From: Sipunculus nudus | Taxonomy: Eukaryota; Annelida; Sipuncula; Golfingiida; Sipunculidae | Direction of reading: 5' to 3' | DNA length: 64,000 bases | Assembly: GCA_026874595.1 (NCBI GenBank) | Contig: CM049308.1 | Coordinates: 26,834,367 to 26,898,366 of the forward strand | Part shown: piece after piece, positions 1 to 64,000 of the stretch | How positions within the stretch are numbered: the first letter of the stretch is position 1 | Layout: every line of letters starts with the position of its first letter | Translations under genes and position numbers: made by a program | The notes under the pieces: model-generated | What the model was told of the DNA's origin: nothing | The model's database searches: none | The model's input: only the letters and a program-made list of their open reading frames with translations

Positions 1-600
1 TTTTTTTCTCCTTTTTACATATTTGTGTTAATTATTGGAATATTCCCTGTTGTAAGGAAATGATTATTGTGCATTTCACTATGTCACATTCAGCAGTAAG
101 TCCCATGCCATACTTTGCCTGTTACAATATCTAGTGCTATACATTTTAAGATTTGCCAAATGCCATATTAGGCCTTATTCTTATACTGTGGGCAGTCCTT
201 TTTTCACGTAGATACCAAATTCCCTATATTTGCGAAATGGAAATGATCGCGAAAAGAAAACCTGACTACACATGTTAAGATTTGTTTATACTACAGACTC
301 AGAGGCAGATCAAATAAATTGTTAATAATATTTTATATTATCTGCCTATAAGGAACAAGAAATTGCACTCTTTCGATGTAATCTAGGTCTTAATCAAATG
401 GTAAATATTTTGCATGAATAGTAAAAATAATAAAAACAATTAAGGATAAATTATATATATAGTTTACTGTATGGTGATATTGCAAAAATTGAGCCTCGCG
501 TAACACCGAAACAGTGGAAATCTCTAAATTTTAACCTGGCGAACATGAAGCCAGCCACAGTATATTGTATGTTGTGGTTGCCGGACCTTGGGACATATCA
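1..600. other. AT-rich stretch, no gene seen
   Basis: No long open frame and no recognisable element. The sequence is AT-rich and non-repetitive up to the minisatellite. Nothing here supports a feature. Confidence 0.5.
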
Positions 601-606
601 AAAGCC

Positions 607-872
607 GTCACTCACTCAAGTCAGGATTGTCACTCAATGAAGTCAGGATTGTCACTCAATGAAGTCAGGATTGTCACTCAATGAAGTCAGGACTGTCACT
701 CAATGAAGTCAGGTTTGTCACTCGATGAATTCAAGACTGTAACTCAATAAGGTCATGAGTGTCACTCAATGAAGTCAGGATTGTCACTCAATGAAGTCAG
801 GATTGTCACTCAATGAGGTAAGGATCGTCATTCAATGAGGTCAGGATTGTCGCTCATTGAGGTCAGGATCAG
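607..872. repeat. 22-bp minisatellite, about 12 units
   Basis: A head-to-tail array of a 22-bp unit whose core reads GTCACTCAATGAAGTCAGGA. Central units are almost identical. Units around 715-770 and at the right edge (815-870) carry several substitutions, as expected if outer or older units drift while central units homogenise. It lies just upstream of the promoter-like region at 0.96 kb. Confidence 0.93.
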
Positions 873-959
873 AGGTAATTGTTATTACCTACCCAGCGTC
901 GTGTACCATATTACTGTCCAACCCGCCGGTTCCAGATGGATGTGCCACATGCTGGTGAC

Positions 960-1001
960 CGGTGACGTCACTTAACCACCACGTGACCAACAAGATGGCT
1001 G
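960..1001 (+). promoter_or_regulatory. TATA-less promoter-like cluster: CRE, E-box, YY1-like site
   Basis: A perfect CRE palindrome TGACGTCA lies at 963-970, an E-box CACGTG (within CACGTGAC) at 980-985, and AAGATGGCTGGC, close to the YY1 consensus, at about 993-1004. In animal housekeeping promoters, CREB/ATF and E-box sites often lie just upstream of the start, and YY1 sites often lie just downstream in the 5' UTR. No TATA box is seen. The order and spacing fit a start around 985-995, reading rightwards into the candidate exon ending at 1051. The motifs are seen directly. Promoter function is inferred. Confidence 0.5.
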
Positions 1002-1041
1002 GCCCCAGGAATAGCGTGTCTGTGTTGAACTTCATTCTACA

Positions 1042-1462
1042 ATGTTTCAAGGTAAATTATTATAAAATGATTCCGTAACATGATAACTAAAAACACATTC
1101 CTTTACCTAGTCCAAAAGAATCAAATTTCAAATAATATATCACCACAGGTACTGAAAGCCCTCATCCAATTTGTTTAGTCGCTGTTCCAGCTGACGGACA
1201 ACAAATGTGCAAACACTTGAAAATGAGCTTCCCTGGATTAATTCCAAAATACACAAAACATCCTGTCTCAAAGCACATCTCTGTTAAAAATGTCACTGGA
1301 ATACCAGTACATAAGCATTTGTTCTGGGAAAACTATATAAACAAACACAACCACAAACATTTAATGAATATTGATTTTTTTCTGTTGTTTTTTCATTATT
1401 TATGTTATATATATGTTATATTGGATATAACATGCTTACACGAATATTGGATGGACCCATAG
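1042..1462 (+). CDS. candidate small two-exon host gene, 107 aa, unknown function
   Basis: Exon 1 would end at 1051 (TTTCAAG followed by GTAAAT, a good 5' splice site). Exon 2 would start at 1149 after CACCACAG. Joined, ATG at 1042 gives MFQ-G-TESPHPICLVAVPADG and continues without a stop to TAG at 1460-1462 (324 nt, 107 codons). The second half is Lys/His-rich (HKHL occurs twice) and ends in a hydrophobic stretch. I do not recognise the family. An upstream ATG at 995, inside the YY1-like motif, opens a second frame that with the same splice would end after 28 codons, so it would act as a uORF. AATAAA signals follow at 1613. The splice, frame and polyadenylation signals are seen, but the gene is inferred. 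The C-terminal part after about residue 75 is low-complexity and may not be coding. Confidence 0.35.
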
Positions 1463-1612
1463 AAGATTAAGGGTTCATGTGTGTGTATGTGTGTGTGGGG
1501 GGTGGGGGGATGGGGGGTAGGGGGGGCGAATGATATTAAATACGTGGTAGGCAGAATGTAAAAAATTGTGATAAATGTGTACAGATCTATGTACCATGCA
1601 ACACTGTAAAAA

Positions 1613-1618
1613 AATAAA
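1613..1618 (+). terminator. polyadenylation signal AATAAA
   Basis: An AATAAA hexamer lies about 150 bases after the stop of the candidate gene at 1042-1462. Further AATAAA/ATAAAG-type hexamers lie around 1655-1670. It is compatible with the 3' end of that transcript, but such hexamers are common in AT-rich DNA. Confidence 0.35.
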
Positions 1619-1639
1619 TGTTTCTGTATTAAAATTAAC

Positions 1640-2225
1640 ACACATGCCTCTAGAATGAATAAAATAAAGTTAAATGAGTCGTTTATCTTGTTTTATTTCT
1701 TATTCGAAATACATAAGGGAGGAGGCCCCCTCCCCGGTGCGTACGAATTGCATGTTCTCCTAAACATGACGAGACAATTTAACAAATGCTTCATTTCATG
1801 TTTACGTATGTAAACTTTTACAGCTTACCGAAAATGTAGCCGAGGTACTCCTTTATGTTATTTCCGCTATGCCCATTCACGCTTCCCTGTTATGCCATAA
1901 AGGCCGTTTACTTGATTTACGTCTCAGTTACACAGTTATACACAACAAGATATATCCGTGTGCCACGTACAAACACATCTTGTATATATTCATTAAGGTA
2001 TATAAACATTTGCGATAATATGTGCATTTTCTCAAGTTTATGGTTCATATCGGCTGAATACGAAATTCTCCAAACCGAAATTACCCATCCCGGCACAAAT
2101 ATTTACTATCTCCAAATCACCTGGATTGTTCTTTCTGTGAGTAAACACATCTCTCGTGCGTCTGCTTACCATAAAAAACATAACTGCATGTCCGGTCATT
2201 CGCGACAACTCCCAATAAAAAGAAG
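1640..2225. other. no gene seen
   Basis: A 129-codon open frame at 1855-2244 runs into the terminal repeat of the transposon at 2228, has no family resemblance and is probably chance. Nothing else is recognisable. Confidence 0.4.
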
Positions 2226-2227
2226 TA

Positions 2228-2964
2228 CAGTCCAACCTGTCTAAACGACCACCTCTGAAATGCGGGCACCTCGCAGTTACGACCATGCACTAGATATCAG
2301 TCCCTTTTGAAATTCCGTTATATTATCTATAGATAAAACCTGTGAAATACGACCACCTGGCTATTACGGATTACGGGCAGTTTTTAATGACCAAAGTGAC
2401 ATATTCCTAATTAATTGACCTGCCTAATGCGGGCACTCTTTGTGCTACTCACTGACCAGCGCTGACCGGTCGGTTGATTGACCATGCGTGAAGTTGCGGT
2501 CACTTGCACCGCTCTCTGTTTGTTTTACTGGTGTGCGTGTGTACAGAGCACAGACTGGTGATTATTGGCACCCGAGGCCGACCCTGGGTCTCGAGCCCCA
2601 GGCGGGCAATGTGAATGGCTGACACGACCTATTAATCCACATGAATGGAGGTATCCCAAAATTAATCTTTGATCTGTGCCTCTGTGATCTGTCTTTGATC
2701 TATTCAGTGCATTACATCAAATTACACAGATAAATACATGTACATTTGTGTGCATTTACAAAATACATGTAACACAAAAATCTCTCCCTTCAGCAAATAT
2801 GTTTTTATTTATAGTCATAATGGTCTAATATGTATATTTCCGTCATACATGTCAGCTAGATTTGTGCAGTTCCTAAATGGTCAGAACCTGTCAAATACGA
2901 CCACCTGTCTATTACGACCACTTTGCCTAGTCCCTTGGGAGGTCGCATTAGACAGGTTCGACTG
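2228..2964. mobile_element. non-autonomous pogo/Tigger-like DNA transposon, 737 bp, TA target site
   Basis: The ends form inverted repeats: CAGTCCAACCTGTCTAA on the left, and the complement of TTAGACAGGTTCGACTG on the right. TA lies immediately outside both ends (2226-2227, 2965-2966), the target duplication of Tc1/mariner/pogo elements. Degenerate subterminal copies of a TGCGACCACCT-type motif recur near 2346-2365, 2425-2435 and 2893-2945. There is no transposase frame, so it must be mobilised in trans. A perfect hairpin CCTGGG...CCCAGG lies at about 2583-2600. It belongs with the related but longer element at 25,811, whose termini also begin CAGTC. Confidence 0.8.
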
Positions 2965-3099
2965 TAATTTGAAAGATAAATACATAAGGAACACTGATTG
3001 GAAGTTTGTAAAACCGTGGTTTGTGAATTCGCGAGGTGTTTATATGTTTTATGTTTATACACTGTATTTAGCACCATTGATCAGGTGATCGCGCCTTAA

Positions 3100-3566
3100 A
3101 GCTGCCCTTTCACCTACCTTTTGAAATGAATTTATGTGATTTCTGGCTTCCCCTGTGTATATTACTAACGATGTTCGGGTAATTTTGGTAGTAAAAAAAT
3201 TTAAATAAGGCCTTCACGAGGGACGTGTGAACTTGTTGATTAACAACATGTTTGTAAACACAGCATTGTCGACAAACGGGTGAAACATGTAACCTAAAAG
3301 GTGTTAGGTTGCATTCTTGCGGAGTTTGAAAGGTCACTTGTTGCAAAACGCCATTTGTAAAGCTCTGGCTTATCTGACTTGCTGCCAGATGCCCTTGTTG
3401 AATTTGTTTTGATTATTTTACCGGGCCCCCCACATATTATACACACGTTGATATGAACAAAACAAGAAGCCTATGTGTGATGATATCCACGTTTTCTGGC
3501 CTATTTTTATGAAAGCTCCAAGGGATTACCTAAGTTTATAAAAGTGAGATAGTTGACTGGGCCCCT
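3100..3566 (+). mobile_element. 467-bp TTAA-flanked dispersed repeat, copy 1
   Basis: The segment is bounded by TTAA at 3096-3099 and 3567-3570. Its ends are imperfect inverted repeats (AGCTGCCC left, GGGCCCCT right). A truncated copy in opposite orientation lies at 34,046-34,467, where AGGTGCCC next to TTAA is again preserved. TTAA target duplication is typical of piggyBac-type and Kolobok-type transposition. No transposase is present. The assignment to either superfamily is inference. Confidence 0.65.
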
Positions 3567-3570
3567 TTAA

Positions 3571-4330
3571 ATGCAAGCTTTTTTCCACGCGTGTAAACAA
3601 GTAAGCAAATGGTTTCAGTACCAAATATTGACCGATATCATAACATTTTAAGGAGGAAACACTATATTCTTGAATATCAACATAGCTGGTATGTGAATAG
3701 GAACCTTTAATCCTGCGTTCATATACCTTTAAGTAATCTTATCGGGTAAAAATAAAATCCGTGCATGCTTGTACATTTTACAGCTGACGAATAGTTTGCT
3801 TACTTAAGACAAATCCATCTCTGTTGGATATATGGTGCATTTCGTTGACGGATAGATCCTGCTTGTTTTACTATGAAACATTCTTGAAACATTCTTAGTG
3901 TACGAAATTTTCCGCAATTATGAAATCTCGATTGGCCTGATATAAAAAATTTGGATGGAAAATATAAATTCGGAAATGTAGATAACCAAGATGTAAAAGA
4001 ACTTTAAATCAGAAGTTTGGTTTTTATTTATTCATAAGAATGGTATCTGTTCCAAATGGTATTCAATGCATTCACTATCAGGTATTCTCCCTCCTAGAGC
4101 TTTTAAAAAAACCCTAGCTGAAGGATGTTCATTGGTTTTAGTCCAGCCCTTGTACCCAAAACACGAATTTAATACATGTAAATATAAATAAATTAATTAG
4201 CGCTCCGGGATCCAACTTTACTTTTCGAATATGCTTGTATTCATGGTCTCCATTTTTAGAAGAATAAATGATTGATATGGTTATTTATGATATCTATGAT
4301 TGCTGGCATTGAGAATTTTTTGCCATGAGC
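3571..4330. other. AT-rich, no gene seen
   Basis: No open frame above chance and no inverted or tandem repeat recognised. Confidence 0.4.
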
Positions 4331-4339
4331 CAAAAACTA

Positions 4340-4390
4340 GGAGGGGGGGGGGGGCAAAATGGGGGCGCTTATTAGGTTTTATACGGTACA
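4340..4390. mobile_element. solitary transposon end, CCTAATAAGCGCCCC type
   Basis: After a poly-G run the sequence GGGGGCGCTTATTAGG...TACGGTA matches, in reverse complement, the left end at 45,135 (TACCGTATCGACCTAATAAG) and the right end near 47,055-47,080. Only one end is present here, so this is a fragment or an end whose partner has decayed. Confidence 0.55.
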
Positions 4391-4395
4391 TAAAC

Positions 4396-6005
4396 TTTTT
4401 ATCACAATCACACATATTGTCTAAACCATAGTATATGACTGCGGGTCTTCATGGAATTTACCAACACCAAATCAACCAGGCTTACAATATGAAACTGTCT
4501 GTCGACCTCGTCCGGATAACGATTATTTAAGGTTGCATGGGGCACCTGGCTGATGTTCAAACATGCAGCACCCCTTCCACCATAATGATTTCTAGTGTAA
4601 GCAAGCAAGATCTATAGATTTTATTTTTTTACTTATATTGAATGTAACGCATTCAGGCATACGTTTACCTACTGCAGCATTAAATGTGACAGATCTTAGT
4701 ACAAGGTCTAGTAACCCACAATGCACTGCGGATAGTCGGCAATCCCAGGTTCTCATCTCATATTAACGGTACTTATGGAATTTATTATAAAAACGAACAA
4801 TTCTTTGTCTTTTAAATAATATTTTAGGTATCCCTAAATATTATATAAAGACGGTGTCATCTCAGTTAAGACCCCCTTCATCCACTGCTGAACATCTTCA
4901 ATAACCACTTATATGGCGCCCCCTGACGGCCAGTGACTTTTTATAATGCTGTATACTGGATTCATATCGATCTCCATCAGGGGAGCCCGTAGATTAATGA
5001 AACTGAAATAATTCGGATGCTTCTGTCATTCTGTAATTCAAATATTTTATACTGCGCAGGTTGTGACTATAACTACTTGAGCAGACGACACATACGGCAG
5101 ACGACATATGCAGCAGACGATACCTATATACAGCAGACGACTGAATACAGATGGCCTGTGCGACCCACGATTTTACCGTGAAACATCACTGATGTATATA
5201 TTAACAGATAGATCTAGACATTGAATATAAACATGGCACACACATTGTGCACGCTAGCATGCATAAACCTTCGTGACAGCAGTACTGCCAAGGTAACCAG
5301 TGGTAACCGCCGATCGGACATGATAGCGGACCACTCACTATAGCTGCCAGGATCTAAAATTAGACTGCAGTATATGATAATAAAAAACAAAATGTACTGA
5401 TAATTACCTTACACCTGCTTGTCACTGATATAATCTGAATAATCGGAGGAGGCAGCGACATATGTTTCCTCAGCACATCGTCATGATGTTGCCTCATGCG
5501 TGTTCAGGCCAACATTGGCGAGGCAGACATAATAAATTCACGGGGAGTGCCTCAAACCCCAGTGACGTATCAACATGAACATAATTTCTTGACTATACTT
5601 TCGGTCTCGGTATTGATCGTCTTATTTCCGTGTTTGGGGACCCAATGATTGAGGTCGATATCCTAGCGTTGCCATGGTGACACTTATTGGCAAGTCCTTT
5701 GTCTCCTACCGTCATCTGGCGGGGAACCTAATCACTAAATACGAATGCAGAGTGACCGTGAAAACATAATAATATTTACAATATACTTCTTTCTTAAAAT
5801 TATCTTTAATTTATAAAAATTATATTATTTTTTCTACAATCTTAGCATTTGTGAATTGTTGTTTTACAACAAGTTAAATAATTAGAAAATGCTGCGTTTC
5901 ATTTTCAATAAACATTTATAATTTCCAATATCGGTACACATAAATTTCAAGCGCGACTGGTCAAAATTGTATCTATATTCCTGAAAAATATACAACTACA
6001 GTAAA
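4396..6005. other. no gene seen; short CAGCAGACGA repeats near 5.1 kb
   Basis: Four imperfect copies of a (g)cagacgaca/tac motif lie at about 5082-5140. Otherwise it is unremarkable AT-rich DNA with no supported coding. Confidence 0.4.
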
Positions 6006-6010
6006 ATTAA

Positions 6011-6013
6011 CTT

Positions 6014-6053
<40 letters not shown>

Positions 6054-6067
6054 ATATATATATGTTA
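6011..6067. repeat. compound microsatellite (CT)n(TA)n
   Basis: About 14 CT units pass directly into about 9 TA units. This forms the boundary of the duplicated block that starts at about 6090. Confidence 0.95.
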
Positions 6068-6412
6068 TATAAATATATATAATAATATATTTATTACCCT
6101 ACTAGTCATCCCACAGCTCAATTGTTTAATTGAGGCAATTGGATGTATCCGTGTCAATGAATTCACTGTCCAAGTGGGATTATTTACAAATAGTGCCGAG
6201 TCATTTAACGGCTTTGTTGGACAAAAAGGATAAAATTCAGTACGTCTGACCATGCAGTGATATCCATGGACACATTCTCGACACACAGGCTCTCCACTCG
6301 GAACACATCGCCTTATCAGCAAGATATATATAGGCTCGGATGTGTCTACAAACTTAGGATATTTACTTAAATCGTACACTACGGCTGTTAACAGCAAACG
6401 ATCAGTTGACAC
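6065..6412 (-). other. Cys-containing open frame in duplicated block, possible exon
   Basis: On the minus strand the frame is open for 115 codons. Its centre is Cys-rich (CVPSGEPVCRECVHGYHCM, then a further Cys). It begins with GTG, not ATG, so if real it would be an internal exon. AGGGTAATAA at the end resembles a 5' splice site and is kept in both copies. In copy 2 the first 35 codons remain open and the Cys-rich part is deleted. The differences I counted between the copies in the shared codons (T/N, D/N, K/R, F/S, S/P and others) nearly all change the amino acid, which argues against constraint on the protein. I do not recognise a family. Confidence 0.2.
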
Positions 6413-6720
6413 TGGTACATTTTATAACTATTCTTTTAAAGAAATCATCCTTAAACATCATTTAACACGAACCGCTGAACATTTAAAAAAAATATAATAA
6501 TATTTTCAAAAAATTTTCCGGATGTTTGTCATAAGCACCAAGTCCTATGTTAAAAGTTTACATTTGAGTTATGTTTAACTAAATTCACAAAACGTTATAA
6601 TAATATTCGGCATGCAGGCATTAGTAGGAGGAGCCAGTGGCGTCAATTTTTCTTCAAGGTGTGTGCATGTGTGTGTGTGTGTGGGGGGGGGGGGGGGGTC
6701 GGATAACTCCCAGGCTTGGA
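6090..6720. repeat. duplicated block, copy 1 (about 630 bp)
   Basis: It aligns base for base with 7350-7915, from TTATTACCCTMCYAGTCATCC to CTCCCAGGCT(T)GGAAGGG. Copy 2 lacks about 65-70 bases (6210-6290 here). Both copies are preceded by a TA-rich microsatellite, and both contain CAGTGGCGTCAATTT followed by a poly-G run, a hAT-end-like signature. It is probably part of a mobile element that landed twice or was duplicated in place. Confidence 0.85.
6660..6700. repeat. (TG)n followed by poly-G run
   Basis: GTGTGCATGTGTGTGTGTGTG passes into about 17 G. It is inside duplicated block copy 1. The equivalent place in copy 2 (7852-7868) is also G-rich. Confidence 0.9.
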
Positions 6721-7253
6721 AGGGTAATCAAAGTACTGACAACTTTTTATATATATACTATAGACCATTTCTTCAGCGTATAGCCCTGATTTATAATAAT
6801 ATATGAACCTATGCTTTACGGGAGTTTAAATTCTTAATTCCTAGCTTTAATATTATATAGACATATACTCTATATTATAGTGATTAAAACTCACCTTGTA
6901 GATGATATGGCGAAGAAAAGATTTATTGTCTTTTGTCTTCTTTTTAAACGTAGCATCTGGTGGTCAGTAAGCGTCAAAATGTAATATTATTCATAACTGT
7001 GATAGCGCGTGTTCAGCTTTTGTGATGCATATAACGTTTGTGACGTCATGCTTGTATAACCCGTACCATGTGTCTGTTCAGAAAAAAACTTACCGGTTTA
7101 ATTACGTTTACACGGAATTGGCCCAGAATCTTTCAGTTGCGGAAAAATACACGTTTTAATTCCGTTTTGATGACGGCTTAACGTCATCCGCAATTGGCCG
7201 CTATTGATCCACCGTTATTGTGCAAGTACCAGCCCAGAATCACATTGCTGACT

Positions 7254-7254
7254 G

Positions 7255-7325
<71 letters not shown>
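7254..7325. repeat. (TA)n microsatellite, about 35 units
   Basis: A pure TA array, followed by a short (TG)n. It separates the two copies of the 0.6 kb block. Confidence 0.97.
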
Positions 7326-7328
<3 letters not shown>

Positions 7329-7349
7329 GTTTGTGTGTGTGTGCAACCT

Positions 7350-7915
7350 TTTATTACCCTCCCAGTCATCCCGCAGCTAATATTTGTTTAACTGACACAA
7401 CTGAATGTAGGCCTATCCGTGTCAATTAATTCACAGACCAAGTGTGATTATTTACAGTTAGTGCCGAGTCATTTAACAGGCCCTCCACTCGGAACGCAAC
7501 GCCTAATATGCGAGATTTAGGCTCGGGTGTGTCTACAGACCTAGGATATTTACTTAAATTGTACACTACGGCTGTTAACAGCAAACGATCATTTGACACT
7601 GGGACATTAATAACTATTCTTTTAATGAAATCATCCTAAAACATCATTTCACACGAACAGTTGAACATTTACAAAAAAATATAAGAAAATTTTCATAAAT
7701 TTTTCCGATGTTTGTCACAAGCAGGAAGTCCCACGTTAAAAGTTTAGATTAAGGTTATGTTCAACTATATTCACAACACGTTATAATAATATTCGGCCTG
7801 CAGGCATCAGTAGGAGTAGCCAGTGGCGTCAATTTATCTTCAAGGTGTGATGGTTGGGGGTGGGGGGGTTAGTCGGATATCTCCCAGGCTGGAAGGGAAA
7901 TCAAAGTTAGGTAGG
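7350..7915. repeat. duplicated block, copy 2 (about 565 bp)
   Basis: Copy of 6090-6720 in the same orientation, about 1.26 kb downstream. The internal deletion removes the Cys-rich segment, and many point differences are spread evenly. See copy 1. Confidence 0.85.
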
Positions 7916-8372
7916 ACAACTGTTTTAATCTCATATATATAATTATACTTTTTATTTTCTGTGTGACACATATCCAAATATTACAATGTAATATAAAGTT
8001 TAAAAAAAATAAAGTATGATGTTTCGAGTATAGGTTAATTTTGTATCAGGTTTATATATAAAATTTTATAGTAAGCTCAGAAATTGAACCAAAGTCTATA
8101 ATTCATATTTTTAATGTATTTCAATTCCAATATATAAATGTTATCCCCTGAATAACGGGGCATGATTACATCCTCCGGCTAAAAAGTAGGGATGTGTTTG
8201 GGGTATATAACCCCCACCCATTGATATCTACGCCGCTGTTGTATTTAGAAGCCCCGGTGTATTGTGGGTGGCAATTTTACCTCAACAAACCTTAACCAGC
8301 TTAGTAAGATTCTGAGCAGTGTGGACTTTGTTTGTGCTGTACGCAGTGCCACGCCTCAGAAATACAAATTCA
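7916..8372. other. no gene seen
   Basis: AT-rich DNA without supported coding or repeats. Confidence 0.4.
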
Positions 8373-8911
8373 CAGTGATAGAGGACACACGAGTCCGAAT
8401 TTGGACGAGTCCACTTCTTTAGGTACTCGGACGTGGAATGGAGGGTCCTGTGCTCGAACTTATATTCGTACTCGGAGTAAATGACTCGAGAAATCAGGAA
8501 GTGTCAATCTCGTCCATCTCGAGTCAAAGACAATGAATACTCTGAAGTCTGTAGTACTATATTATAAAGACATTTATATTCATATGCGAACTATAAGCAG
8601 AATATTAAATAAAAAGACTGCATATATATACAAGCTGTAGCTCTGCAAGGGGAATTAAACGTATTTAACATTTAAAGTAAAAAACGTGTAAACTAACATT
8701 AATAAAGTTATTATGGTGATTTCAAATTTGGATGATATTTTCTGTTGGACTCGGACTTGGACTTGGACTCGGGTTCCAGATACTATAGTAACTCGGCCTC
8801 TATAGGAAGGTGGACTTGGACTCGAAACTCTAGGACTCGGACTCGGACTCGAGTAGCCTGCACTCGGACTTGCACTCGGACAGGGATGGTAAGGACTCGA
8901 CTACATCACTG
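8373..8911. mobile_element. hAT-like non-autonomous element with GGACTC arrays, copy 1
   Basis: The left end reads CAGTGATAGAGGACACACGA. The right end, reverse-complemented, reads CAGTGATGTAGTCGAGTCC. Ends beginning CAGTG are common in hAT transposons. Flanks AAATTCAC and AAGTTCAC form an 8-base duplication with one mismatch, the hAT length. Subterminal regions are full of degenerate GGACTC/GGACTTG hexamers (8382-8450, 8745-8895), probably transposase-binding repeats. There is no transposase frame. Relatives lie at 35,175-35,716 and 63,150-63,285. Confidence 0.72.
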
Positions 8912-9018
8912 AAGTTCACCTGGTGACTTATACTTGACAAACGCTGTTACTGATTTTTGTACTGATGAATGAGGCGCCCTCTAACGTGGGATAATGGTAA
9001 ATGATCACTCTGAGTTAA

Positions 9019-9503
9019 GCCTCGGTCACAACCGGGATACGGTCGTCATACGGTGAGTGTTTTGGGCTATTCCGTGCGGTAGACGCACGGCAACCGTGCG
9101 TTTTTCAAAGGCCGCAGGGACTCCGCAAGGACCGTAACTGACATTAGCGCAAGCGCTTAAGTTGATGCGGTGGCCTTGCGTCAGCCAGCCACCTACGGGC
9201 TCCGTACGGGCATCGTACAGTAGACGTATGGAGGTCGTAGGATAACCGTACGATTTTTAACGCCTACTCGGCTACCCGAGGGACGTACGGCGTACCTGCG
9301 GCTGTCGTAAGGGGTATTTGCGGCTTTCGCAAGGTGAGCTTGCGGCGTCAGCAGGGTTAGCTTACTTTACCGTGCGACGGCCTTGGGAATGAGGAAGACA
9401 CCGTGCCGTTCCCGCACGTCCACCTCATAAGTATTCCTGCGGTTTAAAAAAAATGAAAGGTGATATACGGTGTGCGGTTGCCGCAGCGGGTTGTGACCGA
9501 GGC
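9019..9503. mobile_element. GC-rich TTAA-flanked MITE, 485 bp
   Basis: Perfect inverted ends GCCTCGGTCACAACC / GGTTGTGACCGAGGC lie directly inside TTAA on both sides (9015-9018, 9504-9507). The interior is much richer in G+C and CpG than anything around it, with many short palindromic GTACGG/CCGTAC and GCGGTCGC-type words. The TTAA duplication fits piggyBac-like or Kolobok-like transposition. There is no coding capacity. Confidence 0.82.
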
Positions 9504-9582
9504 TTAAGTATTCCTGCGGTCCCAAAAACCGTGCGGTACTCTACGGTGTGCGGTGACCGCAGTGGGTTGTGACCGAGGCTTT
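9504..9582. repeat. tandem duplicate of the MITE's right end
   Basis: After the TTAA the last ~78 bases of the element repeat with changes (AGTATTCCTGCGGT...GGTTGTGACCGAGGCTTTA, compare 9427-9503). It ends in CTTTA instead of CTTAA. The element therefore carries two right termini in tandem. Confidence 0.8.
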
Positions 9583-10604
9583 ACGAAGCAATACCCAGCT
9601 GGTACGAGTTTGCTGCATAAAATGTAGGAGCTGCTACGAGCTACGAACAACATAGACATCTGTTTCGACATATACCGAAAAAATAAAGCAAAAAAATGGT
9701 ATGGTTCTGAGGCACCGCCCGCGTCAATTTTAAAACCCTTCCCCCCCCCCCCCCTCCCCGCATCAAAAATTTTTTTTTTTTATTTTCATCTTTCAAGAAG
9801 ATAAAAATATACAATTTTGATCAATTTTCCTTTGTTATGTAGTGCTTTTACATGTTTTGGGAAAAAAAAATTTATTATCATGCTTTTCCCTGACGTGGGA
9901 AACATTTTAAACGAAACATACAAAAAAAAGGTAATAAAAAAACCGCCCGCACTGATTTCTAAAAAAAAATGCCTGAGAACCATAATTTTTTTTGGCCGAA
10001 GGCTAGCTAAAAGTCAAAACATATTCTTGAGATTTACTAGGAAGTTACAACCCGTAATAAAGCTTAATACCAATGGATGGGTGGCCTCTGCCCGGTATAT
10101 AGTAATCGCCATGCTACAATAGTAGATTGATTTAAAAATATAATACGAGGATCCAAGTTACCTTGAGATGTTACACTAGCCCTCCCATAGACTGATCAAG
10201 ATCCATCAATATGCAAAAATATACATACAAACTAAGGGGGGAAATATATAGTACCTGGTATACCACCTGGCATAGGTGTAAAGTAAACATGCAGTGCCAG
10301 TTTTTTAAGTACCCCTCGAGTGGATAGATGGCAGCACATGAGCGCTTATTCCGTCAGAAAATGGGCCATTTGAAAGTTTACCAGAGAACTAAATATTCAT
10401 TCCGGCTTTGACACTCTTGCCCTGCTTGTATATGCAGGGAACGTGATTTTTTAATGTTTCAGTTTTCCAACGAAAAGGCATTAATACAGGATTACCTTTC
10501 CCCAGAAAAAAATTCGCCTTCCCACTAAAGATGCATCCTACCATCACCATCAAACATTCAGTCACAATTCGCTGAATGTAAACCTGATTCTGCAAGTGTG
10601 CCTT
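9583..10604. other. no gene seen; poly-C and A/T-rich low complexity
   Basis: A poly-C run (9739-9757) and A/T homopolymers occupy 9700-9980. Opposed open frames at 9786-9983 and 9817-10,122 are low-complexity artefacts. Nothing is supported. Confidence 0.45.
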
Positions 10605-10920
10605 TGCACACTTACATGTCAATAGAACTGAACCTTTTCAATGATAACAGTATTATATCAGAAACACGAATGTGCAGTGAAAAAAAACCCCAGAAAAATA
10701 AAGATGAGGGTTTAAATACCGGAAAGTCCAAGCAATTATAGACCACTTTTAGGAAAATATAGGAATTATATGGTGTCGGAGGAAGACTACATGTAAAATA
10801 TTTCGCTTTTTGTGTCATGTTTGTTACTACCTAATAGCTGCCAATGTAGGAAACATCTAGAAGTTCACCTTTCCAACGGATTGGTGAAAAAATGAAAAAA
10901 GCCTTTCCGCGCAAATGTTT
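10605..10920. repeat. partial third copy (C) of the 1.7-kb dispersed block
   Basis: Two stretches match the large block elsewhere. TATCAGAAACACGA.TGTGCAGTG (about 10,655-10,680) matches 14,459-14,482. TAATGTAGGRAACATCTAGAAGTTCACC (about 10,845-10,870) matches 15,095-15,120. Order and orientation are as in copy A. The middle is rearranged or deleted. Confidence 0.7.
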
Positions 10921-10921
10921 G

Positions 10922-10923
<2 letters not shown>

Positions 10924-10970
<47 letters not shown>
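10924..10970. repeat. (TA)n microsatellite with (CA)n tail
   Basis: About 23 TA units followed by CACACACACC. It lies exactly at the end of block copy C. Confidence 0.97.
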
Positions 10971-10978
<8 letters not shown>

Positions 10979-11411
10979 CCTCACACACATCCTTGATTTT
11001 GGAAAGGGGAGGTTCTTATACCCAGTAAGAAAATAAGTTAACCTAAAAAAGTTTTATATCTCCTTCTCGCTTTCCTTTTCTCAGCCTATTCCTTGCGCCT
11101 GAAATATACTCTATACATTTGCTCATGACTCGCTCTTGAATGATATGCCTTGCTTGAGACATCAAATACTTATTAAGCATTGAATTCTTACATGCCTTGC
11201 ATTTACATATAGGCATTCAGTAGAAGTACGGTCCGAGCAGGGATTTAGAATAATGTTTAACCATAATTTGTAGTTTATTAGATGCTAATGAACTCGGGGT
11301 TTATAATCGGAACATTGATGATGGGTAGTCTCAGTCCTACGGTTGTGTAGTGAAATATTCTCCTGAACTGTTGGTTATATTCAGTTGAAGGTGCAACAAA
11401 CACAAACAATC

Positions 11412-11416
<5 letters not shown>

Positions 11417-11472
<56 letters not shown>
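11417..11472. repeat. (TA)n microsatellite, about 28 units
   Basis: A pure TA array about 150 bases before the start of block copy A. Confidence 0.97.
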
Positions 11473-11477
<5 letters not shown>

Positions 11478-12100
11478 GAGTGATTTTCGAATGGAAACAT
11501 TAGGTGATTCAATGATGATGTGTTACCATGGCGCTTCGCTCGTGATCTAATTTCATGTACAACATCTCCGACACATACAGGTTTATATCTACTTCCTAGC
11601 GCTTCCACGATGAGCGGGAAAGCATTGTACTTGAACTTTCGAAGATATACAGGAGATGGTTCTACTCTCCCGTGCCAAAAATTGTTTGTTTAAAAGCCAA
11701 TTAACTCGAACAATTGATTTTGTTTTCATTTTTATAAGTAGATATATTGGTATTAAATAATATTTAAATATAGGTTTCATTATTCACATTTTACCCGTTA
11801 AGTAAAAGTATTATATTTAAGAAACAATATTATAATACGGTAAATTTTTATTGCATATAAAAGTATTGTTAGTGGCATTCTTTTTGAATAAAAGAAAAAA
11901 ATGTTGGCATATGAATATTTTATCGATATAATTTTGAAAAGACCCGCTAGATGGCTCTCCAGTAGGAGATCTCAACTTCCATCCTGAAAAGAAAACTGCA
12001 CCAATACTTGTCCTTATTATATCGCCCATGCCCATGTGCTTGTCATAGTTGTATTACTCGAGTTTAGAATCTATAGATAGCCTTGTTGCAGCAATGAATT

Positions 12101-13157
12101 TTACTTTTTGCAAGTCTAATATTTTATGGCCGAGTCTGCAGAGGAGCTACAGACTGCCTTAAATGCTGTGTGTGAATATTGTGAGAAATGGGAGCTTTGT
12201 GTCAACACCAGTAAAACGAACTTGAAAGTGGTAATATTTTCAAGGGGTAAGATTAGATCTTCATCATCCTTTCTCTTTGGGAAAGAAAAACTTGAGGTAG
12301 TAGATGATTATGTTTATCTGGGCACAACCTTCAATTACAATGGTCTATACAACAAGGCTATAAACAAACAGGTCAGTAAAGCCAAGCTAGCCATGTTCAG
12401 TCTCAACACCAAAGAAAGTGAATTGAGACTTCCAGCTGACATCAACTGTGAACTATTTGACAGCCTTGTCACCCCAATACTGTTATATGGATCTGAAATA
12501 TGGGGTTTTCAGAAAATGGGTCACATCGAAGTATTTGAAAGAAATTTCTTTAAGAATCTACTGAAAGTACCTAGGAAAACAGCTAATTGTATGGTTTATG
12601 GTGAATTAGGCAAAATACCTATAAACTACCTTGTGGAACGAAGAATGATAAATTTTTGGATAAAATTAATTGGAGGAAAACAGTCCAAATTGTCTAGTAT
12701 AATGTTAAAGCTTCAAAAATGTTTATATGATAATTCAGATTTTAAACCAAAATGGACTTCAAAGAATAAGAATATTCTTGATAAATGTGGTTACTCAAAC
12801 ATGTGGCATATGGGTTATGATGTGAACAAAAACTGGTTACGCAACAGTATCGAACTCAGACTCAAGGATATTAATATGCAAGACTGGCACAATGAATTAG
12901 AAGGCAACAGGTTATGTACTAGTTATAGAATCTTTCAACAAGATTTAGGTCTAGAAGTATACTTGAAACAGCTTAATTACACAGATAGGATAACCTTAGC
13001 CAAATTTCGTTGTGGAGGTCACAGATTACCTGCATCAAGTAATAAATATAACTATTTGTCTTATTCAAATATATGTGATTTATGTAACTTAAATGAACGA
13101 GGTGATGAGTTTCATTATTTATTTAAATGTCCACAGTTTAAAAAAGGAGAGATCTAG
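12101..13157 (+). pseudogene. non-LTR retrotransposon: C-terminal part of ORF2 (5'-truncated)
   Basis: The long open frame from ATG at 12,126 reads MAESAEELQTAL...CEYCEKWELCVNTSKT and continues with ...VDDYVYLGTTFNYNG, LLYGSEIWGF and MVYGELGKIP. This is the region following the catalytic loop of LINE reverse transcriptases and the downstream connector. Near the end is a C-x2-C-x8-H-x4-C zinc-knuckle-like motif (CDLCNLNERGDEFHYLFKC). The sequence just before, from 12,101, translates as LLFA-S-LIF and then slips one base. Where LINEs have (F/Y)ADD, both aspartates are absent. The frame after 13,157 continues with a shift into 13,141-13,287. It is a 5'-truncated dead copy. The exact clade (I, Jockey or CR1 group) is not resolved. 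Confidence 0.85.
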
Positions 13158-13287
13158 TTTATTAAACAGTTATTTTTGGAGCAGACCAAATACTTTAAAA
13201 ATGTATGAATTGTTCGATATTAAAGATCCATTACAACTGTCAAAGTTGGCCAAGTTTGTAAAAATTATCATGTCTAGATTTAAGTAG
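13141..13287 (+). pseudogene. LINE ORF2 C-terminal tail, frameshifted
   Basis: The frame reading SSLLNSYFWSRPNTLKMYEL and on to a stop at 13,285-13,287 continues the LINE protein after the zinc-knuckle motif. A single frameshift around 13,140-13,157 separates it from the main frame, which stops at TAG 13,155-13,157. Confidence 0.7.
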
Positions 13288-14001
13288 TGGAGCAAACCTT
13301 AGTTTCATCAATTTATATTCTATAGGATTACATTCACATTTATTTTAGTGCCTAGTTTTTTCTTTTGCACATAGTGTTACATATATAGCTGTTTATGTTG
13401 TCTACATCTTTTTTATGCACAGATTTAGTGTTACTCACAGTTGTCTACAGATGTTATTTTGCTCATGATGTTACGTACAGCTGCTTGTGTAGATTATAGA
13501 AACTTTCTGTAAGATAATGATTATATATAGGTGTTCTTTGCTTATAGATAATAGTAACTTTAATTAGTTCAAGCTCAACTACATGTCAGTATTATTTTAT
13601 TAGCAATTATATGTAAGAATTATTTTGTATAAATGTTCTGCGTAACAGCTATGTACCAAAAGGAAGAAAAAAAGTGTATTTAGACACGTGTATCTTTGTA
13701 ATAAAAACAGTTTTATTTTTGTCTAATTTAAATTCATATTGAATTGGATTATAAAATTTTTGATACACTAGTCAATATTTAAATATATCTCGTTATTTTC
13801 TGTAATTTTATACTTTTTTTACATGGTACCACTACCTCATGTATTGTTTCATGTACATTGCCGTGTCATTTATGTATCATATCACATTGCATTGTCATTT
13901 TCCATGTATAGTGGCTTTATGCAACAGATGTACAGAACTCTGTATACCTCGAAAGGGGTCTTTGAGTTGAATAAATTATTATTATTATTAAATTATTATT
14001 A
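13288..14001 (+). mobile_element. LINE 3' UTR with (ATT)n tail
   Basis: About 680 bases of AT-rich non-coding DNA after the ORF2 stop end in TTGAATAAATTATTATTATTATTAAATTATTATT (13,968-14,000 region), a short-tandem-repeat tail as used by many non-LTR elements. It joins the flanking block at ACCAGCAGAG. The matching place in copy B reads CACTAGCAGAG without insertion, which fixes the 3' end. Confidence 0.75.
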
Positions 14002-14284
14002 CCAGCAGAGTAAGCGATGTGTATCTCAAGTGTCACTGTGAGTGACCTGTAACCATAGTAAGCAAAGACTAATCGATTTTACTCATACATGATATGGGAT
14101 ATGTACATTTTGATTGTATAATAATGTCACTGTGAGTGACCTGTAAGCATAGTAAGCAAAGACTAATCAATTTTAATCATACATGATTTGGGATATGTAC
14201 CTTTTGATAGTATAATAATGCTACAGTTTCAGTTACACAATTTCTTTCCAAGAGATATCACAGATGGTTTTGCCCGTGCTCCGG

Positions 14285-14306
14285 TGGATTCCCCCCCCCC
14301 CCCCCA
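14285..14306. repeat. poly-C run inside block copy A
   Basis: About 15 C. The equivalent place in copy B (23,550) has only TTTTCCCC, so the run expanded in copy A after duplication. Confidence 0.9.
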
Positions 14307-15965
14307 TATTTGCAAGGCAAACAAGGCCCATGGCCTTGATGAAATACCAAAAGTTAATCTATTGATAACATTTTAAAGAAACTGTTGGGGCATGATGCAC
14401 GCTTACATGCAAAAAAAGAATTTAATGTTTTTGAATAATAACAATATTATACTTGTATCAGAAACACGATTGTGCAGTGAAAAACACCCAGAAATATATA
14501 GATGAAGACCTACCATCTACAAGCAACTGTTAGCTATGCTTAACTCTTCGCTACACTAATCGCTGTCTCTGTGGAATTCCCCTGCGTAATATTTGACAAA
14601 TCACATCGCAGGAATACCCAGCACAATCGAATGTTCTTCGAGGTTCCTGTCATATTGCACTGTGGTCGAAAATGCTTGGAAGCACATACTTTTCCAACCC
14701 CCGTAGGAATACACACGATGCAATCGTCCTTTCAAGACATTCTCCATACTAACTTGCTTATACGGCTTTAGGTCAGTAATCCCCCATTGTTAGCATATTT
14801 TTTTTTCAGTGCCGCAGGGCTTGACATGGACGCAGCCATGTTTGTTTACACGCTGAGCCAATCAGATTTCTTTTACCAGCTCTGCAGGGCGCAGGCATTT
14901 TGTTTACACGCTCAGCCAATGAAATTTTACCTTTCTCAACGCAAGCTGGCCAAACCTGAAGGCTCCTTTTATGTCTCACAGCGTGTGAGTGGAAGTTCAC
15001 CGGGAGGTCTAGCGCTGTGTTCAGAGCGTAGGAGAAACCCTAACTGTAAAATATTTCTTGTTTGAGTCAGGTTTATTGCTACCTATCAGCTACTAATGTA
15101 GGGAACATCTAGAAGTTCACCTTTCCAACGTATTGGTACAAAATGCCTTTCCGCGTTTGCCTGTCTGGAACAAGCGGAGAGGCGTTATTACGACTCCTGC
15201 CATCGATAACATTGTGTATTAATCAGATAGCTTCAGGTGTAAATATCAGTATAATTACCCGCTCTCTCTATAGATATTAACAGTGGCGCAATTTTGGGTG
15301 GACGAGGACTTCGACACCCCTTCCACACATAAACCACATTGAATCTCCCCCCCCCCCCCTCCGCCCTGTGCCTTTTCTCAGTATAGTGTTATAATAATAA
15401 TAATGTTATCAGTGTATGGTCGATACAGAACCAATTTCGGTGGGGGGTGGGAGGGGGAGGAGAATGTTTTCAGTTAATCGAAAATGTCCAATGTGTGTAC
15501 CAGCTGAAGGGTTGGGCGTGGGAGGGCGTCCACCTACTGCGGTGCAAGAAATATTTTAATTTTTTAATCACATTTTAAGCGATATTGAAGCAAACTGTAA
15601 ATTAGATAATAGGGAATAGCATCGCTTAAGAAACCAACAAAAAGTAAAAATGCTTTCCTTAAAAAAATCTTATCTATAAAACCTGCATATAAAACCTGCA
15701 TAATCTTTTTCTTTGAGCACCTAATAGCTCGGTTAACAGGATGGCCTGAAAACGGGGGAATCACATTATATTATCAGTCATCTCGCTATTTTTTTTATTA
15801 TGGAAACACTGAATTTTAATGAAATTAGGAAAAATTGCTACACTGTGATACACTTAACCAGCAATTGGTATTTTTTTACTAATTGCAGTTACATTCGATA
15901 TTTCATGACAAAATCACATTATTTTAATAAAAAAAAAACTAGTTGAAAGCTGTCACGGAATAGAC

Positions 15966-16466
15966 CTGAATACAAGTTTAGTATACGTTTGTAATTCCGT
16001 ACCATTTACTCGATATTATTAGTGCCACCCTAAGTGTACCCTCCCCCCCCCCCTTTGGGTTCCGTATATACCTGCATACCGATAGAAACAACCCCCCCCC
16101 CCCCTTCTTTTCATTAGCAGTCATTCAGACCAAGCCTGTGGTTACCTGTAGTCCCCACTCAAGTAGGAATTGACCTATCCATGAACTCTATGTGACCTTA
16201 ATCGCATATTCATTCAATGAATAATCATAAGCATTGGACTAACGAGCAACCAATCAGGTGACCTTAAACATCTGACAATAACAATATTTTGCGTAATTTG
16301 ACAGAGCTCTGTCAAACATGTTACGGAACCTAATATAAACAGATCACGTATGCGTGATGTACACAAATTTTGTAATGGAGATTAAAAAAAAACAAACAAA
16401 GCAGATTCTGCAACACTAGGCAGCGTATAATGTCTGGGGGAATGAATAAAGAAGTCAGTGGTTTTT
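15966..16466. other. no gene seen; poly-C runs
   Basis: Two poly-C tracts (16,041-16,052 and 16,090-16,104) and a palindrome ATTCATTCAATGAAT near 16,210. No coding. Confidence 0.4.
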
Positions 16467-17093
16467 TGTTAACAAATAACTATAATTTATTCTTAAAACA
16501 ACCCTAACAATACAATACACTAAATCAATTCAATTATACAGTAAAACAGCGTTATAGCAACAAGTAAATATAATCACACAGAAAGATAATGGTACAGTAC
16601 CTCGATACCAACACCATCACAACGATAAGTCCTTTGAATGTAAACTCTCTCGAAGAATGACAGCCCAGTGGAAAGTTCCTGCAACAACACAGAAAGTAAA
16701 CTGAAGTCCAAATGTATAAAATCCAGGAGAAAGTTCTTGAAAATCTATAATTGCCGCATTCGTCGGATAAGGTCCTGACACACGCTTTTGCGTCCGCTGG
16801 TATCTGCTCTGCTCTGGTCCCTGGTTCTAGAAAACAGCCCCTTTATATACCTTCACACCCCAAGCCGGGAATTTTCCACTTCTCGAACAGTCCATAAGGA
16901 CCCTACTCAACAGTAAACACGCGTTTCAGGAATTCTCTAGAAAGACATAGCCGTGTGTCTCTACACATACCAGGCTCATCACGTGACCCACGACCAGGCG
17001 TGAAAACCAAAGGCTCACATGACAACGAGAGTTCAACCAGTACGGATTAAACATGAAATGAAACAACAACACGAGTTACGCCCGTGTCACACA
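16467..17093 (-). mobile_element. candidate solo LTR (about 630 bp), transcribed leftwards
   Basis: Read on the minus strand, the segment starts TGTGTGACACGGG and ends TTTGTTAACA (TG...CA). It has a GTCACGTGAT E-box (about 16,976-16,986), a TATA box GGTATATAAAGGGG (about 16,848-16,861), and about 370 bases downstream an AATAAA signal (about 16,489-16,495) shortly before the end. Promoter and polyadenylation signal within one ~0.6 kb unit is the U3-R-U5 plan of an LTR. No coding follows, so it would be a solo LTR. I could not find a convincing 5-bp target duplication, so the boundaries are uncertain. A host promoter with a short non-coding first exon is the alternative. Confidence 0.45.
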
Positions 17094-18080
17094 ATAAAAG
17101 AGCACCTGTAACAAACAAAACACGTGTAGTCTGTAGATAATACCAGTACCCATGTCGGCATATTTTCAGGGATTTTTTTTTATACAAAGGAGACAGTAAA
17201 AAATATTCTAGGCTATAGGTTACAGGGGCCATTCCTCCGACTACTGAGTGAATAATAATGTCTTACCTGGCACGTAATTAGCATAAAAAAATAATTTCAA
17301 TATTGCAAGACAGTTCATAATGACTGCGATATAGTAACAGTGGTCAGGCTATATTAGTCGATGACGTCAGTCAATGCGACGTCTTCGTCATCGACCTTTG
17401 TGAAGTCATTATTGCCTTGTTTAGAGCTGTTGCAAGGAAGACCGTCTGTGTAAGAGTGTTTGGGGGCTTATTATAATAATTAGGTCAAAAGGGGAGGCAT
17501 AAGGGCTCTGGTGGTGAGGTCAATTCTTTCATTGGTAACCACTGAAGCATAGTACACCTTTGCTGTTTCCTTTAAATATTTGAAAGACTTGATCACATTT
17601 AGGGCTACAATAATATCCCAAACTGGTTCTTGGGCATTTTGGGGAATTCTCGCTGGGGCCAAGATGGGTGGCCCTTTTGGAGAGGAATAGCCCATGGCTT
17701 GAGACCCTCGTGGCATGAAGATGTGCTCTTCACTCCATAAACTGTACATAATTTGGGTCTAGAGATATATTTTTGCAGAGTGGAGCGGAACCAGGACACT
17801 TGAACTGTTAACATGTTCAGCTCCAGCTGTGTTTATCAAGCTTAAGGCCAGCTCATGGGCAATACACTTTGGGGAGCGAGTATAGAATCCGGTCTACATG
17901 GACGAGGTTATTGTTGTATACGGACGGATGTAATGATGTTCAGGATTCATGTGATGGAGAAGTAAGAGGCTAGTCGATGCCATATCATCAGGCATGCCGT
18001 GGCTTATGTTGATTCCTACTTATATGAGACGGTCCAGTCAGTTTAGATCCATCTTGGAAATGAAGACCGGATTCGTGAGA
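17094..18080. other. unassigned; broken protein-like frames on minus strand 17.48-17.81 kb
   Basis: Two overlapping minus frames (17,480-17,749 and 17,605-17,814) read like one frameshifted protein. They have Pro-rich stretches such as GPPILAPARIPQNAQEPVWD and no family I recognise. A near-perfect hairpin GTCGATGACGTC...GACGTCTTCGTCATCGAC with two CRE-like cores lies at about 17,358-17,396. The stretch precedes the LINE at 18.1 kb and could be its 5' end or an older element. Confidence 0.25.
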
Positions 18081-18089
18081 TGATAGCAC

Positions 18090-18873
18090 TGTGCCGCTCA
18101 CTAATCAAAACGAACTTTGTTCCTTTGTAAAGAATACTATAGACGAGGTCAAAGCAGAGGTAATCAATTTAAAACAGGCAAATGAGACTGCATGGTCAGA
18201 AATACATTCTTGAACAAATCCCTACATATAGAGATGATATTGGTCAATTAAAAATGATGGTGTCACAACACATGGACAGCACAAACTGTGATGTCTTCGT
18301 TACAAGATGCCATCGCAATGCAAAAAAAAGGCCTTAGGTGGACAGGAGTCCATTAATAAGACCATGAAACAAACACAATATGAATTAAAGTAAAAAACTG
18401 ATGAGAGTTAGGAGGACCATTTGGCCTTAAAGCGTGAAAGTAAAAGACTGAAAGGGCTTGAGAGGTCAGTAGAGGAGAACCTGAATACATCAGAGGAACA
18501 AATTCCTTCTCTGTCTGCTAGTGTCACTTTCTTGAGGTCTGAACTTCAGCGTCTCGTTAAAAATTCGTCTAACCAAGAACGACCGTATGCACATGCCCTG
18601 AGTGGTCATCCGCCTGATGGATCCCTGTCTGCTCGCATACACAAGGAATGGAGCAGAGAAATCGACAAAAATGAAGGTCAAGATGCCGCTATTGAGAGAC
18701 ATAAAATTGATGGAAATGAACCTACCTGCACTGAAAAGTCATCCACAAAATATCAGAAGCAAATAGACCCTGATCAGGCGTTGTATGCTGAACTCAATGT
18801 TGGAAATATTGAGTACCATGTGAATCATCAATTTATTTATGATTATACATTAAGCAAAGAAATTGCAGTATAG
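18090..18873 (+). pseudogene. LINE ORF1-like coiled-coil protein, broken
   Basis: Before 18,421 the frame (containing FVKNTIDEVKAEVINLKQAN at 18,128-18,187) is interrupted by stops. From 18,421 a 150-codon frame is rich in Lys, Glu, Arg and Leu with heptad-like spacing (LKRESKRLKGLERSVEENL, then FLRSELQRLV). Position directly upstream of an endonuclease and reverse transcriptase fits ORF1 of a non-LTR element, whose product binds RNA through a coiled-coil trimer. No RRM or zinc knuckle is visible. Confidence 0.55.
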
Positions 18874-19077
18874 TTGCCAAATAGAAGGTCTGAGTACAAA
18901 GTTTGCTAGTTGAAAGTGCTTACGAAATGTTGTGAAAACCTGCTGACAGTGCGTTTTTTTGGCCCAGGGGGGTTTATGCTAGAAAATAGGGCTAGAGGGT
19001 AAAATCTTGATTTAGTTATATGAGATATTGTAGCAGGTATATTAGCCTTTGTAATTACACTAGTCTTAATTTCAAAT

Positions 19078-19623
19078 ATGCTAAATCACAAAGATAGACA
19101 ACAGGGAATATTTCCTGATAGGGAAAAATTAACGATAAGTTGCTTTAATGCAAGAAGAGCCTTCAGTTCATGTATCTTTATCTCTGATATATTGAATAGG
19201 TACAACATAGATATACAATGCCTAACAGAGCATTGGTTATTTCATGATAATTTGAAATTCCTGGATTTCTTAGACTGCGGATATTTTGCTTTTGCTAAAG
19301 CTGATTCAACACTTGACCCACTTGAACCATTTCGCAGGGGTAAGGCAGGTGTTGCCATTCTCTGTAAACGGAGTTTAACAAGTGCTATTACCTTGCTCCG
19401 TGATATAGAAAGTGATCGTATTATTGGGATCCGGTTAGATATTAATGGAAGAACACCTTTACACGTTATTTACGTGTATCTCCCAAGTTCAAACCATGAC
19501 TTGAATCTGTACAAAGAGTGTATTGATCAACTCTATGAGCTATATCTTCGGTATTCACTGGACGGCGAAGTTATTATAGCCGGTGATTTTAATTATGAAA
19601 TTAATGGTTTGAAATGCTCTTGA
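19078..19623 (+). pseudogene. LINE apurinic-type endonuclease domain
   Basis: The 181-codon frame shows the expected order of the exonuclease-endonuclease-phosphatase fold: ISCFNARRAF, CLTEHWL (catalytic Glu), RRGKAGVAILCK, IIGIRLDINGRTPLHVIYVY and IIAGDFNYEI (Asp-Phe-Asn). This domain nicks the target DNA to prime reverse transcription. The frame ends at 19,621-19,623, before the usual C-terminal SDH motif, and the link to the reverse transcriptase is shortened and broken. Confidence 0.85.
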
Positions 19624-19770
19624 AAATTAACTCATAAATTATTGCAAAAACTATTAACAGCACTTAAGATGATATCATTATGTTTTCGAGGTTGTACTCC
19701 TACTCTGTCTCGGATAATTATAAGGAAGATTTCAATAGAGTGATTGATTACAGAATGAACGGTTACTCCC

Positions 19771-20232
19771 GTGATTCACATGACGTCACTTGACGTTTCC
19801 TTCTCTGTGGAAAAGGTTGAAAAGGCTATAAGAAGCCTGAAAAGCGGTAAAACTTGTGGTTTAGATAATATTTCCGACGACTATTTTAAATTTGAGGGGA
19901 AAGCTTTAGGTGAGCATATAACAATTTTATTTAATTTAATTCTTGATGTAGGAAAGGTACCTACATAGATAAAAAAAAGTATAGTTGTGACTCTTATAAA
20001 AAACCAAAGGAAAAGTCAATCGAGCACTGAAAATTAGAGAGGGATAACGTTGTTATCTAGAGTATATAAGCTGTTAGAGAAGGTTATATTAGCAAGGCTA
20101 GAACATTATCTTAAATTTTGCAATACATCTTTTCCTGATGAAATGCAATGTGCTTTCCAAAAAGGGACCGGCGCAGTGAATGCGTCATTTCATTTGTCTG
20201 AATGTATAAAGGGAGTGGAGGGAGTTTCATGA
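19771..20232 (+). pseudogene. LINE reverse transcriptase N-terminal part, broken
   Basis: VEKAIRSLKSGKTCGLDNIS (about 19,811-19,870) is the conserved start of the LINE RT domain. After a stop and further lesions the frame resumes with GITLLSRVYKLLEKVILARL (20,044-20,103) and MQCAFQKGTGAVNASFHL. The palm with YADD is absent, because the element is cut off around 20,215-20,230 where a different repeat begins. Loss of the 3' half is unusual for a 5'-truncating element and points to later deletion or replacement. Confidence 0.8.
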
Positions 20233-20299
20233 AAATATACCAGTATCTTAAAATACATATGTCTGCCTTCAAGGTCTTGCTTTAAATACCGTCTGTCCT

Positions 20300-20935
20300 T
20301 TCGAAATTGGATGTGGATCGATTTCAAGCCAAACCGTGTGACCAAAACCTTTCATTCTGCACATATGTCTCACCCACCCATGGATATCGATTTTACGGTC
20401 ACGGGGTCAAAGGTCACGGCCACAGCGCCTACTTCTTGAAAAAGCTTGTGGACCCATTTAAAGTCCAACCGTTTGACCAAAACCTTTCATCTTGCACATA
20501 TGGCTCACCCACGAAAAAATAAAGACACCTTTCGAGTTTGACGTCACGGGGTCAAAGGTCATGGTCACAGCGCCTACTTCTTGAAAAAGCTTGTGGGCCC
20601 ATTTAAAGCCAAACAGTGTGATCAAAACCTTTCATCCTGCATATATTGCTCACCCGCCCATTCATGAAGAACCCTATTGATTTTCATGGCACGGGGTCAA
20701 AGGTCACGGCCACAGCGCCTACTTCTTGAAAAAGCTTGTAGAACCATTTTAAGCCAAACCGTTTGACCAACCCCTGTCAGTGTCATCTTGCTCGTATGGC
20801 TCATCCACCCATGGATGAAGAACCCTGTTTAGTTTGAGGTCACAGGAGCAAAGGTCAAGGCCAGAGAACTGCCCTCCTCATTTTCACATTGTGTAACACA
20901 CCCATTCTAATTATGCCCCATGCGAGGAGATGCTC
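20300..20935. repeat. minisatellite, 145-bp period, about 4 units (GGTCAAAGGTCA type)
   Basis: The word CAGCGCCTACTTCTTGAAAA recurs at about 20,424, 20,569 and 20,714, exactly 145 bases apart. Each unit contains ACGGGGTCAAAGGTCACGGC and TTTGACCAAAACCTTTCATC. The fourth unit is diverged. The array ends with a hairpin CCGC-TTT-GCGG followed by TGCCCTTGTT (about 20,936-20,956). GGTCAAAGGTCA is also a DR1 nuclear-receptor half-site pair, present in each unit. Confidence 0.92.
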
Positions 20936-20956
20936 CGCTTTGCGGTGCCCTTGTTA

Positions 20957-22364
20957 GATTTAATGCAAGTGTTCTAAAATTAAGGGAAATCTTTAGTTTT
21001 AATAAGATCATTAATCCAAGTGTCCTTTCAAAGAAATGACCTTATGATATTTTAATATTTTTTATAAATATATATTTATTTTGTGTAGGTCTGACTTTCG
21101 TCAGTTTATAGAATCTTTGCAAGACCCAGTAATAAAATATGAAACTTTACTGTGATATGGTCTAAAATGATCTTTATCCAGAATCTCAGTATTTGAAGAA
21201 AATTGAAGAAAAAAGTAAGACGCATGGGATTACAGCTGACAGGCACTCCCAACCCTGTATGTAAGCACAGAACAGGTTGGCGATAATCGGTCTAGTAGTT
21301 CAGAATTATATATGAGATGCATTTAATCAGTCAATAGTATGCAGTTTCACTTCGATGACCTGCAGAGGTCAAACTGATATTACAAATTGTAATGCATTGC
21401 ATTTATCTATGAAATTTTAGGCACACTATTTATGAAAACATCGCAAATTATGTTTAACGGTTTTAAGCCGAAAGCTAGAGATTTCTGATTTTGCAGAAAA
21501 GTTTGCATTATCCGCGATTACATATATGAACATTGACAATAATTCCTCTTTGAGTTAATGGTCCTGTAATTAGTTTCCTGTCTGCATGGACGCTTGTCAC
21601 AAAAAAGTAGGTAAAACTTTTTTTTCAACATTTCATTTTTAAATTCAGTTTTATTCATTTCTAATCAAGTGGTTCTTATTAGATAGAGCCCAAACGTCCT
21701 GTTCATCCGTCTGTCCGTCTTTCTTCCTGTCACGGACAATCCGTCTTATCTTTGGTTCGACATGTGCAATAAATCCCGATTAGATTTGATTTCATTACAA
21801 TGGAAAGATTCATCTTAAAAACAACTTAAATGGGGTTGTTTTCAGCTCAACTTTCAGTCCCCCTGTGAGTTCAATACAGAAAACTGAAAACATTTCTTGC
21901 TTTTATCATTTTATATGTTAAATATATACGTCCCACTGTATGGATAAAATGGGTATCAGACCTTGCACTGCACTATGAGGTTTTTATTAGGGTTTTGGGT
22001 TACGCCATGCATATATATGTCACCTCCAAATATTATAGTATTTCATATCAGTTTGATAAAATGATTTCCTTTGGAGTGGCTGAGGATGTCACTCACTGTA
22101 TACGTCTTCGGATGTGTCTTCCAAAGTGTCTTAATTATACTTATATTTTCCATATATCTCCTCTGTCGCTCACATATAATTCAAACTGTAACAAAGAAAT
22201 AAATATGTTTTAGTAACTAAAAGAAATAGTACTAAAAAGTTACCATCAGAATTATATGACGTTCGCCACCTAAAAAGGCCTAAACATACCCAGAGGCTCC
22301 TCTAAAATTTTTACCAGTTGACTGATTTTAAATCTGTTTATAGTTAAACACCTTTCAATCATAC
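20957..22364. other. no gene seen
   Basis: AT-rich DNA with only short frames (for example 21,995-22,213) that resemble nothing. No repeats recognised. Confidence 0.4.
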
Positions 22365-22440
22365 CAGGGGCGGATCCAGGATTTAGGAAAAAAAGGGGGG
22401 CAGGTTCGGAAAGGGGGGGGGGGGGGGGGCTGGGGGGTAT
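22365..22440. mobile_element. hAT-like end CAGGGGCGGATCCAGG with poly-G
   Basis: The terminus matches the MITE at 23,145 (CAGGCGCGGATCCAGGATTT) and is followed by an A-run and about 17 G. No right end is apparent nearby, so it is a truncated copy. Confidence 0.6.
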
Positions 22441-22726
22441 CGCTGATAATTAAAACTTCTTTCGAATATACGGCTCTTTAAAAGCTAGTAGTTGTTTAGT
22501 AAAACAACCTTCGAGGATGCGACCCCTGTTAAATTTTACAATCTCCTAATTTTACCATCTGCTGATGATAAACATGTTTCAAGCATACCGATTAAATTAA
22601 CTCTGCTAAACTGTCCTTAAATCGTCTACCTAAGTTGAAAAGCTTTCGAGCATTCGGCCCTATAATTGGCTTGTTGTAACTTCCTTGAATATTGCCCAAT
22701 TAGTTTTAGTATATTAAGTGATAATT

Positions 22727-24425
22727 ATCTGTCAAGTATTTACGAGAGAGTGTTTCTACTCCCTCGTCCAAAAAGTGTTTCTTAAAGACATAACAAGTGT
22801 TGGATAATTATTGAGCTATTGATTTTGTGTATATTTTTCAATATTGGTATTTGACAATATTTAATATAGGTCCCATTTATCACATTTTACCAGCAAATTC
22901 AAAGTATTATATAAAAGAAACAATAATAAATAGTACGGTAAATTTTTATTGGATATAAAAGAATTGTAATTGGCATTTTTATCGAATGAAAGAAAACAAG
23001 TTGGCAAATGAATATTTTATCGATATAATTTTGAAAAGACCCGCTAGATGGCTCTCCAGTAGGAGATCTATTCTTCAATCCTGTAAAAACGTAACTGCAC
23101 TAGCAGAGTAAGCGATGTGTATCTCAAATGTCACAGTGAGTGACAGGCGCGGATCCAGGATTTTTTACAGGGAGGGGTCAACGGATGTCAAGCATTAAAA
23201 TTTTCTTATAAAAAGGTCGTTGGTTGAGAGCGGGGGTGGGGGGGGGGGTGGGGGGGGGGGGGGAGGGGAGTCTCCACCCCCAAACCCCCGTCATGCATAA
23301 TATTTGTCTAAACAAAGGTCATTGATTGAGAACGGGGGGTTCGCTCTCGACCCCCCCCCCCCCCCAAAAAAAAAAAACCCCTCTGGATCCGCGCCTGAGT
23401 GACCTCTAAGTACAGTAAGCATAGGCTAACCAAGTTTACTCATTCTTGATATGGGATAGGTTAATTTTGATTGTATAATAATACTACAGTTAGAAACAAT
23501 TTTTTTCCACGAGATATCACAGATGGTTTTATCCGTGCTCCGGTGGATTTTCCCCTCATATTTGCTCGGCAAACAAGGCTGCTGGTCATGATGAGATACC
23601 AAAATTTTATCTGTTGATAACATTTTAAAGAGCCTGTTGAGGCATGATGCACACTTACATGCAAAAAGAACTGAATGTCTCTAATAATAACAAAAATATA
23701 CTAGTATCGAACAGGATTGTGCAGCGAAAAACATCTAGCAAAATATAGATGAAGACCTACGCTCCATAAGCAGCTGTTAAGGTATGCTCAACTATTCGCT
23801 ACACTAATCGCTGTCTCTGTGGAATTTCCCTGCGTTATATTTTTGCCCAATAATTGACCAATCACAGTGCAGGTATCGCCAGCAAAATCGGATGCTCTTC
23901 GAGGTGCCGGCCAATTTGCACAATTTGGAAGCACAGTCTTTTTCCACCTCGACCCCCCTCCCCTCCAGTTGGAATACACACGATGCAATCGTCCTTTCAA
24001 GACAGTCTCTATACTAACTTGCTGGTGGGGCTTTAGGTCAGTTATCCCCCATTGTTTGCATATTTCCTTTTTGCAGTGCCGCACGACCTTGTCATGGGCG
24101 CAGCCATGTTTGTTTACACGCTGAGCCAATCAGAAACCTTTTATCAGTAAGAAACCAACAAAAAGTCCAAATGCTTTCCTTTAAAATATAATCTTAAATA
24201 CCTGCATAATCTCTTTATTTAAGCACTAATCACATCATATTATCAGTCATTTCGCAATTTTATTCTTTACGGAAACTCTGCATTTCATTTATATCAGGGA
24301 AAATTGCTGCACTGTGACACATTTTAACCAGCAACTGTTTTTTTTTTACTTGCAGTTATAGCCTATATTTAATAACAAAATCACATTATTTTTATGAGAA
24401 AAACCTGGTTGAAAGTGTCTGTTGG
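22727..24425 (+). repeat. large dispersed block, copy B, with nested MITE
   Basis: Aligned with copy A (11,620-15,965). It lacks the LINE (junction at about 23,098: ACTGCAC-TAGCAGAG), has one unit of the 94-bp sequence instead of two, carries a MITE at 23,145-23,395, and is missing the 745-base segment between GAGCCAATCAG and TAAGAAACCAAC (joined near 24,150). Confidence 0.88.
23145..23395. mobile_element. hAT-type MITE with target-site duplication
   Basis: Inverted ends AGGCGCGGATCCAG / CTGGATCCGCGCCT are flanked by TGAGTGAC on both sides (23,137-23,144 and 23,396-23,403). The uninterrupted site TGAGTGAC exists in copy A at 14,039-14,046, so insertion is shown by comparison within the window. 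The interior is poly-G, poly-C and a second partial copy of the GGTCGTTGGTTGAGAGCGGGGG motif. The duplication can be read as 7 or 8 bases because the element end overlaps it. 8 fits hAT. Confidence 0.9.
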
Positions 24426-25335
24426 GATAGAGGAAATGTTCCCCCCTCCTGTCCCCTATTTAACTCCGCCGATGGACAGCAATCGCAAACGAATTTTAAA
24501 GATGAATGCCAGATCGATAGGTCTGCAAAGAATCACAGAGATCGGACTGACAGGTATCGCCACCTGGTGAATCATGTAAGTAGTATTCAAAAATGTTATT
24601 AGGCTTTATTTCCTCAGGTCATCGGTAAGGGTAAATTGTTGGCGGGCTCTTGGCTCTCGCTGGCTTGGCTGGGTTGGCACGTCTATCGGCTCTTCAAAAT
24701 TTATAGTCTAAAGAGACAACTGGGGCGGTGATCCAAGATCACCTCCACCGTGTCTGTCTTATGACTCAAAAAACTAGATCATAGTCCTACAGGGAGACCA
24801 AAAATACTTCAGACAAAATTACAATATATACTTTCGGATACTTATGATATCATTCAGCTAAGTTATAAAACCAAACATTTTAGATGACCCATACGCACAC
24901 GCCCTCCCCTACATACTTACACGAACATATAGGCACATGACAAGTACACATGCATCGACCTGACATGAATAAGAATTTATGGGAGCTATACATAGCTCCT
25001 GCACTTCTATCATTTGAACGAAATTTGTCAATTTCAAGCACATGTAACCAAATACTCTCGTTATGAGACATCGTTTCTTAAAATCAAATTTAAAATTTGA
25101 TGAAATTTGATTATTGATACACGTTCTGTTTTCCTTCTATGACACCATTTTCCCTTCTTAACATCATTCTTTTAGTTTATACCCGAGTTATGCGACTGAG
25201 CACGTTATTAATATTCCTTCAGAAATCAGTGGAAACGCTTAGTTACTACATACTACCAGCATACCCTTAATACCGACAATAGGCTCACGACATCAATGTT
25301 TTATTCTGTACGTTAAAAAATGGCAGCCTCCATGA
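24426..25335. other. no gene seen
   Basis: No recognisable coding, element or repeat. Confidence 0.4.
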
Positions 25336-25442
25336 GTGGTTTCGGAATTTTCATCGTATTTTATCAGGGGACTTTTCGTTGAGGAAATACTTCAGGAAAA
25401 TATTCGCCGAAGACAGTCTCAAGTTTCGGAGAGAGTTTGCGG

Positions 25443-25562
25443 AGGGAGTTTTATGAACATATACCCGTATCTTAAAAACAGAGGCCGAAGGAACGTCCTG
25501 GCGATAACCGCAAACAACTGTAGGTCACTCTCCCCAATATATATCATGTCTGCCTTCAGTAA
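25443..25562. repeat. short dispersed repeat shared with 20,218-20,275
   Basis: GGAGGGAGTTTTATGAACATATACCCGTATCTTAAAA...ATGTCTGCCTTCA matches the sequence that truncates the LINE at 20.2 kb, except that about 68 bases between the two halves are missing there. Origin unknown. Confidence 0.6.
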
Positions 25563-25717
25563 ATACCTTTTTTTATTTGATTTTTGTGTCTTGAGCTCGT
25601 ACAAGTGTGGAACCCTTTTATTTTTTTGTAATGTCAAACAAATTGTAAATTGGTTGATGTTGACCCCCTTACTAAAAAAGATAGATTTCCAATATGTATA
25701 TGTATGTATGTATACAT

Positions 25718-25755
25718 ATATATATATATATTATATATATATCTATGTATATCTA

Positions 25756-25810
<55 letters not shown>
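25718..25810. repeat. (TA)n microsatellite
   Basis: Imperfect then pure TA array. The transposon at 25,811 starts exactly at its right end, consistent with TA target choice. Confidence 0.97.
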
Positions 25811-25813
<3 letters not shown>

Positions 25814-26782
25814 TCCCATCTTTTTAATCCGGCATTTGATAATCCGGCATTCGGCGTAATCGGGTACATTTCTTGAGAACGGATTTCCCTCTTTATATTT
25901 TTGTCCTTATCCGGCATTCTGCGTGCTCCAGCTCCTGTACTATTACCGAGAACAAACATCCCTAATTACGATAAACGGTATCCACGTAATCCGACACGCC
26001 TCGATGACCTCCAGGCCGAAAAACATTCAAGTGCTCACTGCCGGTTATGCATGAGTCCCTCGATTGGTTCACTTGGCGATTACAAACACAAGCAACGTGT
26101 CAAAGTTGAGTTCCGTATACTGCCACTGCCGAGCTATCTTGAGTTGTTGCTCAGCTGCCAATCGAAAACACGCTGACCGCGGAAGAATATCTCGCCGTAG
26201 ATGCCGGGGTTCCTACAGATGACATGCTGAGTGACACGGGCATTTTGTATCTTGAGTTGGGCGGAACGAAAGAAGATAAAAATGATTAGGACGAGTGTGA
26301 CCTCAGCCCGGACAAAGGGCATCCGTCTACTGCTAAAATTGCAAGACAGGATTTGCGCGACCTTGTCATATGCACGCGACAAGGCCCTATAATTTCGGCG
26401 AGCGCGATTGATTGCTACTCCGCGACATGTTGTCTGGAATTAATTCAGGAACTGTTCGTGACAAGAAGCAGTGCACTGAACAGGTTATTTGAATCGGTGT
26501 AAACCACTGAATGAATGTATTTGAACATTGTATATATGTAATGATTCCTGTGATTCACTCGATTTACTTGATTTGTATGTTGCTATATTCCGGTGGAACT
26601 TGTTGAATAGTTCATTTTGCACAATGTTTGATGGCTTTTATTTACTTAATTTATCGTTTTATGCATTTGTTTTCCTGGGTAGTGTTTTTGTTTGGGATAT
26701 CCTTGATACATAATCCGGCAAATTGCGTAATCCGGCAAAATTCGTGATTCCCCGATCGTGCCGGATTAACTGGGTTCGACTG
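25811..26782 (+). mobile_element. Tigger/pogo-like DNA transposon, 972 bp, inserted at TA
   Basis: Left end CAGTCCCATCTTTTTAATCC and right end (reverse complement) CAGTCGAACCCAGTTAATCC carry the shared terminal CAGTC and TTAATCCGGCA, flanked by TA. The word AATCCGGCA is repeated several times just inside each end, as binding sites for the transposase would be. It contains a transposase remnant (next entry), so it is an internally deleted relative of an autonomous element. Confidence 0.85.
26140..26500 (+). pseudogene. Tigger-like transposase, C-terminal remnant
   Basis: On the plus strand CAQLPIENTLTAEEYLAVDA and the following VPTDDMLSDTGILYL, a stop at about 26,287, then DKGHPSTAKIARQDLRDLV. 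The pattern 'L-T-x-E-E-Y-hydrophobic, acidic D/T stretch, then PS-x-A-x-A-x-x-L' is what follows the DDE domain in pogo/Tigger/CENP-B-related transposases. The catalytic domain is not present. Family call by resemblance only. Confidence 0.45.
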
Positions 26783-27379
26783 TATATTATTATTACAAAT
26801 ACATGCGAGCTAAAATGATTCATCGCAAATTTTCCTGACATAATCAGTTAAAATTGAAGCAAAGTACTTGTCGGACATACATAAACACAGGGTTGAGATA
26901 TAATATATACAACAGCCGTTTTTATCAAATTGTTGCCACATAACTAAGCGGTATAATAACCTCAATCATCAACTGAGAGCGGAAGTTGGTTTTATATCAC
27001 GATCGACTGTAATATATTTCTTAATGACGCAGATGCAAGCAATATTACATAATTATCTCCATCGTCAAACTGGAAATAATATTGTGCGTATAAGCGTAAA
27101 TATAAGTGGAAAAATCGCTCATAATGTCGTCATATGAATTTAACTATATGTAAAAAACGTGTCCGTCCTGACGTAAGTGCGTAAATGCGTTAAAATGTCG
27201 CTAAGGCGGGGGGGGGGGGGGGGCATGGGATCCCAACCCCAACCCGCGTCCTTTTTAGCCGCTGTCAGGGTTTCAGACCAATTTTTGCGGCCTTGAAACC
27301 CCCCCCCCCCCCCTTTTCAGACCTAAGGAACTTTTGTTTTCCGTTTGTCCACCTGGGTTCGATACAATAGTAGGTTCAA
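26783..27379. other. no gene seen; poly-G and poly-C runs
   Basis: A poly-G run (27,209-27,222) and a poly-C run (27,299-27,313) flank ~75 bases, in inverted sense, possibly a remnant of a small MITE like the one at 23.1 kb. No coding. Confidence 0.4.
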
Positions 27380-28510
27380 AGGAAAATTGATACAATTTGT
27401 ACTCTTTCTGCCTGGGTGCTCAAATTCATGTTTTCTGCCCGCAGATGGCAGAAGATTCTAGACCTGGCAGATACGATTTTTGCCCATCTGACATTCATTG
27501 TGCTAATATGACATCATTTTCCTTTAGGTCGCTTCAGATTTCCAAGGAGATTTGCGTAGGACATCCCGGAATATTATTTTAGAAGATTCTAGGCCTAATG
27601 GATATAATTTGTGCCCCGTCTGAATGACTGGTTGCACAAAATCATGTTTTCTGCGGGAAGTAAAGAATATAGGTCAAAATGACCTAATATCAGGTTACCA
27701 AGGAGATTTACCAAGGACCTTCCCGGATGTTATGTAAGAAAAGTCTGGGGCTAATGAATACGATTTTTTTACCCTGTCTGACTGGTCAAAATAATACTTC
27801 TGGCCAGTAGCTTGCAGAATATAGGACACCATGACCTACTTTTAAATTTCAAAGAAGATTTGCCTAGGACCTCTCTGGATGTTGTTAGAAGATTCTAGAC
27901 CGAATGCATACAGTTTGTACCCATCTGACGTTCAAGGTGCTCAACTGATGTTTTGGGCTTGTATGGAGCTTGCACAATACAGGCCACCATTCCAGACCTA
28001 ATTCCTTCTAATGGGATCTGTTAGAAGATTCTAGGGCTAACAGATACAATTTATGCCCTATCAGACTGTATTTGACAAGTTTTATAAGAATAAGATGACC
28101 TTATTTCAGGATTCAAAGGAGACTGGATAAGGAACCCTCCCCATTGATTTTTTAATGGAAGGTTCCAAGGAAAATTAAAATAATTTGTGCCCTGTTTGCC
28201 TGGGTGCTCAAATTCACGTTTTCTTCCCGCAGGTCACAGAAGTTTCCTTAGGCCTAACAGATACGGTTTGTGCCCATCTGACATTCAGGGTGCTCATATG
28301 ACATCTGTTTTCCTGTAGGTCGCAGAATACAGGTCACGGTGACAATAATTTCATGTTTCCAAGGACATTTGACTAGGATCTACAGAATGTCACGTCAGAA
28401 GATTCTGGGCCTAATTGATGTAATTTGGTCCCCGGCTGCCAGTCTGGGTGCTCAAAATCACTTTTTCAGTCTGTAAGTCACCTTATATAAGTCACTATGA
28501 GCTAATTTTA
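27380..28510. repeat. satellite-like tandem array, about 7 diverged units of 130-205 bp
   Basis: The landmark AGAAGATTCTAGGCCTAA recurs at about 27,451, 27,582, 27,748, 27,888, 28,022, 28,229 and 28,396. Between landmarks come GATACAATTTGTGCCC, GGTGCTCAAA.TCATGTTTTC, TAGGTC.CAGAATATAGG and CCAAGGAGATTTGCCTAGGA in fixed order. The strong divergence between units says the array is old and no longer homogenising. Confidence 0.88.
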
Positions 28511-28609
28511 GGTTTCAAAATAAAGATAAGTAAACAACTGGAAAATTTTGCCATACGAACAAAAGTGTTGTTTACTCACCTTTTTTGGGGTCTGCCGGGT
28601 CTGTGCAAG

Positions 28610-28811
28610 GATCACATCCATGCTGGATTCACCATTCCAGATGCAAAGGGGGATTTCTTGCGGATGCCAAACGATACTTCCGTTTACATGATTCTTGATA
28701 AAAAATCACGTCCAATAACACACGCGTACTGGTGCATAGCAGTAGGGTCACCTAGCGTCTGTTGGAGACAAGTCGCCATCTCCTTGGCAAAAAGATCCAG
28801 AAGAAAAAGAG
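28610..28811 (+). pseudogene. possible degenerate SWIM-type zinc-finger exon
   Basis: An open frame (28,448-28,840) contains DHIHAGFTIPDAKGDFL, then VYMILDKKSRPITHAYWCIA and VGSPSVCWRQVAISLAKR. The pattern resembles the SWIM motif region 'RPI.HA.C.C.AG....C.HVA..L' of transposon-linked SWIM proteins. The Cys-x-Cys is reduced to one Cys, and the His reads as Arg-Gln, so it would not bind zinc. AG at 28,608-28,609 and GT at 28,812 could bound an exon of 202 bases. A perfect consensus donor also exists on the opposite strand (AAAAAAGGTGAGT at about 28,574-28,586), so the direction is not certain. Confidence 0.25.
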
Positions 28812-28989
28812 GTAAAAGATGTAAAATATATAAATTTTAGCACCTGTTGTGAAGGCTTTCGTTTAATGTAAGGCTTCCAGTTCCTCAACCACTTTTGTGT
28901 CAAAATGTGTAGGCAATATTTTTTTTCAAAGAATACTCGACAATATATAATGCTGATATACTGATGAACTGCATGACCATTTCGGGTTC

Positions 28990-30115
28990 CCCTATACTAT
29001 ATTCTTCGCCCCACCCTAAAAAACGCCCCACTTTTTAACCGGCAATTTTGCGATGGTAAATGTTCCTGTTCTATTGAAATGTTTCATGGTGTAACATGCA
29101 GATAACCATGAAAAACTTTCTTTCTCTACAACTTTACGCGGACTTTTAAATACAGAACAAACATTCTTTTTCGGATTTCTTTCAATGTAATGTCCTCCCA
29201 GGATCCAAGTATCCTATCTTTTAACTTAAGTTTTTTTTTAATTTTCCCCTCATTCCTTTATAAACCTTTTTCCATAGAATCCAGAATGGCAAAATCAATC
29301 GGATTAAAATCAGGGTTATGAGGTCACTTATCCTTCTTGATGAATTCGGATGTGGCTCCTGAAAAATAATCCTGTATATTACTATACTAAAGTATAGAAA
29401 GGGCTTCATCTTGTTTAAAAAAAAACATAATAATTTCTTGAATAAAGTCTTCTACAGTACGGAAGCAAATTATTAAGCAAAATCATGTAGTCCTCACTAT
29501 TAATTTTCGCTCTCTCATTGTACATGAAATAAATTGTTTTTCGTCCTGTCGGCCTAAGAAGCTCCGGCTAAAATCTATGCTCCATTACGTTAAGTCTCTT
29601 GATAGAGGCAAGATAATTGAATTTCAGATTTTCATTTACTTTGTTGATTTTTCAAAATTTCTAGGGTATTGTCCTTCTCGCCCGTCAAGATAATTCTCTC
29701 ATCATATGCGGCCGAGTAACATTTATTTAAATTTTAACATCCAGTTTTACCTTTGATATACACATTTTGGCACCTCCTTGAATATCTATCATTTTAAATA
29801 GCTTTAATTAGAGTTATTTTACCATTCTTGACATAGGAGATTTGCACACACAAAGTGACCAGCAATTTTGTGATTTACCCGGGATTTATCTTTTTGACAC
29901 TGAAGTCCTCAACGCAGGCATAGTTCTGTCCAGAGCACGCAGTCTTTGGTCTCCCACTAACTGATTTTTGACATATTGAGCCAATAATTTCCTATTTTCT
30001 GCCTTTAATCTATTAAAAGTTCGACGATCCCATCCTTCACCTGGAAACTCCTGGACAATCCGTCTATACCACCCCGGCCTTTTTCACATTTCTAAAAGGT
30101 GGCCTCACTCGCATC
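28990..30115 (-). pseudogene. mariner-like transposase, inactivated
   Basis: Read leftwards, with several frameshifts and stops: IVQEFPGEGWDRRTFNRL (about 30,055-30,000) is the N-terminal helix-turn-helix region. IILTGEKDNTLEI (about 29,695-29,665) stands where these transposases have TDEK, so the first catalytic Asp reads Gly. GRKTIYFMYNERAKINSEDY (about 29,550-29,490) and FFKQDEALS (about 29,425-29,400, second Asp kept) follow, then NPDFNPIDF (about 29,320-29,290, third Asp kept). Spacing fits a full-length ~340-aa mariner transposase that cuts and pastes DNA at TA. I did not find clear terminal repeats. Confidence 0.8.
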
Positions 30116-30389
30116 CGAGACCAAACTGAAAAAGAAAAAACTTTTGACTGAACTTAATTCTGGATACAAACACAATGATAAAAAAAGAAGAAAATTTGAC
30201 ACAAAGACAGGTATATTTTTACTAAAACTAATTAACAGATGCCAACATCTATTTGCAGACAAAGTAGTGCCATGCACGAGCCCTATGTCACATGCATAGC
30301 CTTACTCTAATGTGTATGCTATTTTCAATTCGGGGATAATCTCATAAAGTTCATCTGATTTCTTTGATATTTTACAAGCATTTAGATAA

Positions 30390-30390
30390 T

Positions 30391-30449
<59 letters not shown>
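30390..30449. repeat. (TA)n microsatellite, about 30 units
   Basis: A pure TA array about 280 bases beyond the start of the mariner remnant. Confidence 0.97.
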
Positions 30450-30453
<4 letters not shown>

Positions 30454-31975
30454 ATAAAAATTTTCAATGGAATTGGTACAATTACGACTAAGATCTTATG
30501 GGATTTCTGGGACTCCCAATATATACTATTCTTGTCGATGTTCATCAATATCAACAAAAAATTGATCTGTGGAACAGACCCAGTATATCCCCTTCATTTC
30601 ATTGATGTACTTGCTGGCAAGGGTTTGAAAACCATTGGTTCAATTCGAGAGACAATTCTTGAAAGTACTGATGAGTGTAATTTCAGTAACAAACATTTAT
30701 GCCTGTGTGATCTAGAAAGCTGCTGCAAGGTCATCCATGTTCGAACTGAACTAGAACTTCATGCGATACATAAATGGTGAGTTTGGTGATTGCGCCACTA
30801 AATCATTTCTAGTTATTGTGGATGAAATATGAAGGTCAGAGAGTTGTAATTTGTTATAGAAGTAACCGAGAGGTGGCAGTACCGACACTATACGTGCGAT
30901 ACAGTGAGAGAACGTTTGGTTTCTCTGTCTGAGGCAACAATTAAGAGCCATTTCATTGACTGGGCCAGTCTAGTTATTGTGCTAACATCATTAAAGCATG
31001 ATCGCGTCTGTGACCTTGAAAAATCCGCCATGGTTATACATATGCTCTTCTTAGGGTCAACCATTTGGTGACTAAAAGTCGATTTGTTTTCAAGTTATTG
31101 CGCTTACACCTTGTATCGATTGGACGGACGAAAGGACGGACAGACAGACGCTGACCATGCTTATTACGCTGCCGGCTGGGGTAGGGGGGATAATAATGGG
31201 TTTTGCAGCTTATGTGAGAGAATGAATGAACGAGAATTATGAGTTTAATTAGTGACAGACCACGGATTTGACTATAGGGCGAAACTATATCTAGTGAATA
31301 CAGCATACAGAATGCTGTATATATATAACTTATTTCATTTCATATTATACTTTGTTCCAAGGTTTGCATAACCCGCCGAGCAAATACTGGAAATGTTGTT
31401 GGCAAATGTTGAACTGTCTGCTTTATGTGACTGATTAATTAAAAAAGATAGGAGGTGAAACAAAGATACCTCTTTTTACTTCGCAGAAAAGTTAATGTTT
31501 TATATATATATTATATATATGATTGATCTTAACTATACATTATGTGATCATGTACCATTGTTGACAAATATTCACTTTATCAATAATTTATAAATTTACG
31601 GGATTTTTTTATTAATAAACTCATTGTTGCGTCCGGACTTCTTTAACCATATATTGACCTGAACTTTAAATACATGCAGAACCACAGAACAGCAATATAC
31701 ACATCTTTATGTGTTTACCCTGATAAATATATATTAATAGGGATTAAACTGATCTTTCTATGTCATTGATAATCCTGAAAGAATGAATGTATGAAAAGTA
31801 TTGTTATACATATAGAGTGAATGAATTTCTGACATAAATCACACAAACAGAATTCAAGTTTTTTAAGTTAGTTTACAGTTCTGCACAAATGGCGTATCAT
31901 CATTCACTTGATAAAGGTATTTTCTTTAATGGGCTCGGTAACTTTAAAAAGCAAATGCCACTTTGACAATTAAGT
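30450..31975. other. no gene supported
   Basis: An 82-codon frame at 30,532-30,780 contains CxC-x4-CC (LCLCDLESCC) and could be an exon, but has no recognised relatives. GGACGGACGAAAGGACGGACAGACAGACG near 31,120-31,150 is a short (GGAC)n-type repeat. Confidence 0.35.
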
Positions 31976-32660
31976 ATTCTGGTGCAAATTAAGGATATGA
32001 GTCGAAGATTTACCAAAGCGGATTTAACCCTGTGGAACGATTTTATAGTTTTCATGCAAGTTGCCACTATTCAGTTTCCGCGGACCACAGGTTTCATGTA
32101 TATTCATATTGTGCGCCTCTCTCAGGAAGTGCTTGCCCAATTAGCGCGGTGTTTTTGGTGCTAATCGTGCGTGGCATTATGCTGTGCTCAATATTGAGTG
32201 GCAAGAGAGCGTTAATACCGTAAAGTCCCGCACAGGTAGCATACTGCTGAATAAATCAATAGCATAATGATACTCGAGACGCTGCAAGAATACAGGTGTC
32301 TCCGGGGGAACTGCTCATTAGTAAACTGTTTTTCGGTAATTAAGCATGTACATCAATGCCACTTGAATTATCAAAACATGCCCGCTATTTGATTAAGACA
32401 CCAACACGGGCGCCCTGGCACGCAGTTAAGCCGTGCATGTTGTAGTGGCGGTTATTACGTGTAGCTTCAGTGGGGTTCAAAGAGATGCTGCCCCGTCAGG
32501 TAACAAAGGCATGCGCACGCCGCTACAAGAAAGGGATGGGTCGCATGTACAATGGTTGCATCATCAGGTATGGTGGATAATAAAGCGTACATAATTGACC
32601 AGAGTCTGTGTGGTCCAGCGGGCACACGGGTTTTACCTGTTAAACGGATCAATAGTCACA
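31976..32660. promoter_or_regulatory. island of higher-complexity DNA, possible conserved non-coding element
   Basis: Unlike its surroundings, this stretch has balanced base composition, no homopolymers and no repeats. It contains homeodomain-type cores (GGTAATTAAGC near 32,335, CATAATTGACC near 32,590), GCTCAATATTGAG and scattered CpG-containing words. Frames are short on both strands (longest ~63 codons). That fits a non-coding regulatory element better than an exon, but only cross-species alignment could show conservation. Confidence 0.2.
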
Positions 32661-32787
32661 CTTACCGCTCTTCCTACTACTTGTCATTATAATGTAAGCG
32701 ATGGCGTCAATGGAAGTTTGAATTCCTGAAAAACTTCGTAAAATCCTTCTTTAATCGCGGTGCTTGTTTTTGAAATGAATCATTGCT

Positions 32788-33040
32788 TCCAAGCCATTGC
32801 TTTTATTATATAGCAATAAGAAAAAAAATTCTTTAACTTTAAAAATCTTTATCCGACCAGTTGATGTTTATCCGAATAGTTTTGTATTTATAAAGACCTC
32901 CTGTAGCCGTGACGGCGTGTTTTACGCCCCTTTGCTTCCAAGCATTGCTGTCTACATGAAAAATAAATGTAGAAAATCTTATTTACGATCTTGGTCCGAC
33001 TGGATGATATTTATCCGATTTTTTTGGTATTTATAAAGAT
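32788..33040. repeat. two-unit tandem duplication, about 145 bp
   Basis: CTTCCAAGCCATTGCT...AAATCTTTATCCGACCAG...TTGTATTTATAAAG (32,788-32,898) recurs as CTTCCAAGCATTGCT...AAAATCTTATTTACGATC...TTGGTATTTATAAAG (32,935-33,038), with many differences. Confidence 0.7.
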
Positions 33041-34045
33041 TAAATTTTCTCCAAGAAAAAAAAGAGCATTTCGCAAATAGAATATTTCTCTATATGACAT
33101 CAGTATAGGTATGGTGTATTTCCGAACGTTATAAATTGAGCACTGACTAAAAACAATTTTGCAATCTCTTAAATAACCATGAAATTTGCTAATTTGCACC
33201 AACATTGTTCACATATTTATGTATTTTTGTTTTGGTTTTTAAAGCTCAAAGAAAATTTGTTTGATTTTACCAGATACGTGGGATTGTGGCGCCACTTTCG
33301 TCCACTGATCGCCATGTTTGAACATAAGCATTGTGCTTTATGATATTTTGTGTTCAATAAATAACTTAACGCTTATATTTATAAAATCGTCATATAACCG
33401 AAAATATGTGTGAAGAAATGCAGGAGGAATATTTGAGTTGGTCAGGATATTTATGTAAACCGTTTAAAATTTTTGTTTAAATTTATTCTGTGGGTAAAGC
33501 CACACAAAATATTATTCTTCTACGGACTCAGGGGAAAAAATATGATGCCATCGGGCGAACTGTTTTCTTTTTTTTTCTCTTACTTCCTGATACTTGATAC
33601 TTGGAATTTTACCTGGTCGCATAGAAAATATAATTTTCAGTTCTGGAACTGGTGCTAATGGTCAAAAGAAATTTAGTCAGTTTCCATACTTTACACAATT
33701 CTTCAAGAGAAACTGTGCCATAGCACAAATTAGAAGTTATACAAAGGACCAGGTCTTCATTTGCAAAAAAAAAAAAAATGAAAATCGAAAAATGGGAGCG
33801 GCTAACCGGTAGAATGATATTTATTCTAGGGCTTAATTCATAATACTTTAAAAGCAACATCTCCTTTCTGTAGGTAAATAATGGCATGGTTTATACTATT
33901 CTTTTTCGTGCTTATTCTTTTGATGAACTTATATATGGATGCAAAAAAAATGAAGAGGTAGTACAAAAGTTGTCATGATGGAGGTCCAGGTGCACCATGG
34001 TCAGCATTTTTCCAGTAACTATGTTTGGACTTCTCTGTCTGACCT
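33041..34045. other. no gene seen
   Basis: Short frames only. A-rich runs at 33,767-33,778. Nothing recognisable. Confidence 0.4.
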
Positions 34046-34467
34046 TCATAAACTATGGAATCCCTTAGAAAGTTTATAAAAATAGGTCAGAAAAACGTGG
34101 ATATCACCTCACACATGCTGCTTGTTTTGTTTATATCAACATGTTTATGAAATGTGGGGGCCCACCAAAAAACAAATTCAACAAGCAAGTCAGATAAGCC
34201 AGAGCTTTGCATATGGCGTTTCGCAACAAGTGACCTTTCTAACTCCGCATATATATGCAACCTACCACTTTAGGTTTCATGTTTTCCCGTTTGTCGACAT
34301 TGCAGTGTTTACAAACAAGTTGTTGATAAACAAGTTCATACATTTTTCGCCAAGGCGTTATATTATTTTTTTTACAACCAAAATTACCCTTAGATCTTTA
34401 ATATATACTCAGAGGAAGCCAGAAATCATATAAATTCTTTTTCAAAAGGTAGGTGAATGGGCACCTT
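34046..34467 (-). mobile_element. TTAA-flanked dispersed repeat, copy 2 (truncated, inverted)
   Basis: Reverse complement of 3100-3520. Matching landmarks are AAAACGTGGATATCA, CTTGTTTTGTT.ATATCAAC, CAAGTCAGATAAGCCAGAGC and AAAAGGTAGGTGAA. It keeps the AGGTGCCC end next to TTAA (34,467-34,470). The other terminus, with GGGCCCCTTTAA, is lost. Confidence 0.82.
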
Positions 34468-34559
34468 TAAAACACTCATGGGGTTTTTAGAAATTAAACA
34501 TCATTGTCTTTTGACTTAAAACATAAAAGCAAGAGAGGAAAAACTCAATAAAGATTTCG

Positions 34560-35110
34560 ATGCCGTAATGTACTATACAAAAATACGGTAGTTTTTGCAT
34601 TGAATACATAAGTAAAGGAAACCTTAGAGTAATATACATTCCATAATGTATCGTATAAACGAAATGTGGAAGTCCTTTTATGTAAAACATGCCATAATAT
34701 ACTGTATAAACCAGATGTGGTACAAACATTTCATTATGTACCGTATAAACGAGAAATGGTAGGACTTTTCTTGGAAACGTAAGAAAATAAACATTCAATA
34801 ATGTACCGTATAAACAAGATTTGGTAATACTTTTAATGGATAACATAAGAAAAGAAAATATGCATATTATATACCGTACAAGAGAACGGATATAACGTTC
34901 TTTGCATGGAAAACAAAATTTAAAGAGAATATTGCGTAATGTACCTAGTAAGAGATCTGGAAGAGTTCCTTGTAAGCTTGGAAAATGGGGGGAAATTTTT
35001 TTTTCATATAGTATTGTTGAAGAGAATTAGGTGGTATTTATTTGCATGGAAAACATAAGAAAGAAAGTGTTCGAGACTGTACAAGTTGGGGAATAGGTCA
35101 AGCTGCATAC
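34560..35110. repeat. minisatellite, about 8 units of 55-80 bp
   Basis: The core AATGTACCGTATAAACGA..TTTGGTA is followed by a TTTT..TGGAAAACATAAGAAA segment. Best-preserved units are at about 34,640-34,850. Units decay to the right. An apparent 119-codon frame on the minus strand is just this repeat translated. Confidence 0.85.
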
Positions 35111-35174
35111 AGCAATATGCTTATTCTTTTTGTCATCGGCTGCAATACGTAAAAGTAAATGAAGTAAAACATGT

Positions 35175-35716
35175 TAGTGATGTAGTTGAGTCCACACCAT
35201 CAGAGTCTGAGCGCAAGTCTGAGTCCATGCGGGCCACTCGAGTTCAAGTCCAAGTCTGAGTCCATGCGGGCCACTCGAGTTCAAGTCCAAGTCTGAGTGC
35301 ATGCGGGCCACTCGAGTTCAAGTCCAAGTCATGAGTCCTTGAGTTTGGAGTCCAAGTCCACCTTCTTCGAGTCCGAGTCATTTTGAACTCGAGTCCAAGT
35401 CCAATACAAATATCCTTGAAGAGCAATTTAAAATGAAAATTTAAGCTTATCATGCACTTTTTAAGTTAGTTCACATATGCATTTACCATAAATATTAATT
35501 ACATTTACAGCTCCCAATGCTAAGCAAAGCTTGGTATATATAGTAGTATTTTGTAATATTCTGTTGGTGATTTTCACATATGTGAGTTTTTTCTATTAGA
35601 CTCGAGATGAACTGAGCCTGATTTCACGAATCCTTACCTGCGAGTACGAGTAAAAAAGTCCGAGACTATTACCCTTGAATCCAAGTCCGAGTCCCTAAAA
35701 GACGTTACTTCATCTC
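35175..35716. mobile_element. hAT-like GGACTC-rich element, copy 2
   Basis: The left end TAGTGATGTAGTTGAGTCC and the right end (reverse complement TGAGATGAAGTAACGTC) match the ends of the element at 8373-8911 less and less well. At 35,205-35,340 a 56-bp unit (GAGTCCATGCGGGCCACTCG...) is tandemly repeated three times, nearly identically, so it expanded recently. No target duplication could be read. Confidence 0.65.
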
Positions 35717-36452
35717 ACGTCGTACATTCTTGTAACATGCCCCAAACACGTGTATCATTAATATTTGATTGTCTCCCACAAGTCTTGTTTAATGAAATAT
35801 AATTATTTTTTACCTTTAACTTAATATTAGAGTTAATTTACGAGTGAGTTATATAAGACGCCCAACACCAAACCTTATAACACCTTTCAAGCACATATTT
35901 CTAAAAACTTAACTTTTTGAACAACTAAGAAAAAAATTACACAGCAGCAAACAAACACAAAATTTTCCAAACCAAAGAATTGGCATCTCAGTGATATTTT
36001 TAAACAGGCTGAGTAGATCATAATACTTGAAGAATATACGAAAAGTCGAGTTCTGTAAAATCAAGTTCACCAAATCACATTAGAGTATAGAAATATTACG
36101 TTGCTATCGTTTAAACAAGTGGAAACATCAAAGCCTTATAAAAAAAATTTCAATCAGAGAACTCAGGGATGTAAAAGGTGTTTTACAAAGCAGTAACTGT
36201 GTTCCTCAATGCATGAAATACATATGATCAAGTATATAGTAAAAACATGGCGCTGGATGGTTTACCTTTCAAAGCTAGAAGAAATCAAGAATTCGTGAGA
36301 TTATTAGCTTATTCGAATCCTTCTTTTAAACTCTAACTGTATATTATATACTAAGCAGATGATATGCTTAATTTCCGCATGATACATCATCCTTATTACT
36401 TACTAGGATAAAGGACCGTGATACCGTTGTGATCTGATGAGAACCCTAACCA
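35717..36452. other. no gene seen
   Basis: AT-rich DNA without supported features. Confidence 0.4.
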
Positions 36453-36471
36453 TCTATCTATCTACATACTT

Positions 36472-36873
36472 CTAATATTGTCCTGTCTGTATGTTTGTTC
36501 GTTTGTACCTGGACTTCCGCAGAAACGGGCCATGACAGCTTGCCAGTTTTGGTACCAGCGGCAGACATATGCCCTCACTTACAGTATGCACACCAATTTG
36601 GCCCTTCCACTTGAACATAATTAAATGTCTGGCAACAAAATCACACCGCTCGCCATTGCTGACCTTCACCTTGGCCCATACCCACATAGACGTATATATA
36701 GATCGGTTCCGTATCGACCAATAGACGTAGCTACCTAACGGGTCTGGCCACACAATTCGCGTCAATAAACTGCAACGGGACCCAACGGTTGGCATTATAA
36801 CATGTCTTAATTTGCGCAGAGGCGAGGAAAACAATTCTGCAGTTACATTTATGGTTTCGGGGATACCCATCAA
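36472..36873 (-). other. 133-codon open frame at the Helitron 5' end
   Basis: Open on the minus strand with ATG and Cys/Arg/Lys scattered throughout (for example NGERCDFVARHLIMFKWKG). It lies in a segment with more balanced composition than its surroundings. No family recognised. It may be part of the element's conserved 5' region and not a gene. Confidence 0.2.
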
Positions 36874-37963
36874 ACCCCATGTAGTTCCTTGAAATTACAA
36901 ACCTTTGAACATGGAGACGGGAAATCTGAAAAATATAATTTTTTTTTAACAATCTGCAACTTGCTCAATTTATGGGAAACTGTTTGAAAATAAAATACAT
37001 TTTACGGTCGGCAGCTCCTTTTATTTAGGCAACCCAAGGCTTATTTGAATGTTCTTCGGCATCGAAGCTCCTTTTTTTCTAGGATAAGTTTCTTTATATG
37101 GGGGGGGGGGGGGAGGATGACAACTATGTCCTTGTCTCAATCCCTACAAAGAAATCATTTTGTCCATTAACAGTAAAAGTTTAATAAAGAGGAGGACATT
37201 ATGGGTGGTTCACCTGCACCATTCCTTGAATTATCGCACATATTTGAATTCTTGGCAGCTCTCGAGACCGATAAATAAAAAAAAATCGTTCGCTCGCTGA
37301 GTTGGGTTGACTTCAGAGTCATTAGTATAACATTTACTCAAATGGCTAAACAACGGATGTAAGAGGAAGGTCTTGATAATAAAAACATAATTTAGTATGT
37401 CATGTTACCCTTACTTCACAGACCATCAATGCATATTGCGATCAGTGAGTCGAAAAATTAAAACCATGAATTAAACGTTTTGCAAGATCATCTTCGTTCG
37501 TTGCCAAATGATTGTATGACATCAAAGTTCTTCATGCTAACTGATAAATAAATGTGAATAAACTTAAAAAAGTATAGATAAAATTCGTTGTTCTTAAAAT
37601 CAATTCACTGGAAGAGCATATAATTTAGAAGAGCGATTAAACCGGGCGAAGAAATATGAATATCGTAAACCCTTTTGTTACATCATTGGAAGTTCACATC
37701 GTTGTCATTCAGAAATCAGTTCTGGTATCATTTACCGAGAGCTAGCCCACGGTAGTTAGCCTTCCAGTGAGGCTTACAAGGACTCTATATAAACGATGTG
37801 CGAGCGAGGACACAGATTTTAAATCAAATAATTAGCTTAAAATAAACAAACGTGGTCTTTACCTGGGTATGTGAACTATTTCTTATAAGTTAAAACAAGA
37901 AAATGTGCAGGTATCTACAAGGTCTGCTTGGACCCATCAGTTTGCCTGGCTTTTTTGTTTTTG

Positions 37964-37976
37964 TCACTAGATGGCA
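37964..37976 (+). promoter_or_regulatory. CTCF-like motif TCACTAGATGGCAC
   Basis: It matches the core of the bilaterian CTCF recognition sequence (CCA-C/G-TAG-A/G-x-GGC-A/G) closely. It points rightwards and faces the stronger match at 41,790. Occupancy is unknown. Confidence 0.3.
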
Positions 37977-38682
37977 CTATTTTAGGGACCAGGCAATAAA
38001 TCTTGTGCTTGGACCCTGAAACCTAACAGCCAGTCAGAAGGACTTGGAAAACCGGCTGCTTCCTGTGACCTTGAGCAATATGTCATGTCTGTTAAGAAAC
38101 TTGCCAGCATCGTTTCCTAACTTTGCACCTGGATTTCATTTTCTTATTTGATCAAGAAAACAAGTAAGGTGTCGTAGTTAAGGGTTTGTTAGCTTGATTG
38201 TGATTGGTTATGTGACAAAAGAAGGGACATTTAACTAAAATGCATGCGGTGCTCTCCGACTCTCTTTAGAGACTGCATGACACTGCTTCTAACCGAGAGC
38301 CAATAGTTTCTTAGGTAGTTACTGTTTTTTTTAATACTGTTCCCAGCAGAATGCGTAGCATGAAACAGTTTCTTCCTCTCAAAGTTTAATTAAACTATAA
38401 AACGACTGTTTCAAGTTGAGTTCACTCAGTCGCATGAAAACATAGGACTTAAGTTCCTGAAGATCCCCCTTAAAAGGAAAAGAGTAATTTACCTTCCGGA
38501 TACACTGCCAATATTTTTTTTTTTTTTTTCACAATGTATAGTGAACTAAGGTGAAATCTGATCGTCGTCAGTGACGTTTTGTGAATCATTCTTATGCAAA
38601 TTAGATGAAGTGTGTGGATGAAATACTTCAGAACCTTATAGTATATAAGTCAACATGAAATGATAAGGACATGTATTTTCAA

Positions 38683-38955
38683 TTTACCTCGTGGCATTGC
38701 ATAACACGGTGACATTTAACCTTTAATTGACTAGTTTACAATGACAGCTCGTCTGAAAAAGTAACTAAAATCTTTTCACATTAAACACAACAACCAGAAA
38801 AATGTTCATTAATTACCTTTACCTCGTGACTTTGCATAATACGGTGACATTTAGCTTTTAATTGTCTACTTTTCCATGACAGCTCGTCTGACAAAATAAC
38901 CAAAATCTTGTCACATTAAAGACAACAACCAAAAAAATGTGCATTAATAACCATT
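38683..38955. repeat. two-unit tandem duplication, about 136 bp
   Basis: TTTACCTCGTG..TTGCATAA.ACGGTGACATTTA.C.TTTAATTG...GACAGCTCGTCTGA...CACATTAAA.ACAACAACC occurs twice back to back with about 90% identity by eye. Confidence 0.9.
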
Positions 38956-39359
38956 ATTTCAGGGTCTGTTTCATCTTTTCATTTCATGACGGTAATTCGT
39001 GTTATTTATTGTCTTTGTACATCCGGTAACTGTAACACACCAGTTGTTCAGTCTTTCATTGCTGAATGCGTTTTCCGAATGCCCTATTATCGTTTCTGCA
39101 TACTGGTATATTCTTGATTACAAATCTGCAACATCTATATAATTAATACGGAGTTGGGTTTTTTCTAGACCACGGTTTACCAACTTCCGTTCTGATTTGA
39201 CTCTCCAAATTCGGCAGACGTATCGGTGGTGTGCTCTTCTAGGACAAGTTTGTTTTATTTTGCGGGATTATGCCCTATTAAGCTGAAGAATTAATAATTT
39301 TAATATTTTCCCATTAGGTGCCCCTATATCTTTTGTGCTGCAAGGTCCTCCAAGTGTGA

Positions 39360-40450
39360 CGCTTTTTCAGGAGGCGCCTCGGGGATTTTTTACTGGCCTA
39401 TTAAGACCGTGGCCGGAGCGCATGTCCTGCCCAAAAGGCATTTCCGTGCAATACGCGGTCACGCGGGTCCACTATAATCCCCACTGATCCCCCATATCCA
39501 TTGGAACGCCTTTAAAGGAATTTTCTCTCTCAAAAGGAAGTAAAGGTTTTTAATCCAAAGACCACATGACTCCGCTTTCAATGCGAGGGCTTTTCAGTTT
39601 GGTCAGCACTGGGCATTGAGTCGAGTGGTGTGACTGCCGTTTGACAATTTTTTTATGGGTTACAGGTATGTTGATTTTTATACATTCAAAAATATCATTC
39701 CGTGATAACCATGGTTTCAGAAGTTTGGCCAAGTAATGTGTTTTATGAACTTCTTTTTTTTTCAAAAAGAAGCCCTAAAAATTAATTATCATTCGGGTTG
39801 GGGTGGAGGGGGTGGGGGTAGGGGGGGGGGGGTGTTCACATATATTTGTTAAGATCCGTTGTCTGTAAGGAAGGTGAAACATAAAAAATATCACCGGTAC
39901 ATCTTTCAATTGATAACAAACTAGAATCTGTAGTCAGGGCGTACAGACCTCCATCAGAATCTCCTTTAATATCAGTCATGTGTTCACGTGTATGCGTTTC
40001 ATTTGTGAACACTGTCATGCTTCAGTAACACATGATCGCCTTGCGAGTAGCAGAATAAATAAATACAAATGGGTGGCTTCCACACGTGGACAAAGGAATG
40101 GTCCTTTGTTATAATGGTTTATAAGAAAATATATATTGTGGTGATCCTTATTATCCCACAAAATGAAATGGACTATTAATATGTCTTTTTAACCTAACCC
40201 TCTACAAATGTTCAGCCAAACATATTCACCTGGCACGCTTTTTCAGGAGGCGACCGGGCGGCTTCTCCTCGGGGACAAGAGAATAGCCACTTATAATTAT
40301 TCCTTTGTGGAATTGTGATTATGGCACTCAGGAAAAAATATATTATGGTGATTCCGATTACCTCCAAAAATAAAATTGGTTACGGATGCAGTTTAACTCT
40401 ACCCCTCCACAAATTTTTTAACGAAATCGGTATATTACATTTTACGTTAA
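39360..40450. repeat. locally duplicated segments sharing ACGCTTTTTCAGGAGGCG
   Basis: ACGCTTTTTCAGGAGGCGCCTCGGGG (about 39,360) recurs near 40,236 as ACGCTTTTTCAGGAGGCGACCGGG...CCTCGGGG. Around them TCCTTTGTTATAATGG...TGGTGATCC (40,102) and TCCTTTGTGGAATTG...TGGTGATTCC (40,307) repeat with CTCTACAAA / CCTCCACAAA following. A poly-G run lies at 39,808-39,832. Confidence 0.65.
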
Positions 40451-41148
40451 TTTGCTGAATGACAATGCAACGAACCAAGGATGAAGTGGTTTCTTAGCTA
40501 AATGCTTTCATCGAAATATATTATACTGCTTTCTTTTTATCTGAGAGAGTTGTCAGTTTTGCATCAGGCCTGCTTATTCCATGACAATTTACAGTACTTA
40601 ATCCAAAAATTTAATACTGTTGGAATATATTTTTCTAGGCCTATCTGTTACACATTGGTAGCTATACGTTTCGCGTACAAAAGACTTCAAAGACATATGC
40701 ATGTGTATACAAATAACGCATGCGTCTGTAAACATGCCTTAGACTATACCCTCAACTGACTACATTTAATAAACATCGTGTTTTACGATGTCGCCTGAGT
40801 TTCAAATAATACAAAGCATCTTTCATATAATTTCACTGTAGAATGCTTCTTTATACAATCGTTATATCTACGATATTTCCCAAGCAATGAAGCTGTCGGA
40901 CCTATGTTGTTTATCAGGAAAATAAATATTTTTTTTGTGTGATAAATGGATTAGAATTTTTCTTTCTATGTTGATATTTTGGGGCAGGGTATCCCTAAAA
41001 AATTCTAGCAGAAGTAATCTTTATATCATTATAGTGAAACACATGACAAAAGTTCCTAATGATTAAAATATGCGTCGTTTAGTTCCTATCAGTTCATTAC
41101 AAAAATATGCATCGGATAGAGCCGTGGATTTTCCACGGGAGCAGCTAG

Positions 41149-42640
41149 TAAAAAGCATTAATTCACGTATAGCCATATATCATTTAGGATATTATATCTT
41201 CTGAAAGAGACATGGACGTTAGGATTTAAAACAATGCTTCCTAAGTTATTGGTCAGCGAGGCTTTCACAAAAGTGGATAAAATGATTGAATTGATTAAAA
41301 TAATATTTTTGGTTCTCTGCATTAACATCTTCCCAAATTTGATTTTCATTCATAAATACTGCATATATATCAAGTCAAAGATTTTATTGTACCTATTATA
41401 TAACTCAATGTGGCCTGTTTTAAAGTTTTTCGATCTATAAAACTCATCTTGGATCTTAATATATGCTCTGAACCATCATATATATATGGGTGAGGAATCG
41501 GTGGTTATAACTAGTAGAACTACATAGCCATAATTTTCTTAAATTAAAAAAGAACAATGAAATAAAAATTAACAATGGTTGGACGAACAGAATAGAGTTT
41601 CAAAGTGGTGCAGCCGTGCAAAAGAGGTAAAACTTGGAGAAAATTTGCACAGGAGATTTATTTTAACAGTAATACTCTATATTCTTGATTTTTGTACCAT
41701 CCATGAAAACTGAATTTAGGAAATCCTGAATCAATTATCTTCGCGTTAGGTTAACTTTATATTTCTCCTCAATCATTTTCCCCACACAACGCCATCTAGT
41801 GGCTATTTAGCAAACATGAATTAGCATTTTTAGGTAAGTAGAAGATTGGGAACTTAAGACGTCATTATTAACTTTAGTCCACGGCTTCATAACGACAAAT
41901 ATTTTTACGCCTTTTTGCTACAGATCTCATGACAATTTGGCTGCAGCGATGTTTTCTTTCCTCCTTAACCTGTATTAACCATATTTTTGTTAAGGACGAA
42001 GGTAACTGATTAAGGCGATTCATTGATTAGATGGAATCTCTAAATGAAACATATTCACATTTTTCTTCGTCTAGGTTTACAGAAACGTAGTTTGTTGAGG
42101 TTGCCAGTAATTTTAACAGATAGGCAGACAAGTTGAAATTTGAGCTGTCATTTACTTGATATACAGAAGATTTATAAACCACAGCATATATGAAAGGGGA
42201 GGTGGTTGAACTAAAAACATTGTCTTTGCAGTATCTTTTATAGCTCATAACTGAAATAATCATTATGAGCTATCATGAATAAAACTGCATCGTAATGAAT
42301 CTTATATTGTTAGTATATACCAAGTTTTATGCTACTTTATAAATAAACTTATCCACCGTTAATATTTTTTTTCATAAATACATGTATTTCATAAATGCAA
42401 GTATTTCAGGAATGGTTCCTTTGGTGCTAGTCTCGAACTTTCAGACTAATGTATAAATACCATAGCAACAAAGGTTAAGTGCATGAACACGTTAAGGTGT
42501 GTAATATATATAACAATACCAGAAGGCACAGATTGGAAACATGTTTTTAATAATATGGCACCTTTCAGCAGCCATAAAACTTATGCTGGTTTCCAATATT
42601 TATTGTTGCTTTATTACTCACCCTGCTAATGTTTTTTTAT
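41149..42640. other. no gene seen
   Basis: AT-rich. Opposed short frames at 41,158-41,440 resemble nothing. Confidence 0.4.
41790..41804 (-). promoter_or_regulatory. CTCF-like motif AGCCACTAGATGGCG
   Basis: Reverse-strand match to the CTCF core, essentially full consensus. Together with 37,964 it forms a convergent pair 3.8 kb apart. A single match of this length can occur by chance, and function is inferred. Confidence 0.35.
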
Positions 42641-42642
42641 AC

Positions 42643-42668
42643 ATAATAATAATAATAATAATAATAAC
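42643..42668. repeat. (AAT)n microsatellite
   Basis: About eight ATA/AAT units. Confidence 0.9.
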
Positions 42669-42918
42669 ATAAAGGCATACATATAACGCATATATAACAT
42701 ATACCGTAATACATATACAAATACATATTTAACATTCATAATAACACAATAATTTTTAGCTTCCATATAACTAATTTTACCTTTTTCTAATACTCTTAAA
42801 ATTTTACTAGACATGCAAAAATACCATTAATGTTAACAAATTCACCCAATTATCATCATCGGACCCTGAAACAATATTCTCCATGGACCAGTAGAATGTT
42901 GAACTCACTAAACCATGC

Positions 42919-43001
42919 CAGTGGCGTATCTAGGATTTGAAAATAGAGGGGGCGCAGCCCTGAATTCGGGAAGGGGGCTGTTCTGCGTCTTTTACACATG
43001 T

Positions 43002-43030
<29 letters not shown>
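42919..43030. mobile_element. hAT-like end CAGTGGCGTATCTAGG plus (CA)n
   Basis: CAGTGGCGTATCTAGGATTTGA followed by GGGGGCGCAGCCC resembles the CAGGGGCGGATCCAGGATTT end at 22,365. A (CA)n/(TA)n run follows (42,999-43,040). The right end is not found. Confidence 0.5.
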
Positions 43031-43032
<2 letters not shown>

Positions 43033-43040
43033 TTATATAT

Positions 43041-45130
43041 ACTAATAAATTTTTTTTTTCAGATTATATTTATGTTCCACAAAGCCCTATTAGTAGGAAG
43101 CAAGCATATTTAAACTTGTTTGAACACACTGCCTGGCTGTAAAATTGTCTCCTACTAAACATATCAAATATTGTTAGTCCGTGTTTTATTATTATGATAA
43201 TTATTAGTAATTTTGTAAGGTATCAGTTGTTAATTATGTTAATCGTGGGGCTCTCATCTATATATAATGTATTATTTGAACAACAAAAAGATACGTGCAT
43301 CAATAAGTGTAGTGTTGTAACGTAATTGTAATTCTTAAGTAGAAGATGGTCAGCACGCATGTAAAAGAACTGAAATGGATTAACTATTATATGTCACTGA
43401 ATCTGTCAAAGGTGACTGCATCTATTTTTCATGTGAAGCTTCTGATAATGGATTCCATAATATAGGTCTTTCGTAGATAAATTATTTTTTGCATCAATTC
43501 AGTTCAAACTGGAGCCAGTTGGAGTTAAAAAGTAATAAAGATAGTCTGACCTGAAATAATTAAAGTACATAAACACAAAAAATGTAAGAAGTGAAAAACA
43601 CTCATTGACTGTTATTTGCATGCCATTTTAAGGTTTATATTATTATTAAAAATGCAGCTTTCAAACATCAAGTCTGGCCATCCAGCTCCAGTGACAGTAG
43701 CTAGGTATTTAGAAATGATTTCAATTATCCCAGAATCAAGAAACCGGAAGCTTTTCTATAGTCTCTTGGTGTATTCTAGGGTAAATTAAAAAAAATGAGG
43801 CATTGCAAGCATCTAGTGAAAGTACAAATAGCTTGCATGGAATGTGTAACAGTTTTTGGCCATCCACCATGATGTTACAGAACAAGCATAGAGTTCAGAG
43901 ACTTCACTTCTGCACACAAACAAAATAGAAGAGAGGGAGAGTAAAAAACATGAGAGAAATGTGTAAGTATATAATCCCTCTACTGTTTAGATTTATTTTT
44001 AAAATTTTCAAAGTCTGACACTTTTTACATTTACATTACAGACAATATCTTGCTAAGCTTTTGTTCTTTCTTCACAAAATTTCAACAAATACAACTAAAA
44101 TAGTTTCTCTTTAGGTCAGCAGCAACCGTTAGAACTGATGATAAATATACATTATTATATCAGATATATATCAATTTTTACATTACAGGCAATATCTTGC
44201 TAAGCTTTTGTTCTTTCTATTCCATATGGGACTAACTTTACCACACTCGTGCATAGAGAAACATGAAAATATTCATTACTTATACGCCATATTTTTTCTA
44301 AATGTGTAATAATCGAACATAAAATTAATGTGTGTTAATAAACATAACACTCGCCAGTAGTTGACTGGCATAAGTGTTAGCAGAATTAAAGGGGGGGGGG
44401 GGGGGACTCCGAAAAATTCTAGTTCTAGAAAAAAATGTTTCTTCACTAGATTTGCAAAAAGCACTTATTAGACTTTTCTTCATCCTGAATTAGAAGGGGT
44501 TCAGTTTTGATTAATATATGTAAGTATGAGTTAAAAGTCATCATCACTACCCCGAAGATAAAGGTTTATCAAATGTTCTTTTCTATCAATGTTTACATTA
44601 TTTTTACAATTTTTTTTATATATTATATTATATTTATTCCCATCATGGTAACCATTAACTTCAATGATATTAAAAATAGTTAACAGTTAGTTTCGCTGTC
44701 TTTTGCAAATACATAATTTATAATATTAATTTTTTTTTGTTTCCACTGCGATTTCCAGGATACAAATCGAACCGGTTAGACCTTGACGCTTCAAACTTAA
44801 GACGTTCTGGCAAAATCTCCGTATTCTGAGCTTTCTGGTTTTCAAGACTGCTGAGCCCATTGTTTTTGTGCTGGGATAAAATGCGAATATTCTTTTTTCT
44901 ATTATTTCTCCATTTTAATACTTATATACTTTCCGTACTGCTTTACGACTAATCGCTTGAATCGTCTGTAATCTTCGAGTAATTAATTATAGGATAGCAT
45001 GTGTGTGCATACATTATGTTATATCTTTAAAAAGCATATAGTATAATAATAATAACTTTATTTTTTAGCCTTAAAATCCATTTGCTCGAAACGCTTTACA
45101 CTAAAATCATATATTGTAGACTAAAAAAAA
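43041..45130. other. no gene seen; 45-bp direct repeat at 44,033 and 44,180
   Basis: TTACATTACAG(A/G)CAATATCTTGCTAAGCTTTTGTTCTTTCT occurs twice, 147 bases apart. A poly-G run lies at 44,391-44,405. No coding supported. Confidence 0.5.
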
Positions 45131-45131
45131 A

Positions 45132-47080
45132 CAGTACCGTATCGACCTAATAAGAGCCCCTTCCGTAATAAGCGCCCCCCCCCCCCCCTTCACTTAAAGA
45201 AAACTAAGGGATGAGCCATCCTTACCTCAATTTTCTCCCTAGCCAATATAACACTGGGCAACGTAATGCTTTCATTTCTCCCCGCCAAGCTTAAAAGTTA
45301 GCGCCAGTTTTTATTCCATCTCCGGTAGGCTTTATCATCTAATATTTTTATTAGTGGTCAAGTGTGTCATAGATAACATTGACTGAGTCCGTGAAGGCCG
45401 ACCCTGCAGGTGGCCATGTTGATCGGGTGACCTGAATTCAGGTATGTGGATGTATTATGCAATGAAATATATATACTTACCGTATTTGCTCGTGTACAGG
45501 GCAATAAATTTTATCCTAAAAATATTTGGCAAAGAAGGGTGGCTGTCTTATATACGGGTACAAGATTTTCAGCGTCCTCAGGGCCACAAAGGATAATTTA
45601 CGGCAATCAGCATTATTACGTCGGTCGAACTGGACGCCATGAATATCGGTGATCATGTACTATGGTGGTAATATACACTCAATAAAGAACATTACAATGC
45701 TTTGTTTGAATTTATCGTTTATAAATCAGATTTACATGTGCACATAGTTAAATAATTGGTAATAGAATGTTTGCCCTTGCCGCATTGACACGGATTTTAA
45801 ATGAATCAATATATGAAAGCCCTTCTGACAGTAGAGCCAATGATTTGCCGCGAACGCGGACGGAATCGCGGAGCTGACAGACCGAAACGGAATACTCAGT
45901 CCTTAAAATGTATAAGTTTTAATGTATTTCTTTTTTTTTTAAATATCTTAGCAATTCACTTGAAACATGTATGCAGTGACATAATTGTCGATACCGCTGA
46001 CAGCGTGCGAGGCTTACCCATTTGCTCAAGATCTCAGAGCCCTGGCTTGATTTGTGTTAATACAGCGCTCGCGCAAGGGATGCTGGGAACTTACTAGCCT
46101 ACTTGGCTAAATGCCGTCCAGTAGCACGTAACATGCATATTAAAACAAGGATGAATTTTTCATATGGTGCCGTATTTACCGTGTAAAATGTTCACGAGTC
46201 CAGTGAATGCGGAACCTGTCAGCTGGCTTCACTAACATACACGGAGACTCGCACATGGCACAAATACAACCCGTAGCGCGTTATAATTATAAATATGAAG
46301 CGGCCTTTCCCCAGGTGACGCGAAATTCAATGTTTGTCAAGCTTGTATTATTAGACAACGTCAAGAAATGAATGTATCATAACGGGACCGTGTTTCCGCG
46401 GGATATAAATATGACGAATTTCCTCACAATTTTAATACAAAACCCTGGATTTGGAGCGTATACGCACTGAAGTTAATATAATACCCCGGAGTCAGAGGGC
46501 CAGTATTTCAGCATTTATTAAAAAAACTTTTGCATGTAATATCATGCACACTGGAGAATAAAAAGGTCAATTATTGGCGATACCATTCCATTTCATACAT
46601 CGGCTCAGCTGTCAAAGGTATTTGCGTAAAGTGACTGACATAATCGGGGCACGACGTCCTGTATTATATTTTTTTCATCTTTCAAATAAATACCGTTTTT
46701 ACATACCTTTATATGAACATTTTATATATTCTACTACCTTATTAGGCGGTGACTTTTATTAAAGAGTTCATTTATTACTATCCTTATTTTTTCCTCTTCA
46801 TCTGCAAAGGAAATTTTGAACTTTAAAAAATTATACAATTCTCTCATACAACACAAAGTAAATTCGTCTGCAAATCGGTATCACTGTGATTGGTTATTAT
46901 TTTTTACAAACTTCACACAACCATCGCTAAAAGATCGTTGTTTTTCTCTAAATTGTCCTGAATGTGCTGTGAAGTTAAACACGTGTAGACAAGCCGCAGT
47001 GTTAAATTAGTGGATCGTAACGTGCTTTGGAAGTTGGCAGATGTGGCTTGGGGATGGGGCGCTTATTAGGGTATAAAAAT
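45132..47080. mobile_element. DNA transposon with CCTAATAAGCGCCCC ends (about 1.95 kb)
   Basis: Left CAGTACCGTATCGACCTAATAAG...GCGCCCC and right GGGGCGCTTATTAGGGTATA form inverted ends, and the same end occurs alone at 4340-4390. Interior frames (45,801-46,097; 46,574-46,762; 46,816-47,010) are short, and none is a recognisable transposase. The right end lies inside the span of the second TIR pair (next entry), so one of the two has been rearranged. Confidence 0.6.
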
Positions 47081-47262
47081 ATTTGGAAAAATTTAATTTT
47101 GAGAGCGGTATTAAAATATATAAACGATATAAAACGATATAAAATCCATGTAGTAGCACACTACCCGATTAGTGTAAAGGACTTACCAGTGTAAAATTTT
47201 AGAAAAATTATGCACGAAAGGTTATGTTTTTAGTTTTAAATTGAACACCGTAAAATACGGTA
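45478..47262. mobile_element. second TIR pair TACCGTATTTGCTCGTGTA / AAAATACGGTA, interleaved
   Basis: TACCGTATTTGCTCGTGTACAGGGC followed by GTGGCTGTCTTATATACGGGT is typical of the 'CGTATAAG' class of terminal sequences. The right end, CCGTAAAATACGGTAA, lies at 47,248-47,263. Its span starts inside and ends outside the element at 45,132-47,080, so the pairs are interleaved, not nested. Confidence 0.45.
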
Positions 47263-47280
47263 ATGATCTTAAAAAACGTG

Positions 47281-47529
47281 GTAGTGGTCCAGCCACACTG
47301 AATCCCCCTGTCTGTACCAGAGACGAAGTGGGGAATACGACAGTGAGCAAGCCCTGGTCACCAGGTCTGAGTCTCCTAGATGGTTTATAAGGTTGTGACA
47401 GTTCCTGAAGGTAAACAGCTTTATAAATAAAGACTTAAGTCTAAAATCTTATACGTTCCTGTACATAATACAAACATATTAATTTTACATGGATTGTACG
47501 AATAGTTATTATAACTAATCGCGGCACTC
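47281..47529. other. no gene seen
   Basis: Nothing recognisable. Confidence 0.4.
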
Positions 47530-47700
47530 CCCACAGCTCAAATGGTGGCTTTGGTAGTTTGTAGGAAGCCGAAGGAACCGGAGAAAACTACCAGCCTTGG
47601 ACGGGCAACTACAACCTACTCTCATTGCCACGCCGGGGATCGAACCCGGGTCGCCAGCGAAGAGAGCCGAGCGTTTTACCCCTCGACTGTCCAGGCCCCC
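47530..47700 (-). mobile_element. tRNA-derived SINE with intact B box
   Basis: On the minus strand, from 47,700: GGCCTGGACAGTCGAGGGGTAAAACGC (A-box region), ...GACCCGGGTTCGATCCCCGGCG (B box GGTTCGATCCC, with its TψC stem intact at about 47,632-47,653), then a body containing TTTTCTCCGGTTCC-TTCGGCTTCCT, a motif seen in mollusc and other invertebrate SINEs. RNA polymerase III would start at the right edge. The tRNA fold itself is incomplete, so it is not a working tRNA. Confidence 0.72.
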
Positions 47701-49399
47701 AACATGGATATCACAAACTTTACAGTATTATCAGAAATATAACACAACTGTCTTTATATCAATATAACTATTTGTAAGAGCAAGATTCTTTTTAATGAGT
47801 ATGGATTTACTTAAATTAGGTTCAAAATTATTATTCACAGAAGTTCATTTTTAGCAGATAACAAATTTGGACCATTTCAAGTGTTTGTATGAAAAATCTT
47901 ACGTCTCTTTCCGATATCTGCTGAACTAATTACTGCAGCTATTAACACTAAATTTTAGAGCCATATTGTATCTGCGATTGAGGCGTTACCTGGGCTGACC
48001 TGATAAAATTATCTTTTTACTTCTTCTAACTCGTTCAGGAAACATAATCACTTAAGCTTACAAGTCATGGTTAAATATTTATTTCTAAAAGTAATTACAA
48101 TTAAATGGCACCGCCTCTATGTTGATCTACTATGTGGGCTTAACGGTCTTATTCAATACTTCTTATGTAGGCCATAAGGTAAGGTCAGGGCGCAGGTCCA
48201 CAAACACAGTGAACTCTCCGTAGAGAGTGGAGGCTTACAGAGGTTAATTTCTGTATTATTTGTAATTTAATTTTGTGGTGGGCCTTCTAAGATCCCCCAG
48301 AGGGCAAAACCATCAGATACATTTTTACTTCCTTCATCCCATGTTCGCTATAGATTTAAAAAAATCTCATATTTAAAAACTGACCTTCGGGCATAATATT
48401 TATCAAAGGTGACAGATTTATGCCTGAAAGTAACTCTGATCCAATTTCCACGGGCGGTCACGCAGAAAGCGGTTTCCCATTATCGGTCAGTTGCGGGCGT
48501 CGAGGAGGCTTTAAGTTATTGCTCGGAATTTTCATCTAATATTTTCTTGTCTTTGATATGTAAAGATTCAGCTCGCTATGTCATTAAAGCTGTAATTGAA
48601 AGTATTTGTAAACTTATGAATTCAAAGTTAAATGTCAGCGTTTTTTGCAAAGCAACGAGGTTAATCAAAATACTTATCCTTGAGTATTAGATGTTATCAA
48701 GAAGTTCTGGCATAACATCAATCACACCTACTCAATTTTCTTTACATCAAGGGGGTTTGGTGAATCACATTACATCAATAATTGTGATTGATTCGCATTC
48801 ACTTCCGCTGCATTTTGCAATCACACAACGGATGCTGTTTCATGTAATTTAAAAAATCCTTTGTTTTCATTGATATGCATATATACTCTTCCGGCAGCTG
48901 TACTTTTTATTTTAAATACATAAGGGGATGAATTTATTAACTCACGATTCATTGTTACATCGGCCTCGTTAACTAATCTACCCAACACCGTGCTGTTCCT
49001 AATGAAGCCATATATAGCTATAACGTAATTAAATCTGCCATGCGGAATGTTCTCATGGAAGGAAGGACTCCATTTTTATTGGTTTCTATCAATCGTTTGT
49101 TATATTTTCTCCAAAACCTTTATATTACGTCTTCATTCGAGGTTTTGAATTGTTACCTTCCTGTCTACTCTACCATCATTACACTGATTTAAAACTAGGA
49201 AAAGACCGAACTGGTGACCATTTGATTTCTCAAGATTTATTTATCCTATATCATGCATGCTATCTTCATGTGTCTTTTGAATCAAGCACTGATAAAATGT
49301 AAAAGATGGAATGTCCATCAGACTTAGTGGATTTCCAGCGGCGTATACGCATGATTTACCGAAAGGGGTGGGTTGGGGGATGCATGACCGCTGAAATTC

Positions 49400-49400
<1 letters not shown>
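47701..49400. other. no gene seen
   Basis: A 93-codon frame at 48,409-48,690 has ordinary composition and no family resemblance. Otherwise AT-rich DNA. Confidence 0.4.

Positions 49401-49402
<2 letters not shown>

Positions 49403-49454
<52 letters not shown>
49403..49454. repeat. (TA)n microsatellite, about 26 units
   Basis: A pure TA array just upstream of the Helitron-like 3' terminal region. Confidence 0.97.
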
Positions 49455-49457
<3 letters not shown>

Positions 49458-49506
49458 ATTTTCTCTTTTTTGTGTCCAATTATTTTCATAAAGTAATTTT
49501 CTTAGC

Positions 49507-49822
49507 GTCTGGTAAGTATAACATCAGCATAAACGACGCACCTGGGTTTTTGTAATTTCCTCTGACAAGTGGCCGGGTTTATGTTTTTGCCGGCGTTGGT
49601 TTGTCTGTTAGCAACATTACACAAAACTTCATTAACGGATTTTGATGAAATTTCAGGATAGCTCGGCAATGATACAAGGAACAATTGATTAAAATTTGTG
49701 TGATCTGGATCATCATCTGGATCCAGGGATTTTAAAAGGAAAAATTATGCATTTCTGACAATACCATATCGGGTTAATGAGCTGCCTTGGCGGAGGTATG
49801 TGCTCTATGAGTGCTTTTCTAG
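49507..49822 (+). mobile_element. Helitron-like 3' terminal segment
   Basis: It ends GGCGGAGG..., a hairpin GTGCTC-TAT-GAGTGC (49,800-49,814, two G-T pairs), TTTT and CTAG|T (49,819-49,823), again hairpin plus CTRR. The upstream part (GCCGGCGTTGGTTTGTCTGTTAGCAACATTAC, AACGGATTTTGATGAAATTTCA, GTGTGATCTGGATCATCATCTGG) belongs to a tail sequence I know as common in invertebrate repeats. The left boundary is a guess. No coding. Confidence 0.5.
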
Positions 49823-50433
49823 TTTTTTTTATATCTTTCCGGATACTCAAAATAAAACTATATACCGTTTTATGTTGATGAGCGTATCCATTTTCTTTAC
49901 AGATGGTCTTCTCATATTTCGTACAGTTCCTGTTTTTCGATGAACTGTAATAAACTTCACTTTTCTAATATCTTCTCGGGTCATAACATCCTTGTATTGG
50001 TGATTCTAGTAAAGGTAACCATTTGAAGGTGGTGGTGGTGCTACTTTTAACAAAGGTAACTCTAGTATTTACGCATTGTAACTAAACTTTTTCTCTGAAC
50101 TCAATACACGGAAGAAAAATAATAAGGTCCATAAGCAGGTTCGTGTGGATGCTTTATCATCCTTCTATATTTACTTCTTTAATGAAACCAAAATATATAA
50201 CAAAAACATTTTTTTTCTAATGGGTCGAAAACAAGTATTTCCTTTGCCGTTCATTTGAATATCCACCAAATTCCTCTCCGTTGCATACATTAAAACAATA
50301 ACTGTCAAAAAAAATTTCTTCTCACTGACAGTTAAAATCTGTTTTTAAATTCTGAATAATAATTAGGAAAGTTTCAATTTTTAAATAATTGTTTTGACTA
50401 TTGATCTTCTCTATCATATTCTAAATTCTCACC
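49823..50433. other. no gene seen; (GGT)n near 50,030
   Basis: AT-rich with a short GGTGGTGGTGG run. Confidence 0.4.
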
Positions 50434-50441
50434 TTTCTCAG

Positions 50442-50545
50442 GTATCGTTTTATTCACAACAAAACATAATTTACCAGTCAGGCCTGGCTGGTAGTAGCGG
50501 CAGCCTGCCACCCAAACGTCGATTTTTATTAAATGAAGACGATAT
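50442..50545 (+). other. possible coding exon fragment (GSLPPKRRF)
   Basis: After a good polypyrimidine tract and AG (CACCTTTCTCAG at 50,431-50,442) the frame reads SGLAGSSGSLPPKRRFLLNE, then DDI. Codons are G/C-richer than the surrounding DNA (GGC, CTG, CCC, CGT), which draws the eye. No clear donor follows and no family is recognised. AG at 50,478-50,482 (TTTACCAG) is an alternative acceptor. Confidence 0.22.
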
Positions 50546-50739
50546 ATATACATGTTTTTGTTGTTTTCGGATCAATTCTAGTATATGCGGATATGTGCAC
50601 ACCACTTCTTACAGTACTGTTTTCAGCTGCTTGTCGAACTGTCTTTTTACCGAGTTAAGAAATAAAGAGACGTTATTCTGCTTGAATACGAATAATAAAT
50701 ATTACATTCACGGTTGACTTGCGGGTATTCATGCTGCAG

Positions 50740-50836
50740 TTATTAATAACGAGGCTGGTTTTACTAGGAGAGTATGTCATGCCGTCTGCCATGACGGCTT
50801 GGCAGATTCGTGAAAATGCCATAGAGAAGCAAGGAG
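50740..50836 (+). other. possible coding exon (PSAMTAWQIRENAIEKQG)
   Basis: Between CATGCTGCAG (ends 50,739) and GAG|GTAATT (GT at 50,837) the frame is open for 97 bases and reads VMPSAMTAWQIRENAIEKQG. The AW-x-IR-x core superficially recalls the paired-domain helix 'FAWEIRD' but with an extra residue before it, so I do not assign a family. It has the same strand and is about 200 bases from the fragment at 50,442. Composition is less AT-rich than flanks. Confidence 0.25.
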
Positions 50837-50839
50837 GTA

Positions 50840-53529
50840 ATTAATGTAATTAATTTAGTTTAACAACATTTTTTTCTTTATTTTTTTAGCAAATATAACA
50901 AGACCATATAAGCCTCTGATGTCATATATGCTACCACACAGCAAACATTTCGATCTGACCTGTTGATATTGAAGGTTCTATTATGCTTGCGTCATAATTC
51001 GCAGACCCCTATCGGTTAATTTTAGAAGGCCTGAGTGTCATGTTGTCATGGCTAGGCTGGTAGTTAACCGTTTTTAGTTTACTCTGTGAATTTATAAATG
51101 TATAAAAATGCGATGGCGCAGCACCTAACGTCCATCTTCCTTAGTCCACAATTGACCGTCTCCTACTAAGTATCTCAACAGTCGCTGGAGTTTTCATCAT
51201 GAAACTTTGGACATTTATTCGTCATTTGAACAATATGCAAAATAAGCTTTCGGTGGCGGCATCTATGTTCACCTACTTTCTGTCGGATGTATTGGTCTTT
51301 TTTAAAGTAAGGTTATAAAGTATTATTATTTTTGATTTTCATAGCATAGAAGATGCTGTTCGAGGAAGGGGAATAAAAAATCTGAATTAATTCAAATAAT
51401 TTTCGAAATATATCAATTGGATGTTTTGCATACATGATGTAATGTATGTTACCAAATATCTCATGAACGGCTGCAGTGTCCAGTACCTAATTTCACAGAA
51501 ATATTGACCATGTGACTGGTGTGAGATTTTAAGCATTAACCTTATTCCTGCGGTCATTTCTGCTTATCCCAGATAGGTAAAAAAGTATTAATATTTTAGC
51601 TTTCATTTCGAATGAGACTTGACCAAAGAAGAAGGGAAAGGAAATAACTGAATTCAATCAATTTATTTTCTAGAAATCGTCTTTATGGAACTTATTTCAC
51701 CAAAAGTCTCAGAAATTGCTTTTTCACTTTCATTGTTTTATATCGTGACCAACGGCCATCATGCGCTGTATATAGCAAAGAATAACCATTAAAGCAAGAA
51801 TTCCTTGTTTTACAGAGGTGATACCAGGCTGTAGTCTTATGTTTATATATAAACCGTTACATACCCCCCTATTAGGCTGATTTTATTAAGAGTGATCCAG
51901 ATAAGGGCTATTGTGGAAACTGAAAAGTAGTTAACTGTTACCTACATTCTGCATGTTATAAACGATTTAAAATTCAAACAAAAGGCCAGAATCTTAGGAA
52001 TAATTCGATAGATTTCCTTGAAATTCCGAATTCTAATTAATCTAGTAGCACTCTAATCCAGCAGCAGACTGGTGGACCAACTGCAGTCTTTACACTTTCA
52101 CACATTTCTACTCGCAGTAGTTCTTAGTATGACGTACAGCTATACGTTTAACGTTTGAACGTCAGCATGCAGGGCGCAAATCGTAACCATAGAGTCCGGA
52201 AAGGTCACATGCTGACAGGTCCTGATAATTCCTTTGTGGAAATCCGAAAAGTTACTGTAACTTTTAGTTATGAGTTATAGGACGGAAACATATTTGTACA
52301 TCTCAGAGGCAAAGACTCCTGTCAGGAAAAAAAAACTAGAGGCCAGATTTCTTTGGAATGGTTGGTGATATTCTGATGAAACTCAGAGCGCCGATTGATC
52401 TTGTAGAATTTTAACTGCTGCTGTTTTACGCTTTTTATTTGCATTTGTGGGGATGACACTCTACAGCCATTGATCTGAAATTCAGTAATTAGGGTACAAA
52501 TCGTAAAAGTAAGCCCCAAGAGGTCCACTATCCACGTGCAAATAGGTCTCAATAGATCCTCCATGGCAATTAAAAAAATATATCACTGTTCCAGAGCATT
52601 TGAAATTAAGTCTACTAATAGTAACAATACATTAAAAAAGCCAGTTTTCTCAGGAACTACTGTCCCCATTGTCAAGATAATTGTTTTGCTAATACCAGCC
52701 AGAAAAGAATATAGGAACCACGTACAATTTCTCAATTGTTATGCATTTTAACTTTTATTTTTGAGAATGACAATGGTCTAACTATCTTAAGCAGTGCACA
52801 TATCGTAATTGTTAGACAAAAACTTCCAGTTGATTATCAAAACAATATATGATTTTTCAGAAGATCTGAAAAGAGATGGTGCAAGGCACATGTTTAAGTG
52901 GTACATAATCTCAGAAGCCTCCCCAAAGCAAGGCGTAACTTCTGGGCATTCGACCTGGGAGGTTCAAAATTTACATGCAGACTTATTGAGATAACATTAT
53001 CTTGGAAACCCAAGATCAAGTAAATAGGGCATATTAATGTGCCATTGCCTTTGGAATATGTGTTCAGCTGAGCTTCATGGCCAGTTATCCACTAGTTTTA
53101 TAATTCATGTGTCAATGTCAAATTTGTCATATGATTTATCAATGGGTGAACTGTATGGAAGTAATGGCAGCGGAGGTCATCGATCTTTCCACTTCCCTAC
53201 GCCGAGAGTCAGCCTGAGATACGAGGCTATATATAACAGTAAAATAAACTGATACAGTATATAAACTGCTTGTGTAGACATGAGAACCAGATCGTCTTTT
53301 GTATAGTTAGTACGAATTGAGGTATTCCTAATAGTCCTATTTATCACAACGTTTAGTTTCGTTTTTTTTCCTTATACATTGGTTGACTATGAAAAGCCGT
53401 ACATGTACATGTGTATAATTGTCGACAATTAATACTTGTAGTAAATATAGTTCTAATTGCTTCACTTCAGCTTTTACTTTAAGTATCCGATATTAAGGCC
53501 ACCTTTAGACGTATCAATGAGCTACTTAT
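50840..53529. other. no gene seen
   Basis: Only short frames (for example 52,322-52,564 minus, 52,536-52,751 plus). No repeats or element ends recognised. Confidence 0.4.
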
Positions 53530-53790
53530 TATTCTGGTGAATTTTAAGACATTACCCGAAGGCCTAATTTATCAATCATGTTACAGTCCGTCGGATCCCC
53601 GTTGTTCGCCATGTTCCATAACTCCCGAGGCACAAAGTGTGGCGCGTTCACCTGTCATTATATAGGAAGGAAGTGACCTGTGCTGTGGTGCAGCTACCAG
53701 CCTTAAGAACCTTCTACGGTGACACAGCCTCCCCCCCCCCCCCCCGAATTCTCAAAAAATATTCCGGATAGAAATACTTCTGAGAAACAT
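53530..53790 (+). repeat. diverged duplication, copy 1
   Basis: TTATC.ATCATRTTACAGTCC.TCGGATCCCCGT then, after diverged sequence, TTCCGGATR.AAAT matches 55,172-55,430, 1.65 kb downstream, in the same orientation. GC-richer than surroundings. Contains a poly-C run (53,731-53,746). Confidence 0.75.
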
Positions 53791-54380
53791 GACCATGCAT
53801 AAATGGATGGTTTTATAGCCAAGTGACCATGCCTAAGTGTAAATCTATCCGTTAGTTATATTTATATCTATTTATATATCTATGTATATTTTTTACCTTG
53901 GCTACTGCTCAGTAGATTTTTTACCTATATATTAATGATTCGCTTTTTATAACATCAATACGCTATAGTCAACAAACAGGATTAAATCCGTTTTATATTT
54001 ACCGACATATAATATACAAAAATAGTCAATTCTGCAACAAATCAACAGAGGCCTTAATTGGCATTTGACATTTTTCTGTATGATTATTTGACAGGGTTTA
54101 ATCTATGTATCTTCCTGGCTGATTAAATCTAGATTACTCGCAAAATGCACCTTAAAAAATTTTCCCCAATGTCCCTTTGGGACTTATGGTAACTTTCTTG
54201 CTACTTTCTTCAAGTATGATGTAACAATGGTTAGCATAATTCTTTTCTCATTTAATATTTTTGGTTGAGGTAACCGTTTCTATTTTTAATGCTTGTTTAA
54301 CTACCATGTACATCTGCAGAATTCCATTTCGATTTCAGACTACGTGACAGGGGATTACACGCGTTAATCCTTGCGTCAAC
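53791..54380. other. no gene seen
   Basis: AT-rich, nothing recognisable. Confidence 0.4.
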
Positions 54381-54382
54381 CG

Positions 54383-54455
54383 CCTCGGCTTAGATTCGTA
54401 CTCACGATCTCCAGGCTTTGAGCCCTGTGCTCTAGCCCTAGATCACGGAAGCCGG
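54383..54455 (-). mobile_element. tRNA pseudogene / SINE head (Leu-CAA-like)
   Basis: On the minus strand CCGGCTT pairs with AAGCCGA to form an acceptor stem. GTGATCTAGGGCTAGAGCAC is a D-arm and A-box. CAGGG-CTCAAAG-CCTGG is an anticodon arm with T33 and anticodon CAA. TACGAATC stands in the T-arm, degenerate from TTCGAATC. Mismatches in the T stem and absence of the long class II variable arm say it is a SINE head or pseudogene, not a functional tRNA. Confidence 0.55.
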
Positions 54456-54902
54456 TAACGGTTAAATCATAATGTTTCAATGTTAAGTGAGCGTTTTGCC
54501 ATGTGTTTTCTGTATTAGTACGGAATTAAAGCATGAGTCAAGCAGGGACAAGGCCGTAATGTGGTTGGTTGTGACGTCACGGATGATCTTCTGAAAGGGC
54601 TTGTGTCTTAACAAACACTTTGTTTATGGTAATTTCTGAGAGTTATATTTCTGCAGAGGTCTAATCCTGCCAGAGTTCTAAGAAAGAAAGGACATAAAAA
54701 GGTGAACAACATAAAAACTGAACATTGTGTAGTGAACTAACGTCAACTACCTGGCATGGAGATATGTACAAATTGCATTGAACTTCTCGGTCAAAAGTTT
54801 AGGTATAATTCCTTATTCAGATTTCACGGTTTTATTGAAGGTATATAAGATAATCGATTAATAATTGATCATTGGTCGTTTTATTTCTTTCAATCATCGA
54901 AC

Positions 54903-55214
54903 ATGATTTTACAAGTTAATTTACCACAAGTTAATCGAATTAGCCTTGCAGAAAGGGAAATTCTCAGGAATATGAAGACAGCTTCAAAACAAATCACACA
55001 ACCGCCGTTTTGTTCTGTTAAAAAAAATATTTACATTTCTGAAGGCATACTTTCTGATATGTTACATGATTACATAATGGAAATTCAAACATACGTGGCG
55101 TTAGCGATAAGCATGCATCCTGAACACGGCAATTTACTTAGACAGACCTTAGTTCTTCCAGATTTGTTTGTTTGGTATTTCAGAAGAATTTTTAGACATT
55201 GCCTTAGGATCTGA
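54903..55214 (+). CDS. hypothetical 103-aa open frame
   Basis: ATG-initiated frame with plausible protein character (LAEREILRNMKTASKQ, then EGILSDMLHDYIMEIQTYV, alternating amphipathic residues). Its last ~14 codons run into the duplicated segment at 55,172. No family, no splice evidence, no second reading of the frame in the other duplicate. It may be chance. Confidence 0.2.
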   Translation: MILQVNLPQVNRISLAEREILRNMKTASKQITQPPFCSVKKNIYISEGILSDMLHDYIMEIQTYVALAISMHPEHGNLLRQTLVLPDLFVWYFRRIFRHCLRI

Positions 55215-55430
55215 TTTATCCATCATATTACAGTCCATCGGATCCCCGTAGCTTGTCATGTACCTGAAGTCCCGGGCCGTAAAGTCTAGTGCTTCCTCCC
55301 GTCGTTAGGGGTGACGCTGAGCGCCGGCAGCTCTGCGGCGCTCGTGACCAGCCTGAAGGAGCTTCAACAGTGCTGGAGCCCCCCTGTGTCTCAAAAGATG
55401 TTCCGGATGAAATTCCCGCTAAGAAACAGC
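55172..55430 (+). repeat. diverged duplication, copy 2
   Basis: Partner of 53,530-53,790. Landmarks TTTAGACATT, TTATCCATCATATTACAGTCC, CGGATCCCCGTAGC and ATGTTCCGGATGAAATTC. Lies within the most G+C-rich non-repetitive stretch of the right half (55,230-55,960). Confidence 0.75.
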
Positions 55431-55535
55431 AACTGACTGCTCGTTGCGTTAATTAGAAGTTGTCAGCCTCCCCGTAAGCTAGTGTTTGCCTTTATTGTGT
55501 AGAGCCAACGTGAGACGGTAGGGAACAATTAGACA

Positions 55536-55883
55536 GTGGCCAGCGGAGCTCACAAAGAAAATTGGCATCGTTACCTTGTTTTCCGGTTGTGTGGGAAAAT
55601 TGAACTGTACCCATTACCCATTATTTCCTCAGCTAACGAGGAGACAGTTGCAAGTGCCTCTCAATATGTAAAAATATTTCAATTTATTATCTCTGCCCGC
55701 AGTAATGTGAAACGAGACCAGGGGCTACAATGCTGTCTGCTTGGGGCGGTTGGTTTAGCAGACGACAAAGCAGGCTTGTCAGACAAGCGCGGGCTTTGGT
55801 TAGTATCGTCTGCTTCGGTGGAGGGCCCTGCAGCATGGCGTATTAATTTACCAATGTCCCTCCCTGTGTTCCGGACTCATTGA
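55536..55883 (+). other. open frame in GC-richer stretch, unassigned
   Basis: 115 codons from a GTG, so only an internal exon is possible. AG at 55,700 (TCTGCCCGCAG) could be an acceptor. Ala/Ser/Leu-rich end (GLADDKAGLSDKRG). No family recognised. Could equally be conserved non-coding DNA. Confidence 0.18.
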
Positions 55884-56662
55884 CGGTCTCGTAACTAAGC
55901 ACCGTTGCTCATTAGTGCTTCAACGATAGGTATCCTCCCAACCGGAAGACCATATAGTCTATAAAACCTAGACACGAATTCAGCCAGCAGGGATCATGTC
56001 TGTGCATTAACATAGACTACTAAGTGGCACAATAGTAAACGTTTATGGCAGCGGTTGTATAGGTGACATTTTGTTATTGCTAACATGTTCAACATCGCGT
56101 GTTTTTTAAAAAGATCGGTTGTATAAAACAGGACTTTTCTTTAAAAATAATAATATCAGCTTTCGGTTATCGCACCTACACAAATGTATTGTCGCTTTTT
56201 TAAGTCGGGGGGAAATGAATGTTGTAGCATCACTTGCTGGTTTACCCAAAATAAACTACCAGACCAGACAATCCATTAATGAAAAAGTTTTTTTTAAAAT
56301 AACAAATGGACAGTATATAATTAATTTGATTTAATATTTTATATTTCCGGTAATATGAAAATTAAAGATATTAAGAGTTTCATTAAGCTCGTCAATAAAC
56401 CTGATAAGATTTGTGAGTGATTTGTCATGTACAGATAGCAGGATCTCTGTGGAATTTTAATCATTGTAGTAATCTTCATTCTGGTTAAGTTGTCAGAGCA
56501 ACCTGCAGGTATTACACTTAATCGTTTTACAGTAACTAAATGGGTAATGTTTGATATTTACACGTTAAATTCTTTCATCTATGTAATTTTTAATACTTGT
56601 ATCGTAAAATTTATTAGATTTTACGATTTCTCAGATTATGAAGCCATATCTCTTTAAGGTTT

Positions 56663-56663
<1 letters not shown>
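55884..56663. other. no gene seen
   Basis: Returns to AT-rich DNA. Short frames only. Confidence 0.4.

Positions 56664-56722
<59 letters not shown>
56664..56722. repeat. (TA)n microsatellite, about 29 units
   Basis: A pure TA array followed by imperfect TATATGTAT repeats to 56,757. Confidence 0.97.
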
Positions 56723-56725
<3 letters not shown>

Positions 56726-56757
56726 GAAAATATATATGTATTATATGTATATATATA

Positions 56758-57688
56758 CTTGAAGAGTACTTCAATTTCAGGGTTAATTTGATTAGACCAC
56801 AGCTGTATACTGACATTATGTCTCCTGTATACAATGTACTTATTTACATATATTTACATATACTAACGGTGTATCAAGAAAAGGTGGGCAGTATACTCCA
56901 AGATCATGGGACCATACATAATAAATGTTAACTGAGGTTAATCAGACTATCGTCTTTACATGTCTCGGATAAACATAATTAATAAAGAGAACTTATATAG
57001 ATTGTTAAAACTAAAATATGAGCCATTTTTTATTTTCTATCTTTTCGCTTATTTATAGATCCCGGCACACTGATTGTAAGTGTGGTTAAAACAAGCGGAT
57101 TAAAACAACAAATCATAGTTTTTCATAGTTTTTGAAGACAGTCCCTGAATTTTTTTTTATAAAATATAATACTGTGTCACTACATGAACAGCTTGTTTGC
57201 ATTCATATTAAGTTTTAATTAAAAGTACAGCGTACAGAACTTTCAGTATATATAGAAGTGATCGAAACTTCCTGTTTTTCATCACTTTAATTTCCTTAAT
57301 GATTCAATTGGAATGATTCGTGTAACATCTCCAACTGTGGATCATGTACTTCTTATATATATACTTAAATACTTGTCAACGGGTCATGACTCATGTGTTG
57401 AATGTTTGCCTTTAATGATTTAATTGTATCCCTGTAAAATAGTATGAGCATAATAAGTGAAAAAAACTAATGAACAGATTACCTTCATATTATGTACATG
57501 TATATAGATATTGGTTATAGGATGAAATGTGTCCTATAATAGGCGTCAAGACCTTTACCATGAAAGTTGCATATTTCCATATTTGCTGAGAAACAAACAG
57601 AAACATTATATTTCTTCTGCGGATAGATTTATTTTTCTGAAAATTGAAATGAAAATTGTCAGATGACAAGTTGTCGAAAAAGTTCGAA
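56758..57688. other. no gene seen
   Basis: AT-rich DNA with no supported features. Confidence 0.4.
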
Positions 57689-57862
57689 AATCAGTGATCT
57701 TGATCTTAACATTCAAGGTAAAATCTACTGATTAAAATGGGATATTGGTAACCCCATAACCCTTGAACTACCACCTCGTTTTTCTTCAAATTTGACACAA
57801 AATGTTATATATATATTATATATACATATACATATGATTTATATAAATAAATAAAGAAATAA

Positions 57863-57930
<68 letters not shown>

Positions 57931-58060
57931 TCTCTCAAATTTGACACAAAAATATTTTTTTTAGATCTCGGGTTTGTGTAAAAATTCGTGACCTTGATCT
58001 TGGTTTTAAAATAAAAATGTTTGACTTTGATTGCCTTGGCCTTGTAAAGGTAAATATGTG
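57689..58060. repeat. diverged direct repeat around a (TA)n array
   Basis: TCAAATTTGACACAAAA occurs at 57,787-57,804 and 57,936-57,952, on either side of a (TA)n array (57,867-57,927). GTGA(C/T)CTTGATCTT occurs at 57,691 and 57,990. The array therefore sits between two copies of one short sequence. Confidence 0.75.
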
Positions 58061-60888
58061 CTTTAGTAGAAGGGGGTCTATTTTAGACGGGGTATGCCTT
58101 AATTGTCTGCAAATACTTCGGAATCTCTCACAAATGCCAGAAATTTCTGGTTTATTTCCGCGCACACTGAACTGACACGGTTATTTTCCGTCTTGTTCAA
58201 TCGCCGCAATTTAGTATTATTAATAACATACCTGTTTATTTTCTTTTTTTTCTGCTTTTAAGTCCAGGACACACGACAAACAAAAGATTTTTCCATATTA
58301 TAAGTCAACCTTTTTGAAAATGCCTCTGTATTTACATGAAATCATTTTCTTCGCATTATAACAGGAAAACTTGTTAATAGCTATCTTCCTTACTTTTGTT
58401 ATATTCTGGAAACATAGGGTAAAAGCGTAAACTTTCTTCAGAATAGGACAATGGTCTGCAGGTGACGTCATTTAAATCTATATTATAATTGACGATTCCA
58501 CCACTCGACTTATATGACGCAGCACCTCTGTGGCCATGCCACGGAAATTCCGGACTGGTTTTGAACTTTCGAAAATAATTCCAAGTATGTCTAAAGGGGG
58601 GCATTGCAACGTTTTCACAATGAATACTAAGAAATTTGACCTTTCTTGCGCGGAGGCCTATTGCAGCGCCACCTATCAAGAACTGGGTGAACTGGCAATA
58701 TATTTCAGTTTGGATAAAGAGAAATAACCGTATGATAGGAATGATTTTATAACCATCTGGGTTTCAAGTTTTTTAAGCATGAAGAGCTTAAATTTTATAA
58801 GTAAGAGCGATTATCTGAGAACCAAATCAGATTTCATCCCTTTCCTGTGAGACAGAGCCGGTGTAGAGAGACAGAATATCTTTTTTTTTTTATTTTATAC
58901 CCGGGTATAATCTGGTCTATCTCAAACTGTACCCAGGGTATATAATGGGTCAGCCCGGGGACTAAACTGGAGAACCCTGAAGACCATGGCCCATATAAAA
59001 AATGTGGACGGTTTAACATTACCATTAATTCATTCAAATAAATAATATTTGTTGTCTGTCTTAATACATATTTGTTCTGTTATCTTTGTTTCTTTTTATA
59101 TACTGTCTATGAAATTTAGTTTCAGTCGTGCGTCTGTAACAAAAAAAGGCTTATAGAAAAGACTGGCGGGAAAAAAATCCAGTGCAAACCGTTGTGTGCG
59201 CTCTGTATTGTTGGTTAATCCAATTATACCTGTATATCACATTGTAATATATATTTGATACTAAATGATTCCGAAAACAAGAACGATTATTTGCTTAAAA
59301 AATCTGACAATAATCAATGAGTTCATGAGCAACATGCATGGATGCGTCGGTATACATCCAGAAATGGTATTTTCCTGGTTTATGTGAATGCGTGCAGGTA
59401 TTTTTCTCCACAACAATTGTGTCCACGATATGTATATGTATAATTGATGGCTAAACCCCTCGGGGGCCCCTTTATGGGTGACAAGGGGATCAAAAGTATA
59501 AATGCTGTTGTCAAGTGTTGGCTCAATATTTTTTGCTGAGAGACATCGGCTGTATATATAGGAAAACAATACAGGAGCGCATTAACAGCACATGAAAGGT
59601 ACTTTTGATCTGTTTGTATTCACAAATTGAACAAAACATTGTACAATCAATCATGTCACCCTTGTTCCCCTAAATATTTTGGCCCCAGAGCAAACAAGAA
59701 GTGACATAATGTGGAATATTTAATATTGGCGTCCATTGTTGGAATAACTTTTAAAGGTCTATCAGTCGACGTCATTTTCCGCATGTTTATTTTTGACAGT
59801 CTATGTGGTGTGATCAGACAAACTGCTAAAGACTGCTAAACCTCTATTTATACAAAAGTGCAGGCATGCATAACGCATGCCATGTTCGGCTTTTACCTGA
59901 ACCATATAGAGGCGAAGGTGCTTTGGATGTATTACATTTCGCATTTTTCATTAATAAAATGTTTATGTGAAAAAAACGACATTCATATATATCTTAATGT
60001 TTGCATGCCCTCTGGACGAAACCAGATTAAGGAATTATGATAACCATAACAGAAAAATTATGACAATGTGAACTGTATGTTTTCTCTCAATAGGTGAAAT
60101 TACAAAAGCAAGTCAGTTTTCCTTGAATTTTGATAATGGTTAATTTATTTATTTTAATTGTGGAATATAATACGCCGTATTGAGCTTTTAATTTGAATGC
60201 TGTGAGTCCATCGCGTGTGTATAGTAATAGATCAACTTAGTCATCAAAGATCTCACGTTAATATTGGAAAAATCTACCAGTGGACTAATATGTACGAACA
60301 ATATACCTTTTCCATTTAACTAGTGACACCTTTCGACGATATTTTACATCTATGGTTCGGGTTAAGTACACATGCACGGTAGTCATGCAATGGGGGAAGC
60401 GGTTATGATTTGGGCCCTGTTGCATTGACATGACTTAACACCAATATCACCCATTATTGACCTAAACCAAGCATGAAACGACAAAGGTATGTTGTAATAT
60501 AAGATAAAATAAGGACGAAACCTTTTTTTTATCTTATATTGAATATATATTATATACCCGGTATCTTAAGTTGGCGGTACTCATATATTTGATGCGAGGT
60601 ATAACAATATTATCATTAATGTGAAAGGCGCTTGTCTTAGCTACGCTATACGCAACAAGTGAAAAGGGTGCACATATCAACAGACTACTAGCACTAGTTA
60701 CACTGTCATGTATGAGCACAGACACAGGTTGCTTAATAAAATTGGTAGCGTCCTTGACAACCGTGAGAACTTGAACGAAACATCTGACAATGTATACTGC
60801 GTGCGTTAAAAGATCATGAAGTTAATTAGGCTGCTCAAAAGTAGAAAAGACGTTTGTGAACTTTTTATTCATTTAATATGAATGTAGC
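58061..60888. other. no gene supported
   Basis: Opposed frames at 58,374-58,679 (minus, 101 codons) and 58,530-58,727 (plus) overlap in a less AT-rich stretch, and neither resembles a known family. A palindrome TTATACCCGGGTATAA lies at about 58,895-58,910. The rest is unremarkable. Confidence 0.35.
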
Positions 60889-60891
60889 ATA

Positions 60892-62229
60892 CTGTAGATT
60901 CAGATAATATCGTGGGCTTAAAATTTCGTGGTTTTTGTACAAAACGCATATCGTGGGGTATTTGAATTCGTGGAAAGATAAAGAAAACTTTAGGAAATTA
61001 TGTTTATTAATACCTCAATGTGCGCAAGGACGACGAGCCCGATGTACACAGGTGTTTCGGCTTTGATGCTTATCACACGGTGCGCCTGTACTGCGGTCAA
61101 TCGGGTATGAACAAACATGCTCCGCCCGACCCGAGCCTAACAAAGAATTAATCAGCCGTGACCGACACGTGCCGGGCGATACATCGGCTGTTAGTTGTAA
61201 CACCCGATACATGGGCTATCAGTTATAACACCCGATCACACCACGTTCACAGAAAACGTAAACCATCACTTGACCGGAGAAAAATGAAACGGGACCGTAC
61301 ACATGAATGTTTTTAACTTTTTTTAATCTAGGCGGTAGTCTCATGTGGCACCTGTAAATCCCTGACGGGGCGGTGAGACGAGACACGGTTCGTTCGTCAT
61401 TCATTATGTCAGCTACATTTGGAGATTATAAAGGAATAATTTGCCTAATAGTATTCTGTAGCGCTTACTTACGCTAACATATATTTACAACTATCGGCAA
61501 TATTACGCGGAAGAAGTACCGCTTGCATGTATTATTAATGGCTCACTGTTATGCATACAACTGTTGTCGCAATATTCGGAATAAGTGCTCTTTCGCGTCC
61601 CGCGGTAATCGCGGTAATGCAAATGAGTTTACACGGCCAATAGGTAGCGTAAGTCTCGGTTAATCTCTATTGAAAGAAGGTTGAAAAGGCCGGTTCCGAA
61701 AAAGCCGTGCCTCGGTAGCTGCGGTTACGAACACTGGAACTTGTGGACCGTTTTTGGCGTGTCAGAACTACCGCTTTGCGCGACAGAAATTTGGTATTGT
61801 TCTTGAATTTTTTCACTCGAAATTTTGATAAGAGGAAATGTGGGAATACGTTTTATACTTTGATATTGTTTTATTGTAAAAAATATATCAGGGGGCCGTG
61901 TTTGTACGATATTAGGGGAAATAATTTAATTGACAAAAGGATATTTATAAATCCCGTATTTTTATAGTAATTTACGAAAAGCAATTCAGTGCATTTAATA
62001 AATGTATCAAAATAATCAAAAATAGTGATAAACAATTTTTGTATCTTTATTGAAAATTCAGCCAGCGGTAACAAATATATATATTAAGTCGACCACCAGC
62101 TGCCGTTAAGAAAACGTATATCCTCTGACCGTGTGATTTTTTGATCGTTGGAATCATTAATTCGTGGATTCATCTTGATCCACGAAAACCACGAAAATAA
62201 AATCCCAACTAATATTTCTGAATCTACAG
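60892..62229. mobile_element. TA-flanked TIR transposon, 1338 bp
   Basis: Left CTGTAGATTCAGATAATAT and right (reverse complement) CTGTAGATTCAGAAATATTA are inverted repeats flanked by TA (60,890-60,891; 62,230-62,231). Similarity continues inwards (TCGTGGTTTTTG left, TCGTGGTTTTCGTGGAT right). The interior is CpG-richer, with a 30-bp tandem TGTAACACCCGATACATGGGC... motif (about 61,170-61,240). No transposase frame is recognised. TA duplication fits the Tc1/mariner group in the broad sense. Confidence 0.8.
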
Positions 62230-62231
62230 TA

Positions 62232-63149
62232 TATACCCAGATACCACAAAACAGGTTTCTAATGTGTTTGGTGATATTTTATAAAAATGTTTTGAAAGCT
62301 TTATTTAATGCTCTCTTATCTTGTTATAATATGTCGGAAAATGTCATTTTTTTTCAATTGTATGTGTGTTAAATTTTACAAATCTCATGAATGAAAATGT
62401 TCATAACATCCTTAGAATATTATTAAACTATTCCTTTCATACATACATTACTTTGACACAGCTGTAAGTATAATTAAATGTTTAAGATACTATTTTTATA
62501 TATTTTTTATTTTTTTTTAATTTTTCAACATTTTAAAACGTTTATGTAATGATTTTTATCGTCTATCAATATTTCTGATTTGTTTAAATGGTCTGTCAAA
62601 TGAAACATATTGAATGCAACTTATTGAAATTGTTTGTAAAATGTTTCATGCTGTATGTGGGTAGGCCTATATTCACACGTTAAATTGCCAATTTTAATAA
62701 ACCAATATATATGATTAATAAGAGTATACAATGCTGTGTCACTGGGGTATATGTGCATTCTGCTTACTATTTATAAGTCACTTGAACGCTCAAAACTCAA
62801 AATCAAATGAACAAGATATCTTTGTCTTGCCTGTGTCTGTCTTGTCTGTTCACATGCGGCCCGGGGGACAGCTGACCCGGACCCACACATGCATGACGGC
62901 CCAAACACACGCAGTGCGCATGCTCGTGGTAAAGGTCTTTTGACAAAATCTTATAGAAAAAAAACACACACACACCCGTCAGACCGTTGCAATATTAATC
63001 TTTATCGGTCCATATATATGGAATCCAGTCCTAAATGTAAAAGCAGGACGGACCACGAGCTATGGTTATTAACCTTAAAGTAAACATACAAGCGATACAT
63101 GTTATCTAAGACTCCGATTAATTTATTATTTTAGATATAAATACAGTTT
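62232..63149. other. no gene seen
   Basis: A 70-codon frame at 62,731 begins with a hydrophobic stretch (ICAFCLLFISHL) that could pass for a signal peptide, but the rest is not protein-like. Confidence 0.35.
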
Positions 63150-63285
63150 TTTGGACTGACTTGGATTCGGATTCTAACTCGCAGGAGCAGAACCTGGACT
63201 CGGACCTCAAAGTATATTTGGACTGAAGCCGACTTGCCTGGATCCCGGCTTGACTCAGAGTGGACACGACACGATTACTTCACTG
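63150..63285. mobile_element. fragment of the GGACTC-rich hAT-like family, copy 3
   Basis: GGACTGACTTGGATTCGGATTC, CTGGACTCGGACCTC and the end GATTACTTCACTGCAG match the right part of the elements at 8373 and 35,175. The left part is missing. Confidence 0.55.
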
Positions 63286-63829
63286 CAGCACGGTCGAATT
63301 TCTTCGTTGCAAGACTAGCCATTCTTCAGACCTCCAAGACCGTTCATAATTTTATAATACCATTTTAACTGCCACTTAAATTTATGAAATTAAAATTACA
63401 CGCACAACTTAAAATGCCTCCCACGTGTTTGTTACACTCGCGACACGAATATAACCTTATATGATCTGCACTCACGACACGTGACCGGTTCATGTGGACA
63501 TCATATCAAAATGTCCTAATGGTATTAAAGTTGAAAATATCGTAAATGCCGATAATCCTGTCGTTCACCCGGTTCCGGTTTTAGCATACCAGTTACAAAG
63601 TCACAGAAAATATGTTAGATACATGGTTTCCTAGCGGAGTAAAATAGAAGAAGACACCTTTGATAGGTATGTTTAATTCTCACTACAAGTCGAGAATGAT
63701 CATTTAACCACTCGGAACCAATTGATCTGAACCTTAGGTAAATAAAACTGGTTATCCCCCTGACCTGACTGACGGCTTTGTTTTACCATCTGTTGCCTAT
63801 TTTGATAACTATCCCAGTGGGCTCTCAAC
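63286..63829. other. no gene seen
   Basis: Nothing recognisable. Confidence 0.4.
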
Positions 63830-64000
63830 ATTTTTTCAACAAATGAAAACAAAATGAAATAAGGTTGAGATATTTTCAACTCGTTTTCAACATTAAATTA
63901 ATTTTCAATCTTAATTTTTCAACAAGTTGTCAATATTGAATCAATATTGATTTAACAATAATATCTCAATCAATGATGATGATTCAAGGTTGAAGCAATA
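63830..64000. repeat. TTTCAAC/TTCAAC-rich degenerate repeat, runs off the window
   Basis: TTTTCAAC, TTCAACTCG, TTTTCAACATT, TTTTTCAACAAG and ATTGAATCAATATTGAT words follow one another to the window edge. It is a decayed tandem repeat with self-complementary words. Confidence 0.6.

Follow-up and report, generated by a model that had tools for sequence, protein, structure and literature searches.

A candidate short transcription unit with a TISU-like start codon

In the present study, a predicted unit of approximately 700 bp within a 64,000-nt stretch of DNA (the window; C3:26834367-26898366, within a 1.43-Gb assembly of 153 contigs) is tentatively interpreted as a short TISU-led transcript, which would be non-coding or encode a micropeptide, similar to the 5' ends of JPX and Cyrano; we place the probability of this reading slightly below even. 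In this interpretation, factors binding the CRE and the E-box, together with a YY1-type protein bound to the TISU-like element, would drive transcription from a start site approximately 5-30 nt before ATG 995. Splicing would join 1051 to 1149, and the transcript would be cleaved near 1680. Translation would begin mainly at the AUG within the TISU-like element and yield a 28-residue peptide; alternatively, an RNA that is otherwise non-coding would be translated only briefly at its 5' end. Little or no translation of an overlapping 107-codon frame would be expected. Since the stop codon of the 28-codon frame is located in the last predicted exon, nonsense-mediated decay is not expected.

Results

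Layout of the predicted unit and its putative promoter

The original prediction described a compact promoter followed by a small two-exon gene with a 107-residue product; the layout is supported by the present analysis and a CpG-poor stretch conforms to it, whereas the product is poorly supported, as described below. A CRE palindrome (TGACGTCA, 963-970) and a CACGTG E-box (980-985, inside CCACGTGAC), both exact matches and candidate sites on neither strand in particular, precede AAGATGGC (992-999), which includes ATG 995 and is present as a single copy in the window when both strands are considered. The three motifs together occupy 37 bases, in agreement with the prediction that a CRE, CACGTG, and a YY1-like element lie within 40 bases. 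Relative to the TISU-like element discussed below, the CRE ends 20 nt before and the E-box 5 nt before. A promoter-like segment of the plus strand at 891-1020, the boundaries of which were picked by us, is comparatively rich in G+C and CpG (GC 0.57, 8 CpG, CpG o/e 0.77) and lies between segments with CpG o/e values of 0.31 (541-890) and 0.38 (1021-1690). In a minisatellite at 607-869, a 22-bp unit (GTCACTCAATGAAGTCAGGATT) is repeated 12 times; the array ends approximately 95 bp upstream of the CRE.

Splice-like sites were found on the plus strand where a consensus donor and an acceptor 97 bases on had been predicted. The donor CAAG/GTAAAT ends an exon at 1051 and the acceptor CACCACAG/GT starts exon 2 at 1149, which delimits a predicted GT-AG intron of 97 nt (1052-1148; GTAAAT at 1052, CAG at 1146-1148) with a pyrimidine tract that appears weak by eye. 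Across 628 kb of strand, 135 donor-like sequences of the form [CA]AGGT[AG]A[AG] were counted. The polyadenylation signals expected after the frame are represented by three AATAAA matches at 1613, 1658, and 1663, followed by a T-rich stretch (1613-1668, plus strand).

A serious rival to a transcription unit, although one that we consider somewhat unlikely, is a chance assembly, in which the CRE, E-box, AAGATGGC, splice-like sites, and AATAAA coincide in AT-rich intergenic DNA that is not transcribed. The G+C content of the putative promoter (0.57) argues against coincidence, as does the motif trio itself, which appeared in 0 of 60 order-1 Markov windows when a CRE with the other two motifs within 60 bases on one strand was required. 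In the 1.43-Gb genome, the exact trio with gaps of up to 30 was present at 2 places, and its reversed control at 0. The second copy sits in an EGF-like open frame (by eye), which favors chance because it shows that such a coincidence does occur, and approximately one such copy per genome may plausibly be expected by chance. As a promoter module, the trio does not recur in this genome.

CpG contrast

A scan with a 600-nt window and an o/e threshold of 0.4 yielded 11 CpG-poor blocks, one of which (1001-1700, unstranded) coincides with the predicted unit. The CpG o/e of 985-1690 was 0.38 (8 CpG), and equally low values were found in 2.95% of the 706-nt windows of the surrounding domain, which has a median of 0.81; the 5-kb blocks of the window ranged between 0.57 and 1.12. 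CpG as low as that of exon 2 (532 nt) was found in 2.4% of domain windows, and that of the frame of exon 2 alone (312 nt) was matched by 6.7%. When the comparison was made with the whole 314 kb, a CpG-poor tract included, 30% of windows were as low as 985-1690. The TpG/CpA value of the predicted unit was 1.42, which was reached by 7.9% of windows.

Past the polyadenylation signals, CpG o/e was 1.2 at 1691-2350, 0.67 at 2351-3000, and 0.75 at 3001-5000, and the value of the first of these flanks is itself high. The body of the unit (1021-1690, 0.38) differed from this near flank with a Fisher p of 2e-7, for which the boundaries were chosen afterwards and each CpG was counted twice. The fit of the CpG-poor block to the predicted unit and the rise past the polyadenylation signals both count against a chance assembly. 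The segment 541-890, mostly made up of the 22-bp tandem array, is similarly poor in CpG (0.31), and the predicted unit is, therefore, not the only stretch with low CpG. The CpG contrast provides modest support for a transcribed unit.

According to a study on the oyster, CpG o/e correlated with measured methylation with a Spearman coefficient of -0.616, and evenly expressed genes were more methylated (PMC3840415). In the genome analyzed herein, a tract 60-185 kb upstream (C3, approximately 26649000-26774000) showed CpG o/e values of 0.18-0.50 in 5-kb blocks with sharp edges, and contained a 2-oxoacid_dh exon (L013:5655-5897; DLST by eye), which was the one match among five stretches given to Pfam. 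This tract may be a methylated-like gene domain. The three loci of an HD_3 gene, described below, had CpG o/e values of 0.65, 0.35, and 0.49, with 0.35 for its exon, and the EGF-like locus had a value of 0.72. The 2-oxoacid_dh exon in the CpG-poor tract and the low value of the HD_3 exon indicate that CpG depletion accompanies genes here.

TISU-like start codon and 28-codon frame

Regarding the start codon, the element CAAGATGGCTGG (991-1002, plus strand) agrees with the TISU consensus given in PMC5577775 (SAASATGGCGGC) at 10 of 12 positions. It carries SAASATGGC in full together with the invariant ATG, and thus counts as a TISU match. The upstream ATG at 995 had been placed inside the YY1-like motif, at the head of a 28-codon frame across the same splice, and this frame is present as described. 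Its first 19 codons (MAGPRNSVSVLNFILQCFK, 995-1051, plus strand) have a purine at -3 and G at +4 and end in phase 0, and the joined-frame translation closes with VLKALIQFV and the stop codon TAG at 1176-1178 (1149-1178, plus strand). What was regarded as a uORF inside a YY1-like site resembles a TISU start in its sequence. Matches of at least 10/12 numbered 32 in 314 kb on both strands, this element included, and a TISU match is consequently weak evidence by itself; this abundance of lesser matches is in keeping with a chance assembly.

In PMC2518114, TISU is presented as a YY1-dependent promoter element located up to +30; its AUG serves as the start codon in 64% of human genes that carry TISU, with a median 5' UTR of 12 nt for TISU genes. 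Initiation at TISU is described therein as exclusive in vitro and in vivo, with an undetectable leak to a downstream AUG on transfected TISU mRNA, and mutations in the flanks, including those on the 3' side, led to significant leakage (PMC2518114). If the behavior of human TISU holds here, ATG 995 would be the main start. Since the element at 991-1002 departs from TISU at two 3' positions, leakage is possible.

The 28-residue peptide matched 0 Pfam families, and its best E value against the PDB was 0.16. Most of the frames opened by 20 sampled perfect TISU sites were short (4-72 codons, read without splicing), and a length of 28 codons is, thus, unremarkable.

TISU elements elsewhere in the genome

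The perfect TISU 12-mer was found 1852 times genome-wide versus 85 times for its reversed control, the count of which is somewhat too low because it contains two CpGs versus one in the forward sequence. The sample of 20 sites consisted of every fifth of 100 listed, all on contig C1. A single repeat family accounts for eight of them (L034-L037, L043, L044, L046, and L047, the last being assigned solely on 31-47-nt matches), and part of the excess of perfect TISU sites is, therefore, repeat. MAAKMAA opens five of the eight frames in this family. Perfect CAAGATGGCGGC sites on C1 form inward-facing pairs 1.9-4.5 kb apart, with 7 pairs among the 100 matches listed (for example, 25458735/25460627, 34826947/34829840, and 52353901/52357860), and this is possibly a transposon family with YY1/TISU sites in its ends. 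The predicted unit was considered as a repeat copy and this was rejected: 940-1480 matched itself alone in a search that skipped common words. When 900-1200 was compared with the 20 sampled TISU sites, the best E value was 0.007 (L042, 25 nt), and it was 0.28 against the repeat family.

Of the 20 sampled frames, three were submitted to Pfam, and that of L051 (TISU 12/12) matched Kelch_HCF over 47 residues (E 3.2e-23); its 83 bits fall below the cut-off of 113 for the whole domain. The HD_3 gene (C5:47683077-47687882, minus strand), which we take to be HDDC2-like, has an apparent start at GAACATGGCAGC (TISU 11/12) and a first exon of 20 codons ending in phase 0, which was assigned by eye and has no Pfam match. 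It appears, therefore, that real genes of this genome can have TISU-like starts.

Search for a longer gene

The layout of the HD_3 gene bears on a second rival explanation, namely, that an ordinary but longer gene starts its coding sequence with MAGPRNSVSVLNFILQCFK and has more exons outside the predicted unit. The start context is good, the 19 codons reach a good donor in phase 0, and the HD_3 gene seems to be alike, by eye, in its TISU-like start and short phase-0 first exon; however, the two first exons did not resemble each other significantly in a shuffle test (p 0.075). At E up to 0.001, HD_3 was matched 3 times across the genome, each time on C5, and HD_3 domain exons adjoining the 995-1051 exon were not found. 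The possibility that the 995-1051 exon is copied from that of HD_3 was also rejected because the HD_3 gene is located on C5 with an exon 1 of its own (by eye). Pfam scans of the three frames of the plus strand over 951-45799 at E up to 0.05 returned an Exo_endo_phos domain near 19180 only; these scans covered locus L005 in one of the three plus frames, and may be escaped by short exons. Eighteen candidate phase-0 exons contained nothing recognizable by eye. Based on these results, we regard a longer gene with exons outside the unit as quite improbable.

Two other candidates were rejected. An antisense gene on the same promoter gave no Pfam match in the three minus-strand frames of window positions 1-1202, and the three minus-strand frames of locus L005 yielded one match below the cut-off (RSLD_CPSF6, E 0.031, 14.9 bits versus 27). 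No known RNA family or tRNA was found in the window.

The 107-codon frame

The open frame of 107 codons across the junction exists as predicted, and runs on the plus strand from ATG 1042 (1042-1051), which is inside the 28-codon frame in another reading frame, through 1149-1462 to the stop codon at 1460-1462; based on its composition and lack of relatives, it is probably little or not translated. Joined frames of at least 107 codons were obtained in 0.38-0.5% of 5000 Markov exon 2s with the splice sites fixed. Stop-to-stop frames of at least 108 aa were common, with 19 in the window and 3-11 in each of 10 Markov windows, and the fact that they arise in random sequence is consistent with a chance assembly.

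By the Fickett table and cut-offs, values below 0.74 are usually taken as non-coding. The whole 107-codon frame scored 0.53, which is non-coding-like, and 113 of the 155 frames of at least 100 aa within 314 kb scored at least as high; the value was 0.94 for its first 60 codons and, for comparison, 1.02 for an HD_3 exon of the same genome. The product was predicted to be of no recognized family, and the 104 residues encoded from 1148 on did match 0 Pfam families at E up to 10. The same residues had no relative in the PDB (best E 1), and a search for a paralogue in their own genome gave 11 additional matches at E up to 10, none of them convincing; the strongest (0.525) contained two stops. A non-coding-like frame without a family, PDB relative, or paralogue is also what a chance assembly would leave.

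The Lys/His-rich 107-residue protein is, thus, poorly supported as the product of the unit, and an arrangement in which it is translated from ATG 1042 while the 28-codon frame serves as a regulatory uORF is very improbable: the length of the joined frame (p 0.004-0.005 with the splice sites fixed), the Fickett value of its first 60 codons, the leakage that the 3' departures from TISU could permit, and the precedents of the USP12 TISU uORF and the JPX TISU AUG repressing downstream translation (PMC5577775) speak for it, whereas the whole-frame Fickett value, the absence of Pfam, PDB, and genome relatives, and a start inside the 28-codon frame, which reinitiation after that frame cannot reach, speak against it. 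A 28-residue peptide or non-coding RNA is more likely to be the product than the 107-residue protein.

Discussion

The short TISU-led transcript that we tentatively prefer may be compared with several known systems. The element resembles TISU as described in PMC2518114 in its AAG-ATGGC core, YY1-like character, invariant ATG, position just past promoter-like elements, and agreement at 10/12 positions, but differs at two 3' positions (TGG for GGC). The 5' end of the JPX lncRNA, as presented in PMC5577775, is similar in having a TISU-led short frame near the transcript start with limited translation afterwards; however, the JPX element was inherited from the coding ancestor USPL, and no such ancestor was found here. 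In the uORF of the USP12 5' UTR, from the same source, a TISU-led short frame also overlaps a second start in another frame, but the main frame of USP12 is a conserved protein, whereas no relative is known for the 107-codon frame described herein. According to PMC7798263, a TISU start codon opens a very short frame at the 5' end of the Cyrano lncRNA; Cyrano differs from the unit described herein in its perfect 12-base TISU and its frame of 2-3 codons. Cyrano is deeply conserved. Within the same genome, the HD_3 gene shares a TISU-like start (11/12) and a short phase-0 first exon (by eye), but has recognizable domain exons, and the two first exons are not significantly alike.

A stronger form of the preferred reading is that the unit represents a protostome counterpart of vertebrate TISU-led lncRNAs, in which a short single-copy transcript, with only its 28-residue TISU frame being translated, would function as a regulatory RNA or micropeptide. 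We consider this form to be unlikely. If true, it would suggest that the coupling of transcription and translation by YY1/TISU, its use in lncRNAs included, arose before the split between molluscs and vertebrates. If the unit is real, it represents a small addition to unannotated short genes. Of more use is the revised interpretation, in which an apparent uORF in a YY1 site may instead be read as a TISU start, and a different product is predicted. Nothing described herein is categorically new.

Other elements in the window

The stretch at 2223-2969 resembles a MITE-type element: its ends are inverted (arms of 22 nt with 91% complementarity) and enclose ACCTGT..ACGACCACC repeats. The Exo_endo_phos domain (E 4e-9) lies at approximately 19180-19596 in a frame at 19024-19623, and presumably represents a LINE-type endonuclease. 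A repeated element is present as a similar pair at approximately 14402-14879 and 23654-24147 (79% over 511 aligned columns), and AAACATGGCTGC adjoins a CCAAT-like ATTGGCT (minus strand) in both copies.
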